NCBI GenBank assembly: GCA_023475565.1
Contig: JAMCVT010000006.1
Span: forward strand, 1-60,013
Source of the DNA: Actinomycetota bacterium
GTDB lineage: Bacteria > Bacillota > Desulfotomaculia > Desulfotomaculales > Desulfocucumaceae
DNA length: 60,013 bases
Direction: 5' to 3'
The position numbers and the translations under genes are program-made. The notes beneath the pieces were generated by a model that was not told the DNA's origin, made no database searches, and worked only from the letters and a program-made list of their open reading frames with translations. This document shows positions 1 through 60,013 of this stretch, piece by piece; within the stretch, counting starts at the first letter, position 1, and the number at the start of each line of letters is the position of its first letter.

Positions 1-1513
1 TGCCTCCGGTGAGGGGGCTCTTGCCGCCCACCGAAAGCCTTCCGGAGGATGGGGCGCTGGTCCCGGACAGAAGCCCCGGGGCTATAACAATTTTGTTATC
101 CTCTCCCAGCGGGTCGCAGCCGGCGGGCACTTCGTCCAGCACCAGCTGTGAGGTCAGTGCCCTTCCTCCCAGGAGAACATATTTTTCTGGAACTTCTTCA
201 AATTTCAGTTCTTTTAATGACATATTGACTCTCAGTATACCGTACATCTTCTTTTTCTCCTTGGCCTTACACTGGCCCTTTTCCTCAGAATTATCGCAGC
301 TGCAGTCCTTTTTTTCCCCGTTGGGAAAACCGCCGCCCTCTTCAGCTTCCCCCATGGCGCTGCGGTAAATGTCTATAACGTCGGCCATGGCGGCAGTCCT
401 GGGGTTGGTGAAGCTGCAGGCGTCCTTCATGGCGTTTCCGGCCATTATATAGAGGTCCTTGTCCTTTACTCCAAGGCCCTTGAGGCCCGTGGGAATGCCC
501 ACGTCGGCGGACAGCTTCTGAATGGCGGCTATGGCCGCATCGGCGGCGTCACGCACCGAAAGGCCCTCAATATTCTCGCCCATGGCCGCAGCTATTTCGG
601 CAAACCGCCTGGGGCAGGCAATAAGGTTGAACTGACAGACATGGGGCAGCAGTATGGCGTTGCACACACCGTGCGGAAGGTTGTAGAAACCTCCCAGCTG
701 GTGGGCCATGGCGTGCACGTAGCCCAGGCTGGCATTGTTAAAGGCCATTCCCGCCAGGAACTCGGCATAGGCCATCTTATCCCTGGCCTCCATGTTGCTG
801 CCGTTGGCCACGGCGTTGCGCAGATTTTCAGATACAAGCTTTATGGCCATCAGGGCCGCCGAGTCGGTTACCGGGGTGGCTGCCGTGGAAACATAGGCCT
901 CCACCGCGTGGGTAAGGGCATCCATGCCGGTGGCCGCTGTCAGCGCCGGGGGCATGCCCGCCATCAGCACCGGGTCGTTGATGGCTACATTGGGGGTCAC
1001 CCTCCAGTCCACTATGGCCATCTTGATAAAGCGGTCGGTGTCGGTGATGATGCAGAAGCGGGTCATTTCAGAGGCCGTTCCGGCCGTGGTGTTGATGGCG
1101 ATGAACGGGGGCATGGCCCTGCCGGACTTGTCCACTCCCTCGTAATCTCGGATATTGCCGCCGTTGGTGGCCACAATCCCTATACCCTTGGCGCAGTCGT
1201 GGGAACTCCCGCCGCCCAGGGAAATAATCATGTCACAGCTGTTCTCCTGGTATACCTTAAGACCGTCGTGCACATTTTTGTCGGTGGGGTTTGGCTCTGC
1301 GCCGTCAAAAACTACAGCCTTGCAGCCGGCCGCCTCCACCTGGTCCTTGATCCGGCCGGCCATTCCCGACTGAGCCAGAAATGCGTCGGTGACTATCAGG
1401 GCGTTGGTGCCTCCCAGAACCTTCACCTGGTTCCCCACTTCCCTGGAGGCTCCCACTCCCATCAGGTTTACCGTGGGTATAAAGTAGCCGTATACCTGTT
1501 CTCCAAGAGCCAT
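1..1513 (-). CDS. Iron-dependent alcohol dehydrogenase fused to aldehyde:ferredoxin oxidoreductase (partial, runs off left edge)
   Basis: A single frame opens at ATG 1513 (GGGGAGG nine bases upstream) and reaches base 1 with no stop. Residues 1-387 are a full-length Fe-type alcohol dehydrogenase: nucleotide-binding GGGSS at 100-104 and metal ligands D198, H202, H267 and H281. A charged, Cys-containing linker follows (about 388-422). At M423 a second protein begins, MYGILRVN, with [16 protein letters not shown] and GKSPLTGG, the N-terminal signature of tungsten-pterin aldehyde:ferredoxin oxidoreductases. Known families: the first half interconverts aldehyde and alcohol with NAD(P)H, the second acid and aldehyde with ferredoxin. 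A fusion would therefore channel acid to alcohol or back. The oxidoreductase is cut after about 80 residues here. The frame was checked by hand across the junction; a sequencing frameshift that removed a stop cannot be excluded. Confidence 0.88.
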
Positions 1514-1640
1514 TGATAAATACCTCCCCGTATAGTTTTGACAGAACCCTTCCGGAGCCTTTACAGAAAGCTTTTGAAATAACAAACCCCTCCAAAAGTC
1601 CTGAAAATTCCCCGTTCAATTCAAGTGCACCCTGTAATAC

Positions 1641-1656
1641 TGCAACTGGTGTGCCC
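1641..1656 (-). promoter_or_regulatory. Sigma-54 (-24/-12) promoter of the dehydrogenase-oxidoreductase fusion
   Basis: On the minus strand this reads GGGCACA-CCAG-TTGCA. It matches the sigma-54 consensus TGGCACG-N4-TTGCW at all but two positions, with exact spacing and both invariant GG and GC dinucleotides. Predicted transcription would start near 1630, leaving a leader of about 115 bases before ATG 1513. Sigma-54 promoters need an enhancer-binding ATPase; two such regulators lie in this window. Confidence 0.72.
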
Positions 1657-1814
1657 GGACAAGGTTCAGGCAGGCGGGCAGCAGTAGCCTGTCCTCCAAA
1701 ACCATACCCCCCGGGCATTACAGAATAACAGGGAATTACTGCCTGCCTGCCGGAGGCCGGTTATGCCCAGGATGAGCCTGAAGCCGTGCGCCAAAACGGA
1801 ACGCCGGGCTGACC

Positions 1815-1848
1815 GGAATGGAACATGTTATGTTTCGGAATGAAACAT
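1815..1848. promoter_or_regulatory. Candidate enhancer/operator: repeated GGAATGRAACAT half-sites and an inverted repeat
   Basis: GGAATGGAACAT (1815-1826) and GGAATGAAACAT (1837-1848) are direct repeats 22 bp (about two helical turns) apart. ATGTTTC-GGAAT-GAAACAT (1830-1848) is also a perfect 7-bp inverted repeat. The block lies about 160-190 bp upstream of the sigma-54 promoter at 1641-1656, a normal distance for an enhancer-binding protein. Assignment to a particular regulator is inference. Confidence 0.5.
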
Positions 1849-1903
1849 CGGATCTGTACATAAACAGCGACAATACATAAAATTTTTTTGCTGCAAGTTT
1901 AAA

Positions 1904-1917
1904 TGCAAATATTTGCA
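1904..1917. promoter_or_regulatory. 14-bp perfect palindrome TGCAAATATTTGCA
   Basis: A perfect palindrome in the A+T-rich region between the divergent fusion gene and the chemoreceptor gene. It is typical in size of a dimeric repressor or activator site; the regulator is unknown. The rest of 1514-2150 shows only the sigma-54 promoter, the half-site cluster and no convincing reading frame. Confidence 0.35.
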
Positions 1918-2152
1918 GGGTTTTAGTAAAATTTGTCAAAATACATGAATGATTTACATTTTTTATGGAGGGAGGCATCCTGTATAAGTGAATTAAGAAG
2001 GTAAAAACTTTTATCTGCGCACATAAAAAAAATGATTAGGGAATCAGTATTACTGGATCTCAGTATGTAGATTGGGCGTCCGCCTTAGAGAGGATAGAGG
2101 ATATGTGAGTAGAATGATGTAATGAAATGTTATGGAGAAGAGGAGTGTTTTT

Positions 2153-3331
2153 GTGTTATCCAGAAAGCAGAAAGCCAATCCCATCAATGATGACAAGGCT
2201 GATTTTACCGTCGCTGTGGCAACCTTTTCTTTAACCCACACCGAACTAATTTCTTTTCTGGCCATGCTAAAAGTGCAGGAGATATCAAAAAGGGCCAATG
2301 AAATCACCTCAGTAAGCCAGAGTATGGCGGCCATGACGGAAGAGGTATCGGCTTCCGTCCAGAGTATAAATACTTCCATTCAGCAGGTCACCTACGGCGC
2401 CCAGGAAAGTGTGGGCAAAATAAATAACCTGTCCGAACTTGGCCTTAAAACTGAGACTCTTCTAAAAGATATGATCGTTAATGTAGATGAATTAGGCTCC
2501 CAGGTAAAGCACATAGACGATATAAGTCAAAATGTTTCGGACATAGCAGACCAGACTAATCTGCTGGCCTTAAACGCAGCCATTGAGGCCGCCCGGGCAG
2601 GAGAGGCCGGCAGGGGCTTTAATGTTGTCGCAGAAGAGGTGAGAAAGCTGGCGGGCCAGACAAAGGAAGCCGTCGGCAATGTAAAACAAATATCCGATCA
2701 GATGCATATCAAATCAAATTCAACCAATGGCTATATACTGCAGGTGCAGGACACCTTTACACAATATCTGGACAATTCCAACTCGGTGGGTGAAACAATA
2801 AGGGACAGCACTCAAAAAATAGAAGAGTGCGCGGGCATGATTGAAAATATCACGAGCGCCATGCAGGAGCAAAGCGCCACGGCGGAGGAGCTGTCCTCCA
2901 CATCCGATGAACTGACAAGAAACAGCGAATACATAAGCCAGATGTTGAAGGGTGAGGCTAATAATCTTATTGAGACAGTATCGCCAAATTTAAAAATATC
3001 CGGCAGCGATTCCTTGGTAAATGTTCTGGCGGCAAGGTTAATAGACCATGCTGATTTTCTCAGGAAAACAATGACGGAGGCCGGCAGGGGCATGAAAGTG
3101 ACAGCCCACCATGAATGCGCCTTTGGCAGGTGGTATAAAGACAATAATAGCAAATATGGCAGTATTCAGGCTTATAAAGAGATAGACCAGCCTCATAGAA
3201 GGGTGCATGAGGCCGGTGCAAGACTATCAAATTCCTGCACCTCAGAAAATGTGGAGGAACTGATGCAGGCTTCCACAGATATTCTTAAAAGCTTTATTAA
3301 ATTGTATGACACCCTTAAGGCAAAAAGCTGA
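2153..3331 (+). CDS. Soluble methyl-accepting chemotaxis protein with C-terminal zinc-binding (CZB) domain
   Basis: About 392 residues with no membrane segment. The conserved chemoreceptor hairpin tip is obvious ([19 protein letters not shown] followed by [15 protein letters not shown]), flanked by long coiled-coil heptads. The last 100 residues carry a chemoreceptor zinc-binding domain: a His early in the domain, then [10 protein letters not shown] and a later HRRVHE. CZB domains in other bacteria bind zinc and can sense oxidants such as hypochlorous acid. I chose GTG 2153 because AGAGGAG lies eight bases upstream; an in-frame ATG at 2132 has no ribosome site. There is almost no N-terminal sensor, so the CZB domain is probably the input. 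No che genes are adjacent. Confidence 0.85.
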
Positions 3332-3463
3332 AACAAGAATCACATTAACCGGTTTACTGAAATTTGCCACGCTAGAAAAGAGGGTTTTTTATCAACATAT
3401 AGTACGGCTAAGCTATAAGAAACCGGCGGATTTACCCGGCGGCAGTCCGCAAATAACGTGCTT

Positions 3464-4726
3464 TTACCGGCACGGTATTTTATACTCCTTCAATTTTCTG
3501 TACAGGGTGTTCCTCCCTATACCCAGGGTCCTGGCCGCCAGGGTGATATTGCCGTTGTGAAAAGCCAGTGCCCCGGCCAGGGCACTGGCCTCCAGTTCCC
3601 TCAGGGGGAGCGGGGCCGGGCGGGGCAGCCCCCGGGAGTCCATTGCCTCGCCCACCCTTGCCTCCAGTGACTTTACCATTCCGTAGACACGGTACAGCTC
3701 CTCCGGGGAAAGTGCGCCAAGGTTATCCACCGGTGCGGAAAGAATCTCCGTCCACCCGGCCGCGGGACTGTCCGGGCCGGCCCCGCCTCCTGGCACGGCC
3801 GGTAGCGGGGCAGACCGGGAAAGCTGGCAGGAGGCAATCTTCTCCGGAATATGTCCCGGCAGTATCACCGGGCCGTCACAGAGCGCCACGGCCTGCTCCA
3901 CTGTATTGGACAGCTCCCGGACATTTCCGGGCCAGCCGTAGTTCATAAAAAGCTCCATGGCGCCCGGAGAAACATCCAGTGACTCCTGCTCCCTTTTATC
4001 CGCATTCCTTTTTATAAAGTGGCTGACCAGCTGCGGGATATCATTCCTGCGGTCCCTCAGCGGGGGAACCGTCAGCCGCACCACATCCAGGCGGTAAAAA
4101 AGGTCCTCCCGGAAAAGATTTCCCCTGACAGCCTCCTCCAGGTCAACATTGGTGGCTGCTATTATGCGGACATCGGTTCTTATGGGCTTTTCCCCGCCAA
4201 TTCTGAGGAATTCGCCGGTCTCCAGCACCCTCAGCAGTTTTACCTGGATAGACGGGCTGGCCTCCCCTATCTCGTCCAGAAAGAGGGTGCCCTGGTTGGC
4301 CAGCTCGAAAATACCTTTGCGCTGTCCCGAAGCCCCCGTAAAAGCCCCCTTTTCATGCCCGAAAAGCTCGCTGTCCAGAAGGTTGTCGGGGAGAGCACCA
4401 CAGTTTACCGGAATGAAAATCCTGTCCGAGCGGCTGCTGGCGGCATGGATGAAGCGGGCCAGCACCTCTTTGCCGGTACCGGTTTCACCCTGAATAAGAA
4501 CATTTACACTCTTCCTGGCAATCTTGCCGGCTATGGACGCCAGCCTGTTCATCTGAACAGTTGTCCCCACCTGAAAGCCCACTCTCCGGCTTGTCTCCAG
4601 CCACTCAGGGCCGCTCCCGCCCTCAGAGCAGGCGCCTGTACCGTACTCCGCCGCCCTCCTGACCAGTGCCTCCACCTCGTCGTCAACGATTAGTATGGTG
4701 GGATTTAAGTCACCGGCTGAAGCCAC
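3464..4726 (-). CDS. NtrC-family sigma-54 response regulator with internally deleted receiver domain
   Basis: 420 residues: an AAA+ sigma-54 activation domain with Walker A GETGTGKE, the sigma-54 contact loop GAFTGA, Walker B LFLDEIGE and the R-finger region, then a Fis-type helix-turn-helix at the C terminus (LAARTLGIGRNTLYRKL). The N terminus begins like a receiver domain (TILIVDDE, residues 10-17) but jumps at once to what looks like the receiver's end (VEALVRRAAEY). About 100 residues including the phospho-accepting Asp are missing. The partner kinase gene ends four bases upstream, so the pair is translationally coupled. The protein may act without phosphorylation or be decaying. Its target could be the sigma-54 promoter at 1641-1656 (inference). 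Confidence 0.85.
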   Translation of the reverse strand: MASAGDLNPTILIVDDEVEALVRRAAEYGTGACSEGGSGPEWLETSRRVGFQVGTTVQMNRLASIAGKIARKSVNVLIQGETGTGKEVLARFIHAASSRSDRIFIPVNCGALPDNLLDSELFGHEKGAFTGASGQRKGIFELANQGTLFLDEIGEASPSIQVKLLRVLETGEFLRIGGEKPIRTDVRIIAATNVDLEEAVRGNLFREDLFYRLDVVRLTVPPLRDRRNDIPQLVSHFIKRNADKREQESLDVSPGAMELFMNYGWPGNVRELSNTVEQAVALCDGPVILPGHIPEKIASCQLSRSAPLPAVPGGGAGPDSPAAGWTEILSAPVDNLGALSPEELYRVYGMVKSLEARVGEAMDSRGLPRPAPLPLRELEASALAGALAFHNGNITLAARTLGIGRNTLYRKLKEYKIPCR

Positions 4727-4730
4727 AGGC

Positions 4731-5969
4731 TTATCCCTCCTCCCCTTCCGGGTCCACGGGCAGCACCAGAGAGAAAACGCTGCCCTCTCCCTGGCTGCTG
4801 CCGACCTCGATGGTTCCCCCGTGGGCCTGGGCTATTCCCAGGCTGACGCTCAGCCCCAGCCCGGTACCCCTGGATGTATCCTTGCTGGTAAAAAAGGGGT
4901 TGAAAATTCTGTTCATGTAATCCGGGGGTATGCCGGCGCCATTGTCCTCCACCGAGGTGGTCACCCACCTCTGCCCATCTTCCCCCGCCCTCACCGAGGT
5001 AGAAATAACTATCTCCCTGTCCCTTTCCAGCCCCTCCAGGGCATCCCTGGCATTAAGAAGAAAATTAAGCAGCACCTGGTCCAGCTGGTGCCCGTTGGCG
5101 CTTACAGGAGGCAGATCCTGGTCCAGACTGAGCCTTATATCGATATTGTTCCTGTTTATCTGGTACTGAATGAGGCTGAGCACCCTTTCCACCACATCAT
5201 TTAAGCTGGTGGGGGCCAGGGGCTGGTGGTCCTGGCGGGAAAAGGTCAGCAGGTTCTGTATTATTTTCCTGCACCTCAGGCCACAGCTGACTACATCATT
5301 CAGCAGGCCGTCCGGTGAGCCGGCCGGGCCGCCTTCGCGCAGAAGCATCTGGGCATTGCCTATAATAACCGTCATGGGGCTGTTAAGCTCGTGGGCAACC
5401 CCCGCGGCCATCTCCCCGATGGCTGCCAGCTTGGCGGACTGGACCAGCTGGGCCTCCATTTTAACCTGTTCGGTGATGTCCTTTATATGATGGATTACAG
5501 CGTATATTTCATTGTTTTGGTTTAACACCGGGTAATAAAAAACATCCAGAACCCTTCCCGATGGGCGCTGCACCCGCCGGTACGCCGGGGACCCGGTATT
5601 ATAGACCTCTTCCAGGAGACAGTTATCACACTTTTTTTCCCTTCCCCACAGAAGTTTATGGCACTTTCCCTGAAAACCTGTTTTCCATGAGCAGGTCTCA
5701 TGACCGTCCATCCTGTCGTTAAACCTTATAATGTTAAAATTCAGGTCAATTAAAAATATAGGGTCGGTAAGGGCGCGAAATGTTTCCTCCCACTCCCTCT
5801 GCCCCTGCACCACCTTTTCGTAAAGCCTCGCATTCTCAATGCAGATAGCCAGCTGGTCAGCCAGCTGCCGGGTAAATTTCAGGTCCTGCTCGCAGTATGC
5901 TGACTCCCGGACACAGCCTGTGATGAGAACGCCTATGGCCTCGCCCTTAACCAGAAGAGGGTCCAGCAC
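4731..5969 (-). CDS. Sensor histidine kinase (truncated GAF - PAS - HisKA - HATPase)
   Basis: About 412 residues from GTG 5969. The N terminus starts in the second half of a GAF domain (LLVKGEAIGVL to the ENARLYEKV linker helix). A PAS domain follows with a Cys cluster (C..CHKLLWGREKKCDNC), then the HisKA phosphorylation helix (AIGEMAAGVAHELNSPM) and the ATPase boxes N (LLNARDAL), G1 (DNGAGI), F and G2 (GTGLGLS). Reading further upstream in frame gives GAF-like sequence (KFCSPVRQLGLTSLVL) for about 20 codons and then a TAA, with no good start. The 5' end of the gene therefore appears lost. It overlaps functionally with the equally shortened regulator just downstream. Confidence 0.82.
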   Translation of the reverse strand: MLDPLLVKGEAIGVLITGCVRESAYCEQDLKFTRQLADQLAICIENARLYEKVVQGQREWEETFRALTDPIFLIDLNFNIIRFNDRMDGHETCSWKTGFQGKCHKLLWGREKKCDNCLLEEVYNTGSPAYRRVQRPSGRVLDVFYYPVLNQNNEIYAVIHHIKDITEQVKMEAQLVQSAKLAAIGEMAAGVAHELNSPMTVIIGNAQMLLREGGPAGSPDGLLNDVVSCGLRCRKIIQNLLTFSRQDHQPLAPTSLNDVVERVLSLIQYQINRNNIDIRLSLDQDLPPVSANGHQLDQVLLNFLLNARDALEGLERDREIVISTSVRAGEDGQRWVTTSVEDNGAGIPPDYMNRIFNPFFTSKDTSRGTGLGLSVSLGIAQAHGGTIEVGSSQGEGSVFSLVLPVDPEGEEG

Positions 5970-6081
5970 CAGTGAGGTAAGCCCCAGCTGCCTTACAGGG
6001 CTGCAGAATTTAGCGGCGCAATGGTTATATTTTAACAGTGATTACATGATGCTTTGAAAAAACCATAACCTCCCTGTAAAA

Positions 6082-6108
6082 GAAAAACCCGGAACATAAT
6101 GTTCCGGG
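6082..6108 (-). terminator. Intrinsic terminator of the TPR membrane protein gene
   Basis: Perfect stem CCCGGAACA (6088-6096) with TGTTCCGGG (6100-6108), loop of three, followed on the minus strand by a T run. It lies just after the stop at 6121. Confidence 0.8.
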
Positions 6109-6120
6109 CAGGAACTGACA

Positions 6121-6798
6121 TTAGCGGTTTTTCAGATAATATCCGGACATTATGGCCATCTTCCTGTAGGTGCGGCGGAAGGTGGGTGACGCAAAGCTGT
6201 AATTCTCCAGTACCTCTCTGAAAAATTTTTCAGCCCCGGACTTCCTCCCGTGCCTCTTCAGAAGTTTTCCGGCTTCAAAAAAGGCCTGCACCGAACCATG
6301 CCTCAAAAGGCTGCTCTCAAGGCCGGAAAGCTCTTTATCCCCTCCAGCTTTCTGCTCCAGCAGGGACCTCATCATGTATATGTAGGGAAAGCCGTGGGAT
6401 ATCTTGGGATTCATTTCCACCGCCCTCCCTATTTCCTCCATTCCCCTCCCGGCCTCGCCTGTTTCATAACAGGCGGCACCCAGATAGAAGTGCACCTCCG
6501 GCCAGTCCTTCATTCTCGGGTAGGCCCTCTCCAGGAAGTCCAAAGCCTGGCGGTAGCGCCTCTTGTCAAAATAATTTATACCCAGTTCCAAAAAGGCGTC
6601 ACCATTGTGAGGATTTGCCCTGACAACCTTTTCCAGCTCGGCTGTTCTTATTTTTCTCCGCCAGCGGGATCCAAAATCCGGCATAAGGCCTATATAGCGC
6701 CGGTCAATAAATATATAAATAATTATTATTACTGCCAGGGCCAGCAGGGGGCTGCCTGTAAGATAAGTAATCAGAGAAAAAATCAATATGCTTTTCAT
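6121..6798 (-). CDS. Membrane-anchored tetratricopeptide-repeat protein
   Basis: 225 residues. One N-terminal hydrophobic segment (about residues 5-31, TGSPLLALAVIIIIYIF) and then basic residues suggest a cytoplasmic body. Residues 50-160 contain two or three TPR-like helical pairs (AELEKVVRANPHNGDAFLELG, YRQALDFLERAYP, GMEEIGRAVEMNP). TPR proteins are scaffolds for protein assembly; no specific partner is indicated. A good ribosome site and its own terminator suggest a single-gene unit. The family is not one I can name beyond TPR. Confidence 0.72.
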   Translation of the reverse strand: MKSILIFSLITYLTGSPLLALAVIIIIYIFIDRRYIGLMPDFGSRWRRKIRTAELEKVVRANPHNGDAFLELGINYFDKRRYRQALDFLERAYPRMKDWPEVHFYLGAACYETGEAGRGMEEIGRAVEMNPKISHGFPYIYMMRSLLEQKAGGDKELSGLESSLLRHGSVQAFFEAGKLLKRHGRKSGAEKFFREVLENYSFASPTFRRTYRKMAIMSGYYLKNR

Positions 6799-6902
6799 GG
6801 CGCTCCTCCGGTCTTTGTTATTAGCATATTATATTGGCCCTTTAATTTTCTGACAAGGCCTTCCACAAATCCGGGCGGCCCGGCCCAATAGTTCTACATA
6901 AT

Positions 6903-6941
6903 ATAACAAATCCTTAACCTTTCCTTAACATATATTAAAAA
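6903..6941 (+). promoter_or_regulatory. PhoP-box-like repeat upstream of the phosphate genes
   Basis: Four hexamers spaced exactly 11 bp: ATAACA (6903), TTAACC (6914), TTAACA (6925) and TAAAAA (6936). PhoP of Bacillus binds TT(A/C)ACA direct repeats with this period. The array precedes a phosphate-binding lipoprotein and a phosphate transporter by about 80 bp, which makes Pho-regulon control likely. Confidence 0.68.
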
Positions 6942-7021
6942 GGTTTTTTAGTTGTGTTAAAGAATAGTAAATTTAAAAGCCCCATCCTTACCCTACCGGG
7001 CCTCTGGAGGATTTTTACAAA

Positions 7022-7807
7022 ATGAAAAGACTCCTTCATACAATAACAATACTGACGGCCTGTATTATTCTCACCGGGTGCGCCCGGAATGCCGTCGAAA
7101 AAGAGAGTAGTGCGGTGCTGAGAATAGCCGGTTCCACCTCTATGCTTCCCATATCTCAAAAGCTTGCCGGAGCTTATGAAAAAAATCACCCGGGTGTGGT
7201 TATACACATAGAGGGTGGAGACTCAAGCCTGGGTATCAGGGGGGCAGCCAGCGGGATTGTGGATGTGGGATCGGTGTCAAGGCCTCTGACGCAGGAGGAA
7301 AGCAGTCATTTAACAGCGTACAGGGTAACAGAAGACAGACTTTGCGTAATTGTAAACGGAAAAAATACTGTTGAGGAGCTGACCATAAACCAGGTAAAGG
7401 AGGTATTCAGCGGGGAGATTAGAAACTGGAGCCAGGTGGGAGGCCGGGACAGGCCGATCACCCTCATCAACAGGGAACATGGTTCAGGAACATACAGCGT
7501 TTTTGATGAAGTAATCATGAGACACAAAGCTGAAATTTACCCCAAGGCCCTGGTGATGACCTCCACCGGGTCGGTTATAAGCACGGTGGCCGCTGATGCT
7601 GACGCCATAGGATACGTTTCTTCGGATTACAGTGAAGAGGGTGTAAAGGCGGTACAAATCCAAACCGGGGAAAACAGGGTATCCGCCCTCAGCAGGCCGC
7701 TGCTGTACGTTCTTCCGGAGAACGCCGGCCAGCTGGCCAGGGATTATATCTCCTTCTGCACCGGGCAAGAAGGCCGGCGGGTAATAGAAGGCCGCCTTGA
7801 AAATTAA
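7022..7807 (+). CDS. pstS: PstS-like phosphate-binding lipoprotein
   Basis: 261 residues. A lipoprotein signal peptide ends in LTGC with the lipid-bearing Cys at 20. The mature part starts LRIAGSTSMLPI and has GGDSSLGIRGAASGIVDVGSVSR and HGSGTYSVFDE, typical of PstS-type phosphate-binding folds. GGAGG precedes the ATG. It would capture phosphate on the outer face of the membrane. No pstCAB permease or ATPase genes follow; instead a DUF47 protein and a Pit transporter lie 21 and 672 bases downstream on the same strand. The binding protein may therefore serve a distant Pst system, act as a sensor, or feed Pit (inference). A PhoP-like box lies upstream. Confidence 0.85.
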   Translation: MKRLLHTITILTACIILTGCARNAVEKESSAVLRIAGSTSMLPISQKLAGAYEKNHPGVVIHIEGGDSSLGIRGAASGIVDVGSVSRPLTQEESSHLTAYRVTEDRLCVIVNGKNTVEELTINQVKEVFSGEIRNWSQVGGRDRPITLINREHGSGTYSVFDEVIMRHKAEIYPKALVMTSTGSVISTVAADADAIGYVSSDYSEEGVKAVQIQTGENRVSALSRPLLYVLPENAGQLARDYISFCTGQEGRRVIEGRLEN

Positions 7808-7828
7808 AAAATCTAAGGGGACGCGAAT

Positions 7829-8470
7829 ATGTTTGATTTGAAAAGCCTGTTCAAGAAAAAGCCCAATATTTTTTACGAGTATTTCCTGCTCATCGCCAAG
7901 AATATTGTACTTGCCAGCAATTCATTCCAGGAAGAGATACAAAATCTGGACAACCCCCTCAAGGCTGAAAACATTTCCCTGCAGATAAAAACTGTAGAGC
8001 AAATGGGAGACCAGTATACCCATGAAGTAATCATAGAGCTGAACAAGTCCTTTATTACCCCTCTGGAAAGGGAAGATATAATGGAACTCACCCTGCAGCT
8101 GGATGATGTGCTGGACTGCCTGGAGGTATGCGCCTCTCACCTGGTGCTGTACAACGTAAGAGAAGCAGACGACTACATGCGTATATTTACCCGCAATATA
8201 GAAATATGCGTACAAGAGCTGTATGCCGCACTGGAGCTGCTTTCACAGAACAAGCTGAAGGAAATCGCCAAGCACACCCACAAGATAAATGACCTGGAAA
8301 ATGCCGCTGACGATCTGCTGAGGGACGGGCTGAAAACACTCTTCACCACCTGCTCCGATCCCATTGAGATAATGAAGAAAAAAGAGATATACACCATGAT
8401 GGAGTCCTTCTCGGACTTTTGTGAAGATGTGGCCGACATACTGGAAGGGATAATAATGAGAAATTCATAG
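7829..8470 (+). CDS. DUF47 (PhoU-like) phosphate transport accessory protein
   Basis: 213 residues, all helical, matching the DUF47/PhoU-related family usually encoded beside Pit transporters. Acidic metal-binding-type motifs are visible (LEREDIMELTLQLDDVLDCLE, then HKINDLENAADDLLRDGLKTL, ending in MESFSDFCEDVADILEGIIM). These proteins are thought to gate or regulate the neighbouring phosphate symporter in the cytoplasm. The gene sits 21 bases after the binding protein and 10 bases before pit, so the three form one operon. Confidence 0.87.
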   Translation: MFDLKSLFKKKPNIFYEYFLLIAKNIVLASNSFQEEIQNLDNPLKAENISLQIKTVEQMGDQYTHEVIIELNKSFITPLEREDIMELTLQLDDVLDCLEVCASHLVLYNVREADDYMRIFTRNIEICVQELYAALELLSQNKLKEIAKHTHKINDLENAADDLLRDGLKTLFTTCSDPIEIMKKKEIYTMMESFSDFCEDVADILEGIIMRNS

Positions 8471-8480
8471 GAGTAGACCG

Positions 8481-9497
8481 ATGATAGAAACCACTGTATT
8501 CATGACCGTTATTGTGCTAATTCTGGCTCTGTCCTTTGATTTTATAAATGGTTTTCACGACACTGCCAACGCCATTGCCACTTCTATATCCACCAAGGCC
8601 CTTCCGCCGAGAATAGCCATACTCCTGGCGTCAGCCATGAATCTGCTGGGGGCGCTTACCTTCACCGGGGTGGCCAAAACCATAGGAGGCAAGATAGCCG
8701 ACCCCTTCAGCCTGGAAAACGGGCTGTACATTGTTATAGCGGCCCTTATCGCAGCCATCATCTGGAACCTGCTGACATGGTACTACGGTGTTCCGAGCAG
8801 TTCATCCCATGCCCTGATAGGCTCCCTTACCGGTGCGGTAGTGGCCTCGGCAGGCTTTAGCGCGGTAAACATGAAGGGTTTTATAAGCATACTGGAGGCC
8901 CTCGTACTATCGCCCATACTGGCCTTTATAGTGGGATATATTATAATGAGCCTGATCAAGTTTTTATTCCGGAATGCCCACCCTTCCAAAATAAACAGGC
9001 GCTTTCGGACTCTGCAGGTATTCACCGCCGCCTGGCAGGCCTTCAGCCACGGCACAAACGACGCCCAGAAGTCAATGGGCATAATCACCTTCGCCCTTAT
9101 TGCCGGGGGATTCCAGCAGACCATGGACATACCAACCTGGGTTAAGTTCTCCTGCGCCCTGGCCATGGCCCTGGGAACATCGGTGGGCGGGTGGAGAATA
9201 ATCAAAACAGTGGGCACAAGGATAATGAAAATAGAGCCCTCCAACGGCTTTGCGGCGGACTGCACATCAGCCCTGGTGATACTGGGGGCGACACTCCTCA
9301 AAATGCCGGTGAGCACCACCCATGTTATTTCCTCCTCTATAATGGGAGTGGGCACGGCCAAAAGGTTTCACGAGGTTAAATGGGGCACTGCCCAAAAAAT
9401 TGTCACCGCCTGGGTAATTACCCTGCCCATCACTTTTATACTGGCTGTGGCTGCCTATTTTATAATCGATGTTTTAAGAAGGGCTGTAAGCTTATAG
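8481..9497 (+). CDS. pit: Low-affinity inorganic phosphate transporter, PiT family
   Basis: 338 residues with about ten membrane segments. The two PiT signature repeats are clear: DFINGFHDTANAIATSISTKA near the N terminus and GTNDAQKSMGI in the second half, plus VPSSSSHALIGSLTGA and PVSTTHVISSSIMGVG. PiT proteins import metal-phosphate complexes in symport with protons or sodium. Last gene of the phosphate operon; a terminator with five Ts lies about 265 bases downstream, beyond a MITE-like repeat. Confidence 0.93.
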   Translation: MIETTVFMTVIVLILALSFDFINGFHDTANAIATSISTKALPPRIAILLASAMNLLGALTFTGVAKTIGGKIADPFSLENGLYIVIAALIAAIIWNLLTWYYGVPSSSSHALIGSLTGAVVASAGFSAVNMKGFISILEALVLSPILAFIVGYIIMSLIKFLFRNAHPSKINRRFRTLQVFTAAWQAFSHGTNDAQKSMGIITFALIAGGFQQTMDIPTWVKFSCALAMALGTSVGGWRIIKTVGTRIMKIEPSNGFAADCTSALVILGATLLKMPVSTTHVISSSIMGVGTAKRFHEVKWGTAQKIVTAWVITLPITFILAVAAYFIIDVLRRAVSL

Positions 9498-9521
9498 CTA
9501 ATACTGAAATTCTTAACGGTC

Positions 9522-9690
9522 GGAAGCCAGAAGCCAGAATGGTTTAGGCATTCCTTATAAGTTAAATACAGCTTATAAGCGGCTCATAAATCTCTGTGAC
9601 ATCTCTGTGGCTTAAAATGACTTTTCATTCTTCTTTGGCGGCCGCTATTAGCGGCCCGTGTGTCTGGATTCTGGCTCCTGGCTCCTGAAT
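9522..9690 (+). repeat. MITE-like intergenic element, copy 1
   Basis: About 170 bp bounded by imperfect inverted ends, GGAAGCCAGAAGCCAGAAT on the left and GGCTCCTGGCTCCTGAAT on the right. The interior includes GGCATTCCTTATAAG and CTCTGTGGCTTAAAA. The same sequence recurs inverted at 15032-15223 and directly at 31112-31282, with a remnant at 45055. There is no coding capacity. Nothing else is seen between 9498 and 9760. Confidence 0.75.
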
Positions 9691-9760
9691 CCCGCATCAG
9701 GGACACCGCATATTTGCAGGTCAGGTGGTCTGACTGCTGACTGCTGATAGCTGACGGCTA

Positions 9761-9782
9761 GCCGCCCGGAGGGCGGCTTTTT
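9761..9782 (+). terminator. Intrinsic terminator downstream of the phosphate operon
   Basis: GCCGCCC-GGA-GGGCGGC followed by five Ts. The same hairpin plus T run occurs in the other orientation at about 14900-14920, so it may travel with the neighbouring repeat family. Confidence 0.72.
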
Positions 9783-9910
9783 ATGGTGTAGGAAACTATA
9801 TGACGCGTTAAAGCGCTAAAGCAATAAAGTGACTTAAAAAGCATTTTTGCCCCGGGGGGTTAAGAAGGGGGAACTCCCCCTTAATTGCGGGGTGGGGCGC
9901 TATAGCCCAG

Positions 9911-9957
9911 GGGCGGCAGCCCCTTTTTTAGATAGATATGGGGGCGCCAGCCCCCAT
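9911..9957 (+). terminator. Two adjacent G+C-rich hairpins before the marR gene
   Basis: GGGGC-GGCA-GCCCC followed by six Ts, then ATATGGGGGC...GCCCCCATAT followed by TTTTT. Both are followed by T runs only on the plus strand, although the second is palindromic enough to work either way and lies right after the stop of the minus-strand MarR gene. No gene is seen from 9783 to 9961. Confidence 0.6.
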
Positions 9958-9961
9958 ATTT

Positions 9962-10429
9962 TTATTTCTGGCCGGCCTGGGACCGGCGGTCTGCCTTGAC
10001 CTCTTCGATAAAGGTGTCAAAACAGCGGTCGACACTGTCCAGCATATCCACCAGTTTATTGATGAAGTCAGGGCTCTGGTCTCTGAAAACTTTATATAAA
10101 AAGTTTATCCGGTCGGAATTGATTTTGTTCACCAGCTTTTTACCGGCCTCGGTGGGATTTATATGAACCACCCGGCGGTCTTCCTCTCCCCTTTCCCTTA
10201 CCACATAGCCCTTGCTGTGCAGCCGGTCCGTGAGATTGGTAACGGTGCCGGGGGTCACCCCCAGCATGGGGGCCAGCGAAGTAACCGACCGCCCTCCCCT
10301 TTTGTGCAGTATATGCATGAGATAAACCTCCGCCGGTGTAAGGCCGTAGCACGTTGGGTTGTTGACATACTGGTAGTACTTGGGGAATATACTCTCAAGC
10401 TTTCGGTATATCCGGTTCATATTATCCAT
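9962..10429 (-). CDS. MarR-family transcriptional regulator
   Basis: 155 residues from ATG 10429 (GGAG seven bases upstream). The frame opens earlier, but the extra 54 residues are A+T-rich and lack a ribosome site. A winged helix-turn-helix is visible (LTPAEVYLMHILHKRGGRSVTSLAPMLGVTPGTVTNLTDRLHSKGYV, then the wing RERGEEDRRVVHINPTEAG), flanked by helices for dimerisation. MarR proteins usually repress adjacent genes and respond to small phenolics or oxidants. It lies 140 bases downstream of an FAD dehydrogenase gene on the same strand. Ligand unknown. Confidence 0.87.
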   Translation of the reverse strand: MDNMNRIYRKLESIFPKYYQYVNNPTCYGLTPAEVYLMHILHKRGGRSVTSLAPMLGVTPGTVTNLTDRLHSKGYVVRERGEEDRRVVHINPTEAGKKLVNKINSDRINFLYKVFRDQSPDFINKLVDMLDSVDRCFDTFIEEVKADRRSQAGQK

Positions 10430-10568
10430 TCTATTACTCCGTTCACATTTAGTTTGATGATTATCCTCCGCAGAAAACAATGATTTCAGAATATTATAGT
10501 TTAATGCTATTTTTTTGTAAATTATTATCTGTAAAGCATAATAAATGAATAAAGCTGTCTTAATATGG

Positions 10569-12158
10569 TCAGGGCCTGTATTTTTCCGCAATGGCCTCAG
10601 CCACCCTTATCCCGTCCACCGCCGAGGATATTATGCCGCCTGAGTAGCCGGCTCCTTCACCGGCGGGGTACAGACCGGAAACCGAAGATTCATAGCCCTC
10701 ATCTCTTAGTATGCGCACCGGAGATGAACTCCTGGTTTCCACCCCGGTGAGCACTGCCTCCGGGTGGGCAAATCCCTTTATCTTTTTATCAAACTCGGGA
10801 ATGGCCCCCTTTATAGTTTCCACCACATACACCGGCAGGCAGAGCCCGAGGTCCGCGGGCGTCACCCCCCGGGCATACGAGGGAACAACTGAGCCTGTTG
10901 CGGCAGAGGGCCGGCCCTCCAGGAAGTCCCCCACCATCTGGACAGGCGCCTTAAAGGCCCCTCCTCCCAGGTCAAAGGCCTTTTTTTCCCACACCCTCTG
11001 AAATTCTATACCGGCCAGGGGATGGGCACTCCCGTAATCACCGGGAGATACTCCCACCAGCAGAGCGCTGTTGGCATTCCGGGCATCCCGGGCGTAATAG
11101 CTCATACCGTTTGTCACCACCCCGCCGCTCTCACTGGCGGCGGCCACCACCACGCCTCCCGGGCACATGCAGAAGGTGTAGCAGGACCGTCCCGCGCTGT
11201 TATGGTATACCAGCTTATAGTCGGCAGGGCCCAGGCTTTTACTGCCCGCAAAATTTTTGTACTGGGCGGAGTCTATCCATGCCTGGGGGTGTTCCACCCT
11301 CACCCCCAGTGAAAAGGCCTTAGGGGTCATGAAAACACCCCTGCCGTACAGCATCCGGAAGGTGTCCCGGGCGCTGTGCCCTATGGCCAGCACCACCACA
11401 CCGGTATCTATTTCCTCGCGGCCGTTTATCTCCACTCCCCTGACCCGGCCGCCACCGGTTTTTATATCACTTACCCGGCTGAAAAATCCAACCTCTCCCC
11501 CCAGCTTTATTATCCTTTCCCTGAGGTTTTTAACCACCTTTTTAAGTATATCGGTTCCCACATGGGGCCTGCTGATATAGAGTATTTCCTCCGGAGCGCC
11601 GGCCGACACCAGCTCTTCCAGGACTTTCCTGCACCTTCTGTCCCTTATCAGAGTGGTCAGCTTTCCGTCGGAAAAGGTTCCGGCCCCGCCCTCTCCAAAC
11701 TGCACGTTTGATTCGCCGGCAAGCTCCCCGGTTTTCCAAAAAAAGTTTACCGCTGCGGTACGGCTGTCAACATCGCCGCCCCGCTCATACACCAGCGGGC
11801 CAAACCCCATCTCGGCAAGAATCAGGGCCGCAAAAAGCCCGGCCGGGCCTGTCCCAATCACCACAGGACGGCTGTCAATTTTTATATCTCCCATGCCCAC
11901 ATACCGGTAGCTCATATCGGGAGTCTCACTGACACCCTTTTCCCTGAGCCTGGCCAGCACCCTCTTTTCGTTTTTCAGGCTTACATCAACGGTGTAAACG
12001 AAGTGAACGCGGCTTCTGCGGGCATCAACCGATTTTCTGAATATCTTTAAGTCAAGTATATCTTCCTCAGGCACCGAAAGCCTCCTGGACAGCTCCTTTC
12101 TGAGGCTGTCCCCCTCCCCGGAATCAACAGGCAGCTTTATTTCAGAAACCCTGATCAA
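10569..12158 (-). CDS. FAD-dependent dehydrogenase of the COG2509 family
   Basis: 529 residues, the usual length of this uncharacterised flavoprotein family. An N-terminal alpha/beta domain (about 1-90, ending before VIGTGPAGLFAALILAEMGF) precedes the FAD-binding Rossmann motif GTGPAG. The family-specific stretch SNVQFGEGGAGTFSDGKL is present, and the C terminus has YPAGEGAGYSGGIISSAVDGIR, which closes the FAD site. Biochemical role not established for the family; a cytoplasmic oxidoreductase is all that can be said. It is transcribed away from the ADP-forming synthetase gene, 273 bases of A+T-rich sequence apart. Confidence 0.83.
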   Translation of the reverse strand: MIRVSEIKLPVDSGEGDSLRKELSRRLSVPEEDILDLKIFRKSVDARRSRVHFVYTVDVSLKNEKRVLARLREKGVSETPDMSYRYVGMGDIKIDSRPVVIGTGPAGLFAALILAEMGFGPLVYERGGDVDSRTAAVNFFWKTGELAGESNVQFGEGGAGTFSDGKLTTLIRDRRCRKVLEELVSAGAPEEILYISRPHVGTDILKKVVKNLRERIIKLGGEVGFFSRVSDIKTGGGRVRGVEINGREEIDTGVVVLAIGHSARDTFRMLYGRGVFMTPKAFSLGVRVEHPQAWIDSAQYKNFAGSKSLGPADYKLVYHNSAGRSCYTFCMCPGGVVVAAASESGGVVTNGMSYYARDARNANSALLVGVSPGDYGSAHPLAGIEFQRVWEKKAFDLGGGAFKAPVQMVGDFLEGRPSAATGSVVPSYARGVTPADLGLCLPVYVVETIKGAIPEFDKKIKGFAHPEAVLTGVETRSSSPVRILRDEGYESSVSGLYPAGEGAGYSGGIISSAVDGIRVAEAIAEKYRP

Positions 12159-12350
12159 TCAACACATCTCCCCGTGTCCTTTTGATTACCATATAACGGA
12201 TTAGTGGTCAATGCAAGCCCGCCGGGCCATCCGGCCAATACTTAAAATATTTTAATTATTAAAACATATTCACATTTTATATTATTTTACATAGGACAAT
12301 TATTAAACCAGGACTCATTAAGCTTAACCTGAGTTTTTAGACTTACAGAA

Positions 12351-12379
12351 TTGACTAAGCATTACCTTTGGATTATACT
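12351..12379 (+). promoter_or_regulatory. Sigma-A promoter of the ADP-forming acyl-CoA synthetase gene
   Basis: TTGACT (12351-12356), 17-base spacer, TATACT (12374-12379). Transcription would start near 12386, leaving a leader of about 45 bases before ATG 12432. The remaining part of 12159-12431 shows nothing else. Confidence 0.65.
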
Positions 12380-12431
12380 AACCTTCGGAGGATGTATGCT
12401 ATTAAAACGCTTCACAAGAGGTGACATGTAA

Positions 12432-14564
12432 ATGATTGACAATCACAACCCCATTCTTTCCCTGGATCCCCTTTTTAATCCCAGGTCCATAGCCATAATA
12501 GGGGCTTCCAGCAACCCCGAGAAACCGGGGGGCGTACCCATCGTCAACCTCGTGGAAAAGTGGCAGGGTAAAATATATCCGGTCAATCCCACCCACGAGG
12601 TTATTAAAGGACTAAAGTGCTATCCTTCAATTATGGACATACCGGGCTCCGTGGACCTGGCCATAATCTCGGTCGCAGCCGACCATGTCTATGATAACCT
12701 GGAGCAGTGCGTGGCTAAGGGGATAAAAGCAGCCATAATATTCAGCTCCGGCTTCGCCGAGGTGGGACCGGAAGGGCTGGCCCTGCAAAAAAAGATTACC
12801 GGCCTGGCCGGCAGGACCGGAATGCGCATACTGGGTCCCAACTGCCTGGGGCTGCTTAACACCAACAACAACTTGGCGGCCTCCTTCTCCTCCATAGTGG
12901 ACCTTCCTCCGGTGGACCCCAAGGTGCTGGGTTTCGTCAGCCAGAGCGGGGCCTTCGGAGCGGCAATATACTCCACCGCCCTGGCAGAGGGAGTGGGCTT
13001 TAATTACTTTATCAGTGTGGGCAACGAAGCCGACCTGGAATTTGCCGACTTTATTGAATATATGGTGCACGACCCGCAAACCTTGCTGATAGGCGGATAC
13101 CTGGAAGGCGCCAAGAACGGAGACAAGCTCCGCAGGGTGGCCGAAGAGGCCCTTGACAATAATAAGCCCATTTTAATAATGAAAGTGGGGCGCACTTCGG
13201 CCGGCAGCAGGGCGGCAGCCTCACACACCGGTTCATTGGCCGGATCGGACAAAATTTACAGCGCCTTTTTCAAACAAACCGGCATTATTAGAATAAACAA
13301 CTATACAGACCTGATCGCCTTTACCCCTCTCTTTATGTCAAAAAGACTGCCCCGGGGCAGAAACACTGCCATAATAGCCTCCTCCGGGGGGGCCGGGGTT
13401 ACCATAACCGACTACTGCGAGTCAATGGGGCTTAATGTTGTCCCCCTGAGGGAGGAAACCAGAAAGAAAATAGACAGCGTGCTGCCTTCCTTTGCCTCCT
13501 CCCGAAACCCCATAGACCTTACGGCGGCCCTGATGACAGAGCCGGAGATAATGTCCGTGACCCTTAAGGCTGTCTGTGAGGACCCCGATGTCGATATAGT
13601 GCTGGTCAGCCTCAATCTCCAGATTCCTTCCGGCCATCCGGTAATTGGGAAAATAGTACAAATATATAAGAATACCGATAAATTTGTTTTGTTCTTACCT
13701 ATTAAATCCGCCAAAAATCTGGTGGATGAGGTGGTTGTGGAGTTTCAAAAGGCCGCTTTGCCCACTAACTACAATACTACCGATGCCATTATTGCGCTGG
13801 CGCAGCTGGTCCAGTTCGGCGAGGCCCTGGAGAGAAGGAAACAGGAAAAATACTGCATAGCGCCCCGGAGCGGCCCCAGACCCATTATCTCAGACCTGAT
13901 CAGGCCGGGAGAGACACTTAGTGAAAGCGGCGCCAAGGCCGTGCTGGAAAGGTACGGCATACCCATTGCCCGGCAGGAAGTGGCGGGCACCCGGGAAGAG
14001 GCGGTAATAAGCGCCCGGAGGATAGGCTACCCGGTAGCCATGAAGGTGGACTCCCCGGACATCCCCCACAAGACCGAGGCCGGCGGGATAAGGCTGAACC
14101 TCAACAGCGACGACGAAGTGGGCAGGGCCTTTGCAGACATTATTGAAAATGTAAGGAAATACAAGCCGGGTGCTTTAATAAACGGGGTAGCAGTGCAGGA
14201 AATGCTGCCGGAAGGCACCGAGGTGATTATTGGCGTCACCAGGGACCCGGTATTTGGCCCCACCATAATGTTCGGCCTGGGGGGAATATTCGTGGAGGTT
14301 TTAAAAGACGTGTCTTTCAGGGTAGCTCCGGTAAGCCGTGGAGATGCCGAAGACATGGTCCGGGAGATAAAGGGCAGCGCGGTGCTGAAAGGCGTCCGCG
14401 GAAAGCCGCCCGCCGACACAAAGGCCATAGTGGATGTAATACTGAAGGTTTCCGATATGGTGACCGACTACAGGGACAGCATAGAGGAGCTTGACATCAA
14501 CCCCCTCATTGTATATCCCAGGGGGGTAAAGGCCGCCGACGCCATGCTGGTGGCTCGCAAATAG
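12432..14564 (+). CDS. ADP-forming acetate/acyl-CoA ligase (fused alpha-beta subunits)
   Basis: 710 residues. The alpha part holds a CoA-binding domain (FNPRSIAIIGASSNPEKPGG), succinyl-CoA-synthetase-like domains and the phosphohistidine site ASHTGSLAGSD with H265. From about residue 490 an ATP-grasp beta domain follows (LERYGIPIARQEVA, YPVAMKVDSPDIPHKTEAGG, ELDINPLIVYP). The enzyme makes acetate or another acid plus ATP from acyl-CoA, ADP and phosphate, so it conserves energy during fermentation or syntrophic growth. It has its own promoter and AGAGGTG ribosome site. A small FmdB-type gene follows 64 bases later. Substrate range cannot be read from sequence. Confidence 0.92.
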   Translation: MIDNHNPILSLDPLFNPRSIAIIGASSNPEKPGGVPIVNLVEKWQGKIYPVNPTHEVIKGLKCYPSIMDIPGSVDLAIISVAADHVYDNLEQCVAKGIKAAIIFSSGFAEVGPEGLALQKKITGLAGRTGMRILGPNCLGLLNTNNNLAASFSSIVDLPPVDPKVLGFVSQSGAFGAAIYSTALAEGVGFNYFISVGNEADLEFADFIEYMVHDPQTLLIGGYLEGAKNGDKLRRVAEEALDNNKPILIMKVGRTSAGSRAAASHTGSLAGSDKIYSAFFKQTGIIRINNYTDLIAFTPLFMSKRLPRGRNTAIIASSGGAGVTITDYCESMGLNVVPLREETRKKIDSVLPSFASSRNPIDLTAALMTEPEIMSVTLKAVCEDPDVDIVLVSLNLQIPSGHPVIGKIVQIYKNTDKFVLFLPIKSAKNLVDEVVVEFQKAALPTNYNTTDAIIALAQLVQFGEALERRKQEKYCIAPRSGPRPIISDLIRPGETLSESGAKAVLERYGIPIARQEVAGTREEAVISARRIGYPVAMKVDSPDIPHKTEAGGIRLNLNSDDEVGRAFADIIENVRKYKPGALINGVAVQEMLPEGTEVIIGVTRDPVFGPTIMFGLGGIFVEVLKDVSFRVAPVSRGDAEDMVREIKGSAVLKGVRGKPPADTKAIVDVILKVSDMVTDYRDSIEELDINPLIVYPRGVKAADAMLVARK

Positions 14565-14628
14565 GTGGTTTAAAGACTATCCCCGGGGAAGTATTTATTT
14601 CCGGATAATTTTTTAGGAGGTGGAGGCA

Positions 14629-14889
14629 TTGCCTATATTTGAGTATAAATGCAATTCCTGCGGACACGTATTTGAGGCCCTTATTATAGGGGGCAGAAAA
14701 GAAGAGGATATCACCTGCCCCCAGTGCAGGGGCGGGGATTTGAAAAAAATGATTTCAGCGCCCTTCCTGCCAAGCTCGGTGGGAAAGCCCGCCAATGATG
14801 AAATAGCCTCGGGGTCGTGCTGCGGAAGCCGGCCTGACGACAAGGGGTGCACCCCCGGGTCCTGCTGCGGACACGCGGCGGATAATTAA
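14629..14889 (+). CDS. FmdB-family zinc-ribbon protein with Cys-rich tail
   Basis: 86 residues from TTG 14629, preceded by AGGAGG at the right distance and giving the family's usual start MPIFEYKC. Two CxxC knuckles (CNSCG, CPQCR) form the zinc ribbon. The C terminus adds a second cysteine set (GSCCGSRP...[10 protein letters not shown]) that most family members lack and that could bind another metal. FmdB-type proteins are putative regulators or metal-handling factors; function unproven. A second family member is at 19183-19365. Confidence 0.8.
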
Positions 14890-14899
14890 ATTAAGGCAT

Positions 14900-14920
14900 A
14901 AAAAGCCGCCCTCCGGGCGG
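14900..14920 (-). terminator. Hairpin with T run on the minus strand
   Basis: CCGCCC-TCC-GGGCGG, followed on the minus strand by CTTTTTATG. It could end transcripts of the gamma-carbonic-anhydrase gene at 15259. Its sequence is identical to the terminator at 9761-9782. Confidence 0.55.
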
Positions 14921-14998
14921 TCAGGTTGTTGACAAAGTATTATTTTTAAAGTGGACAATATGGGCGACTCACGGGCAGGAGGTTTGTCAACAGTCTGG

Positions 14999-15223
14999 CC
15001 GCCCTCCGGGCGGTGCAGTCTTACAGACGGTGGAATCCAGAAGTCAGAATCCAGACATCCTATAAAAGCGGCCACCAAAGAGAATAAAAATTTGGGGTCC
15101 TTAATAAGCCACAGAGCTGTTCCGGGGTGGGTCACAGATTTTATGAGCCCCGCTTATAAGCTATATTTAACTTATAAGGAATGCCTAAACCATTCTGGCT
15201 TCTGGCTTCTGAATTCTGTATTC
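14999..15223 (-). repeat. MITE-like element, copy 2, with attached hairpin
   Basis: Inverted copy of the 9522-9690 element. Ends GGAATCCAGAAGTCAGAAT (15032) and CCATTCTGGCTTCTGGCTTCTG (ending near 15212); internal blocks CTTATAAGGAATGCC and AGCCACAGAG match copies 1 and 3. The left flank 14999-15031 (CCGCC hairpin, then CTTACAGACGG) is also shared with copies at 31078 and 45018. No gene lies between 14890 and 15258. Confidence 0.75.
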
Positions 15224-15258
15224 CGACCGATAAGAATTTCAGTATTAGCATATAAAGA

Positions 15259-15903
15259 TTACCCTACGGTCAGAGCCTCTTTCCCTTCAGCGCCTTCCCA
15301 GGCCGGCCTTTTTATTCTGGCCCGGTGCTCCTGGTGGTGAACCTCCAGGTGATTTATATTCTTATAGCCCCGGCGGAGCTCCTCATTGACACTCAGCACT
15401 TTATAGAGGAAACTTCTTTCAGCCCCGCCCGCTTCCGGGAGGAAGGCCACCTCGTCCTGGGTTTGCAGCATCTTCCCGGCAGGCACCATTGCCAAGCCGG
15501 GCAAATGGACGCCGGTAACCAGGGCGCAGTGCGAAACAAAACATTTTTCACCCAGCCGGGCTTCGTGGACCACCGAGTTGAAACCTACAAAGGTTTCACC
15601 GCCTATCACGCAGGGGCCGTGAACTACAGCCCCGTGGGCAATGCTGCAGCGGGCGCCTATTTCAATGGAACTGCCCTGCAGGCAGTGCATTATAACCCTG
15701 TCCTGTATGTTTGAACCCTCTCTTATAATAATAGGAGAGCCCTCATCTGCCCTCAGTACCACTCCCGGGAAAATAATCACATTTTTTTCAATGCGGACGT
15801 CACCTATAATAACTGCAGTGTGATGTATGTATGCCGTAGGGTGCACCTGGGGCCTGCTGACTTCTTCGCTCCATGTGGTTACTGGTGAACTTTCCAAAAA
15901 CAT
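15259..15903 (-). CDS. Gamma-class carbonic anhydrase / hexapeptide-repeat protein
   Basis: 214 residues from ATG 15903, with GGGGGAG ten bases upstream; the open frame extends to 15933 but without a ribosome site. Residues 25-160 form a left-handed beta-helix with hexapeptide turns (VIIGDVRIEKNVIIFPGVVLRAD, IEIGARCSIAHGAVVHGPCVIGGETFVGF). Histidines in RVIMHCLQG and IAHGAVVHG match the trimer metal site of gamma-carbonic anhydrases. It probably hydrates CO2 in the cytoplasm, though related metal-free acyltransferases exist. A C-terminal helical tail of about 50 residues follows. A CRP/FNR-type palindrome lies about 70 bases upstream. Confidence 0.78.
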   Translation of the reverse strand: MFLESSPVTTWSEEVSRPQVHPTAYIHHTAVIIGDVRIEKNVIIFPGVVLRADEGSPIIIREGSNIQDRVIMHCLQGSSIEIGARCSIAHGAVVHGPCVIGGETFVGFNSVVHEARLGEKCFVSHCALVTGVHLPGLAMVPAGKMLQTQDEVAFLPEAGGAERSFLYKVLSVNEELRRGYKNINHLEVHHQEHRARIKRPAWEGAEGKEALTVG

Positions 15904-15971
15904 ATTACTCACTCTCCCCCGGTATCTTTCCAATTTCCTTATCTGCGCTGTTATGCGGCCGGCTCATGACA

Positions 15972-15987
15972 TGTGATATCTGTCACA
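15972..15987. promoter_or_regulatory. Perfect CRP/FNR-type operator TGTGA-N6-TCACA
   Basis: TGTGA TATCTG TCACA, exactly the consensus palindrome bound by CRP/FNR-superfamily regulators. It lies 69 bases upstream of the gamma-carbonic-anhydrase start and 286 upstream of cinA. Which member binds is unknown; the exact half-sites make chance unlikely but not impossible. Confidence 0.55.
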
Positions 15988-16053
15988 CATCCCCTATAAA
16001 AAAACAGCCAACTTCAGTTTGAGCCTCTTTTACTCTTTTCCGGGTGCTTATAA

Positions 16054-16098
16054 GGACCAAATGTCTGCCGTTCGCCGAACCTTTTAGACATTTTGGCC
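16054..16098. promoter_or_regulatory. Nested inverted repeat in the carbonic anhydrase-cinA interval
   Basis: Outer arms CCAAATGTCT and AGACATTTTGG enclose an inner GTTCG-CC-GAAC hairpin. There is no T run, so it is not a simple terminator. It may be an operator or a structured leader. The rest of 15904-16272 shows only the operator at 15972 and a TATAAT box at 16228-16233 ahead of cinA. Confidence 0.3.
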
Positions 16099-16272
16099 AC
16101 TACACAGCTTACTGCTTGTGACATATTATACATTGTATTTTAACCTTTCACAACCTTTTTTTTGATCATCATCTGTTTTTCTTTTCTTTCCCCTCCGCCA
16201 AGTACGGCAGTGTTGCCAGGATTGTAGTATAATCTGATAAAAAGCAGTGCATTGTGAAAAGGGAGTGTATTA

Positions 16273-17481
16273 ATGAAAGCAGAGATTATATTTACCGGAA
16301 CCGAACTGCTGCTGGGCCAGATACTCAATACCAACGCCCAGTACCTTCAGCAGACCCTGGCCGCCCTGGGAATAGATCTGTATTTCCAGGTCACGGTGGG
16401 TGACAACCTGGAAAGACTTAAGGAAGCCATTTCCCAGGCGGCCAAAAGGGCCGGCCTGGTAATAATAGGGGGAGGGCTGGGGCCCACCGAGGACGATCTC
16501 AGCCGGGAGGCTCTTTCCAGGGCAATCGGGGTTCCCCTGGAAGAAAACAGTAAAGCCAGGGTCATCACCGAGCGTTTCTTTAAAACCCGGGGGATAGCTA
16601 TGCCCTCCAACAACCTCCGGCAGGCCCAGGCCCCTGTAGGAAGCGTTATACTGGACAACCCGGTGGGAACGGCCCCGGGGCTGGCCGTGGAAAATGAAGC
16701 GGTGCTGTACGTGCTTGTCCCGGGCCCTCCCAATGAATTCAGGGAGATGGTCACGAATCAGGTACTGCCGCTTCTCCGGGAAAAAACAGGACCCCGGGCC
16801 ACTGTTATAAAGTCACGGGTATTAAAGCTGTGTGGAATCAGCGAAAGCAGGGTTGACGAGATGGTTGGCCCCCTGCTGCATAGCAGTAATCCAACCCTGG
16901 CCCCCACGGCCAAGTTTTCTGAAATACACCTGCGCATAACCTCCAAGGCGCCCGACAGTGAAAAGGCCGACAGAATGAACGGTGAAATGGAAAGTAAGGT
17001 GAGGGATTTACTGGGGAATTATATCTACGGTAGTGATGAGGAAACGCTGCCCGAGGCCGTTGGCAGGCTTCTGGAATCCAAAAATCTCACCCTGGCCCTG
17101 GCGGAAATCAGTTCCGGGGGATACTTATCCCACATGGTAACCTCCTATCCAGGCTGCTCCGGCTATTTTAAATTCGCGGTGGTATCCGGGATAGAGGGGT
17201 TGGAGGAACTTCTCAGCGTCAAAATTACCGGGCCGGAAAGCGCTGCCCGAATATTGGCCGGGGCAGTCAGGGAAAAGGCCGGGGCCGATATAGGAATTGC
17301 CCTGGCCGGAGGTAGTAAAACCCTCTGCCCTCCGGGCAGTGATCTCACCATTGCCACATCCTTTATGGAAAAAACACTTTCAAAAAAGATACCGGTACCC
17401 AGGAGCGGGGCGGCCGAATTCCGGCAGATGGCTGCCCAACTCTGCCTTGTTCTGCTGTGGCACACTCTGAAAAAGATGTAA
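16273..17481 (+). CDS. cinA: CinA-family protein with degenerate deamidase domain
   Basis: 402 residues. The N-terminal molybdopterin-binding-like domain, an ADP-ribose/CoA pyrophosphatase in studied members, is well conserved (FTGTELLLGQILNTNAQYL, IIGGGLGPTEDDLSREAL, VLVPGPPNEF). The C-terminal NMN-deamidase (PncC) domain is eroded: the family's AESCTGG reads AEISSGG, so the catalytic Ser of the ESC motif is Ile, and the usual GxxGP and KPVGTV stretches are missing. The protein may keep only the first activity of NAD salvage. GGGAG lies upstream of the ATG. It is a single gene, convergent with the FapA-like gene. Confidence 0.86.
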   Translation: MKAEIIFTGTELLLGQILNTNAQYLQQTLAALGIDLYFQVTVGDNLERLKEAISQAAKRAGLVIIGGGLGPTEDDLSREALSRAIGVPLEENSKARVITERFFKTRGIAMPSNNLRQAQAPVGSVILDNPVGTAPGLAVENEAVLYVLVPGPPNEFREMVTNQVLPLLREKTGPRATVIKSRVLKLCGISESRVDEMVGPLLHSSNPTLAPTAKFSEIHLRITSKAPDSEKADRMNGEMESKVRDLLGNYIYGSDEETLPEAVGRLLESKNLTLALAEISSGGYLSHMVTSYPGCSGYFKFAVVSGIEGLEELLSVKITGPESAARILAGAVREKAGADIGIALAGGSKTLCPPGSDLTIATSFMEKTLSKKIPVPRSGAAEFRQMAAQLCLVLLWHTLKKM

Positions 17482-17502
17482 GCCGGCCTCCAACCTCCAG
17501 TA

Positions 17503-18963
17503 TCATGTGGGAATAATGTCTATCTCATCATTGCTGTTAAGCCTGAAGGTGCTCCTGGCCAGTTCCTGGGTGACATTCAACCGGGTGGACCCTATTTGAA
17601 TAACGGACCCCGGAAGGGTTGTACTAACCCTGACAAAGCCCTTGGATTTTATCCTCACCAGCGGTGGGGCGCCCAGGGTGCTTCCCAGCTCATCCAGCTC
17701 GGCATTTCCCTCACAGTATATTTCCCCGCCCTTAAAATGACCTTTGATTTTAACATTTCCGCTGGCGTATATGGTAGTATTGACGCACCCCTTTAGAACC
17801 ACCACATCCCCGGAACATTTTATGGTGGAGGCCGAGGCCGACCCCATCTGTATTTTGGCCTTTTCAGCCTCATGGGAGCCCATTACCGCCAGAGCCTTTA
17901 AAAGGGCCTCCATTATCTTGTGCAAATCCTCCGGGGTAAAGTGCATGGAAGTTATTATTTTAATGGCCTCCACCGCTTCCTCCACCTCGAAGGGCAGGTT
18001 AAAGCTCCTGGCAAGAAGGAACTGCTTGGTGTTGCCCTTTATGTTCCGGAACCTGTTTTCCAGCAGGCTGTTGACCAGCTGGGTATATGGCAGTTTACCC
18101 AGGTCAGGGGACTGCCTTTTAAGCTGTTCTATGGCCTGGAGCAGCTTGGACATATCATCGTGCAGGTCCTGAACCAGGTATCTGATCTTCCCGCTCTCCA
18201 TAGCCCCTATACCTGCCGATACATCGCTGCTTATTATGTTTCTTTGTATAACCAGGTTTTTTCCGCAGGAGACATGGGCACCGGTTATTATTCCGTTAAT
18301 GGTTACGTTCCCCGATGCTTCCAGCTTCATGGTCTCATTGACGCTGCCCGTGACTATGACATCACCCTTAAACCTTATATTCCCTGTTTTCAGGCAGACA
18401 TCTCCGCTTACCGTAAAGGACGGCTCTACCGAAATAGACACATTGGGACCTACAAACTTGGCCACCGGCCGTCCCTGATTGACTGCATAGACCTTGTCAC
18501 CGCTGTTGTCCAATTTGACGCCCTTGCCCGGCACTATCAGGGCACTCTTTGGCTGGGTAGGACTGATTACCTCGCCGGTGACCGATTTTCCCGGGATGCC
18601 CTCCTGGGGTGGGTGCATTTGGGCCAGGAGCGCCCCCTCATTTACTGAAATAAGATTACTGGTTTCTCTGAAGTCTACCGTTTTTTCAGTATCCGGGTGA
18701 TCTTCCCTGTCTTCTGTCTTCCACAATATTTCAACCCAGCCGTTTTTTCCCTCAACAGGCGGATCTCCCCTGGCAATAATCATAAAGTCATCAATGTTGC
18801 CTGAGGTGGCTATATCCACCACATCCTCAAAAACACCGTATACAACCCCACTGCTTCTGAGGGCGCCCAGTATGTCATCCCGGGTGATTGGATCCACACC
18901 GGTAACCTTAATGGTAGCCGTCAATTTGTCCCTGGAAAGGTCGATTTTTATTGAATTGGACAT
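17503..18963 (-). CDS. FapA/DUF342 family polymer-forming protein
   Basis: 486 residues, the normal length for DUF342. The N-terminal domain (about 1-90) is followed by the conserved hinge EGALLAQMHPPQEGIPGKSVTGEVI and then a right-handed beta-helix of short turns (VSGDVCLKTGNIRFKGDVIVTGSV, VTINGIITGAHVSCGKNLVIQ), interrupted by a helical arm (about 270-365) and completed by KCSGDVVVLKGCVNTTIYASGNVKIKG. Family members include FapA, linked to polar flagellar assembly, and envelope polymers. No flagellar genes are nearby, so the role is open. Confidence 0.82.
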   Translation of the reverse strand: MSNSIKIDLSRDKLTATIKVTGVDPITRDDILGALRSSGVVYGVFEDVVDIATSGNIDDFMIIARGDPPVEGKNGWVEILWKTEDREDHPDTEKTVDFRETSNLISVNEGALLAQMHPPQEGIPGKSVTGEVISPTQPKSALIVPGKGVKLDNSGDKVYAVNQGRPVAKFVGPNVSISVEPSFTVSGDVCLKTGNIRFKGDVIVTGSVNETMKLEASGNVTINGIITGAHVSCGKNLVIQRNIISSDVSAGIGAMESGKIRYLVQDLHDDMSKLLQAIEQLKRQSPDLGKLPYTQLVNSLLENRFRNIKGNTKQFLLARSFNLPFEVEEAVEAIKIITSMHFTPEDLHKIMEALLKALAVMGSHEAEKAKIQMGSASASTIKCSGDVVVLKGCVNTTIYASGNVKIKGHFKGGEIYCEGNAELDELGSTLGAPPLVRIKSKGFVRVSTTLPGSVIQIGSTRLNVTQELARSTFRLNSNDEIDIIPT

Positions 18964-19094
18964 ATGCGGTACCTCTTTTTAAATTTTTATAGGTTTACTG
19001 GCACAGCACGCACAGTCTTACCCAAGTTTATATTAACAAAAATTACAACAAAAATCTACATAAAATATAATATATGCCTAATCCCGGTAATAAT

Positions 19095-19129
19095 AAAGCA
19101 AAAAATAATAACCCGTTTTCCGGGTTATT
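19095..19129 (-). terminator. Terminator of the small zinc-ribbon gene
   Basis: AATAACCCG (19107-19115) pairs with CGGGTTATT (19121-19129) and is followed on the minus strand by six Ts. It lies 54 bases past the stop at 19183. Confidence 0.75.
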
Positions 19130-19182
19130 CAGACACATCAGATCATGGAAAACGGAAACAAACTGTTCCCATAATTTTATCC

Positions 19183-19365
19183 TCAGGTAAATCTACCGGC
19201 ATTACTGCCCTGGCTGCCACAGCCGCAGCTGCTGCCCTGACTGGTTTCTTCCTTTACATTAACGCTGCCGCAGGAAGGACACTTTACCTTATCCGTCTTG
19301 AAAAACAGGTAATGCTGATTAAACTTTTCACCGCAGTCACTGCAACTGTAGTTTATCCTGGCCAT
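19183..19365 (-). CDS. Short FmdB-like zinc-ribbon protein
   Basis: 60 residues. Two zinc knuckles, CSDCG (8-12) and CPSCG (29-33), then a Cys/Ser/Gly tail SSCGCGSQGS. It resembles the FmdB family (usual start MPxYEYxC is here MARINYSC). A promoter with an embedded CsoR-type operator lies just upstream, suggesting control by a metal- or sulfur-responsive repressor. The product may be a small metal- or persulfide-linked regulator; function unknown. Confidence 0.75.
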   Translation of the reverse strand: MARINYSCSDCGEKFNQHYLFFKTDKVKCPSCGSVNVKEETSQGSSCGCGSQGSNAGRFT

Positions 19366-19385
19366 ATTCCACCACCTCGACTTTA

Positions 19386-19414
19386 TTATACCCCTTGGGG
19401 TATCTCAATCAATC
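19386..19414 (-). promoter_or_regulatory. Promoter with CsoR/CstR-type operator between -35 and -10
   Basis: On the minus strand TTGATT, a 16-base spacer and TATAAT form a promoter. Its spacer and -10 edge hold the perfect palindrome ATACCCCAAGGGGTAT (19388-19403). Paired C and G runs flanked by AT are typical of operators for the CsoR/RcnR/CstR family, which sense copper, nickel, persulfides or formaldehyde. The start codon at 19365 lies 23 bases from the palindrome. Regulator family is inferred from the motif only. Confidence 0.6.
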
Positions 19415-19619
19415 ATAACACCGCTGCCAGACCGTGTCAATCCTTCCTGGACAAATTCCCTAACAGCCATTTGGAGGCACCCGCATCCCCATAAATACCG
19501 GTACGCTTTCAGAGTTTAAAGACAGCAAATCTTCGTACCCGGCCCCGTAGGATGAGTGATAAATGAATGGTAATCGGGCCAGAATATTTTTAGTACAAAA
19601 GACAGGAGGAAAAAAGGAA

Positions 19620-19841
19620 ATGATCGACTATCTGTCGGCCACCCTTCTCTCGCTCGAAGAGAAGATAAGCTTTCTGGACAACAATGACCGGCGCCTGCTG
19701 GATGAATTAGCCAACCATATACTGATGACCCACGAACTCCTGCAAAACCACCGAAGCTGCATAAAAACCCCGGGTGAAGCCCATATTTTCCGGGATGGGG
19801 GGATTGACCCGCACAGGGACTATCTGGGGAATCACCACTGA
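19620..19841 (+). CDS. Hypothetical 73-residue helical protein
   Basis: Starts at ATG 19620 behind CAGGAGG with good spacing; an in-frame ATG at 19563 has no ribosome site. Residues 1-45 are predicted amphipathic helices (LSATLLSLEEKISFLDNNDRRLLDELANHILMTHELLQNH). The tail is His/Asp-rich. I do not recognise the family. It ends 30 bases before the structured region at 19872-20325 and is on the same strand, so the two could share a transcript. Confidence 0.6.
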   Translation: MIDYLSATLLSLEEKISFLDNNDRRLLDELANHILMTHELLQNHRSCIKTPGEAHIFRDGGIDPHRDYLGNHH

Positions 19842-19871
19842 AAAATTAATTTGCGGTGAATACTTAGAACA

Positions 19872-20325
19872 AAAAGGGCCATAATAATATCACGGGTTCG
19901 TAATGGCCGGGCCAAGATTGATACAGGGTCTCAAAGGCTCTGTACCAGTCGGCCAAAGATTAATATCGGGTCAGACTGGCTCGGTATTAGCCGGCGGGAA
20001 GATCTCTGGATGTTCCGGCAGGCTGCACTGCAGTCCGAACGATTGCAGTGTGGTCGTAAGGGATGTTCAGTGGTCGGGCTAAGATCATCATGGGTGTTGA
20101 AAATTTTTTGGTTTGCAGAGGTCTTTAATAGTCGAAAGATTATTAAAGACTTCCAAAATATCTATGATGGTCAAGCAAAGATCATTGCGGGTGTCGTAAT
20201 GGTCTCCGGTAGCCGAAAGGTTGCCGGGGGCTGCGCAGATACGCGTAATGGTTGCAGCGAAGGTCATTACGGGCTCATGACATAGAGGCCTTCTCCAGGC
20301 ACTGGAGAAGGCCTCTAGTTTTGTC
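19872..20325 (+). ncRNA. Candidate structured RNA: linear array of long hairpins with a terminator
   Basis: No coding sequence, yet almost every base can pair locally. Hairpins: 19877-19908; 19916-19950 (13 positions, one mismatch); 19958-19992 (13 positions, one mismatch); 20001-20075 (16-position outer stem, one mismatch, around a perfect 15-bp inner stem, 20021-20055); 20083-20172 (outer stem plus a perfect 13-bp inner stem with GAAA loop, 20121-20150); 20180-20204 (perfect 10 bp); 20204-20229 (about 11 bp, GAAA loop); and 20244-20271. The five central stems open with GAUY, most close with RRUC, and are joined by 7-8-base linkers ending in AA (GGGCCAA, GGCCAAA, GGCGGGAA, GGGCTAA, AAGCAAA). 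Many pairs are G-U when read on the plus strand and would be C-A on the other, so the RNA is plus-sense. A strong terminator ends the region. I cannot match it to a known RNA class. Confidence 0.7.
20284..20322 (+). terminator. Strong intrinsic terminator of the structured RNA
   Basis: Perfect 15-bp stem (20284-20298 with 20302-20316), three-base loop, then AGTTTTG. It lies between the plus-strand hairpin array and the convergent HlyIII-family gene. Confidence 0.85.
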
Positions 20326-20340
20326 AGACAGTAAGTATGT

Positions 20341-20997
20341 TTAAAGGGGCACTATGTACTGCACCATCATTATATAGTGGAGAACACTCCCGGCCACCAC
20401 GAAAAGGTGAAACACCTCGTGGAAGCCGAAGCGGCCCGGGCGAAAGTCAAAAATTTTTGTAGCGTAAATAACCGCCCCCACAGTATAAGCCGCTCCCCCC
20501 GTGATCATGTAAATAATTGCCCCCAGGGGAAGGTTTTTAAAAAGCTGCACAAAGGGGACCAGGGCAATCCAGCCCAGAGTCAAGTAAAAACCGGTGGAGA
20601 CATACCGGGGAGAGTTTATAAACCATATCTTCAGAAGTATCCCGACCATGGCCAGGGCCCAGACCGCTGAAAGCATGGCCCATTTCCACGCGCCGGCCAG
20701 CCCGTAATAAAAAACAGGGGTGTAGGAGCCGGCTATTAAAAGGTATATGGCCACGTGGTCCATTCTTTTAAGGATCACCGTCCTCCGGGGGGTGGTCTTC
20801 CGCCAGTGATAAAAGGAACTCCCGCCGTAAAGCAGTATTACACTTACCCCGTATATGACCATTGTTACAAGCTTTGAAGCGCTGTACCTGGTCTCTATGA
20901 TAAGGAATACCAGCCCCACAATGGCGGCAAGAAACGTAACAAAATGCGTCCATGTGTTTACCGGCTCTCTCATTCTGAGTGTCATTTTCCTGAACAT
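20341..20997 (-). CDS. Hemolysin III / PAQR-family membrane protein
   Basis: 218 residues, seven membrane segments. The family metal-site motifs are present: EPVNTWTHFVTFLAA near the N terminus, SSFYHW in the second helix, KRMDHVAIYLLIAGSYTP in the third, and FHEVFHLFVVAGSVLHY at the end, supplying the His residues of the zinc site. HlyIII/YqfA proteins are relatives of adiponectin receptors, with presumed hydrolase or membrane-homeostasis roles. GGAGG precedes ATG 20997. It stands alone between the structured RNA and the multicopper cluster. Confidence 0.9.
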   Translation of the reverse strand: MFRKMTLRMREPVNTWTHFVTFLAAIVGLVFLIIETRYSASKLVTMVIYGVSVILLYGGSSFYHWRKTTPRRTVILKRMDHVAIYLLIAGSYTPVFYYGLAGAWKWAMLSAVWALAMVGILLKIWFINSPRYVSTGFYLTLGWIALVPFVQLFKNLPLGAIIYMITGGAAYTVGAVIYATKIFDFRPGRFGFHEVFHLFVVAGSVLHYIMMVQYIVPL

Positions 20998-21161
20998 TTT
21001 ACCCTCCGTTTTTGGCTGAGACAGTGGCAGTCAGAACCATTTATATTATACTGTATTCCCTTCAATATAATTACTTTTTTTCCTCCCTGAGTAAATTAAA
21101 TTCCAATTTTCCAACAACACAAAAAGTTTTGGCTATTGGGGTTTTACTGGCAGTCACCATA

Positions 21162-22388
21162 TCAACACTGGTTTGAATATCCTGAAAAACCCGCCTGATT
21201 ATACGCACGAATTCTGTATACATATGTTATTCCGGGCTGTACGGTGCGGTCCAGGTATTCCGTCAGTCCGGGCTCCACCAAAACGTCAATTGTATTAAAA
21301 TCTTCCGCTTCTGTTTTGCGCTCCACCACAAACCCTTCCTCATTATTAGACCTGTTGGTCCAGCCGAGGAGTATAGCGTCAGTCCCCAAGGGTGAGCAAG
21401 ACAGTCCCGAAGGAGCTCTGGGCGGTGATTTATGATCAGAATGTAATACATCCACCCTGGCAGCCATTTCTCCCGGAAACCGGTTTGTTTGGCGCAGCCC
21501 ATGATAATCATGGTCATGAAGGAAATATTGCCCTTCCATATTAGCTTTAAATATCAGATCATAGCTCTCTCCGGAGGCAATGGTTATAGTGTTCTTAAGA
21601 TAGGAGGCGTCAATATTAAGGGAGATTAACGGCCGGCTGTCTACGGCAATCACCCTGGCGGTTATTCCCTCAAGCCGGAAAACATGGTTCTGAAAGCCGG
21701 CGTTTATAATCCTTAAAAGGATTCTCCGGCCGTATCTGGCATTGACCTTTGAGCTTAAAGGCTGGTTAACCAAAAAATCAACCCTGCCGGGCAGCAGCGT
21801 ATGGGGATAGGCCCGGCCGTTGACCAGCCAGTAATCAGGTTCAAAATCCAGCATGTTGAAAGGGCTGCCGCCTGCTGTGGACATATTGAACCTGCTGTCA
21901 GCTTCACTTAAAACCAGTATCTTTTCCATGTCAAAGTATGATCCTGTGTTTGGCCCGTAAGCAAAGCCGCCGAAATTATCGAAAATTTCCCAGGGATAAA
22001 CGGCTATAACCCCGTAAAGCCCCATGGCCACCTGTTTTTCAGGACTGGTTCCGCTCTCGTACAGGAACACTCCCGGGCGGGTGGCGGTAAATATGTATTT
22101 TACTGAGCCACCGGGAGCCGCGTGAGAATTATATGACACAAAAACCCCTTTGTCCTTGACCGGCTCCGGAACCACATCCTGGCCCGGAAAAACAAGCGAT
22201 GCATACTCATTAAGGTTATTCTGCAGATTTATTATAATTATGTCTCCCACCTTGGCCTTAATAACCGGCCCGGGAAGTACCGGATCACCCCCGGCTGCGG
22301 TGGCAAACCCCCAAAACGGGACCGTTTTCCCGTCAGGAAACCTTATTTCACCCTGTTTGGCCCATAAATCTCTGGTAACTACGGCCAT
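21162..22388 (-). CDS. Multicopper-oxidase-like protein C with C-terminal fibronectin type III domain
   Basis: 408 residues. Cupredoxin domains cover about 1-320 (FPDGKTVPFWGFATAAGG, GYRHYVF-type strands, RILLRIINAGFQNHVFRL). A fibronectin III domain ends the protein (APSGLSCSPLGTDAILLGWTN to RIRAYNQAGFSGYSNQ). Copper ligands are mostly gone: where family members have HxHG and HCHxxxH, domain 1 reads SLVFPGQ and LYESGTSPEKQVAMGL; only HDHDYH near residue 300 remains. There is no signal peptide. It is the last of four co-directional genes (39 bases from the previous one). It is probably structural or a partner subunit rather than an independent oxidase. Confidence 0.75.
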   Translation of the reverse strand: MAVVTRDLWAKQGEIRFPDGKTVPFWGFATAAGGDPVLPGPVIKAKVGDIIIINLQNNLNEYASLVFPGQDVVPEPVKDKGVFVSYNSHAAPGGSVKYIFTATRPGVFLYESGTSPEKQVAMGLYGVIAVYPWEIFDNFGGFAYGPNTGSYFDMEKILVLSEADSRFNMSTAGGSPFNMLDFEPDYWLVNGRAYPHTLLPGRVDFLVNQPLSSKVNARYGRRILLRIINAGFQNHVFRLEGITARVIAVDSRPLISLNIDASYLKNTITIASGESYDLIFKANMEGQYFLHDHDYHGLRQTNRFPGEMAARVDVLHSDHKSPPRAPSGLSCSPLGTDAILLGWTNRSNNEEGFVVERKTEAEDFNTIDVLVEPGLTEYLDRTVQPGITYVYRIRAYNQAGFSGYSNQC

Positions 22389-22427
22389 GGACCTATCTCC
22401 TTTCAGACTTATTGCGCCTTGTCCGGA

Positions 22428-23624
22428 CTACACCATACGGGATTCCACGGGAAGAATACCATGATTATGCGGCATAGAGCCGGAGGGGTAAACCGCTATC
22501 ATGGTCATCATCCCCCCGGGAAACGTCCCCCAGTTGGTGATTTCGGGCTCCGCATGGGAATGCAGCATGAAATAATACTCCCCTGCCTGATTGTAAGAAA
22601 CCATACCGGAGGGAAGTTCTCCCTTTTCACCCAGGTACGGGCTTCCGCTCCACATGGTCATGCCGCCGTGCCCTATGGCCATATTGCGCATGTTTGGCAG
22701 CTGTGTGGGAATGTGACTGGTAACCGGATTGAATCCCAAACCGCTCCAGGTATATATTTGATCGTAGGTCTGACCCGCACCGGTCAAAACGGTAAACCTC
22801 TTATACGACAGATTGGTGCTTCTGTTCTGAAGCAGCCTTCCATCCATTCCAACCAGCCGGGTATGGTTGCCGTGAGGGTGCAGGGGGTGGTTTTCCAGCC
22901 CTGCGCCTGCGTAGCGAATAAGCATCTTTTCACCCTGCTCCATCATCAGCATGGAGCCGCAGGGCTGACAGGGCAGGTGGGCTGCATTGTCAGACAGCAT
23001 GGTATCGTTGGAGCACCTGCCGTTTAAGGTCCAGTACCTTGGCTTATACAAACCGGTGTTAAAGCTCTTCCCGTACTCCACTGCCCGGTGCAGGTCAGGA
23101 TCTATTTCCCCCACAATTAGAAGGTATTCCCGGTCAAATTCGGTATCGGTGCCTTCACCGTAGGCAGTTCTGTGTCTAACTTGATGATCCATAAAATCCC
23201 ACGGTCTGACAATGATTGCCCCGTACAGCCCCATGTGCACCTGTTTGAAAGAATCTGTGCCGCTTTCATATAGAAAGGTCCCAGGGCTGACGGCGGTAAA
23301 GGTATAGGAAATGGTTTCACCGGGCATAGCCTGATTGGTCAATGACACCAGTGTGCCGTTATTATACTGGGGCTGAGCCGGCAGGCCGTTGACCTCAACT
23401 TCCTCCTGCCCGGGGAAAAGCAGTGATACGGGCTCCTTAAGGGCATTGGTCAGATTAATGGTCACTCTGGTTTTGTAAAAAGGCGCTTCTTGCTTTACTA
23501 TTATTGTGGGCCCGGGAAGCTGGGCGGGGGCTCCCTCCCTGTCGGTGAACCCCCAAATGTATATGCTTTTACCGTCAGGCGTGCTGATATACCCGTCCGT
23601 GGCCCACAGATTTACGATAGGCAT
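22428..23624 (-). CDS. Multicopper-oxidase-like protein B
   Basis: 398 residues with the same start as its neighbours (TPDGKSIYIWGFTDREG). Domain 1 lacks copper ligands (VSLLFPGQ, LYESGTDSFKQVHMGL). Domain 2 keeps HPLHPHGNH, the trinuclear-site HxxHxH motif, and LHSHAEPEITNWGTFPGGM, which corresponds to the HCH...M motif but has Ser in place of the type-1 copper Cys. It could bind some copper but not form a complete laccase centre alone. No signal peptide is seen. Its gene starts 31 bases after protein A's ends. Confidence 0.77.
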   Translation of the reverse strand: MPIVNLWATDGYISTPDGKSIYIWGFTDREGAPAQLPGPTIIVKQEAPFYKTRVTINLTNALKEPVSLLFPGQEEVEVNGLPAQPQYNNGTLVSLTNQAMPGETISYTFTAVSPGTFLYESGTDSFKQVHMGLYGAIIVRPWDFMDHQVRHRTAYGEGTDTEFDREYLLIVGEIDPDLHRAVEYGKSFNTGLYKPRYWTLNGRCSNDTMLSDNAAHLPCQPCGSMLMMEQGEKMLIRYAGAGLENHPLHPHGNHTRLVGMDGRLLQNRSTNLSYKRFTVLTGAGQTYDQIYTWSGLGFNPVTSHIPTQLPNMRNMAIGHGGMTMWSGSPYLGEKGELPSGMVSYNQAGEYYFMLHSHAEPEITNWGTFPGGMMTMIAVYPSGSMPHNHGILPVESRMV

Positions 23625-23655
23625 AAAATCATCCCTCCCAGAATTAAGCTTATAA

Positions 23656-24708
23656 TCAGGGCTGATTTGGTTTAGCCTGTGGCGGCAGGGTCCCGGGCGC
23701 GAAAATCTGCACCTCGGTCACCATTCCACCCGGCCCGGCCCCGCCGTTTGTATTTTTAGCCAGATTTCGATTGTACATGGGGAGTGTGGCCGGGTATTTT
23801 CCCGGGGCCCCCGGAGCAGTGAAAATGGCGTCGTAAGACTGCCCGGGTGCTATATAAATAATGTTTTTATAATAAGAAAGATCTTCACCGTTTACACCAA
23901 GGGGGCGCATGCCGTCAACCCCTATTACCTTCAGGGATGCGCCCAGCAGCTCCATGGCGTGCTGCTGGAAACCCAGGTTCATAAAGCGCAGCAGCACCCT
24001 GTCTCCGGCGTTCGCCCTTATCAGTGCGGGCCACGGCTGTGACTGCAGCCTTCCCCCGGGGGATGTGACGGTGGTGTCAGGATACGAGCGCCCGTTGATA
24101 AACCAGTATGTGGGCCTGTATTCGGTCCAGTCCGGCTCCTGCACCGTGGCCACCAGGTCATGGAGTACACAGTCGAGCTCGTTTAAAAAGATGTAATATT
24201 CCCGGTCATAATCTGTTCCGGTTTGGTACCCGTATGCTGTTTTATAGGCGGGCTTGGCGGGGTTGTAATCCTGGGGAAGGACAATCAGCGGCCCCACCAT
24301 ACCCATCTGTATATGCTCAACGGGCTCGTGGTGGCAATGGTACATGTATGTCCCCGGGTCCAGGGGCCTGTAATAGTAAACAAAATCCCTGCCCACCGGG
24401 ACTGCCGCGGATGCTTCCGGCACCCCGTCATAGATGGCTATCTGGTTTGGAAAACCGTGGTAATGAATGGTGTGGGGGTCATCCAGGTCCGGCCTGACGG
24501 GAGTTCCAATATTTGTGAGGGTCACATAATACTCCACCCCGGCCTTTAAAGCCAAGGGGGGCGCCATTAGCTCGGCCTTGCCCCTGTAATTGACCAGGCC
24601 CTTTTCAGGGACCCCGGTTATATCCGCGAAGCCAAAAATGTAATGGGTTCTCCCGTCGGGAGTGTCTATCCACCCGTCAGTGGCCGCGCGGCGAAGGTTC
24701 ACTTTCAT
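23656..24708 (-). CDS. Multicopper-oxidase-like protein A (retains domain-1 copper motifs)
   Basis: 350 residues. Domain 1 has THYIFGF-type start, TIHYHGF (HxHG motif) and MYHCHHEPVEHIQMGM, where a Cys, flanking His residues and Met could build a type-1 copper site as in two-domain oxidases and nitrite reductases. Domain 2 has lost its motifs (QQHAMELLG; no HCH). It is the only one of the trio with a plausible complete blue-copper site. No signal peptide. The gene follows the giant protein gene by 77 bases and has GGAGGCGGG upstream of the ATG. Confidence 0.78.
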   Translation of the reverse strand: MKVNLRRAATDGWIDTPDGRTHYIFGFADITGVPEKGLVNYRGKAELMAPPLALKAGVEYYVTLTNIGTPVRPDLDDPHTIHYHGFPNQIAIYDGVPEASAAVPVGRDFVYYYRPLDPGTYMYHCHHEPVEHIQMGMVGPLIVLPQDYNPAKPAYKTAYGYQTGTDYDREYYIFLNELDCVLHDLVATVQEPDWTEYRPTYWFINGRSYPDTTVTSPGGRLQSQPWPALIRANAGDRVLLRFMNLGFQQHAMELLGASLKVIGVDGMRPLGVNGEDLSYYKNIIYIAPGQSYDAIFTAPGAPGKYPATLPMYNRNLAKNTNGGAGPGGMVTEVQIFAPGTLPPQAKPNQP

Positions 24709-24785
24709 AATCCCGCCTCCTTAATACCATAGCGAAGCACTGGTATATTCCGGTGCATATTTCACCGGGCCAGCACCGGCAGCCC

Positions 24786-27700
24786 TCACACCGGCAAGGC
24801 GTTCCCCTGGTACTGGTCCGCCCCTATGTCTATATTGGGCCCCCGTTTTTCACCGTCAAAATCGTCTTCCGGGGCGCTGTGGCCGGCATAGGACTGCGTG
24901 CCTCTGCCGATAACCGGTGAAGCCCCGGTAATGTGGTAGTCCCCCTCCAGCTCCGGAGCCACAGATACAATGACTACACTCTTAAAATCGGGCTGGGCGG
25001 CAAAGGTAACCGCTTTTACAACGGTAGCGTACTCCTTGACAAAGGCCGGGTTTACCGCCAGGTTTTCTCCCCCGCCGGGATAAACCTCCGTCAGGCTGCA
25101 GTAATGGGGGCTGAAAAGGCCGGTGGCGCCGAAAACCTCCATATCCACGGCCCCGGCGTCAGCCAGCTGCCGTGTGTTCAGGTCAAAGTAATACGCCCTG
25201 TTATCCCAGAAAATATTGTTAAACAAAACCGGGTCGCTGAAATCAGGGGCGCCCGGGGGTAGAACCTTCCTAAAGGCCGCGCTGTGGACCTCGCCCACCA
25301 TACCTGCCCCGTGGGGAGAGCGGTCACTGTCCTCGGCGGTGGCGGTGGAAATGTTTTTGGCAATGGTGTTGTTGAAGATAATCACGTTTGAAGCGTCGTC
25401 CAGGGCAATACCGCCTCCAAGGTCGGTGGACACGTTATTGACGATCATGTTGTTGTATATTTTTATTTCATAAGTGGTGGGCTGCAGGAGCCTGACGCCG
25501 CCGCCGTCATCATTGGCCAGATTGCCCTGAATAAGGTTGTTGTATATGCTGACATTGCCGGACCCGGGGGACAGGTCCCCGGGAGGCGCCGGCAGCTCTC
25601 CTCCCACCATTATTCCGGCCCCTTCATCAAAGGATGCGTTGAACAGTATGCAGTTGTGGTGTATTTTTCCGTTATGGCAAAGACCTATATGAGAAATCCC
25701 CCCGCCATATTCGGCGGAGTAATTGCCGCAGATTTTGTTGTGATCCAGTTCGTAATTATCAGCGCCGTTAAAAATGCCTATGCCGCCCGCCAGGTTCAGC
25801 CCCCCGTTATTTAAAACCCGATTGTGGTGCAGGCGGATGTTCTCGTTATGGTTACTGCCCGCGTATGGCTTTCCTATTGTGATGCCCCCGCCGTATCCCC
25901 CTGAGTTGCTCTGAATAACGTTATTGCTTATTTCAAGGTGCCGGCAGTAAGCATTGACATATATCCCCCCCGCGCCGTCGCCCCTGGCGCCGGTGATGGT
26001 AAAGCCGTCAATCATGGGTTTAAAATAAGCATCATAATCCCCGTCCCTGGAGAGAACGGTGATAACCTGCCCCTCGTAAATAACGGGGGTATCTATAAAA
26101 CCATAGTCCAGGGTGCTCAAAAGGCCGCGCCACGCTGTAGGGTCGGCAAGGAAGAACCGGCCGTCAATGGTTGATCCCTGTATGCCAACCGGATTCCCTC
26201 CCGGGCCGCCGGGATTTATTCCCCCGGGCCCCATCCCCTGCAGCCTTATTCTCTTAGCAGGGCCGCCGGCTGAACTGGTATACATTATAGGGTTTTCATA
26301 GTATATACCGGGGTGAACAACAACCAGGGAGTCTCCCGCTGCATTGTTTACAGCCTCCTGAATGGTGGCATAATCCCCGCCGCCACCCTTTATGACATTC
26401 AACACCGCAGGGTTATAGCCGCTTCCCAAAACATGGACGGTGATTCCGGTGGGAGTTGCCCCGCCTCCGTCATTAAAAACCAGCAGCTGCGCCGCTCCGC
26501 CCTGTCCGGATGAGAAAGACGGCAGCACTTTTATGGTTATGGAGGTATCACTCCAGGCCAGTACCTGAACATGCTGCTGGTCATCATTTAATGTTACTTT
26601 TCCATTACCCTGAATTGATCCGAAATCGAGTCCGGTCAGAACCATTTCTTCCTGGCCGGTTACCACCACCCGGTCCACCTTGAATAATTGCGGCGTTCCC
26701 CGGGGTACTAGGCACTGGGGAGGTTGGGAAAACTGCGAGCCCGCATTTTCCACGAAGGCGGTTATGGGGAAAATTGCCACATCGGCGTAGGTGGTTTTGC
26801 CGGGCCATACGTCAAAGACAAGGGGCAGAGTTTGATAATTGGGGTTAAAGTTCAGGTTCGGCCTGTCGGGGTCACCGGGATCATTTCCCACAACCCTGTA
26901 CATATACGGCACTATTCCGGAGGGTATGGGCACATTGCATGTGTAGGTTGAAGGCAGCAGCACTTCAAATATTCCATTTTTATCCGTATAAACCGTAGTA
27001 ATGAGTTGACCGGTGTAATCTCTGATGCCTACGGGGGTATTGGGCACTCCTCTTTTGCCGCCGTAATAGATTAAATTGGGATCGGTCTCGATGTTCACAT
27101 CATCCACCAGCAGGCCCAGTATCCTGCCGGGAATGGGGACATCTGTATAGAGAAAGAAGTCCGCCGCCGCGTTTTCCCCGTCTCCCAGTATTACCTCCTT
27201 TATGTTGCACAGGGGCCGGTACTGCCCGTCATAAGGGCTCCGGGGATCCTGGACCAGATGCAATTGTCCGGCGCAGGGAGGCGCCGGTATCCAGTCCCTG
27301 TTTTCCGGGGCCGGCTCTCTTTTCGGGCAAACCGGCTCCTCCTCCTGCCTGGTTTGGCTCTGGTTCAATACATAACGGTCACCCTGGCCGGTATTCACAG
27401 ACTCCTCCGCAACCACCCTGTACAGCGGTCTGGGACTGCCGTCGGGAAGAGGATTGTATGGGTCCGCCGGAGGGACCACTTCCACATAGTAGGTTCCCGC
27501 CGCCAGCGGCTCGGTCAGGTATTCTCCGGTAACGGGGTCGGGGACTGCCGCGTTATTGGCATCAAGTACCCATCTATCCTCAAAGGCATAACCTCCATCA
27601 AAAACGCCCGGCCTTATCTGGCCCTCCATACTGGGCATCTCAATGCATTTGGGGTCCGGGGGAGCGACAGGCGGCACACAGCCCGTGGGATGTACCCAGG

Positions 27701-29423
27701 GGTCGGTGGCAACACTGTTAATCAGTGTAAATGAACCGTCTGCATTTTTCTGGTAGAGGTTCATAGTTACATTTGGTATTCCCGGCTCAAAATCCTCTGC
27801 TACGGCAAACCGGGGGTCAAACTCATTACGCATTGCAGCATAGCGGATGATTCCGGAAATACCGCCATTTTCCCCACGATTGTATGTCCGTTTTCCAAAA
27901 TCAATATAGTTGGTGCCGCCGGCCCAGGTAATAACGGCAGCTGTCAAAGCCCCTTCGAATATCTCCGGCACCGGATAACGGTTTTCAGGATTGGCCGCCA
28001 CCGCTGTGCGGGCCAGGCGGGTATACCCCACCTCCGCCACGGTAAAATGCTCCAGCTCGAATACCTCATTGAAGGTGTAATTCCCCTCCAGGTCTGTGAC
28101 GGTGGCATACTGAACCGATCCATCCTTGAAGCGTGTCAGCACCTCAACCTCGGGAATCCCCTCTTCACCCGGCTCATAAATGCCGTTTTCATTTCTGTCC
28201 ATGAATACTTTCCCCTTAATCCAGCCGTACCAGCGGGGAATGCCTACCTGTCCGGGGTAGTTTACCGGATCATCCTCCACCACTATGTCCATGGACCCGT
28301 TTTGACCGGGCAGCTGCACTGTGCGAAAGGAAATGATATAATCCAGGGGCTCATCCCAGATAGCCATCTGATATACACCCGGGGGAACATTATTAATCAA
28401 AAACGAGCCGTCCACCTTTCCACGGCCCAGATATACCTGCCGGTCGTTGCCTCCTATGTCCGTCAGGGCTATCCACGGCCGCTCCACCGGAGTTCCCAGG
28501 GCAAAGGGCGCTGCCTGGTCAAATTCAAAAATTGTGCGCACCAGGCCCCGGATTGTTCCCCTGACTTCACCCGGTCCGGGGACGGTGAATTCCATCGGCA
28601 GGGCAAAGCCAATCCATACCAGCGGAAAACGGAAGGCATACTCGCTGCTGTAACCGTCATTTCCCTCCTCCAGCCAGGCCTCTATAGAATAGGTGCCCTC
28701 AATGGTGGTGGTCTGCACCCAGCCGGTTCCGTCCGGCGGGATTACCTGCACCTCATATTTTCCGGGCGGAATATTTTCCACCACGGCGTTTCCTTCAGCG
28801 TCGCTGTATATGTTAACGGCACCGGTCCCCGGCACCGGGATGGGATTGCCCTCGCCGTCATAAAGGTAGTTTCCGCCGACATCCTTCTCATATTGGGTTC
28901 CCAGTGGGTTCCCGAAATAATCTACGGTGACTTCACCCACTGTGTCCTCAATGATTACGCGGAACCCTTCCAGCCCCACTTCGGAAGGAAGGTCCGGCTC
29001 CCCGTTAACCGGCTGGTTGTCGTGGAAAACAAATACCCTTATTTTACTGAGAGGGAGGGGATCCGGCAGCAGCTCAACGGAAGCCTGAACATCACCGCCA
29101 TCCACCTTAACCCAGCTTCCCCCCATTTTGTGTCCCGGGGCCCTTACGGATACCAAATAGCTCCCGTCATGGACAAATACGGTGGGCCTGGAGGAATCCC
29201 CATCGGCGATAACCGGGCTGTGACTGGCCGGGGGTGTTAATGAAGGATCAGGATAGCCTACATTGTTCTCATTGACTATAAACTGAAAATAATCAACAGG
29301 TACCGGCGGGCCGCTGTTCCGGCGGCTGAACACCTTAACCGTCAGGGTCTGATTTCCGGCAGCCGAAGCAATTGTAGAGGAACGCCCCTCACATCCATCC
29401 GGGGAAGGCGCGACTCTGTCCAT
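24786..29423 (-). CDS. Giant multidomain beta-sandwich and beta-helix protein
   Basis: 1545 residues. In order: several carboxypeptidase-regulatory/SdrD-B-like beta-sandwich modules (about 90-320, 390-560, 760-860; for example GKVFMDRNENGIYEPGEEGIPEVEV, with EF-type Asp/Asn spacing); an IPT/TIG domain (about 905-985, VTGQEEMVLTGLDFGSIQG); and a right-handed parallel beta-helix from about 1000 to 1400 (DYATIQEAVNNAAGDSLVVVHPGIY, then repeated NNVIQSN, HHNRVLNN, DHNKICGN, YNNLIQGN, FNNTIAKN). Such modules are normally extracellular, yet the N terminus (MDRVAPSPDGCEGRSS) is not a signal peptide. GGGGGA precedes the ATG. It is the first gene of the four-gene operon and probably a fibrous surface or spore-coat component (inference). 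Confidence 0.8.
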   Translation of the reverse strand: MDRVAPSPDGCEGRSSTIASAAGNQTLTVKVFSRRNSGPPVPVDYFQFIVNENNVGYPDPSLTPPASHSPVIADGDSSRPTVFVHDGSYLVSVRAPGHKMGGSWVKVDGGDVQASVELLPDPLPLSKIRVFVFHDNQPVNGEPDLPSEVGLEGFRVIIEDTVGEVTVDYFGNPLGTQYEKDVGGNYLYDGEGNPIPVPGTGAVNIYSDAEGNAVVENIPPGKYEVQVIPPDGTGWVQTTTIEGTYSIEAWLEEGNDGYSSEYAFRFPLVWIGFALPMEFTVPGPGEVRGTIRGLVRTIFEFDQAAPFALGTPVERPWIALTDIGGNDRQVYLGRGKVDGSFLINNVPPGVYQMAIWDEPLDYIISFRTVQLPGQNGSMDIVVEDDPVNYPGQVGIPRWYGWIKGKVFMDRNENGIYEPGEEGIPEVEVLTRFKDGSVQYATVTDLEGNYTFNEVFELEHFTVAEVGYTRLARTAVAANPENRYPVPEIFEGALTAAVITWAGGTNYIDFGKRTYNRGENGGISGIIRYAAMRNEFDPRFAVAEDFEPGIPNVTMNLYQKNADGSFTLINSVATDPWVHPTGCVPPVAPPDPKCIEMPSMEGQIRPGVFDGGYAFEDRWVLDANNAAVPDPVTGEYLTEPLAAGTYYVEVVPPADPYNPLPDGSPRPLYRVVAEESVNTGQGDRYVLNQSQTRQEEEPVCPKREPAPENRDWIPAPPCAGQLHLVQDPRSPYDGQYRPLCNIKEVILGDGENAAADFFLYTDVPIPGRILGLLVDDVNIETDPNLIYYGGKRGVPNTPVGIRDYTGQLITTVYTDKNGIFEVLLPSTYTCNVPIPSGIVPYMYRVVGNDPGDPDRPNLNFNPNYQTLPLVFDVWPGKTTYADVAIFPITAFVENAGSQFSQPPQCLVPRGTPQLFKVDRVVVTGQEEMVLTGLDFGSIQGNGKVTLNDDQQHVQVLAWSDTSITIKVLPSFSSGQGGAAQLLVFNDGGGATPTGITVHVLGSGYNPAVLNVIKGGGGDYATIQEAVNNAAGDSLVVVHPGIYYENPIMYTSSAGGPAKRIRLQGMGPGGINPGGPGGNPVGIQGSTIDGRFFLADPTAWRGLLSTLDYGFIDTPVIYEGQVITVLSRDGDYDAYFKPMIDGFTITGARGDGAGGIYVNAYCRHLEISNNVIQSNSGGYGGGITIGKPYAGSNHNENIRLHHNRVLNNGGLNLAGGIGIFNGADNYELDHNKICGNYSAEYGGGISHIGLCHNGKIHHNCILFNASFDEGAGIMVGGELPAPPGDLSPGSGNVSIYNNLIQGNLANDDGGGVRLLQPTTYEIKIYNNMIVNNVSTDLGGGIALDDASNVIIFNNTIAKNISTATAEDSDRSPHGAGMVGEVHSAAFRKVLPPGAPDFSDPVLFNNIFWDNRAYYFDLNTRQLADAGAVDMEVFGATGLFSPHYCSLTEVYPGGGENLAVNPAFVKEYATVVKAVTFAAQPDFKSVVIVSVAPELEGDYHITGASPVIGRGTQSYAGHSAPEDDFDGEKRGPNIDIGADQYQGNALPV

Positions 29424-29525
29424 GCTACTGTCCCCCTTTATGTTATACTTTGTTCTTTAACTAATTTATTGCTAAAATCCCCACTTGTTACTGTCTCAAT
29501 TCCAAAGGCAAATAAATAATTAAAT

Positions 29526-29552
29526 AGAAAAAGACCCAAAAAAATCCGGGTC
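29526..29552 (-). terminator. Terminator after the small coiled-coil gene
   Basis: GACCC (29533-29537) pairs with GGGTC (29548-29552); the minus strand continues with five Ts. It lies between the coiled-coil gene (stop 29606) and the giant gene's start at 29423. The rest of 29424-29605 shows nothing else. Confidence 0.6.
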
Positions 29553-29605
29553 AAAGAACCACCTTCCGACTAGGAATTTCAGTATAAGTATTTTCAGGGC
29601 ATTGT

Positions 29606-29911
29606 TTAAAAAGAAATAATTTTTTTGAGTAAGTTTATATCCAGGGCCTGGTCCCTCAGGTTTTCCTTAATGAGCTCCTGAACCGAGCTCATTATCTCAA
29701 TTCTTTTCATAATGTCCGCACACAGTCTGTTTATTTCGGCAATCTGCCCGTCCGACCTGGCCAGGGCCATTATTACCGACTCCCTTTCAGCCCCGGCCAC
29801 TTCTGAGCTGTGCTGCAGCGCCGCCAGCAGGCTTCCCTGGTGGCTGAGCCGCTGGTCTATACTATCCAGGCGGTCAAGTATCTGTTCGATTTTTTCCTTC
29901 AGACCCAACAC
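29606..29911 (-). CDS. Small coiled-coil protein, unknown function
   Basis: 101 residues, nearly all helix-forming with heptad spacing of hydrophobics (LKEKIEQILDRLDSIDQRLSHQGSLLAAL and RIEIMSSVQELIKENLRDQALDINLLKKI). There is no membrane segment or recognisable family. AAGGGGG lies directly upstream of the GTG/TTG start region, so the exact start is uncertain. It is divergent from the potassium channel gene, 151 bases apart. Confidence 0.55.
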   Translation of the reverse strand: MLGLKEKIEQILDRLDSIDQRLSHQGSLLAALQHSSEVAGAERESVIMALARSDGQIAEINRLCADIMKRIEIMSSVQELIKENLRDQALDINLLKKIISF

Positions 29912-30046
29912 CCCCTTATGTCAATAAATATAGCTTCGACCGCATACCATATATTTCCTTTTGAAAAAAAGAGACACAATATACTCTTTTCCCTGTTAAA
30001 CACACTGTTTTTGCAATTATATCTATAAAAATTCACACGCCCCATG

Positions 30047-30052
30047 TATAAT
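30047..30052 (+). promoter_or_regulatory. Extended -10 box (TGTATAAT) of the potassium channel gene
   Basis: TATAAT preceded by TG, with no good -35. Transcription would begin near 30059, only a few bases before GTG 30063, so the mRNA may be nearly leaderless. Confidence 0.45.
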
Positions 30053-30062
30053 AGACACTGAG

Positions 30063-31073
30063 GTGTTGGACAAGTTGCCTTCAAAAAGCGTTTTTATCAA
30101 GGTACCGGCCATTCTTTTTTTGCTTGTGGCCCTGAGTATCCTGGCCTTCATGAAATTTGAAAACCTTTCGGCGTCGGATGCCCTGTGGCTTACGGTAATT
30201 ACCATGGCTACCGTGGGCTACGGCGACTACGTTCCGCACACCATGGCCGGCCGGGCCACGGCAATGTTTATTGTTATAGGTGGCGTCGGCCTTTATACCT
30301 ATGCGCTGAGCAGTATTTTCACCGGACTGCTGGAGGGGCAGCTGGCTGAACTGTGGTGGAGGAAAAGAATGATGAAAAAGATTTCCAAACTGGAAAACCA
30401 TATTATACTCTGCGGCGCCGGGCGGGTGGGGAAGGAAGTGGCCCACGGGCTACTGAAGGGAAAAGTCAATTTTGTGGTTATTGAAAGTGACCCGGCCAGG
30501 CTTGACGACCTCAGGGAAATGGGAGTGCAGTACGTGGCCGGGGACGCCACCGAGGACAAGGTGCTTGACGCCGTGCACCTGGAGAGCGCCTCGGGGTTGA
30601 TCATCACCCTTCCTGACGACACCAGCAACCTTTTTATAACCATTACCTCAAAATCTTTAAACCCTGACCTGAAGGTTATTACCCGGGCCAACAGGCCTGA
30701 AAATATAAATAAGATGGTGCGGGCCGGGGCCGACCAGGTGATCTGTCCCTCGGCCATTGCCGGGGCCAGGATGGCCCTGTCAGCGCTGAAGCCCACCAGC
30801 GTTTCCTACGTGGAGACACTGGTGGATTCCAAGGAAGTCAATATAGAGCTGGAGGAAATAGTGCTGGGGAGTGATTCCCCCCTGGCTGACGTAAAGCTGA
30901 AAGACTCCAGCCTGAGGGAAAAATACAACGTGCTGCTGCTGGCCATAAAAAGAGACGAGGACATACTGCTAAACCCCTCGCCGGATGAATCCCTCAAGGA
31001 CGGGGATATACTGATTGTCTGCGGATCGGCTGAAAACCTGGCCAGGCTGGAGATCGAGGTGCTAAATCATTGA
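30063..31073 (+). CDS. Two-transmembrane potassium channel with RCK (TrkA-N/TrkA-C) domains
   Basis: 336 residues. A helix at 11-30, the selectivity filter TVGYGDY (50-56) and a second helix at about 66-90 form the pore. Residues 110-225 are an RCK-N Rossmann domain with GAGRVG at 118-123 and the acidic strand end VVIESD. The C-terminal 80 residues are a TrkA-C domain. The architecture matches MthK/Kch-type ligand-gated potassium channels in the plasma membrane. The first in-frame start, GTG 30063, has only a weak ribosome site (see the -10 box just upstream). Confidence 0.92.
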   Translation: MLDKLPSKSVFIKVPAILFLLVALSILAFMKFENLSASDALWLTVITMATVGYGDYVPHTMAGRATAMFIVIGGVGLYTYALSSIFTGLLEGQLAELWWRKRMMKKISKLENHIILCGAGRVGKEVAHGLLKGKVNFVVIESDPARLDDLREMGVQYVAGDATEDKVLDAVHLESASGLIITLPDDTSNLFITITSKSLNPDLKVITRANRPENINKMVRAGADQVICPSAIAGARMALSALKPTSVSYVETLVDSKEVNIELEEIVLGSDSPLADVKLKDSSLREKYNVLLLAIKRDEDILLNPSPDESLKDGDILIVCGSAENLARLEIEVLNH

Positions 31074-31077
31074 AAAA

Positions 31078-31282
31078 CCGCCGTCCCGGCGGTGCCGCCC
31101 TTACAGACGGCGGAAGTCAGAAGTCAGGAGCCAGAAGCCAGAATGGTTTGGGCATTCCTTATAAGATAAATAAGGCTGATTAACCGGGCTTATATACCTC
31201 TGTGTGCTCTGTGGCTTAAAAAGGACCCGAATTTTCATTCTCCTTGGCGGTCCGGTTGTCTGACTCCTGAATTCTGGCTCCC
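31078..31282 (+). repeat. MITE-like element, copy 3, with attached hairpin
   Basis: CCGCC-GTCCC-GGCGG hairpin and CTTACAGACGG flank, then the element from GGAAGTCAGAAGTCAGGAG (31112) to GACTCCTGAATTCTGGCTCC (ending 31281). It shares GGCATTCCTTATAAG and CTCTGTGGCTTAAAA with copy 1 in the same orientation. Confidence 0.75.
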
Positions 31283-31286
31283 AATA

Positions 31287-31342
31287 GGGGAAATTCCTGT
31301 CCAAAAAGAAATACACAAACTTCAGCAGGTGTGTCCCCTTTC
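31287..31342 (+). repeat. Small palindromic repeat (AGGTGTGTCCCC family), degenerate copy
   Basis: AGGGGAAATTCCTGTCC at the left and CTTCAGCAGGTGTGTCCCC at the right. It shares the right half with copies at 39743-39807 and 40943-41008. Together with the MITE-like copy it fills 31074-31382, which contains no gene. Confidence 0.6.
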
Positions 31343-31382
31343 CTTTTTATTCCGACAGAATGAGTCAATCAGTATTAGAATT

Positions 31383-32372
31383 TTAGGGTAGCACCGGCAC
31401 AAAATGAACCATTTCCCTTTCGTCGGAGTGGATTTTTCCGGTGGAGTGGGAAATATCAGTTATTTTTTCCCCTATTTCAGCCTCCCCGGCCTCACCCCGC
31501 ACAAACCTCAGAGAAAGGTTAATCATTTCAACCGTTTCCCCCACCCCCCTGCGGAAAAGATCAGGGAAGCTCTCGTGATGCACCTCCCCCGGGTCCATGG
31601 GGTGGCACCAGGGCCGGTTACCCTCATTCAGGTACGCCTCGGGATCGCTCACCGGAGTCCCGTAGAAATAATACCTCATGTTGGCCACCCTGGGACTTAC
31701 CAGGTCATACAGAGAGGCCGCCAGCCTCTTTACCCCCCTGGGATCGTGCAGTACCCTCAGGGCCGCCAGCATGTCCCTGTATGACTTGTTTAAAACAACA
31801 GCCCCGGCCAGGCTTGTGCAGTCAGCACCGAACACCAGGGGCAGCACGTGGCTGTACAGCGCCTGTACTTCCGGGGGAAGATTGTCTCCCAGGCTTATTT
31901 CTCTGTGCACAGGCACCTTCCGGACATCTATGTTCAGGAACCTTTTAGCCAGTACGGAGTCAATAACTGCCTCCACCCTCTTGTGATTGTTGACCAGCTT
32001 TTCCTCTCCGGGCCTGTCTCCCCGGCATATCCCGGAAATGTAGTTTATATAGGGATGGGCGGCCCGGTCAAGGCACCAGTGGCACATAAGCCCCATTATG
32101 TACACCAGTGATTTTTCACCGGGGCTTGTTCTGGCGTATTTCAGGCACTCCCTGAAAAAAAGGCCGCAGCTTTCATGGTGGATCCTGTTCCCCAGGGCCA
32201 CCGCCCGCTTATCTCCGGCCCAGGGCAGGAAGTTATAATAAAAAAGAAAATCAGGTCCCTGGCAGCCAAAATTAAAAAGCTTCATTTCTCTCCGGGCCAT
32301 TTCCCTGAAATCTTCCCTGACCGGCTTAAGGACTTCGCGCCCACAGATTAGGTGGGTCCACACATCAGGCAT
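31383..32372 (-). CDS. Zinc-dependent phospholipase C family protein
   Basis: 329 residues from ATG 32372 with GGGAGG seven bases upstream. The longer open frame to 32525 only reads through a repeat element. His-rich helical motifs of the PF00882-type family are visible: PDVWTHLICG, NFGCQGPDFLFYYNFLPW, LGNRIHHESCGLFF and GLMCHWCLDRAAHPYINY; a later HHESF may add ligands. It lacks a signal peptide, so the substrate and location are uncertain; many clostridial relatives are annotated only as hypothetical. It lies downstream of proB on the same strand, separated by repeats. Confidence 0.72.
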   Translation of the reverse strand: MPDVWTHLICGREVLKPVREDFREMARREMKLFNFGCQGPDFLFYYNFLPWAGDKRAVALGNRIHHESCGLFFRECLKYARTSPGEKSLVYIMGLMCHWCLDRAAHPYINYISGICRGDRPGEEKLVNNHKRVEAVIDSVLAKRFLNIDVRKVPVHREISLGDNLPPEVQALYSHVLPLVFGADCTSLAGAVVLNKSYRDMLAALRVLHDPRGVKRLAASLYDLVSPRVANMRYYFYGTPVSDPEAYLNEGNRPWCHPMDPGEVHHESFPDLFRRGVGETVEMINLSLRFVRGEAGEAEIGEKITDISHSTGKIHSDEREMVHFVPVLP

Positions 32373-32422
32373 AAAAAAGCCTCCCTTTCGGCAGGAATGT
32401 CCAAACCATTCCGGGTTCTGAC

Positions 32423-32549
32423 TCCCGATCGGGGACATTCCTCCGACCTTGAAAGTACCGGAATTAGGAATTGGGAGTAGGCCATACCGATCGGGGACAT
32501 TCCTCCGACCCACAGAGCTAATCATATTAGGGAGGTGTGTCCCCTTTCC
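32423..32549 (-). repeat. Small palindromic repeat, double copy
   Basis: CCGATCGGGGACATTCCTCCGACC occurs twice in part (32425 and 32487), and AGGTGTGTCCCCTTTCC closes the block at 32533-32549. GGGGACA and TGTCCCC are complementary, so each unit can form a hairpin. It fills the gap between proB and the phospholipase-like gene. Confidence 0.65.
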
Positions 32550-33674
32550 TTATAACGTGGAAACCAGATTGTTTCTGTGTATAACCTCTTCAAAATCCTG
32601 GTATCCCAGCACTTTTTTTATATCACGGGAATGAATCCCCTTTATTCTTTCTATGTCCCGGGCAGTATAATTTACAATCCCCCTGGCTATTTCCCTGCCT
32701 TCAGGGTCCACAACACTTACAGTATTTCCTATCCCAAAATCCCCCTCCACCCCGGTTATTCCCGAAGGAAGCAGGCTCTTGCCGCTTTTCAGCAGCGCCC
32801 CCGCCGCGCCGCCGTCAATAAATATCCTTCCCTGGACCGAAGACCCGTAGGCAATCCACCTTTTCTTATTGACCAGCTTTACCTGGGGCCAGAAGACGGT
32901 GCCTATTTCCTCGCCGGACACTATCCTGCGCACCACGTCCTTTTCGGAGGCATTGGCCAATACCGTGACCACACCGGAGTGCATGGCTATTCTGGCGGCC
33001 TGAAGCTTGGTGACCATTCCCCCGGTGCCGACGCTGCTGCCGGACCCGCCGGCCGCCCCTTCCATTTCCTCATTGATCTCCCTTACATCGGTTATCAGCC
33101 GGGCGTCTTTTACAGAGCGGGGATCACCGGAAAAAAGACCGTCCACATCAGAGAGGAGTATTAGCACATCGGCGTCAACAAGCCCCCCCACCAGGGCAGC
33201 CAGGTTGTCGTTATCCCCAAGCCTAATTTCATCCACCGCCACAGTATCATTTTCATTTATAATAGGTATTACTCCCAGCCCCAGCAGGGCATAAAGGGTG
33301 TTTCTGGCGTTTAAAAACCTGCTGCGGTCGGCGAAATCCTCTTTTGTCAGAAGGACTTGCCCGACTATAACCCCGTACTCGGCAAACAACTTTTCGTATA
33401 TATGCATGAGCATGCCCTGTCCGACAGCGGCAACCGCCTGTTTTTCAGGCATGTTCTTGGGACGCATGGAAAAGCCCAGCCTGTTCAGCCCCACCCCCTG
33501 GGCGCCCGATGTCACCAGTATTACCTCCATCCCCCTGTTGCGCAGGTCGGAAAGCTCCCGGGCCAGATATTCCATGCGGCTGATATTGGGTTTGCCGTTT
33601 TTATAGATAAGCGAGCTTGATCCTACCTTGACCACCAGCCTGCCGGCATTCGCCAGATCCTGTCTTTTTTTCAT
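32550..33674 (-). CDS. proB: Glutamate 5-kinase with PUA domain
   Basis: 374 residues. The amino-acid kinase domain covers 1-260 (LVVKVGSSSLIYKNG, LVTSGAQGVGLNRLG, PIINENDTVAVDE, GTGGMVTKLQAA), followed by a C-terminal PUA domain (ILKSGKSLLPSGITGVEGDFGIGNTVSVV). It phosphorylates glutamate in the first step of proline synthesis, in the cytoplasm, usually feedback-inhibited by proline. No proA is adjacent downstream; repeats follow instead. A terminator upstream separates it from the obg unit. Confidence 0.96.
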   Translation of the reverse strand: MKKRQDLANAGRLVVKVGSSSLIYKNGKPNISRMEYLARELSDLRNRGMEVILVTSGAQGVGLNRLGFSMRPKNMPEKQAVAAVGQGMLMHIYEKLFAEYGVIVGQVLLTKEDFADRSRFLNARNTLYALLGLGVIPIINENDTVAVDEIRLGDNDNLAALVGGLVDADVLILLSDVDGLFSGDPRSVKDARLITDVREINEEMEGAAGGSGSSVGTGGMVTKLQAARIAMHSGVVTVLANASEKDVVRRIVSGEEIGTVFWPQVKLVNKKRWIAYGSSVQGRIFIDGGAAGALLKSGKSLLPSGITGVEGDFGIGNTVSVVDPEGREIARGIVNYTARDIERIKGIHSRDIKKVLGYQDFEEVIHRNNLVSTL

Positions 33675-33740
33675 AGCGCCTCACATCAATGCTTTTTCCG
33701 GTAACCTTTATTATAAACCAAACAATCCCAAAAATGAAAA

Positions 33741-33771
33741 TAAAAAATGGGATGCCCTTGAGCTATCCCAT
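33741..33771 (-). terminator. Terminator after the spo0B-obg-zinc-ribbon unit
   Basis: ATGGGAT (33747-33753) pairs with ATCCCAT (33765-33771); six Ts follow on the minus strand. It ends the upstream operon before the proB start at 33674. Confidence 0.72.
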
Positions 33772-33793
33772 CTTAAAATGGCTAATATATCCG

Positions 33794-33922
33794 TTAAACA
33801 GGTACTCCTTCATCCACAGGCATCTGGCTGAGGTCACAGCCGCAGTACGGACAAATCCACATTCCCCTGTCCGTTGAGCTGAAACTTTCACCTTCACATA
33901 TCTCGCACCGTTTTCTAACCAC
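33794..33922 (-). CDS. Tiny zinc-ribbon protein (42 residues)
   Basis: Starts at GTG 33922 with GGGGAG eight bases upstream and ends in TAA at 33794. The sequence has two knuckles, CEIC (6-9) and CPYCGC (24-29), typical of a small treble-clef or rubredoxin-like zinc site. It lies 62 bases downstream of obg in the same direction, with a terminator right after, so it is the last gene of that unit. No family assignment; found by reading the gap between obg and proB. Confidence 0.6.
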   Translation of the reverse strand: MVRKRCEICEGESFSSTDRGMWICPYCGCDLSQMPVDEGVPV

Positions 33923-33984
33923 AGTCCTCACTCCCCGACCAGGTTTCTTATTATATATTTCGGCACATAGTGCAGCTTCTTGAG

Positions 33985-35253
33985 CTATTCCGTGTATTCA
34001 AACTCGAAATTTTTTATGACCACCGTGTCCCCGTTTTTTGCCCCGGCGCGGCGCAGGGCCTGATCTATGCCCATGATAGACATAATCCTTTGCAGCCTGC
34101 CCAGGGCCTCCTCATTCTCCAGATTGGTCATGGCCACATGGCGCTCTATTTCTCTGCCGGACACAGTGAATATACCGTTACTCTTTTCTACGGTAAAACG
34201 GGGCCCGACCTCATGGACAACCACTTCCTCCTCCTGCTGCAAAATTCCGCTGTCCCCGGCCGGAATCCGGCCCAGCAGGAGGGCAATCCCGGTCACCAGC
34301 CTGTCCACGCCTTCCCCGGTGAGGGCTGAAATAGGATATATTTCATATTTGTCTCCCATCTGCCCGGTAAACAGTTCCAGGTTCTCCCGGGAATCAGGCA
34401 GGTCTATTTTGTTGGCCGCCACTATCATCGGCTTTTCAGCCAGCCTGGGGTTGTAAAGGGAAAGCTCCCGGTTAATCACCTCAAAGTCTTCAACGGGGCT
34501 GCCGCTGCTCCCCGAAACATCCACCACATGCACCAGCACCCGGGTGCGCTCCACATGGCGCAGAAATTCATGGCCCAGCCCGGTACCGGTATGAGCACCC
34601 TCTATCAGCCCGGGTATATCGGCAACAACAAAGCTGCTGCCCTCATCAACCCTTACCATCCCCAGATTGGGCACTACGGTGGTAAAGGGGTAGTCGGCAA
34701 TCTTCGGCCTGGCCGCCGAAATGCTGGTAATTAAGCTTGATTTACCCGCGTTGGGCAGGCCTACCAGGCCCACATCAGCCAGCAGCTTCAGTTCCAGGGA
34801 AAGCCACAGCTCTTCACCGGGCTCCCCCTTTTCAGCCATCCTGGGGGCCTTGTTAATCATGGTGGCGAACCTGGCGTTTCCCCGTCCGCCCCTACCGCCC
34901 CTGGCCACAACCAGTTCCTGCCCGTTGTCGGTCAGGTCCCCTATAAACCTTCCTGTTTCAGCCTCCCTGACCACGGTGCCCACAGGAACCCTCAGCACCA
35001 GGTCCTCCCCGGTGCGCCCGTGCATGTTCTTGCCCATCCCGTGCTGCCCCCGCCCGGCTTTGTAGTGCCTCTGGTACCTGAAGTCCACCAGGGTGCGCAG
35101 GCCCTCGTCGGCGGTAAAAATCACATCACCGCCCCTACCACCGTCGCCTCCCCAGGGGCCGCCTTCGGGGACATACTTTTCCCTGCGAAAGGCCATGCAC
35201 CCGTTGCCGCCGTCTCCACCTTTAACAAAAATTTTCGACTTGTCATAAAACAT
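33985..35253 (-). CDS. obg: Obg/CgtA ribosome-associated GTPase
   Basis: 422 residues. The glycine-rich Obg fold (1-158; FVKGGDGGNGCMAFRREKYVPEGGPWGGDGGRGG), GTPase domain with G1 GLPNAGKSSL, G3 DIPGL and G4 NKID, and the C-terminal OCT domain present in Gram-positive Obg (from about 345). It binds the large ribosomal subunit and links ribosome assembly to the stress and sporulation phosphorelay. Preceded by a Spo0B-like gene on the same strand, the usual arrangement in Bacillus-type genomes. Confidence 0.97.
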   Translation of the reverse strand: MFYDKSKIFVKGGDGGNGCMAFRREKYVPEGGPWGGDGGRGGDVIFTADEGLRTLVDFRYQRHYKAGRGQHGMGKNMHGRTGEDLVLRVPVGTVVREAETGRFIGDLTDNGQELVVARGGRGGRGNARFATMINKAPRMAEKGEPGEELWLSLELKLLADVGLVGLPNAGKSSLITSISAARPKIADYPFTTVVPNLGMVRVDEGSSFVVADIPGLIEGAHTGTGLGHEFLRHVERTRVLVHVVDVSGSSGSPVEDFEVINRELSLYNPRLAEKPMIVAANKIDLPDSRENLELFTGQMGDKYEIYPISALTGEGVDRLVTGIALLLGRIPAGDSGILQQEEEVVVHEVGPRFTVEKSNGIFTVSGREIERHVAMTNLENEEALGRLQRIMSIMGIDQALRRAGAKNGDTVVIKNFEFEYTE

Positions 35254-35299
35254 GCTGTCATGCTCCTTATACGCCTATTATGCTCCATAATCATCCTTA

Positions 35300-35863
35300 T
35301 CAGGCGTCCTGACGGGGAAAAACAATAAAAATTTCCCCACCGCTGGCCGAAACCACTATGCCCACCTTGCCCCCATAAGGAGTCAGGCTCTTTCCTATTT
35401 CCGCAAGTCTGGCCTGGGCTGCCCCGGCCCTTTTGTCCGGCTGGGGGCAGAATATCTTGATCAGGTATTTTTTATCTGACTCGCTGCAGTAAATTTTAAG
35501 CTTGCGGTTGGGCACATCCGGCGGAACAAGGGTTTCCAAAGACTGTATAAAAACCTTTCGAATGACTTCACCCAGTATCTCTCCGGGCACCCCGCAGTTC
35601 TTGAGGTCGGTATTTATTTCATATAGGACCTCCACCTGGTGCTTGCCCGCCAGGAAGTGCCCTATATGCAAGACAGCCGCCACTTCAGGCACAACCAGGT
35701 GTCCCACCTTGCTCATTCTTTCAACCTCCAGGCTTACCTGGTTTATGTATTCCCTTACCCGGTCGGTTTTGTTAAGCTGAACAAGGCCTGATATAACCTG
35801 CAGGTGGTTGAGGAAATCGTGCCTCTGAACGGACATCATTTCCAAAAAGGTGGATATATCCAA
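35300..35863 (-). CDS. spo0B: Spo0B-like sporulation phosphotransferase
   Basis: 187 residues from TTG 35863 with GGGGGA upstream. The N-terminal helical hairpin carries the phospho-accepting histidine in QRHDFLNHLQVISGLVQL (H15), then a degenerate ATPase-like domain. In Bacillus, Spo0B relays phosphate from Spo0F to Spo0A. Many Clostridia-class spore formers lack a full relay, so the partner here is uncertain. Its position directly before obg supports the identification. Confidence 0.83.
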   Translation of the reverse strand: MDISTFLEMMSVQRHDFLNHLQVISGLVQLNKTDRVREYINQVSLEVERMSKVGHLVVPEVAAVLHIGHFLAGKHQVEVLYEINTDLKNCGVPGEILGEVIRKVFIQSLETLVPPDVPNRKLKIYCSESDKKYLIKIFCPQPDKRAGAAQARLAEIGKSLTPYGGKVGIVVSASGGEIFIVFPRQDA

Positions 35864-35971
35864 GGTTTTTCCCCCTTATGCCCATAATATGGTAGAATTC
35901 GACCTGGATTATAAATCTCCTGCAAAAGGCGGAGGGGGGATTCTTTAGCAGCCATATCCGAAAACCGGGTA

Positions 35972-36003
35972 AAATAAGACCGTGCAGTATATACCGCACG
36001 GTC
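35972..36003 (-). terminator. Terminator of the crotonase gene
   Basis: GACCGTGC (35978-35985) pairs with GCACGGTC (35996-36003), followed on the minus strand by TTATTTT. Confidence 0.75.
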
Positions 36004-36019
36004 TGCAGCCGGCAACGGC

Positions 36020-36799
36020 TTATTTACCCTTAAACTCAGGCTTTCTTTTCCCAAAAAAGGCGGTTACCGCCTCCTTCATATCCTCGGTACTGAAACAGAA
36101 GGCCGACTGGGCCTGCTCATACAGCAGCCCGGCCTGCATGGAGCTTTCCATGGCCACATTGATAGCCTTTTTGCCAAATCTCACTGCCACCGGGGGCTTT
36201 TCAGCAATCTTCCCGGCCATATTCATGGCCTCGCCCGCCGGATTCGCATTTTCGCACAGCTTATCAACCAGACCGATACGCAAAGACTCCTGGGCATCCA
36301 GTTTTTCACAGGCCAGCATTATCCTCTTGGCCTGACTGGGGCCCACCACCCTGGTCAGCCTCTGGCTGCCCCCCATATCTGGCGAAAGACCGAAATTAAC
36401 CTCCTGAAGGGCAAATACGGCATCCCTGGATGCAATCCTTATGTCACAGGCCAGGGCCAGCTCGGTGCCTGCCCCAAAGCACAGTCCATTGACCGCACAG
36501 ATGACCGGCGGGGCCATGGTCTCCCAGCGGGTATACAGGTTTTGCATCTTAAGAAGATTTTTAAGTATGTACTGTGAATTTATTTTTCCCAGTAAAGATA
36601 TATCAATCCCGGCGCTGAACTTGTCCCCGGCCGCCTTTATGACCACCGCCCGGACATGGTCGTCTTTTTCTATTTCATCCTGCACCAGAGACATTTCCGA
36701 CCACATTTCCTCATTAAGACAGTTGAGCGCCCCGGGTCTGTTCAGTGTGACAACGGCCACATGGCCCTCTTTTTCATAAATAAGAGTTTTCAGGTCCAT
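36020..36799 (-). CDS. Enoyl-CoA hydratase/isomerase family protein
   Basis: 259 residues of the crotonase fold. Oxyanion-hole segments FSAGIDIS and NGLCFGAGTELAL are present. Both candidate acid/base Glu residues exist (E113 in GAGTEL, E133 in LQEVNFG), and D141 in LSPDMGG matches the dienoyl-CoA isomerase pattern. It may hydrate enoyl-CoA or shift double bonds of dienoyl-CoA. It is a single-gene unit with its own terminator, distant from the catabolic island at 53-60 kb. Confidence 0.85.
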   Translation of the reverse strand: MDLKTLIYEKEGHVAVVTLNRPGALNCLNEEMWSEMSLVQDEIEKDDHVRAVVIKAAGDKFSAGIDISLLGKINSQYILKNLLKMQNLYTRWETMAPPVICAVNGLCFGAGTELALACDIRIASRDAVFALQEVNFGLSPDMGGSQRLTRVVGPSQAKRIMLACEKLDAQESLRIGLVDKLCENANPAGEAMNMAGKIAEKPPVAVRFGKKAINVAMESSMQAGLLYEQAQSAFCFSTEDMKEAVTAFFGKRKPEFKGK

Positions 36800-36951
36800 T
36801 TATACAACCTCCATCCTTATTTATGCAGCACCACCCCAAATGGCACTCAGTAATACTATGTTGGCTGACAGCAGGCACCTGTTGGACCATTATATGCCAT
36901 AATATTCCATCTGCCCGGCAGGCTTCGATTTTTTTATATAAGATAGAGAAA

Positions 36952-37088
36952 TTATCCACAACTACATATGTTCGTTACGTACATATTTTCGTGGGTCCCG
37001 GGACCTATGTATACTATTATCAACAGGTTATCCACAAGAACGGGTGTGTACAATCAATACTTCAATACAATTAATACTTCAATACAAT
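36952..37088 (+). other. Origin-like segment: two DnaA boxes, palindrome and direct repeats
   Basis: Perfect DnaA boxes TTATCCACA at 36952-36960 and 37028-37036, same orientation, 76 bases apart. Between them is the 12-bp palindrome GGTCCCGGGACC (36994-37005). Just after the second box lie two copies of AATACTTCAATACAAT, period 17 (37056-37071 and 37073-37088), in A+T-rich DNA. No dnaA or replication gene is near, so this may be a DnaA-titrating or DnaA-regulated site. The rest of 36800-37211 has no gene. Confidence 0.4.
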
Positions 37089-37211
37089 GTAATTTTATTC
37101 CTTCTAGTATTTTGACGTATTCTGCCTTAAAAATGTGAAAGGTGTCAGAATGCTGCTGCAGTTAAGGTTTTACGCGATGCCCGGTCTTTTTCCGGCTGGT
37201 TGCCGATAGTA

Positions 37212-37622
37212 CTAAAGTCCCAGTCTTTTTACCAGCAGGTCGTGGACATGTTCGAAAAGCAGCCCGGTCACAAGCCAGACCGGTGCCATATCGAGTCTTA
37301 TCAGACCGTCCAGCTGCCACCTGGTGCTCCCCGTATAGTCCCACGGGCTGACTCCGGCAGCAAACCTTATAGCTCCCCCGGTGGCATATTCAATGGTCCA
37401 TATGGCCAAAACCCAGGCCATGCCGCGAAGATACCACGGCCATGACCTCAACCTGTCATGGAGAGGTTCCAGGAATACCGCCAGGCCGTATATGGGGAAC
37501 ATCCAGAGGTAGGTCGTCCCCGCCAGCCTGACGTCGCCCCTGATGGCCGACCCCATTCCGGTCCATAATATTTCCAGTCCCCATCCCATCAGCCCGTACA
37601 GGGCAAATCTGGCAAGCTTCAT
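37212..37622 (-). CDS. CmpB-type putative ABC-transporter permease-like membrane protein
   Basis: 136 residues with four hydrophobic segments. The signature GLMGWGLEILWTGMGSAI near the N terminus, then WMFPIYGLAVFLEPLHDRL and YATGGAIRF, match the PF06541-type (CmpB) family common in Firmicutes. No ATPase or binding protein is adjacent, and the transport role of this family is unproven. Confidence 0.7.
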   Translation of the reverse strand: MKLARFALYGLMGWGLEILWTGMGSAIRGDVRLAGTTYLWMFPIYGLAVFLEPLHDRLRSWPWYLRGMAWVLAIWTIEYATGGAIRFAAGVSPWDYTGSTRWQLDGLIRLDMAPVWLVTGLLFEHVHDLLVKRLGL

Positions 37623-37787
37623 GTATTTATTCTGCTTTGGACGGACATGGAATATTGAATATCAACAGATGATTTTAATGGCAATGCTGTAATAATATTA
37701 CTATAGCTTGCCTTTTTTTATGTGATGTTATATTCTTAAAATAAAAAACGGTTCATTTCTGGAATTAAAAGGAGAGGAGACTTAAAA

Positions 37788-37922
37788 ATGGGCACATCAA
37801 TACTTATAGTTCTAGGCGTTGCACTGGCTGCTGCTATCACGGCCATGCTGATCAGCGGAACAGCCGGCAACATAACGCTGGCCACCACCAAACATGAGGA
37901 TATGGGTGACGGGCATCATTAA
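37788..37922 (+). CDS. Tiny membrane protein (44 residues)
   Basis: ATG 37788 follows GGAGAGGAG with good spacing. One membrane helix (TSILIVLGVALAAAITAMLISGT, about residues 3-25) and a short polar tail ending GDGHH. GTAAT-AAT-ATTAC, a small palindrome, lies about 90 bases upstream. It is similar in plan to the small proteins at 48695 and 49870. Function unknown; converges on speB, whose stop is nine bases away. Confidence 0.6.
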   Translation: MGTSILIVLGVALAAAITAMLISGTAGNITLATTKHEDMGDGHH

Positions 37923-37930
37923 AAAACTGT

Positions 37931-38785
37931 CTAATCGGCGAAGATAAGCAGCGCCTCCCTGACCAGCTTGGCGGCCAGTATAGCTGTACGCTCGCTCTGA
38001 TCGTAAGCAGGACACACCTCCACCAGGTCAAAGCCCACCACCTGTAGGCCGGATAGTGCCTCAAGGGCCTCAAGCAGCTGTACGGGGGCGCACCCGCCGG
38101 ACTCCGGAGTGCCGGTGCCGGGCGCAAAGGCAGGGTCAAGAACATCTATGTCCAAAGACACGTAAACCGGTTTTCCCTTCAGCCTTTCGGCTGCCCTGGC
38201 CACATCCCCGGCATCTACAGAGGAATGAAAATTAACCGAAGACCTGGCGAAGACAAACTCTTCCCTGGTGCCTGACCTTATGCCAAACTGAAAAAGGTTT
38301 TCCGGGCCCACAATCTCGGTAACCCGCCTCATCACCGTGGCGTGAGAAAGGCTCATCCCCAGGTACCTGTCCCTCAGGTCGGCATGGGCGTCAAAATGGA
38401 TGACAGACAGGTCAGGATAATAACCGGCAGCACTCTTTACGGCGGGAAGGGTGACCAGGTGCTCTCCGCCCAGCATGATCAGCAGCTTGCCTTCCCCCAG
38501 TATTTTCCCGGCGGTGTCGGCAATCCTCTCCAGGTTTTCCTCCACCATCCCGGGCACCATCAGAACATCCCCGGCGTCATAATACCTCAGGTCGGACAGA
38601 TCGCGGTCCAGGCGGGGGCTGTATTCCTCCAGCACCTCGCTTACACTTCTTATCTGCCGGGGCCCGTGCCTGGCCCCGCTTCTAAAGCTGACCGTCTGAT
38701 CCATGGGCGCCCCCACAATAACCGCCCTGGAAGCGCTGTAATCGTCACAGCTGCCCATAAAGCCGCTGAATACTTCAGTAAACAT
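37931..38785 (-). CDS. speB: Agmatinase
   Basis: 284 residues of the ureohydrolase family. Mn-binding motifs are complete: GGEH (about 107-110), DAHAD (about 131-135) and SLDIDVLDP (about 210-218). It hydrolyses agmatine to putrescine and urea in the cytoplasm. It lies downstream of speE and argDC on the same strand, so three polyamine steps are clustered. A hairpin between speE and speB may lower its expression. Confidence 0.93.
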   Translation of the reverse strand: MFTEVFSGFMGSCDDYSASRAVIVGAPMDQTVSFRSGARHGPRQIRSVSEVLEEYSPRLDRDLSDLRYYDAGDVLMVPGMVEENLERIADTAGKILGEGKLLIMLGGEHLVTLPAVKSAAGYYPDLSVIHFDAHADLRDRYLGMSLSHATVMRRVTEIVGPENLFQFGIRSGTREEFVFARSSVNFHSSVDAGDVARAAERLKGKPVYVSLDIDVLDPAFAPGTGTPESGGCAPVQLLEALEALSGLQVVGFDLVEVCPAYDQSERTAILAAKLVREALLIFAD

Positions 38786-38825
38786 CTATCCCATCCCCAA
38801 AAGTTATATTGCAGTTAAAATCAAA

Positions 38826-38845
38826 GAGGCGGTACGGGCCGCCTC
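38826..38845 (-). terminator. Hairpin between speE and speB
   Basis: GAGGCGG pairs with CCGCCTC, followed on the minus strand by TTTGATTTT; a moderate terminator or attenuator after speE. Confidence 0.55.
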
Positions 38846-38858
38846 CTGACTGCTGCGC

Positions 38859-39686
38859 TTATTTTACCAGTTCCCTCACAAAGGGCTGAAGCACAAGGCA
38901 GGCTCCATGTATTTCCGGGCTGTAGTACCTGGTATTCATGGCCGGAATGCTCTTTATGTCAACCTCCAGCGGGTCGTATTTCCTGGTGCCCATGGTAAAG
39001 CTCCACAATCCCCCCGGGTAGGTGGGAACGTTGGCGGTAAAGAGCCTGGCCATGGGGAATATGGACTTAATATCGGCAAAAACCCGGGGAATAAGATCCC
39101 TGTTAAAAAACGGTGACTCGGTCTGGGCGACGAACAGCCCGTTTTCAGTAAGGGCATCGTAAACATCTTTGTAGAATTCGGCTCCGAAAAGCCCTACGGC
39201 CGGGCCTATGGGGTCGGTGGAGTCCACGATGATCATATCGTAGGTGTTTTTATTATCCTTTACATGCTTAATCCCGTCAGCAACCAATACCTCGGCCCTG
39301 GGATCGTTCAGCCCGCAGCTGATTTCAGGCAGGAATTGTCTGGACGCCTCTATTACCTTATCGTCTATCTCAACCAGGGTAACCTTTTCCACCGATTTGT
39401 GCTTTAGCACTTCCCTTACCGTACCGCCGTCCCCTCCCCCGATAACCAGCACGCGGCGAGGATTTTTCAGGGTGTTCAGCCCCACATGGGTAATCATCTC
39501 GTGGTAAACAAACTCATCCTCCACAGTGGTCTGAATAATGCCGTCCAGCAAAAGCATCCTTCCGAACTGAAGGGTTTCCACCACCATTACTTCCTGATAC
39601 GGTGTTTTCTCACGATAAAGAGTCCTGACCACACGGCAGCCTATGCTAAGGTTCTTGGTCTGGTACTCGGTAATCCATAAATCCAA
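38859..39686 (-). CDS. speE: Spermidine synthase
   Basis: 275 residues. The aminopropyltransferase signatures are present: an N-terminal beta domain ([27 protein letters not shown]), [14 protein letters not shown], and the catalytic [13 protein letters not shown]. It moves an aminopropyl group from decarboxylated AdoMet to putrescine. No speD is in the window, so the aminopropyl donor must be made elsewhere. Between argDC and speE lies a palindromic repeat. Confidence 0.95.
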
Positions 39687-39742
39687 CTTTCAATTCCTCC
39701 CAACTAATTTCTATCGGAGATATTCCTGCCCCCAAGGCCATC

Positions 39743-39807
39743 CCGATCGGGGACATTCCTATCCTCAGGGGAATGCCATTGCTTCAGCAGGTGTGTCCCC
39801 ATTCCGC
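39743..39807 (+). repeat. Small palindromic repeat, copy flanking argDC on the left
   Basis: CCGATCGGGGACATTCCT ... GCTTCAGCAGGTGTGTCCCC. GGGGACA and TGTCCCC are complementary. The element at 40943-41008 is an inverted copy, so the argDC and GSP17M genes sit between two opposed repeats. Confidence 0.7.
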
Positions 39808-40265
39808 TAGTACCACATGGGAACGGCCGCCAGGACGCAGCCTATCTCCCGCACCCGGTGATCGGCGGCGGCTATTTTAATATCCGCCAGCTCCATCCCC
39901 CGTGTTGCAAAGGCTTCCTTCAACATCTTTTCTATTTCACGCCCGGCCTCTTCCTTGGTGCCTATACAGGAGTGCTCCATAATTACCCCGAAGGCATCCT
40001 TTGAGAAACCGACTCCCACTGCGGCAGCTATAAGCTGCCCGGGCTCACGGCTTATTATATAGCCGTAGGCAGTTGGAACAAGGGATCCCGGAGGGATCAC
40101 CAGCCCGTTATCCAGTTCGGCCCCGGGGGGCAGTATGCTGCTGACCCGGAGAAGATTTATATTCCCAATACGGCCTGCCAGCAGGGCGTTGTCAAAAGCG
40201 GTCAGTTCACTGTGTCCCTCGGCTCCGGCTGCCGTAAGAAAAAACTTTTTCGGAGTGGGCAACAT
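39807..40265 (-). CDS. Pyruvoyl-dependent arginine decarboxylase
   Basis: 152 residues from ATG 40265 (GGGAGG ten bases upstream); the open frame upstream is not conserved-looking. The self-cleavage site is visible as LLRVSSILPPG, with the Ser42-Ser43 pair where the chain splits to form the pyruvoyl group, followed by SLVPTAYGYI and later EHSCIG. It decarboxylates arginine to agmatine, feeding agmatinase and spermidine synthase downstream. This enzyme type is typical of archaea and some bacteria, in place of the PLP-dependent SpeA. Confidence 0.9.
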   Translation of the reverse strand: MLPTPKKFFLTAAGAEGHSELTAFDNALLAGRIGNINLLRVSSILPPGAELDNGLVIPPGSLVPTAYGYIISREPGQLIAAAVGVGFSKDAFGVIMEHSCIGTKEEAGREIEKMLKEAFATRGMELADIKIAAADHRVREIGCVLAAVPMWY

Positions 40266-40441
40266 GTTTTCCATTCCTCCCATTATTAAAAAACATACAG
40301 CTTTTATTATATACAGAATGGCAGGAAAGACAACATCTTTTTCTTCCTCTGCATAAAAAATGGGACCCCTGATCACGGCGAATATTTTCATCCCGGAGGA
40401 GGCAATATATGAAAGTAGTTTTATACTAAAGGAGGTATATT

Positions 40442-40927
40442 ATGTCCAGAACAGTAATAGGTGCTTTTGACAGCCGGGAAAGCGCTGAAAAGGCTATTAA
40501 CGACCTTAGAAGAAAGGGCTTTGAAAAGGATATCTCCATACTGGCCAAGGATGACCACAGCCGCGAAAATGCCCGGGGGGCCGATACCCCTTATTCGGGA
40601 GGAGATTCCATTACCGACGGGGCCAGCACCGGTGGCATAGTAGGAGGACTGGTGGGGCTGGCGGCAGGCGCCGGAGCCCTGGCAATCCCGGGGGTAGGAC
40701 CACTGCTGGCCGCAGGGCCAATTGCCGGGCTTCTTTCCGGGGCTGCCACCGGCGGTATAGCCGGAGGACTGGCTGACTATGGAATCCCCGCCGAGAGAGG
40801 GCGCTTTTTTGAAGATAAAATTAAGCAGGGCAGCATACTGGTCACTGTAAAGTGCGACGACACCAAGGCCCAGGAAGCCTCCGGAGTTCTTAACCAGTAT
40901 GGCGGCAAGAATGTGGAAATCCACTAA
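40442..40927 (+). CDS. General stress protein 17M-like protein with glycine zipper
   Basis: 161 residues. Residues 1-45 match the GSP17M/YflT-type domain (VIGAFDSRESAEKAINDLRRKGFEKDISILAKD). A central Gly/Ala-rich stretch (about 60-115, GGIVGGLVGLAAGAGALAIPG, then ATGGIAGGL) could be membrane-inserting or pore-like. The C-terminal segment (ILVTVKCDDTKAQEASGVLNQYG) resembles a ferredoxin-like fold. AAAGGAGG lies upstream of the ATG. Function in stress is inferred only from the family name. Confidence 0.75.
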   Translation: MSRTVIGAFDSRESAEKAINDLRRKGFEKDISILAKDDHSRENARGADTPYSGGDSITDGASTGGIVGGLVGLAAGAGALAIPGVGPLLAAGPIAGLLSGAATGGIAGGLADYGIPAERGRFFEDKIKQGSILVTVKCDDTKAQEASGVLNQYGGKNVEIH

Positions 40928-40942
40928 ATAAACCGCCCTTCT

Positions 40943-41008
40943 GCGGAATGGGGACACACCTGCTGAAGCGAAGGTATTCCATTGTGGACAGGAATGTCCC
41001 CGATCGGT
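40943..41008 (-). repeat. Small palindromic repeat, inverted copy flanking GSP17M on the right
   Basis: GCGGAATGGGGACACACCTG ... AGGAATGTCCCCGATCGG, the reverse complement of the 39743-39807 copy. GAGGAATGTTCCCGATGCA follows as a partial second unit to 41043. Confidence 0.7.
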
Positions 41009-41157
41009 ACTGACTCTGGGGTCGGAGGAATGTTCCCGATGCATAGACGGCGGGGAGACAGAAGACTGCTTAAAGGTTTATAAAAACGCAGTATTAATCG
41101 ACATATCAGGAATGCCCGGCCCTCCTGTCTCCCGTCTCCCGTCTCCCGACAGAAGTT

Positions 41158-42021
41158 TCACTCAGGATTAGCCTTCAGTGCTTCTTCATAGATTGACCTG
41201 TAAACAAGGGCATCCTCGGCCTGAAGTCCGTCGGACTCGCAGATAACGGTAAACTCGGCCGAGTAACGGACCAGCAGTGCGGCCAGGAAGGAAAAATCCG
41301 GGCCGTATCCTTCATCCCTGGTGGTTCTGTGCTTTTTCTCCCCTGCGTTTGTATACTCCACCGGGCTGAAGTGTATGTGCAGCCTCCTGAAGGCTTCCTT
41401 ACCCAGGGCCGCTTCTATTTTTTCAAATACTCCGGCATAGGCCTCCTCCACCCCGAAGCCTCCCTGAGTGACAGCGTGCAGATGGCCGAAATCAACGGCG
41501 GGGATAACATTGGGACCGGCGCAGCAGAGTTCCAGCACCTCTTCAAGACTGCCCAGGAGACTCTTCTTACCCATTGTTTCCGGGGCCAGCATTATATCTC
41601 CAAGCCCTTCCTCCCTGGCCTGCAAAACAATTTCCTTAAAAAAAGCACTGGCCCTTTTCATAGCCCCGGGCCTGTCATCCTTGCCCGACCCAGGGTGAAA
41701 GACCACCACCCGGGCGCCCATCCACCTTGCCGCCATAAGTGATTTCATAAGGTGCCGCCTGGTTTTTTCCCGCCCGTCAGTGTCCGGGGTGGCCAGGTTT
41801 ATATAATAGGGGGCGTGTATGCTTAGAAAAATACCGCTCTCCGCAGCCTTCCGGCCCAGCTCACGGGCTGTCTCCTCTCCTATGTTGACTCCCCGGCTGC
41901 ACTGGTATTCATAGGCGTCAAGGCCCTTTTCCCTCAGCCAGCGGGGCATGTCCAGCGAGCTTTTATGACCTTCCCCATAAAAGGAATTGGGGTTCCCCGC
42001 CGGGCCGAACCTGTTTTGCAA
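41158..42021 (-). CDS. Endonuclease IV-like TIM-barrel protein
   Basis: 287 residues from TTG 42021 with GGGGGG eight bases upstream. The xylose-isomerase/AP-endonuclease barrel shows its metal ligands: SIHAPYYINLATPD, VVFHPGSG, LAPETMGK, PAVDFGHLHA and LHIHFSP, with a final CESDG. This fits the Nfo (endonuclease IV) group, which cuts at abasic sites in DNA using zinc. It could also be a related sugar isomerase; the HAPY and ETMGK motifs favour Nfo. Confidence 0.82.
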   Translation of the reverse strand: MQNRFGPAGNPNSFYGEGHKSSLDMPRWLREKGLDAYEYQCSRGVNIGEETARELGRKAAESGIFLSIHAPYYINLATPDTDGREKTRRHLMKSLMAARWMGARVVVFHPGSGKDDRPGAMKRASAFFKEIVLQAREEGLGDIMLAPETMGKKSLLGSLEEVLELCCAGPNVIPAVDFGHLHAVTQGGFGVEEAYAGVFEKIEAALGKEAFRRLHIHFSPVEYTNAGEKKHRTTRDEGYGPDFSFLAALLVRYSAEFTVICESDGLQAEDALVYRSIYEEALKANPE

Positions 42022-42189
42022 AAGTCATCCCCCCTGCTATTCATTTTCCTTAAAGTGAACATTTTACCTTTTTTAAAATATTAATCTTAAACACCGCCAT
42101 TGTAAACTCATGTATATTTTTGCGGAAGGGAGGATTTTACATATTATAACTATAATAACATAATTAGCCATCACAAAGGAGGTAGTCAC

Positions 42190-43740
42190 TTGAAGTCCAA
42201 GCTCTATATCATTATTTCACTGGCAGCGCTTCTTTTCCTGGCCGGGGGCTGCATCAGCGCAGCGGGCTGGAATCTCACAGGAGGCCGTAATGAAATTGTT
42301 ATTCTGCAGGAAAGCCTGCCGGACACCCTGGACCCGTCAAAGAATTCATCCTATGAAAATGTTCTTCCCCTGACGGGGATTTATGAGGGACTTGTAAAAC
42401 TAAACCCTGCCACACTGGCCCCCGAACCCTGCCTGGCCCGGAGCTGGGAAGTCTCCGGGGACGGGATGCGCTGGACATTTAATCTTTTCCCCGGAATAAA
42501 GTTCAGTGACGGCACCCCCTGCAACGCAGAAGCAGTGCAGGCCAGCATGGCCAGGTCTTTGACGCTGAAGGAAACAGATCCATACCCCGCCTTCGTTTTT
42601 GCCCCGGTAGCCTCAATTGATACCAGTGGTGAATACACTGTGTCCTTCACCCTAAAGAACCCCTTCACCCCTTTTATAAAGAACCTGGCCCTGCCCTTCG
42701 CCGCCCCGGTGGTGAGCCCTGCCGCCCTGGCAAAGTATGGAGACAGGTTTTGGGAAAACCCCTCGGGCACCGGGCCGTACATGGTTGACAGCTTCGGGAA
42801 AAATAAAATTGTGCTGCGGCCCAACCCTTATTACCGGGCCGGGCCGGCACCCTGCAAAATGGTATTTAAAGCGTTGTCCGACCCTGCCGGCAGGTCCGAC
42901 CAGCTGCTGCGCGGAAAAGCCGATGTTATATTCTACCCGGCCGCCGGGAGCCTTGAAACACTGAGGTCAAAAAACATGAAAATAATTTCTCTGCCGGGAC
43001 TGGACTTGAGTTTTATCGGCTTCTACACCGACAAGGCGCCCTTTTCTGACAGGGAGCTCCGCAGGGTCATAGCCGGGTCCCTGGACAGGGAAAAAATAGT
43101 CTCCTCGGTGCTGGAAGGAGAGGGAGTGCCTGCTGCCGGCGTATTACCCCCATCCCTCGCCGGATCAAAAATGTCTAAAGGCCCCGCATACACCCCCGGA
43201 CAGGTGCGTGAAATAATTTCCCGCAAAGGGTATCCCGGCGGTATGGACATTACCCTTATAACCTACGGGGACTCCAAGAGGTACTGCCCGCAGGGGGGAA
43301 GCACCCTGGCCGAGGAAATCAGGCGCCAGCTGGAACCTTCGGGGATAAGGGTCAAGATAACAGCCCGGCCCTGGGGCCGGCACAAGGAAGCAATTCTCAA
43401 CAGGGACGGGGACTTTTTTCTGTACGGGTGGACCTGTGATAATGGTGACCCGGACAATTTCATGCATACCCTTTTCCATTCCACACAGGTGGACAGCGGG
43501 CTCAATGTCTCCCGGTTTTCCAGTCAGAAGCTGGATGTATATCTGCTTACCGCCCGCAGGATTGCCGACGGCAAAGCCAGAAAGATGCTGTATGACGAGG
43601 CCGAAAGCATCATTCAGCAAGAGGCCCCGCTAATCCCTCTAAACCACGGCATGTCCAGAATTGCAGCCGCCCCCGGCGTTAAAGGAATAAATCTTTCCGG
43701 GTTTGGACTGGTAGACCTTTATTCTTTAGAGAAGGATTAA
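42190..43740 (+). CDS. Family 5 extracellular solute-binding lipoprotein (orphan)
   Basis: 516 residues from TTG 42190 behind AAAGGAGG. Lipobox FLAGGC with Cys21. The mature part has the peptide/nickel-binding (SBP_bac_5) fold: DTLDPSKNSSYENVLPLTGIYEGLVKL, LARSWEVSGDGMRWTFNL, IKFSDGTP and GTGPYMV. It captures oligopeptides, nickel or other small ligands for an ABC importer. No permease or ATPase genes follow; the next gene is unrelated. It must use a transporter encoded elsewhere or act as a sensor. Confidence 0.9.
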   Translation: MKSKLYIIISLAALLFLAGGCISAAGWNLTGGRNEIVILQESLPDTLDPSKNSSYENVLPLTGIYEGLVKLNPATLAPEPCLARSWEVSGDGMRWTFNLFPGIKFSDGTPCNAEAVQASMARSLTLKETDPYPAFVFAPVASIDTSGEYTVSFTLKNPFTPFIKNLALPFAAPVVSPAALAKYGDRFWENPSGTGPYMVDSFGKNKIVLRPNPYYRAGPAPCKMVFKALSDPAGRSDQLLRGKADVIFYPAAGSLETLRSKNMKIISLPGLDLSFIGFYTDKAPFSDRELRRVIAGSLDREKIVSSVLEGEGVPAAGVLPPSLAGSKMSKGPAYTPGQVREIISRKGYPGGMDITLITYGDSKRYCPQGGSTLAEEIRRQLEPSGIRVKITARPWGRHKEAILNRDGDFFLYGWTCDNGDPDNFMHTLFHSTQVDSGLNVSRFSSQKLDVYLLTARRIADGKARKMLYDEAESIIQQEAPLIPLNHGMSRIAAAPGVKGINLSGFGLVDLYSLEKD

Positions 43741-43854
43741 GCTGCGCTCTTTTATCACATTTTCCTGTAATTACCTGTATATATAATGATCCCCCCACAA
43801 ATACTAAAATCCGGAAAGCCTTAGGGCAAAATATTTTCCAAGGGGGAGTAATTT

Positions 43855-44571
43855 ATGGATCAGGTAATTCAGCTTCAGCAGCAAATCCAGAGGCTGCAGC
43901 AGGAAATCAATGACATCACCAGTGTATGCAGCCAACTGCAGCAGTCAGAGCAGGCCAACGCCATTCAGCTCCAGCAGATGACCCAAAAAGAAATGCTGGC
44001 CACCCAGGGCCTCAGAAGAATTCAGCAGGTAGCCAGCCAGCTCAGCCAGGACATTAACCAGATTTCAAGCATTACCCAGCAGATGGCCACCCAGGTTCCT
44101 CTGCATAGGGCAGTACAGACCACCGGTGTTTTCCCCGGAACATATACCACCTATGCCGGTCTTTCCAGCCAGAATCCCGGAACAGGTGTTTTTAGCAGCC
44201 AGAACCAGCCGGGCGCCTTCGGGCAGAGCAATATTCCCAACATCAGCATGGGCCCGTCGGTAACACAGCTTCCTCTCTACACCCAGGGGTACAGCCCCAA
44301 CCTGTTCGGCTCCGGCAACCAGTTGGGGACCGGCAGCCAGGCCTTTTCAAACAATGCAAATCAGTTCGGCTTGGGCACCCAGGCCTTTTCGAACGCCGCG
44401 CCAAACCAGTTCGGCATGGGCATTCAGGGAAACCTGGCCAGCAGCCTGTACAACCCAATGCAAACCACCAGCATGGGTATGGCCGCACCGGGCATGCAAA
44501 CTCAAAGCAACCTGGGGACATTATCCGCCGGCTATTCTCCTTACCAGTCAAACCAATTCGGCTTCAGATAA
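43855..44571 (+). CDS. Gln-rich coiled-coil protein with NQFG repeats
   Basis: 238 residues from ATG 43855 (AAGGGGGAG upstream). Residues 1-80 are a Gln-rich coiled coil (QLQQQIQRLQQEINDITSVCSQLQQ). The rest is low-complexity, rich in Gln, Asn, Gly, Ser, Phe and Tyr, with NQFGLGTQAFSN, NQFGMGIQG and a terminal SNQFGFR. There is no signal peptide and almost no charge. It could be a spore-coat or other self-assembling structural protein. I do not recognise a named family. Confidence 0.6.
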   Translation: MDQVIQLQQQIQRLQQEINDITSVCSQLQQSEQANAIQLQQMTQKEMLATQGLRRIQQVASQLSQDINQISSITQQMATQVPLHRAVQTTGVFPGTYTTYAGLSSQNPGTGVFSSQNQPGAFGQSNIPNISMGPSVTQLPLYTQGYSPNLFGSGNQLGTGSQAFSNNANQFGLGTQAFSNAAPNQFGMGIQGNLASSLYNPMQTTSMGMAAPGMQTQSNLGTLSAGYSPYQSNQFGFR

Positions 44572-44602
44572 AAAGCAGCCCCTGGGAAAGAGAAGGAATA
44601 AG

Positions 44603-44640
44603 CAGAGGGTCCGCCAAAACAGCGGGCCCTCTGTATTTTT
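44603..44640 (+). terminator. Terminator of the Gln-rich protein gene
   Basis: A 12-bp stem CAGAGGGTCCGC with GCGGGCCCTCTG (one G-U pair), loop CAAAACA-like, followed by TATTTTTT. Confidence 0.82.
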
Positions 44641-44770
44641 TCCTCCCCTTCCCAATTTCGCCCTGCTGACCGAAAAAGACAATCTTCACCTCTTAACTTT
44701 TACTGTCCATCTTACTATAATAAACACAACACACATTACCATAATATGTAATACCAGGGGAGGTGCCGAC

Positions 44771-45013
44771 ATGGCCAAACCGATAAAAGAAGGGCTTTCA
44801 TACGGCCAAAAGGACATAATGGAGCTTCTTATTGACTTTTCTTCATTCAAGGACAGGGTTGAGAAAAAATTCAGAGACGTGGCCAGGGAACTGGAAGGCA
44901 AGCCCAATGAGCATGAGCTGTGGGTAAACCTTTACATGATTTCTACAGACTACTCCGAGGAGGCCGTCAGCAAAAAGGCCAAACTTGAAAACAGCGTCCA
45001 GAAGGTGTCCTAA
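44771..45013 (+). CDS. Hypothetical 80-residue charged helical protein
   Basis: ATG 44771 follows GGGGAGG; the larger open frame from 44354 overlaps the Gln-rich gene and its terminator and is not credible. The sequence is charged and helical (MELLIDFSSFKDRVEKKFRDVARELEG, YSEEAVSKKAKLENSV). No domain recognised. Followed by a repeat remnant. Confidence 0.62.
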   Translation: MAKPIKEGLSYGQKDIMELLIDFSSFKDRVEKKFRDVARELEGKPNEHELWVNLYMISTDYSEEAVSKKAKLENSVQKVS

Positions 45014-45017
45014 AAAA

Positions 45018-45090
45018 CCGCCGGTATTGCGGCGGTGCCGTCCTTACAGACGGCGGAATTCAGAATTCAGAATGGTGTGAAGGCATTCCT
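45018..45090 (+). repeat. MITE-like element remnant with hairpin flank, copy 4
   Basis: CCGCC-GGTATT-GCGGCGG, then CTTACAGACGGCGG, as at 14999 and 31078. GGAATTCAGAATTCAGAATGG and AAGGCATTCCTT match the left end of the element, after which similarity stops. Nothing else is seen before lgt at 45246. Confidence 0.62.
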
Positions 45091-45245
45091 TGGCTGTATA
45101 ACCACGTGGGATGCATTTAAAGCTTTAGCACTTTAGCTAATGATCACTCCCGGCAGGCTAAAAGAAAATGCTGGCCAGGCAGCCGTTTCACTATTAGAAT
45201 AACAGGTATGAGACGGGAAATGCTATTTTTGGGAGTGATACTAAG

Positions 45246-46007
45246 TTGATTAATCCTGTAGCCTTTGAGATGGGGCCCCTTCAGGTCAGATGGTACGGAA
45301 TTATACTGGCTGCCGCCTTTTTAGCCGGAACCCTGCTGGCATACCGACGGTCTGCCCGGGCAGGAATGGACCCGGACCACATAATCAATCTCATTACCCT
45401 GATTATACCTGCCGCCATAATTGGCGCGCGGCTTTATTACGTTGTCTTCAGCTGGGCCGATTACAGTTATGACCCCTTAAGCGCACTGGCCATATGGCAC
45501 GGGGGCCTGGCCATTCACGGAGGCGTTATCGGGGGTGTCCTGGTTGGACTTTGGTATACCCGCAGGCATAACCTGTCGCCGTGGAATACTGCGGATATCA
45601 TAGCGCCCAGCCTTATACTGGGCCAGGCCATAGGAAGGTGGGGCAACTTTATCAACCAGGAGGCCCACGGTGGGCCTGTTTCCGAGAAATTCATGAACAT
45701 ATTCCCCGGTTTCATAAAAAACCAGATGCTTATAGGAGGGCAGCACTACCAGCCCACTTTTCTTTACGAATCAGCCTGGGATTTCGGGGTCTTCCTTTTC
45801 CTTACCTATTACTGGGGGAGGCGAAAGGTTCCCGGGGAAGTGGCCCTTCTGTACCTTATACTTTATTCCACGGGCCGCCTGGTGGTGGAAGGTCTCAGAA
45901 CCGACAGCCTCATGCTGGGGCCGGTAAGGGTGGCCCAACTGGTAAGTCTGGCCCTTATAATAGCAGGGTCAGCCCTTTTTCATATCAGAAGAAAAAGAAC
46001 CTCCTGA
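45246..46007 (+). CDS. lgt: Prolipoprotein diacylglyceryl transferase
   Basis: 253 residues with seven membrane segments, TTG start with GGGAG upstream. Signature HGGLAIHGGVIGGVLVG and the catalytic region GRWGNFINQEAHGGP are present, as is the C-terminal GRLVVEGLRTDSL. It attaches diacylglycerol from phosphatidylglycerol to the lipobox Cys of prolipoproteins such as the two encoded at 7022 and 42190. A terminator follows. Confidence 0.95.
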   Translation: MINPVAFEMGPLQVRWYGIILAAAFLAGTLLAYRRSARAGMDPDHIINLITLIIPAAIIGARLYYVVFSWADYSYDPLSALAIWHGGLAIHGGVIGGVLVGLWYTRRHNLSPWNTADIIAPSLILGQAIGRWGNFINQEAHGGPVSEKFMNIFPGFIKNQMLIGGQHYQPTFLYESAWDFGVFLFLTYYWGRRKVPGEVALLYLILYSTGRLVVEGLRTDSLMLGPVRVAQLVSLALIIAGSALFHIRRKRTS

Positions 46008-46041
46008 ATATTTACCTATTACAATTCCAACCTCCGAAATA

Positions 46042-46080
46042 AGACCTTTTTGAATTCTTTCAGGAAGGCCTCTTTTTTTT
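46042..46080 (+). terminator. Terminator of lgt
   Basis: AGACCTT (46042-46048) pairs with AAGGCCT (46065-46071) with one mismatch, then eight Ts. The remaining 46081-46308 shows a possible TATAAT (46226) upstream of ftsK and no gene. Confidence 0.65.
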
Positions 46081-46308
46081 CAGCACCTCCTTCCTTATTT
46101 TTACCTGAAAAGACACCATTTTCCTTTCACCCAACAACCCCAATATTGCCAGCAAGGCCCGCCAGGCCTGCCGTCACTTGCTACCAGGGCCATTTTATGG
46201 TAAGCTCATAAAGGATGGAAATGTATATAATCAGGCCATATTGTCACATTAAAACACAGCCTTCTTAAAGAGGTTGGCAGCTAAAAGCAAGAAGTCGGGG
46301 AGAAAAGA

Positions 46309-48555
46309 ATGGCAGCCGGGAATAAAAGAAAAATGCCGGTAAAAGGCAGTAAGCCGTCTACTGAAAAGACGGATAACAACCTCAAATATGAAATATTGGG
46401 CATAGGAATAATCACCCTGGCCTCCCTGGGGACCGCCAGCCTGTTTACCACTGCCCTCGGCGCCGTGGGAGCACTCCTCAGCAGGATTATGGAAATAATA
46501 GCGGGGGAAGCAAGGTACCTGGTAATTATCTCCCTGGTCCTTCTGGGTATCAAACTAATCAAAGAGAAAAGCTATTTCAGGATCACACCCAGGACAGCGG
46601 GATTTCTTATTCTGGTCCTGGTAGTCCTCACCCTGGCCCATATGGACATACCCCGGGACCAGCTAATCAGCCGGGGATACAGGGGCGACGGCGGCGGCAT
46701 AATAGGGGCCGCCTCCGTTTATGCGGCCACAGGCTGCTTTGGCACAGTGGGGACGTACATAGTGCTGGCATCCCTCTCCCTTGTGTCACTGCTGCTTATC
46801 ACCGGGTACACCCTGGGGCAGCTGGGCTTTTTCGCTGCGCTGAGAGCCAGGAAGGCCGGCAGCGGGGCCTGGAGGTGGGTATTTAACTTCCTTACCGAAG
46901 AAATAAAGCCCGATGAAGAAGATGAAGATGAGGACAGCAGCCAAAGGACTGCATTTATAGCCGGGCTGTCCCCGGCGCCGGAAGAGGACCGCCCTTCCCA
47001 GCCTGCGGCGGCAAGGGAAAACGGGACCGGAGGAGACTCCAAAAACAGAAAGAAAGGCTCCCGGGACCGGGTGGAAATAGCCGATATTCCCCCGCTGCCC
47101 CTGGCGGACGGCCGGATATACCGCCTGCCTCCGGATAATTTACTAAAGCTTCCGGAGAAAACTAAAAATGAAGTTTCCGATAAGGAGATGGCGGACCGGG
47201 CCAAAACCCTGGAATCCACCCTGGAAAGCTTCAGCATACAGGCAAGGGTGGTGGGTGTCTCGGTTGGCCCGGCCATTACCCGCTATGAAATACAGCCCCC
47301 ACCCGGCATAAAGGTCAGCCGCATAGTTGGCCTGGCAGACGACATAGCCCTAAACCTGGCAGTCCCCGGAGTGCGGATTGAAGCCCCCATTCCCGGCAAG
47401 GCTGCCGTGGGCATAGAGGTTCCCAACCGGGAAATATCGCCGGTAACCCTAAGGGAGCTGATGGAAAGCCGGGAGTTTAAGAATTCCCCCTCCAGGCTCT
47501 CTGTGGCACTAGGCAAGGATCTGGCCGGGGCCCCCATAGTGGGCGACCTGGGTAAAATGCCCCATCTGCTGGTGGCCGGGGCCACCGGGGCGGGGAAGAG
47601 CGTATGTATAAACACCATTATTGCCAGCATACTTTTCAAGGCCACACCTGACGAGGTAAAGCTTTTAATGGTGGACCCCAAAATGGTGGAGCTCACCAAT
47701 TACAACGGCATTCCCCACCTTATATCCCCGGTGGTGACCGATGCCAAAAAGGCGGCCGGCACCCTGCGCTGGGCTGTCAAGGAAATGGAGCGCCGCTACG
47801 AGACCTTTGCCTCGGCAGGGGTCCGGGATATAGAGAGATATAATAAAACCCACCCCGTGGACCCCGAGGGAGAAAGCCAGCCGCTGCCCTCTGTGGTGAT
47901 CATAATAGATGAGCTGGCTGACCTGATGATGGTTGCCCCGGCTGACGTGGAGGATTCCATATGCAGGCTGGCCCAGATGGCCAGGGCGGCCGGCATACAT
48001 CTGGTTATTGCTACCCAGAGGCCGTCGGTGGATGTTATTACCGGACTTATCAAGGCCAATATACCCTCCAGGATTTCCTTCGCTGTTTCCTCCCTGGTGG
48101 ACTCCAGGACTATTCTGGACATGGGGGGGGCCGAAAAACTGCTGGGGAGAGGCGACATGCTGTTCCTGCCGGTGGGGGCGGCAAAGCCCATACGCTTACA
48201 GGGGGCCTACCTGTCAGACCTGGAGGTGGAAGGGCTGGTAGCGTACCTCAAGGAGCAGGCCCAGCCGGTTTACGACGATCAGGTCCTTACGGCTCCCCCG
48301 GCCAGCGAGGGCGGCGGGGACGCCGACGATGCCCACGATGACCTGCTGGTCCAGGCCGTAAAGATATTTATAGAAAGCGGGACGGCCTCAATATCCCTCC
48401 TCCAGCGCAGGCTCCATATAGGTTACGCCAGGGCCGCCAGGCTGGTGGACATAATGGAAAGGCGCGGCATTGTAGGCGGTTTTGAAGGGAGTAAACCCAG
48501 GAGCATCAGAATGACCCTTGAGCAGTTCGAGCAGACATTCAGGGACCAGTTATAA
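46309..48555 (+). CDS. ftsK: DNA translocase FtsK/SpoIIIE
   Basis: 748 residues. N-terminal membrane domain of about four helices (35-190), an acidic linker ([10 protein letters not shown]), the alpha-beta motor domain with Walker [14 protein letters not shown] and Walker [14 protein letters not shown], and the C-terminal gamma winged helix ([27 protein letters not shown]) that reads chromosome polarity sequences. It pumps DNA through the division or sporulation septum. Length fits the SpoIIIE/SftA-type proteins of spore formers; which of the two roles dominates cannot be told. Confidence 0.95.
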
Positions 48556-48694
48556 AAACGCAGATAGCACTATTGCCCTCTTCCCTAACCAATTAAAATA
48601 TGTAATAATATTAATAAGTCGATGTCTGACGCGCTGCGGCGCAGATCAAATCCGAATATGCCCGTGCGGGACAAAGCGGGGGAGGATGTTTACA

Positions 48695-48850
48695 ATGGTA
48701 GAACAGGTTATTTCCGACTATAGCTATTTTTTCTACACTCTGGTGGTGTGCGGGATTATTGGTGTGTTTGCGGCCATCTATAAAAAGCCTGTTGAAAAAA
48801 TAATGGCGGAAACAGAGGAAAAAGCTAACGGACGTACCGCCCATCATTAA
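48695..48850 (+). CDS. Small membrane protein (51 residues)
   Basis: ATG 48695 behind GGGGGAGGATG. One membrane helix (YFFYTLVVCGIIGVFAAIY, about residues 11-29) and a charged tail KKPVEKIMAETEEKANGRTAHH. The upstream extension of the frame overlaps ftsK's end and is not likely to be translated. Followed by a good terminator, so it is a self-contained unit. Function unknown. Confidence 0.65.
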   Translation: MVEQVISDYSYFFYTLVVCGIIGVFAAIYKKPVEKIMAETEEKANGRTAHH

Positions 48851-48856
48851 TATCAG

Positions 48857-48884
48857 GCAGGCTATTCTAAAGCCTGCTTTATTT
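48857..48884 (+). terminator. Terminator of the 51-residue membrane protein gene
   Basis: GCAGGCT pairs with AGCCTGC, loop ATTCTAA, followed by TTTATTTG. Confidence 0.75.
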
Positions 48885-48956
48885 GTTAGTGCTTTTTTAT
48901 GTTTTTTTAATTTTGCATAATAAGCTGCTGTTTCCAGGAAAGCTATAGTACAGGGG

Positions 48957-49820
48957 GTGAATGGCACGCAGAAGCGGATTTTACCGGTTATCGCCCTGTT
49001 ATTAGCAGCCCTGTCCGGATACTGGCTCCTTTTCGGAGCAGACAACAGCCCGGTAAATTTACCCGGTGCCCAAATGTCTGAGCCCGGCAGGGAGTTCATG
49101 GACATTTCCGTTTATTATGTCAAGTTTACAGACAAGGATGCCTGCCTGGCAAGAGAAGTCCACCAGGTCCCCTTTACCAACGACGGCCCGCAGGCAGCAG
49201 TGAAGGAGCTGATCGCCGGAAACCCGCGGACTGAGGGGGCAGCTAAGGTTCTGCCGGCCGGCACCCGGCTGCTTGGCATTAACATAAATGCCGACGGCCT
49301 GGCTACAGTTAATTTTTCCGGAGAGGTCCTCAATGCAAATGTCGGAGCCTCTGGAGAAATTCTGGGAATACAGAGCATAGTAAACACTCTAACCGAATTT
49401 CCCCAGATAAAGGGTGTATCCTTCCAGGTGAACGGCCAGCTGGACAGAAGAACCATGGACTGGTGGGGGCATGTGGGCCTGTACGAGCAGCCTTTCAGAA
49501 GAAACCTTGAACAGGTCAATGAGCCGGCTGTATGGGTTACCCACCCGGTTGAAAACCAGACTGCCGGGGTTCCCCTACTGGTAAAGGGCAGCGCCCTGGT
49601 CCCAGGTGGCAGTGTAACTGCCCGCCTGCTGGATGAAAACGGCAAAAAAATAGCCGAGGGCACGGCTGACGGACCGCAGAGAGCCCCGGTCAGGGGAGAA
49701 TTTGAAATAAGGTTAACCTTTAATCCTCCCGGAAAGGGGAAGGGCACCCTGGAAGTATTCCCTGCCGGAAAAGGCGGGTCACCGCAGGATATTGTAAAAA
49801 TACCTATACAATGGCCGTAG
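48957..49820 (+). CDS. GerMN-domain lipoprotein-like / spore germination protein
   Basis: 287 residues. An N-terminal hydrophobic anchor (ILPVIALLLAALSGYWLLF) has no clear lipobox. Residues 50-165 form a GerMN domain (VYYVKFTDKDACLAREVHQVPF, ELIAGNPRTEGAAKVLPAGTRLLGINI, VNFSGEVLNANVGASGEILGIQSIVNTLTEFP). Residues 195-285 match the Gmad2 Ig-like domain that often follows it (VTHPVENQTAGVPLLVKGSALVPGGSV). Related to GerM, needed for spore germination and sporulation in Bacillus. It would sit on the outer face of a membrane. The GTG start sits inside the GGGGG tract, so the start is uncertain. Confidence 0.85.
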   Translation: MNGTQKRILPVIALLLAALSGYWLLFGADNSPVNLPGAQMSEPGREFMDISVYYVKFTDKDACLAREVHQVPFTNDGPQAAVKELIAGNPRTEGAAKVLPAGTRLLGININADGLATVNFSGEVLNANVGASGEILGIQSIVNTLTEFPQIKGVSFQVNGQLDRRTMDWWGHVGLYEQPFRRNLEQVNEPAVWVTHPVENQTAGVPLLVKGSALVPGGSVTARLLDENGKKIAEGTADGPQRAPVRGEFEIRLTFNPPGKGKGTLEVFPAGKGGSPQDIVKIPIQWP

Positions 49821-49869
49821 CCGGACGGCCGTAATTATATTAAGTACAAACTGTAAGGAGGCAGGATCA

Positions 49870-50028
49870 TTGGCAAGGCAAAAGGCTGTTGTTGCAGCGG
49901 AAGTACTGCAGATAAACAATGTCCAAACTATTGCAGCCAGGGTAATAAAGGACATGTTATGGGTCGCGGTCAGCGTGGCGGTGGCCATAGGCACAGGGTT
50001 TGCAGTGGGCAGTTTCTTTCAATTTTAA
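49870..50028 (+). CDS. Small membrane protein (52 residues)
   Basis: TTG 49870 behind AAGGAGG (ideal spacing). The first 28 residues are amphipathic (ARQKAVVAAEVLQINNVQTIAARVIKD), the last 24 form a membrane helix (LWVAVSVAVAIGTGFAVGSFF). It lies 49 bases after the GerMN gene and shares the bidirectional terminator at 50041. Possibly part of the germination unit; no known family. Confidence 0.65.
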   Translation: MARQKAVVAAEVLQINNVQTIAARVIKDMLWVAVSVAVAIGTGFAVGSFFQF

Positions 50029-50040
50029 AACTGAGGTAAA

Positions 50041-50079
50041 AAATGAAGGCCCCCTTTTCGGGGGCCTTCATTTTTTACC
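50041..50079. terminator. Bidirectional terminator
   Basis: Perfect 14-bp stem AAATGAAGGCCCCC with GGGGGCCTTCATTT, loop TTTTC, T runs on both sides. It ends the GerMN/small-protein unit on the plus strand and the convergent membrane protein gene on the minus strand. Confidence 0.9.
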
Positions 50080-50329
50080 TCAGCCAGAAGTACCAGACGA
50101 CCATTCCGGCCGCAATGAAGACAATTTTTACAGGTATAATTTTACCTTCACTGATTATGCCCTTCATCTTAATCCACTCAACCGCCGCCAGAGGAACGAT
50201 CACCACGATAAAAATAGCCCTGGCGGCAGGCACAAAACCGGGATTGTTAATGGTTAAAAACCATAGCAGCCCGGCCCAGGCAAGTATCGCCCCGGCTAAC
50301 AGGGCCGGGCCCCGCTGTTTCCTGTCCAT
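50075..50329 (-). CDS. Hypothetical membrane protein (84 residues)
   Basis: ATG 50329 with GGGGAG nine bases upstream. Three hydrophobic segments (LLAGAILAWAGLLWFLTI, AIFIVVIVPLAAVEWI, KIVFIAAGMVVWYFWL). No family recognised. Convergent with the germination unit through a shared terminator. Confidence 0.62.
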   Translation of the reverse strand: MDRKQRGPALLAGAILAWAGLLWFLTINNPGFVPAARAIFIVVIVPLAAVEWIKMKGIISEGKIIPVKIVFIAAGMVVWYFWLR

Positions 50330-50434
50330 TATATCACTCTCCCCGTTATTACTTTCCTCCCCCGGACAATGAAATCCTTCCTTTTGAACAATATACAAGC
50401 ACATTTCATATGGTAAATCAAAAAGGTGATTTTT

Positions 50435-51484
50435 TTGTCCCTGAATCTGGTAAGAATCCGGAGCGCCGGTGAAATGGACTCCTTCATCAGCCTTCCCCTT
50501 AACTTATCAGCCTACCGGCACAAAGGTAAGGACAATAACTTAATGCTGGAAACCGCCGGAAGTTTTGATCCGTCCCTCAACCCGGTGCATAGGCACATTA
50601 AGACGGCTCTTTTCATGGTATACAGGGGAAAAGCCCCGGTGGGAAGAATTGCCGCCATAAAAGATCTGCTTAGCCCCCAAAGGGAAACGGGATTTTTCGG
50701 GTGCTTCGAGTGTGCCAACCATTCCGGGGCCGCCGCCCTGCTGCTGTCATCAGCTAAAAAATGGCTTTGGGAAAAGGGCTGCAGGAGCATGATCGGGCCG
50801 GCAACATTCAACACCAACCAGAAGGTGGGCCTTCTGCTGGAGGGCACCCCCGCCCCCCAGCCCATGATTCCCTGCAACCCCTCTTATTACAATGATCTGA
50901 TGATAAAATCAGGCCTTTTGAAGCACACTGACCTGTACACTTTCAGCTGGCGTATTGGGACCGGCCTGGGTGGCAAAATAAGGGGTAAGGCCGCCCGTGC
51001 CGGTCAGATGCCGGGAGTGGCCATAAAGCCTATCCAGCCTTCCGGTTCCACCCGGGAAGCCGGCCTGGTGCGGGACCTCTTTAACGGGTCCATGTACGGC
51101 AACTGGGGATTTATCCCCCTGACCACCGCCGAGTCCTCCGCCATGATGAAATACTGCTCGGCCTTCGCCGACCCGGATTTGATGGTTACCGTATGGTATA
51201 AGGGGCAGCCCGCCGGCATGTTTATATTTCTTCCCACCGGCCTTTCCCGCAAAGCCCCCCCCAAATCGGTCAGGGCGGCGGTTATGGGGGTGCTGCCCTC
51301 TTTTCGCCGCACCGGGCTGGGGTCGTATATGATTGGGTACCTGGAAGAGTTGATCCGGCGTAAGGGCTACCGGCAGGTGGAAATATCCATGGTTCACGAA
51401 GGAAACGGCCCCGTGCGGAATCTTCTGTCACAGTCCGGGGCCGATGTTACCGGCATATTCCGGGTATACCATGCCCCCCGGTAA
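50435..51484 (+). CDS. GNAT-family N-acetyltransferase
   Basis: 349 residues from TTG 50435 (AAAGGTG six bases upstream). The C-terminal GNAT fold contains the acetyl-CoA pyrophosphate loop region VLPSFRRTGLGSYMIGYLEELIRRKGY and the following ISMVHEGNGPVRNLLSQSGA. The N-terminal half (PVGRIAAIKD, GFFGCFECAN, WLWEKGCRSMIGPATFNTN) matches the long YghO-like subgroup. Substrate not predictable. It is the last ordinary gene before the catabolic island. Confidence 0.8.
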   Translation: MSLNLVRIRSAGEMDSFISLPLNLSAYRHKGKDNNLMLETAGSFDPSLNPVHRHIKTALFMVYRGKAPVGRIAAIKDLLSPQRETGFFGCFECANHSGAAALLLSSAKKWLWEKGCRSMIGPATFNTNQKVGLLLEGTPAPQPMIPCNPSYYNDLMIKSGLLKHTDLYTFSWRIGTGLGGKIRGKAARAGQMPGVAIKPIQPSGSTREAGLVRDLFNGSMYGNWGFIPLTTAESSAMMKYCSAFADPDLMVTVWYKGQPAGMFIFLPTGLSRKAPPKSVRAAVMGVLPSFRRTGLGSYMIGYLEELIRRKGYRQVEISMVHEGNGPVRNLLSQSGADVTGIFRVYHAPR

Positions 51485-51681
51485 GCTTCTTAATTTGGGC
51501 TTTATCAAATAAATCTGATAAAATGGAGGTCAGGCAAAGGGTTATGAACTCTTGAAAAATCCTTACCTGTGGATTTTTGTTTTAGGCTACTTAACAGTCC
51601 TTATGATTTTGTGGGTTATTGTTAAATTTACATGATTATACAGCGGCTGGAATATATTTAACTTGACATGGTCCTGGGTTT

Positions 51682-51722
51682 CCAATTGATTGTGGCAATA
51701 AAGTGTGATACGATTAAAAAGA
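51682..51722 (+). promoter_or_regulatory. Possible sigma-A promoters of the sigma-54 regulator gene
   Basis: TTGATT, 17 bases, TACGAT is one candidate near 51685-51713. TTGACA at about 51662 is a second possible -35 without a good -10. The region 51485-51786 is A+T-rich and otherwise empty. Confidence 0.35.
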
Positions 51723-51786
51723 GAAGATGTCCCTAAATGCAGTGAAATTATAATTATCACCTTGTTTTATTGTGGGAGGGATAGCA

Positions 51787-52776
51787 TTGAATATCACCAC
51801 GCTCAAAAAGTACAAGCCTGACAACGAAATTCTTGTCGGTAATTCTCAAGTCATAAAGGACTTGACAAAAAAGGTTGTACAGGTGGCAACATTTGATTGC
51901 ACTGTCTTATTAATGGGTGAATCGGGCACTGGAAAAGAATTGATTGCTAACGCCATTCATAAGCACAGTAGAAAATCCGGTCCCATGATCAAAATAAATT
52001 GTGGCGCTATTCCTGAAAATCTTTTGGAATCAGAGCTATTTGGCTATGAGCAGGGAGCTTTTACCGGCGCAAAACCCGGCGGAAAACCCGGAAAATTTGA
52101 GGAAGCGCATAATGGTACTTTGTTTCTTGATGAGATAGGAGATTTGCAGTTGCATCTACAGGTCAAATTACTGCGGGTGCTCCAGGAAAAAGAAATAATG
52201 CGTGTTGGCGGTTCAAAAACGAAAAAAATCAATACCAGAATAGTCGCTGCCACAAACCAAAATCTTTACAATATGGTACAGGAAGGGAAATTTCGCGAAG
52301 ACCTTTTTTACCGGCTAAATGTTGTTCCCATTACTATTCCACCTTTACGGGAACGCAGAGAAGATATTATTCCTCTGATACTACATTTTAAAAGGGAATA
52401 TGAAAAGAAATATCAAACTAAAAGAAACTGTTCCCCCGAGGTTATTAAACTATTATTATCCTACGATTGGCCGGGTAATGTGCGGGAGTTGGAAAATCTC
52501 ATTGAACGACTAATTGTAATATTGGATCCAACAGAAATGATTACCCCCAAAATACTGATAAAAGATTACTTAAGTATGACCAGACTGCAATTTGAAAAAG
52601 ATATTTCTGTTCACCGGCTTATCACCCTAAAAGATGCAACTAGCAAAGTTGAGAGCCAATTAATCAGTATGGCCTTATCTAAGTATAGAACGCTAAAAGA
52701 GATAGCAGATGCATTGGGAGTGGACCAGTCAACAATCTGCCGAAAGTTAAAGCAGTTAAATATTCAGAGAAATTAG
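51787..52776 (+). CDS. Free-standing sigma-54 enhancer-binding regulator without sensor domain
   Basis: 329 residues from TTG 51787 (GGGAGG eight bases upstream). It is almost only an AAA+ domain: Walker A GESGTGKE, GAFTGA loop, Walker B LFLDEIGD and the SDWPGNVRELENLIERL-type sensor 2. A TyrR-like helix-turn-helix ends it (LKEIADALGVDQSTICRKLKQLNI). There is no N-terminal PAS, GAF, receiver or ligand domain. The gene is visibly richer in A+T than its left neighbours. It faces the end of the aromatic-degradation operon and is the best candidate for its activator, but how it would sense substrate is unclear. Confidence 0.88.
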   Translation: MNITTLKKYKPDNEILVGNSQVIKDLTKKVVQVATFDCTVLLMGESGTGKELIANAIHKHSRKSGPMIKINCGAIPENLLESELFGYEQGAFTGAKPGGKPGKFEEAHNGTLFLDEIGDLQLHLQVKLLRVLQEKEIMRVGGSKTKKINTRIVAATNQNLYNMVQEGKFREDLFYRLNVVPITIPPLRERREDIIPLILHFKREYEKKYQTKRNCSPEVIKLLLSYDWPGNVRELENLIERLIVILDPTEMITPKILIKDYLSMTRLQFEKDISVHRLITLKDATSKVESQLISMALSKYRTLKEIADALGVDQSTICRKLKQLNIQRN

Positions 52777-52851
52777 TTATTAGGAATCAATTGCCGGGCA
52801 AAACCCCCTCACCTACAGGACCTCGTCAAAGTCACTACAAACAAAAGCAAG

Positions 52852-52882
52852 ACAGGCGTTCAGCAAACTTCTGAACGCCTGT
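52852..52882 (-). terminator. Hairpin at the end of the aromatic-degradation operon
   Basis: Perfect 12-bp stem ACAGGCGTTCAG with CTGAACGCCTGT, loop CAAACTT. The minus strand continues CTTGCTTTTG, the plus strand GTTAAAAC. It lies 190 bases past the operon's last stop and 76 past the regulator's stop, so it may serve both. The rest of 52777-53070 shows no gene. Confidence 0.6.
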
Positions 52883-53070
52883 GTTAAAACTAGTGCCGTC
52901 ACTTACCCACTTACCATTCAGCCCTCCCAGCCCACCCCCGTCTACAACCACCTTGTCTCGACTCTGTACCAAGGAAAGTTATCAAGTTTCCGGGGATACT
53001 ATGATGTCATAGTTCTTAAAGAAAGTGTTCAAAGAAGGCTTTTTTTTCTGTTGGCCAGCACAATAACATG

Positions 53071-53853
53071 CTAATTACCGGAAAAACTGGGTTTTCTTTT
53101 TTCTCTAGCAGCACGCACCCCTTCACGATGATCTTGGGTCTGCATGCAGATGCTCTGGGCAAAAGCTTCACCTTCCAAAGCCTCGTCTAAGCTTCGGTTT
53201 ATGTTGCTGTTTAACAGTGTCTTGGCTAACCCTATGGTGATAGAGGGCCCCTGGGCAAGCTGAATCGAAAACTGATCGACAGCTTCCTGTAAACTACCCG
53301 GCTCAACCACTTTATTTACTATGCCGATACGTTCCGCCTCAGCAGCATCAATCACTTTACCGGTAAATACCAACTCTTTTGCCTTTTGCATACCAACAAT
53401 CCTCGGCAAGAGATAGGTACCCCCCAAGTCAGGGACTAATCCAACCTGTACAAAAGCCTGGCAGAATTTTGCTTCGGAACTGGCGATAACAAAATCAGCT
53501 GCTAATGCGAAGTTAAAGCCGCCCCCCATGGCAAATCCGTTGACAGCAGCAATTACCGGTTTTTCAATGTTGAAAATGAGTTTGGTGATTTCACTCACCT
53601 CAAGGGCATAATCCCTACCTGCCAATGGACCTATACTTCCATCTAATATGCTCAGGTCGCCGCCTGCGCAAAAAGCCCGTCCTGATCCTGTCAGGATTAC
53701 CACTTTCACCTTTTTGTCAGCGGCAACCTGCTGAAAGGCAAGTATTAAATCTTCTACCATGGAGTTGCTTAAAGCGTTCAAGCGGTCAGGTTGGTTCATG
53801 ATAATTTTGGCTATTCCATTTTCTTGCTGTTCCAAAATAATAGCTCTAAACAT
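53071..53853 (-). CDS. Crotonase-family enoyl-CoA hydratase/isomerase (PaaG-like)
   Basis: 260 residues. Oxyanion-hole motifs FCAGGDLS and NGFAMGGGFNFAL are present. The first catalytic Glu of hydratases is replaced by Asn (N114 in GGGFNF), and the second site reads FVQVGLVPDLGGTYLLPR, with D142 as in PaaG-type isomerases. It is therefore more likely to move a double bond or act as a special hydratase than to be a standard hydratase. Last gene of the operon, 39 bases after the next crotonase gene. Expected role: processing enoyl-CoA intermediates after ring opening. Confidence 0.85.
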   Translation of the reverse strand: MFRAIILEQQENGIAKIIMNQPDRLNALSNSMVEDLILAFQQVAADKKVKVVILTGSGRAFCAGGDLSILDGSIGPLAGRDYALEVSEITKLIFNIEKPVIAAVNGFAMGGGFNFALAADFVIASSEAKFCQAFVQVGLVPDLGGTYLLPRIVGMQKAKELVFTGKVIDAAEAERIGIVNKVVEPGSLQEAVDQFSIQLAQGPSITIGLAKTLLNSNINRSLDEALEGEAFAQSICMQTQDHREGVRAAREKRKPSFSGN

Positions 53854-53892
53854 GAATTTTACACCGCCTCTCCAATTAGCAGCATTTTTTAA

Positions 53893-54675
53893 TTAGCGGC
53901 CTTTAAAGGCTGCAGGCGGCCGCTTTTCAAGGAATGCTTTCAATCCCTCTTGAGCGTCCTCTGTATCTAAAAGCCTTATAATACTTTTTGATTCGTTAAT
54001 TGTCGCCGAATAGGTGTCTGCTTCAAGGTTTCTATTGATTGTGGCCTTTCCGACAGCTACACTTATAGGCGGTCTGCTGGCAATGAGCTCAGCCATCTGC
54101 ATGACTTCGTCCATCAATTGGTCATCCGGAACAACCTTGTTTAGCAAGCCAATCCTTAGCGCCTCATCTGCCTTGACTTGCCGTCCGGTAAGCACCAGTT
54201 CCTTGGCCATGCCTGCCCCCACCAATTTGGGGAGCCTGGTCATACCACCGGCCGCAGGCAGTAACCCCATAACGATTTCGGGTACTCCAAAAACGGCGCT
54301 TTCAGCTGCAATGCGTATATCACAGGCCATTGACATTTCCAGACCGCCGCCAAAGGTTAATCCATTGATGGCGGCAATTATAGGTTTCCCCTTGTCTTCC
54401 ATTTCCAAAAACAGCTTATGAATGTTACGCGCGGTGGGATAGAATTCAGCTCCGCATTTTGCCCCGGCTAACTCGGATATATTGTATCCTGCGCAAAATG
54501 CGCCGCCGCTGCCGGTTATTACTGTTACCCTTATGTTATTGTCAGCCTCAATGTCATTTAAGGCCTCATGCATTTCCAGAATAAGCTTCGAACTGATGGC
54601 GTTTCTTTTCTTCGGGTTTTCCAGGGTAATAAGGCCCACCCATCCTATCTTCTTCAGGGACAGAAGCTCAGCCAT
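53893..54675 (-). CDS. Enoyl-CoA hydratase (BadK-like candidate)
   Basis: 260 residues from ATG 54675 (GAGGAGG six bases upstream); the frame opens five codons earlier. Both catalytic Glu residues of true hydratases are present: E113 in FGGGLEMSM and E133 in GVPEIVMGLLPAAGG. In cyclohexene-carboxyl-CoA pathways BadK adds water to cyclohex-1-ene-1-carboxyl-CoA, producing the substrate of BadH. This enzyme could do that or act later in beta-oxidation. Lies between thiolase and the PaaG-like gene. Confidence 0.82.
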   Translation of the reverse strand: MAELLSLKKIGWVGLITLENPKKRNAISSKLILEMHEALNDIEADNNIRVTVITGSGGAFCAGYNISELAGAKCGAEFYPTARNIHKLFLEMEDKGKPIIAAINGLTFGGGLEMSMACDIRIAAESAVFGVPEIVMGLLPAAGGMTRLPKLVGAGMAKELVLTGRQVKADEALRIGLLNKVVPDDQLMDEVMQMAELIASRPPISVAVGKATINRNLEADTYSATINESKSIIRLLDTEDAQEGLKAFLEKRPPAAFKGR

Positions 54676-54731
54676 AACAAACCTCCTCACTTTAAGTATA
54701 TGACCTTGTCTAACTGCTTAGCCCAAGCTCA

Positions 54732-55913
54732 TTATTCACCTTTGATAATAATCCCGCCAGACACGCCCCCGGCGCCACAGAGGGTAGCCAGGCCATATTC
54801 TCCCGGCTTCAGAATATGGGAGAGGTGAATCATCAGCCGGGCTCCGCTGAACCCTGTTGGATGACCGAGAGAAATTCCACCTCCGTGAGGGTTAATCTTT
54901 TCAGGGGGAATTCCCAGTGCTTTTTGAGTCAGCGCTACAACTACCGCAAAGGCTTCATTTATTTCAAAATACTTAATATCATCAATACCCAAACCGGCCT
55001 TCTCCAGAACAATGGGTATTACTTTCATCGGCCCTTCCGGAAAATCCTCCGACGGTATCCCGTAAAAACTATAGGCAGTTATTGAAGCCAACGGTTTTAA
55101 CCCCAGTTTTTTTGCTTTCTCACGGCTCATTACGACCATAGCTCCGGCACCGTCGGTAACGCCCGAAGAACTGCCGGCGGAAACAGTCCCCCCCTCTTTG
55201 AATGCGCCGGGAAGCTTCATCATTTTTTCGAAGGTAACCTCCGCGCGATAGCATTCATCTTTTGCAAAGGTAACCGCCGGGCGTCCCTTGACGGCAGGCA
55301 GTTCCAAAGAAACTACTTCATTGTCAAAAATACCTTCATCCCAGGCTTTCGCCGCTCTCAAATGGCTGTCGCAACCGATTCTTTCCTGTACCTCTTTGGA
55401 TATATCCCACTTTTCCGCGCACCTTTCAGCACATAACCCGGGAGAAAGACCGCATACAGGATCTTTCAGGTATAAAAAACCATCTTCCAGAACTATGTCG
55501 GTCAGCCGGAAACCCTGCCAGCGGGCGCCCCGCAAGAGGTGGGGAATATTGCTCATGCTTTCCATCCCGCCGCAGACAATAACTTCAGCATCTCCAAGCC
55601 GTATAGCCTGAGAAGCCAGGGCCATTGCCTTTACGCCTGCCGCGCAGACTTTATTTACTGTATGGGAGGGTATATTAATCGGCATACCCCCCAAGATAGA
55701 AGCTGTGCGGGCAGGATTGGGTCCTGTGCCGTCCTGCCTGGTATGCGACATAATAACTTCATTTACTTCTTTAGGATCTATCCCGGCTTTTTTCACTGCG
55801 GCGGAAATAGCATGACCTCCGAGATCATATACTTTAAGGTCTCGCATGCTTCCTCCGAAGCGCCCGATAGGTAAACGGACAGCGCTTACAATTACTACGT
55901 CTTGCAGATCCAT
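54732..55913 (-). CDS. Thiolase (acetyl-CoA C-acyltransferase)
   Basis: 393 residues. All thiolase motifs: nucleophile NKVCAAGVKAM (C90), NEAFAVV, GGGISLGHPTGFSGAR with the catalytic His, and LCGAGGVSGG with the second Cys near 380. It cleaves 3-ketoacyl-CoA with CoA to shorten the chain by acetyl-CoA. In the operon it would finish beta-oxidation of the pimelyl-type chain made by ring opening. It lies 38 bases after the BadI-like gene. Confidence 0.93.
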   Translation of the reverse strand: MDLQDVVIVSAVRLPIGRFGGSMRDLKVYDLGGHAISAAVKKAGIDPKEVNEVIMSHTRQDGTGPNPARTASILGGMPINIPSHTVNKVCAAGVKAMALASQAIRLGDAEVIVCGGMESMSNIPHLLRGARWQGFRLTDIVLEDGFLYLKDPVCGLSPGLCAERCAEKWDISKEVQERIGCDSHLRAAKAWDEGIFDNEVVSLELPAVKGRPAVTFAKDECYRAEVTFEKMMKLPGAFKEGGTVSAGSSSGVTDGAGAMVVMSREKAKKLGLKPLASITAYSFYGIPSEDFPEGPMKVIPIVLEKAGLGIDDIKYFEINEAFAVVVALTQKALGIPPEKINPHGGGISLGHPTGFSGARLMIHLSHILKPGEYGLATLCGAGGVSGGIIIKGE

Positions 55914-55951
55914 GTATGCCCCTCCCTTTCTCCAATTACTGGCAAACCTAC

Positions 55952-56797
55952 TTATTTTTTCTTGGCTTCTTCCAGGCGAATGGTCCAGAAGTCAGGCTTC
56001 CGTTTTTCCATAAAGGCCTTGGGCCCCTCTTCGCACTCTTTGGAATCGAACCAGTCGGGATAAAGCTGTCTGGAAATCTTGCCGCACGATCCTTCCATAT
56101 AGTCAATGTCGGAATCAAAAGAGGCCTTTAATATCTCAATGCATCCGGGACTCAGTGAAAGGATCTCCTCACACCATTTGTCCACCGTTTCTTCCAATTT
56201 GTTCAGGGGTGCAACCTCGTTTATAAGGCCCATCTGCAAAGCCTGCTCAGCAGTGTAGCGGCGGCACAGCATCCACATTTCCCTGGCTTTCTTGGCCCCC
56301 AGAACCCTGGTTGAATAAGCGGCTATCCATCCATCGGCGGGACTGGCCACCCTCGGGCCGTTCTGTCCGAAAATAGCATTATCGGCAGCGATGGTGAAGT
56401 CTGCCATGTAAGCTATGTGATTTCCCGCGCCTATGGCATAACCTTTAACCATGCAAAGCACCGGTTTGCGGCTCAGCCTCAGAAGTTGGTTGGGGGCATA
56501 CCGCCAGTAAAACTGTTCCCTCAAACCCTTTACTTCCCATTCCACGTCGCCGCCGGTGCAGAAGGCTTTATCGCCGGCCCCGGTGAGCACTATAACGCCG
56601 ATTCCCGGATCGTGGCTGGCGTCATAGAAAGCGTGAAACATTTCATCCTGGGTTTTGTTTGTAAAGGCATTGTATTTGTGAGGCCTGTTGATGGCTATCC
56701 TGGCTATCCCGCCTTTAAGCACCTCATGGTATTTTTTCTCATATATAATTTCATCGAACTCGTCCTCTTTAATTCTTTCCCAGTTAGTCCATGTCAT
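55952..56797 (-). CDS. badI: 2-ketocyclohexanecarboxyl-CoA hydrolase (BadI-like)
   Basis: 281 residues, close in length and motifs to BadI of Rhodopseudomonas palustris: INRPHKYNAFTNKTQDEM, LTGAGDKAFCTGGD, VKGYAIGAGNHIAYMADFTIAADNAIFGQNGP, then EKRKPDFWTIRLEE at the end. BadI belongs to the MenB-like branch of crotonases and opens the ring of 2-oxocyclohexanecarboxyl-CoA to give pimelyl-CoA. The alternative, 6-oxocyclohexene-carboxyl-CoA hydrolase (BamA/Oah), is about 100 residues longer. The location directly after a BadH-like gene supports the call. Confidence 0.85.
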   Translation of the reverse strand: MTWTNWERIKEDEFDEIIYEKKYHEVLKGGIARIAINRPHKYNAFTNKTQDEMFHAFYDASHDPGIGVIVLTGAGDKAFCTGGDVEWEVKGLREQFYWRYAPNQLLRLSRKPVLCMVKGYAIGAGNHIAYMADFTIAADNAIFGQNGPRVASPADGWIAAYSTRVLGAKKAREMWMLCRRYTAEQALQMGLINEVAPLNKLEETVDKWCEEILSLSPGCIEILKASFDSDIDYMEGSCGKISRQLYPDWFDSKECEEGPKAFMEKRKPDFWTIRLEEAKKK

Positions 56798-56851
56798 TTA
56801 GCACAACTCCTTTTATATTATTTAGTAATTTAGTTTTTTAATTAATGATCC

Positions 56852-57637
56852 TTATACCATGCTGTAACCGCCGCTGACGCTCAATGTCTGCCCGGTAATG
56901 AAGCCGGCCCTCTCGGAGGCTAAAAATACCGCCGCCCCCGCCACGTCCTCAGCTGTTGCCAGACGCCCCAGCGGATACAATTTCTTGGCCTTTTCCAGCT
57001 GATCGTCGGTCATTACGCCTGCTTTCCACGCGCTATTATCCCCGATAGCTTCAGGGTCCGTAGGTACAGTTGTACCCGGGCAGACTACGTTGACGCGGAT
57101 ATTGTTGCGTCCCATCTCTTTTGCCACCGCCTTGGAGAAAGCTATAACAGCGCCCTTGGTCCCGGAATAAACCGCCTCAAACCGCTCTCCGACGCGCCCG
57201 GCGTCAGAGGCGAAATTGACAATGACACCCTTTTTCTGGCTGCTCATAATCGGCAAAACCGCTTTGGTGGTGTTCAACATGCTAATGTAATTAAGTTTAA
57301 CCATTCGATCCCAAAAATCCGGCGTTGTATTGATAAAAAGGTCCAATTTGTCCCCGCCCACTACATTTACCAGACAGTCTATGGTTGAGTACTTGTCTTT
57401 AATTTGGTTTATGGTTGAGGAAACCATATCAAAGTTAGTCACGTCCACTTTGAAAAATTCAGCGGCAGCTGCCCCTTGTTTTAGCACCGCTTCGGTCACC
57501 TTTTTGCCTTGAGCCTCATCAATATCCCAAAGAATCACTTTGCTTTTTTCAGAAGCAAACTCCAGGGCGACGGCCCGGCCAATATTTGACCCCCCGCCGG
57601 TGACAATGACCGTTTTACCTTCCAGTCCCAGTTGCAT
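56852..57637 (-). CDS. badH: Short-chain dehydrogenase (BadH-like, 2-hydroxycyclohexanecarboxyl-CoA dehydrogenase)
   Basis: 261 residues of the classical SDR fold. Nucleotide-binding TGGGSNIG (13-20), acidic residue after the second strand (LWDID) favouring NAD over NADP, catalytic S144, Y157 and K161 (FASDAGRVGERFEAVYSGTK). In R. palustris BadH oxidises 2-hydroxycyclohexanecarboxyl-CoA to the 2-oxo form, the substrate of BadI. Here the two genes are adjacent, 54 bases apart, which supports the pairing. SDRs are diverse, so the substrate is inferred from context. Confidence 0.82.
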   Translation of the reverse strand: MQLGLEGKTVIVTGGGSNIGRAVALEFASEKSKVILWDIDEAQGKKVTEAVLKQGAAAAEFFKVDVTNFDMVSSTINQIKDKYSTIDCLVNVVGGDKLDLFINTTPDFWDRMVKLNYISMLNTTKAVLPIMSSQKKGVIVNFASDAGRVGERFEAVYSGTKGAVIAFSKAVAKEMGRNNIRVNVVCPGTTVPTDPEAIGDNSAWKAGVMTDDQLEKAKKLYPLGRLATAEDVAGAAVFLASERAGFITGQTLSVSGGYSMV

Positions 57638-57686
57638 AACAACACCCTCCTTAATTAGTTTTTTATTATAACCTTTTTTATTTTAT

Positions 57687-59009
57687 TCATAGCCTGTCCA
57701 TGTTCTCCAGGAAGGCTTCTATTTGGGCTTTTATCTTGGCATCTGACCATCTGCGCGGGTCAGCCATGTCACTTTCGATGATCAGGCTGGGAATGCCCCT
57801 CTCGCGAAATACATTCCTGTGGTGAACCTGACCTATGCAGGTTGCCCGGCAGGAGCTGGTACGGTTCATGAGGGCCCCGGTGAGGTGATACTCGTCTATC
57901 CAGTCAACCAGTTTTTTAGTCCCCACAAATCCGAAAATGGCGGGGTTGCATACTTCCGGCATAATTTCGTTGCCATTTTGCTGATGCCAGCAGGCGGTTT
58001 TCCACGCTCTCTGTACCAGGGCTTCCAGGGGGTCGCTTATATCCACATTCATAGGTGGGGCGCAGTAGTAACTGGCCTCGGCCACGACAATAGCTCCCAG
58101 GCTTTCCAGGTAATTAAACAGCCCCAGGTTAAACCAGGGTGGTAGTCCGGTCCAGAAAAGACGGTACTTTTCATTTTCAATAACTCCTTTACCCTGTTCC
58201 ACCCTCTGTTTAACCTCGTCGTGAATGGCCTGGAAGAATCCAACGGTTTCTTCCTCGCCAAGCATGAACATCTGGGGAATAATGCATGAAAAATAGTCCT
58301 CCGCACCCATGGGGCAAGGCCTGTTTTTGCGCATTTCCAGAGTCTTAAACCAAAGATCATGGGCTTTATGGGAATTATCCATAATCTGCCGCAGCCTATT
58401 CATATCCAGATCTCTGCCCGTCTGTTTCTTCAGGAATTCCACCAGTGCTTTTAGGTCGGTCCGAAGTTGAGTCAGGTAATGTTCGGCAATACGCGGGTCA
58501 TTAACATCTATATCATAGGGCGGGCTAAGAGGATCCATATTGAACATGGGCAAGTTGAAGTAGCGGGTGGCAATGACCTGTAACCACTTCCAGCGGGGAT
58601 CGCAGGCTAACCCCGAGCCGATCAGCATGGTAGGTTCACCCATGCCGCCTTCCAGCGGTGATTCCGGGGGCGTGTCGCCCAACTCCAGGCAGCGCCTGCA
58701 GTAACCCATGGTGTTGGTCGCATACGAACACAAATCACCGGAATAACCTTCGGCTTCGGCGATCTCGATAAACTTTGGCGCGACTAAATTGGCGGCGCAC
58801 AGTGTACCGAAATTCTCCGGCCATTCCCAGTCCACGTCAAATGCGCGCAGCAGTTCCGGTGGAATACCGGCCATACACCAGGCCAGGTTTCCTTTCTTAC
58901 CTTTCCTATCCGTGCCGCGCATATAAAACTTCGGCAATAATTTCTTGGAATTTCGAACAGATTCCAGAGATCTTCTGGCCCTGGCCATTTCACTAAAACC
59001 CTGGGTCAT
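57687..59009 (-). CDS. bcrB: Benzoyl-CoA reductase subunit B-like (2-hydroxyacyl-CoA dehydratase family)
   Basis: 440 residues, the length of BcrB/BzdO. Family motifs: an iron-sulfur Cys set C71, C94 (GDLCSYATNTMGY), C104 and C107, a central helical region, and the C-terminal MNRTSSCRATCIGQVHHR ... GIPSLIIESDMADPR. With its partner (partial gene at 59836) it would form the core that reduces benzoyl-CoA, using electrons raised to very low potential by the adjacent ATPase. A 2-hydroxyacyl-CoA dehydratase is the alternative; neighbours of the BadHI type favour the reductase. Confidence 0.82.
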   Translation of the reverse strand: MTQGFSEMARARRSLESVRNSKKLLPKFYMRGTDRKGKKGNLAWCMAGIPPELLRAFDVDWEWPENFGTLCAANLVAPKFIEIAEAEGYSGDLCSYATNTMGYCRRCLELGDTPPESPLEGGMGEPTMLIGSGLACDPRWKWLQVIATRYFNLPMFNMDPLSPPYDIDVNDPRIAEHYLTQLRTDLKALVEFLKKQTGRDLDMNRLRQIMDNSHKAHDLWFKTLEMRKNRPCPMGAEDYFSCIIPQMFMLGEEETVGFFQAIHDEVKQRVEQGKGVIENEKYRLFWTGLPPWFNLGLFNYLESLGAIVVAEASYYCAPPMNVDISDPLEALVQRAWKTACWHQQNGNEIMPEVCNPAIFGFVGTKKLVDWIDEYHLTGALMNRTSSCRATCIGQVHHRNVFRERGIPSLIIESDMADPRRWSDAKIKAQIEAFLENMDRL

Positions 59010-59026
59010 GGTAATACCTCCTATTG

Positions 59027-59815
59027 TTAATTGTTACCTCTAAGTTTTTCAAGAGCAAATAATGCCGCACCCAGTGCTCCTGTAATCTGAGGTTCAGAGG
59101 GAACCAGCACCGAACACCCGGTAATATCCTCCAAAGCTTTTACCATTCCGGCGTATTTGGATACCCCGCCCGTAAACGCTATTTCTTTTTCACTGCCGAT
59201 ATAATGCTTGGCCATAGAATACAATCTTTTGGCAACAGCATGAAATATGCCGGCAATAATATCATTTTCGGGCGTTCCCCTGGATATATGGTTGATAACT
59301 TCTGTTTCCGCGAACACAGTGCAATAGCTGGTTATATCAATTTTATTTTGGGCGAAAGCAGCGGCATGGCCGAATTGTTCCAGTTCCATTTCAAAAATCC
59401 TGGACATCAGTTCCAGGTAGCGCCCCGTACCTGCTGCGCATTTGTCGTTCATGGCAAAATCAATTACCTGGCCTTTTCCACCCAGTTTAATTACTTTAAA
59501 ATCCTGTCCGCCAATGTCGATAATTATCTTTACGTGCGGAAAAATCCAGTAAACCCCCTTGGCGTGGCAGCTTATTTCAGTAATCTGGCTTCTGGCGAAA
59601 TCTATTTTTTGCCTGCCGTAACCGGTCGCAACAATATACTTAATGTCTTCTCTATCCAGGCCCAGCTTTTTCAGCCCTATTTCCAGGATGTTTTGCGAAG
59701 CTCTTACACAGTTGGCTCCGGTAGGTATTACATGGTAACCAATAATCCGGCTGTTATCAAGGATAACCAGCTTTGTAGTTGTAGAGCCGCTATCCACACC
59801 GGCAACATAATCCAA
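59027..59815 (-). CDS. ATP-dependent activator of benzoyl-CoA reductase / 2-hydroxyacyl-CoA dehydratase
   Basis: 262 residues from TTG 59815 (GGGAG nine bases upstream; an in-frame TTG at 59824 overlaps the ribosome site). ASKHA ATPase fold: GVDSGSTTTKLV, GIGGQDFK-type phosphate loop (IIDIGGQDFKVI), and TGGVSKYAGM. Two Cys, in NDKCAAGTGR and SYCTVFAETE (about 126 and 165), bind the bridging 4Fe-4S cluster of the dimer. It hydrolyses ATP to push electrons onto the reductase core. Size matches the homodimeric HgdC type or BcrD; no second, BcrA-size subunit is inside the window. Confidence 0.88.
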   Translation of the reverse strand: MDYVAGVDSGSTTTKLVILDNSRIIGYHVIPTGANCVRASQNILEIGLKKLGLDREDIKYIVATGYGRQKIDFARSQITEISCHAKGVYWIFPHVKIIIDIGGQDFKVIKLGGKGQVIDFAMNDKCAAGTGRYLELMSRIFEMELEQFGHAAAFAQNKIDITSYCTVFAETEVINHISRGTPENDIIAGIFHAVAKRLYSMAKHYIGSEKEIAFTGGVSKYAGMVKALEDITGCSVLVPSEPQITGALGAALFALEKLRGNN

Positions 59816-59835
59816 CTGTACCAACTCCCGTATTT

Positions 59836-60013
59836 TTATCCGAGCATTTCCAGGAAGGCCTGAACTCTGTTTTTCACTGCTTCTACAGTGCCAAGGCTGT
59901 AATCATCGTCTATCAGCAGCATGGGAATGCCATTTTTATCTAAATAATCTCTCAGATCAGGGTAATCAAAATCGTGGAGGTCGCAGAAGGCCATCCTATA
60001 ACCGATTACCCCC
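59836..60013 (-). CDS. Benzoyl-CoA reductase subunit C-like, C-terminal fragment (runs off right edge)
   Basis: 58 codons before the TAA at 59836. FCDLHDFDYPDLRDYL, GIPMLLIDDDY and NRVQAFLEML match the C terminus of BcrC/BzdN and other 2-hydroxyacyl-CoA dehydratase subunits. It precedes the activator by 20 bases, giving the order C-activator-B. The start and the operon promoter lie beyond the window. Confidence 0.8.
   Translation of the reverse strand, partial: GVIGYRMAFCDLHDFDYPDLRDYLDKNGIPMLLIDDDYSLGTVEAVKNRVQAFLEMLG

Follow-up and report, generated by a model that had tools for sequence, protein, structure and literature searches.

Like the RNA described here, OLE, GOLLD and ROOL are large, intricately folded, free-standing bacterial RNAs, and all three form homo-oligomers (PMC12286853). 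The raiA motif RNA (ModT) is likewise a conserved, structured, trans-acting RNA of Bacillota; it measures about 205–209 nt (PMC12286853), is expressed in exponential growth, and C. difficile sporulates less once modT is deleted (PMC11706538). CsfG and Bvs196 are sporulation small RNAs of Bacillus, the latter a sporulation-specific sRNA of 294 nt (PMC9147052). CsrB, CsrC and RsmZ share a further trait with the present RNA, that of carrying many copies of one protein-binding element per molecule.

The locus considered here lies in a window of 60,013 nt (contig JAMCVT010000006.1, assembly GCA_023475565.1, Desulfocucumaceae), in which a first-pass annotation had proposed an undescribed structured RNA made of evenly linked hairpins. 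The comparisons reported below support the proposal of a structured RNA, with an excess of folding energy and with homologues that carry compensatory changes, and its undescribed status agrees with the Rfam results: at the gathering threshold the window matches no family of Rfam 15, including OLE, GOLLD, ROOL, raiA, HEARO, 6S, RNase P and tmRNA, at E values up to 5 it gives only chance-level matches to eukaryotic miRNA, snoRNA and IRES families far below threshold, and 26 other loci of the RNA match no Rfam 15 family either. Plasmids and phages gave no match to the RNA, and a description of it was found nowhere in the open-licence literature searched. That the RNA represents a new and uncatalogued class is a conclusion well supported by computation, and a description may exist outside open-licence papers or in a supplementary list.

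Fold and distribution of the RNA

The plus strand of 19860–20330 folds at −233.8 kcal/mol, whereas 100 dinucleotide-shuffled versions average −141.8 ± 6.1 and none of them comes as low (z = −15.0), and the minus strand reaches only z = −5.95; the preference for the plus strand, which had been claimed from the many G·U pairs, is therefore real, and the difference between strands fits such pairs, which exist only in the RNA of the plus strand. The core (19894–20276, plus strand; about 390 nt), as defined by folding energy and by structure tests on alignments, is predicted to be a six-way junction of arms P1 to P6. The junction is closed by P1, a helix of 15 bp between 19894–19908 and 20262–20276 that joins both ends of the RNA, is paired in 99.8% of alignment cells, and had been overlooked in the first-pass annotation, as had a promoter-like element directly upstream (19857–19886). 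Five further arms leave the junction. P2 (19916–19950) and P3 (19958–19992, with a short base extension 19953–19954/19996–19997) are hairpins of 15 bp, and both stood exactly where they had been placed, as did the linkers GGGCCAA, GGCCAAA, GGCGGGAA, GGGCTAA and AAGCAAA. Arms P4, P5 and P6 each consist of two stacked helices with an internal loop or spacer between them: P4 (20001–20075) of P4a (20001–20016/20060–20075) and P4b (20021–20035/20041–20055); P5 (20078–20176) of P5a (20083–20098/20157–20172, with a base at 20078–20080/20174–20176) and P5b (20118–20133/20138–20153), which are separated by a variable spacer; and P6 (20180–20253) of P6a (20180–20195/20238–20253) and P6b (20200–20214/20219–20233), the latter capped by a GAAA loop. 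The picture of evenly linked beads therefore applies only in part, the beads being arms of a closed junction, and three of the six arms (P4–P6) being made of two stacked helices. The motifs GTAATGG (three occurrences) and CATT(A/G)C (two occurrences) are near-identical in P1 and P6 (19894–19908, 20180–20200 and 20238–20276), and an alternative fold in which P1 and P6 swap partners is possible on these repeats.

The host genome contains a second full copy of the RNA, with 77% identity, and 3.8 kb from that copy a short match to the 3′ end (TGTAGCGCAGGTCATTACGGGTTC; L028:2062–2104, about 5.56–5.60 kb on contig C28 of G000), which is probably a decayed third copy. A DNA search of 60 relatives showed that most families of the order have full-length homologues; a profile search of the fetched loci gave 53 full-length near copies, and a wider search raised the number of distinct homologues to 135, with a mean identity to the window of 71% for the near and 64% for the far copies and a minimum of 48%. 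Carriers include Carboxydocella thermautotrophica, Desulfoscipio geothermicus, Desulfotruncus arcticus, Desulfotruncus alcoholivorax, Desulfocucumis palustris, Pelotomaculum propionicicum and Sporotomaculum syntrophicum, and also, on a partial match where the fetched stretch ends, Thermosediminibacter litoriperuensis. A covariance model of 104 positions covering P6 and the 3′ strand of P1 (R1) matched 87 of the 113 genomes searched in the class and, in a sample of the phylum, 152 of 398. An RNA of 390 nt that is so structured, has such a distribution and yet is missing from Rfam is unusual. This short model loses sensitivity, since it gives only 65 bits with G017, a genome whose copy is full-length by profile match. 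Pattern matches in Polynucleobacter, Ramlibacter, Defluviimonas and an Acholeplasmataceae bin were rejected as chance, being accompanied by no profile match. One copy (L187) lies on a contig that is labelled as belonging to a metagenome bin of Armatimonadetes, which may be misbinned Bacillota DNA or a case of transfer.

The structure is retained across these homologues. In an alignment of 42 rows with 150 pairs, 97.5% of cells hold standard pairs versus 86.1% with partners shuffled, sliding the 3′ side by one to three columns leaves 33–42% paired, changes on both sides occur in 808 cells versus 227, and the covariation score is 0.496 versus 0.256; RNAalifold recovers the fold unaided, with double changes in support of 109 of the 150 pairs. 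In the alignment of 135 copies, 97.6% of cells are paired over 145 pairs (97.3% in the far copies alone) and 125 of the 145 pairs have changed on both sides, an independent covariation ranking places 100 of its top 120 column pairs within the structure, and 14 far copies fold with z values from −13 to −27 (15 shuffles each). Judged by comparative sequence analysis, this is a real, conserved structured RNA.

Transcription unit, promoter and sporulation

The immediate neighbours of 152 loci sort into 160 clusters. In 104 of 145 loci the downstream gene runs opposite to the RNA, as it does in the window, where a gene of the haemolysin-III family is convergent with it. Recurrent neighbours (SpoIVA, SpoVT, LspA and IleRS, named from sequence) differ between loci and none is general, so that a conserved neighbour or operon was rejected; limited to particular lineages (L080, L158 and others) are a convergent spoIVA at 10 loci and an upstream spoVT at eight, both named by eye from sequence. 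In the window itself, a 92-aa ORF without Pfam matches (19563–19841, plus strand) lies directly upstream of the RNA, and three consecutive multicopper-oxidase-like genes (21162–24708, minus strand; Pfam Cu-oxidase families), one with a fibronectin III domain, adjoin the gene of a repeat-rich protein of 1545 aa (24786–29423), together perhaps a surface metal-oxidation cluster.

An intrinsic terminator had been annotated behind the last stem, and it is found at that place (20283–20317, plus strand), 6 nt after P1, as a hairpin of 16 bp with GTTTTG after it; of the 135 copies, 107 have a terminator-like hairpin and T tail behind them, compared with 47 in shuffled tails. Taken by itself, such a hairpin would suit a leader that regulates the next gene in cis, as a riboswitch or attenuator does, but this explanation is hardly credible given that the downstream gene is so often opposed, here included, that neighbours are not conserved, and that the 145 loci contain no conserved co-directional downstream gene. 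A coding gene was likewise rejected: some ORF of at least 60 aa occurs in any of the three plus frames in 72 of the 135 copies, yet no frame is kept, the longest open stretch per plus frame ranging from 16–23 to 122–132 aa with medians of 51–54, and the 91-aa ORF at 20010 is attributed to chance. The varied neighbours, the opposed downstream genes, the terminators and the lack of a conserved frame together make each copy look like its own transcription unit, the product of which would act in trans. Some genomes carry several copies, tandem ones included, and their close spacing suggests selection for dosage; two copies lie 508 bp apart in L157 (690–1590) and two others 2.6 kb apart in L137 (1330–1732 and 3943–4336).

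Upstream of P1, a −35-like element TGAATA (19857–19862) and a −10-like element CATAATA (19880–19886), both on the plus strand, form a putative promoter of the forespore σG/σF type, the −10-like element beginning 17 nt after GAATA and ending 7 nt before P1, with a predicted transcription start at about 19892–19894. This two-block motif was found from the near copies, the far copies being left out of its discovery, and it occupies a near-fixed place before the RNA in all 53 near copies, with a score of 953 versus 487–527 for shuffled upstream regions. The textbook form of the σG promoter is GHATR-N18-CATNHTA, which is the form present in the window; the GG of the σF promoter is often present too. 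Matches to this consensus with at most one mismatch occur in 53% of the near and 54% of the far copies, versus 5–6% of shuffled sequences and 3.9% of the upstream regions of neighbouring genes (362 regions), and with at most two mismatches in 92% of copies versus 28% upstream of neighbouring genes. Sites for σA with at most one mismatch are present in none of the 135 copies, and matches to σE, σK, σH, σB and housekeeping promoters are at or near background, for which reason these were discarded. The position of the match to the consensus, at the expected transcript start, is that of a member of the forespore (σF/σG) regulon, and a promoter of this type is well supported by computation; the choice between σF and σG is left undecided because in C. 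difficile the two forespore sigma factors overlap in recognition (PMC7438776).

Several copies per genome in unrelated places, and the decayed third fragment in the host genome, are also what would be left behind by a palindromic DNA element, mobile or selfish in the manner of REP or MITE elements, or by a recombination site. This origin is highly improbable, however, as the copies are few and unmatched in plasmids and phages, the G·U pairs kept in place have meaning only in RNA, the minus strand folds much worse, and promoter type and terminators are retained across copies.

The distribution of the RNA is linked to sporulation. In the phylum sample of 398 genomes, SigG is encoded in 149 of the 152 RNA-bearing genomes versus 182 of the 246 others (Fisher p = 1e-11, kinship ignored), and at the level of the class in 84 of 87 RNA-bearing genomes versus 18 of 26 others (84/3 versus 18/8; p = 3e-4, kinship again ignored), the three class-level exceptions, with RNA and without SigG, being incomplete or fragmented assemblies. 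A within-clade contrast is provided by the window's own family (f1), where the RNA is present in all six other searched relatives with SigG and absent, together with SigG and SpoIVA, from G004, an assembly of 1.6 Mb that is 97% complete; G059 also has none of the three. The 182 genomes with SigG and no match indicate either that sporulation does not generally require the RNA or that diverged copies escape the short model. The RNA could serve as a sequence marker for sporulation-competent genomes in metagenomes.

Six symmetric wobble sites and their possible role

Each arm contains one site of the form G·U-N:N′-U·G, six per RNA, in which both strands read 5′-GNU-3′ and which is accordingly two-fold symmetric. 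In P1 the site comprises 19895–19897/20273–20275, with wobble pairs 19895·20275 and 19897·20273; in P2, 19927–19929/19937–19939 (19927·19939 and 19929·19937); in P3, 19969–19971/19979–19981 (19969·19981 and 19971·19979); in P4b, 20022–20024/20052–20054 (20022·20054 and 20024·20052); in P5b, 20120–20122/20149–20151 (20120·20151 and 20122·20149); and in P6b, 20201–20203/20230–20232 (20201·20232 and 20203·20230). Every one of the six is close to where the first 15-bp layer ends on its outer side, at a hand-counted distance of about 12–22 bp from the central junction. Each of the twelve wobbles is kept in roughly 85–96% of copies, most of the surroundings drifting, and 89 of the 135 copies retain all twelve; the middle pair varies between GC, CG, AU, UA and also GU, and the outer pairs remain G·U. 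Wobble pairs are weaker than Watson–Crick pairs, and their fixation in place therefore suggests recognition by something rather than a need for stability. In a search for pseudoknots, the best non-nested covariation was found between the middle pairs of the sites in P2, P3 and P4b and the base of P3, and at least three changed middle pairs occur together in 22 copies versus a permutation mean of 10.3 with kinship ignored, a hint only that the middle pairs covary with one another. By eye, the half-helices are alike (the GACTGTTACAGGGTC / GGCTCTGTAATAGTC of P2, for example, recurs in P4b with its two strands exchanged), and this likeness suggests that a single hairpin was duplicated to build up the molecule.

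An inert nucleotide store, that is, a stable RNA degraded at germination for its ribonucleotides, would account for the multiple copies, the forespore-type promoter and the high stability, but would have no need for twelve wobbles in fixed places amid drifting helices, and is improbable. Known sporulation sRNAs act by base pairing on mRNAs, and a gene that stands alone, with a promoter-like element and a terminator to itself, would be appropriate for an antisense RNA directed at spore mRNAs; here, however, nearly everything is paired, what loops and single strands there are remain short and for the most part vary, and in the alignment of 135 copies no unpaired stretch that could act as a seed is conserved over more than about 4 nt, for which reason antisense action is decidedly improbable. 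Conserved unpaired A's occur in the junction linkers (19956–19957, 20081–20082 and 20178–20179) and in internal loops (20198–20199).

The nearest rival to the reading preferred here is a protein sponge, whose six sites would titrate a dimeric regulator that binds RNA in the forespore, in the way that CsrA is titrated by CsrB and CsrC. The near-identity of the six sites on each molecule, the presence of several gene copies in a genome and the forespore-type promoter are in its favor; RNAs of the CsrB type, in contrast, expose single-stranded GGA loops on loosely linked hairpins, and here most loops vary, the sites are embedded in helices and the conserved P1 helix closes the entire structure. 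To our knowledge, no regulator reads a G·U-N:N′-U·G site, and a sponge is on balance unlikely.

The reading we prefer, and regard as reasonably probable, is a forespore-expressed, free-standing, trans-acting RNA class of endospore-forming Bacillota that acts as a multivalent scaffold with six sites. What the sequence comparisons support is the fold with its six sites, the layout as a free-standing gene, the type of promoter and the association with sporulation; expression, partner and function of the RNA are what we infer. Transcription would be started by σG, perhaps by σF too, at about the first base of P1 and would stop at the intrinsic terminator, yielding an RNA of about 430 nt that folds into the six-way junction, each arm with one symmetric wobble site. 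The six equivalent sites, as their conservation suggests, would be docking points, either for a dimeric spore protein, possibly a homodimer given the two-fold symmetry of each site, or for A-rich internal loops that belong to the molecule itself or to a further copy, the conserved unpaired A's being potential A-minor donors, a role that unpaired A's play in GOLLD (PMC12286853). The RNA would accordingly be a multivalent scaffold of a particle stored in the spore, and neither an antisense regulator nor a leader. A more far-reaching proposal, which we put forward tentatively and consider rather doubtful, is that the RNA serves the endospore as a dedicated architectural part: the forespore would make it in bulk, it would assemble through the wobble sites into a regular RNA or RNA–protein particle that protects or organizes the spore core, and it would persist into dormancy. 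If made in the forespore, the RNA would rank as a strong candidate for an endospore-dedicated structural RNA, and would bring RNA into a developmental program described almost wholly through proteins; the six-fold G·U-N-U·G site is in any case an unfamiliar recognition signature that is open to immediate testing.

Comparison with known systems

In CsrB, CsrC and RsmZ the repeated element is GGA in hairpin loops, compared with a symmetric wobble site inside the helices of a closed junction here, and among the conserved unpaired positions of the 135 copies there is no conserved GGA loop, most loops being variable. CsfG, which is made under σF/σG, and Bvs196 are smaller and come from Bacillus; the RNA has no Rfam match to any small-RNA family. 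The covariance model of the raiA motif RNA (RF03072) matches neither the window nor the homologous loci, and the host genome gave no raiA match in a search that gave none in the control genomes either. OLE, GOLLD and ROOL show no sequence or model match to the RNA and measure about 600 to more than 800 nt versus about 390 nt, and the present RNA is distinguished from them by its regular six-arm junction with repeated wobble sites, by its forespore-type promoter and by the lack of phage or plasmid matches. It is nevertheless, as they are, large, highly structured, free-standing and not protein-coding, and its type of work may yet resemble that of these ornate RNAs. In summary, the nearest relatives by behavior are OLE, GOLLD and ROOL and, as regards the link to sporulation, the raiA motif RNA (ModT).
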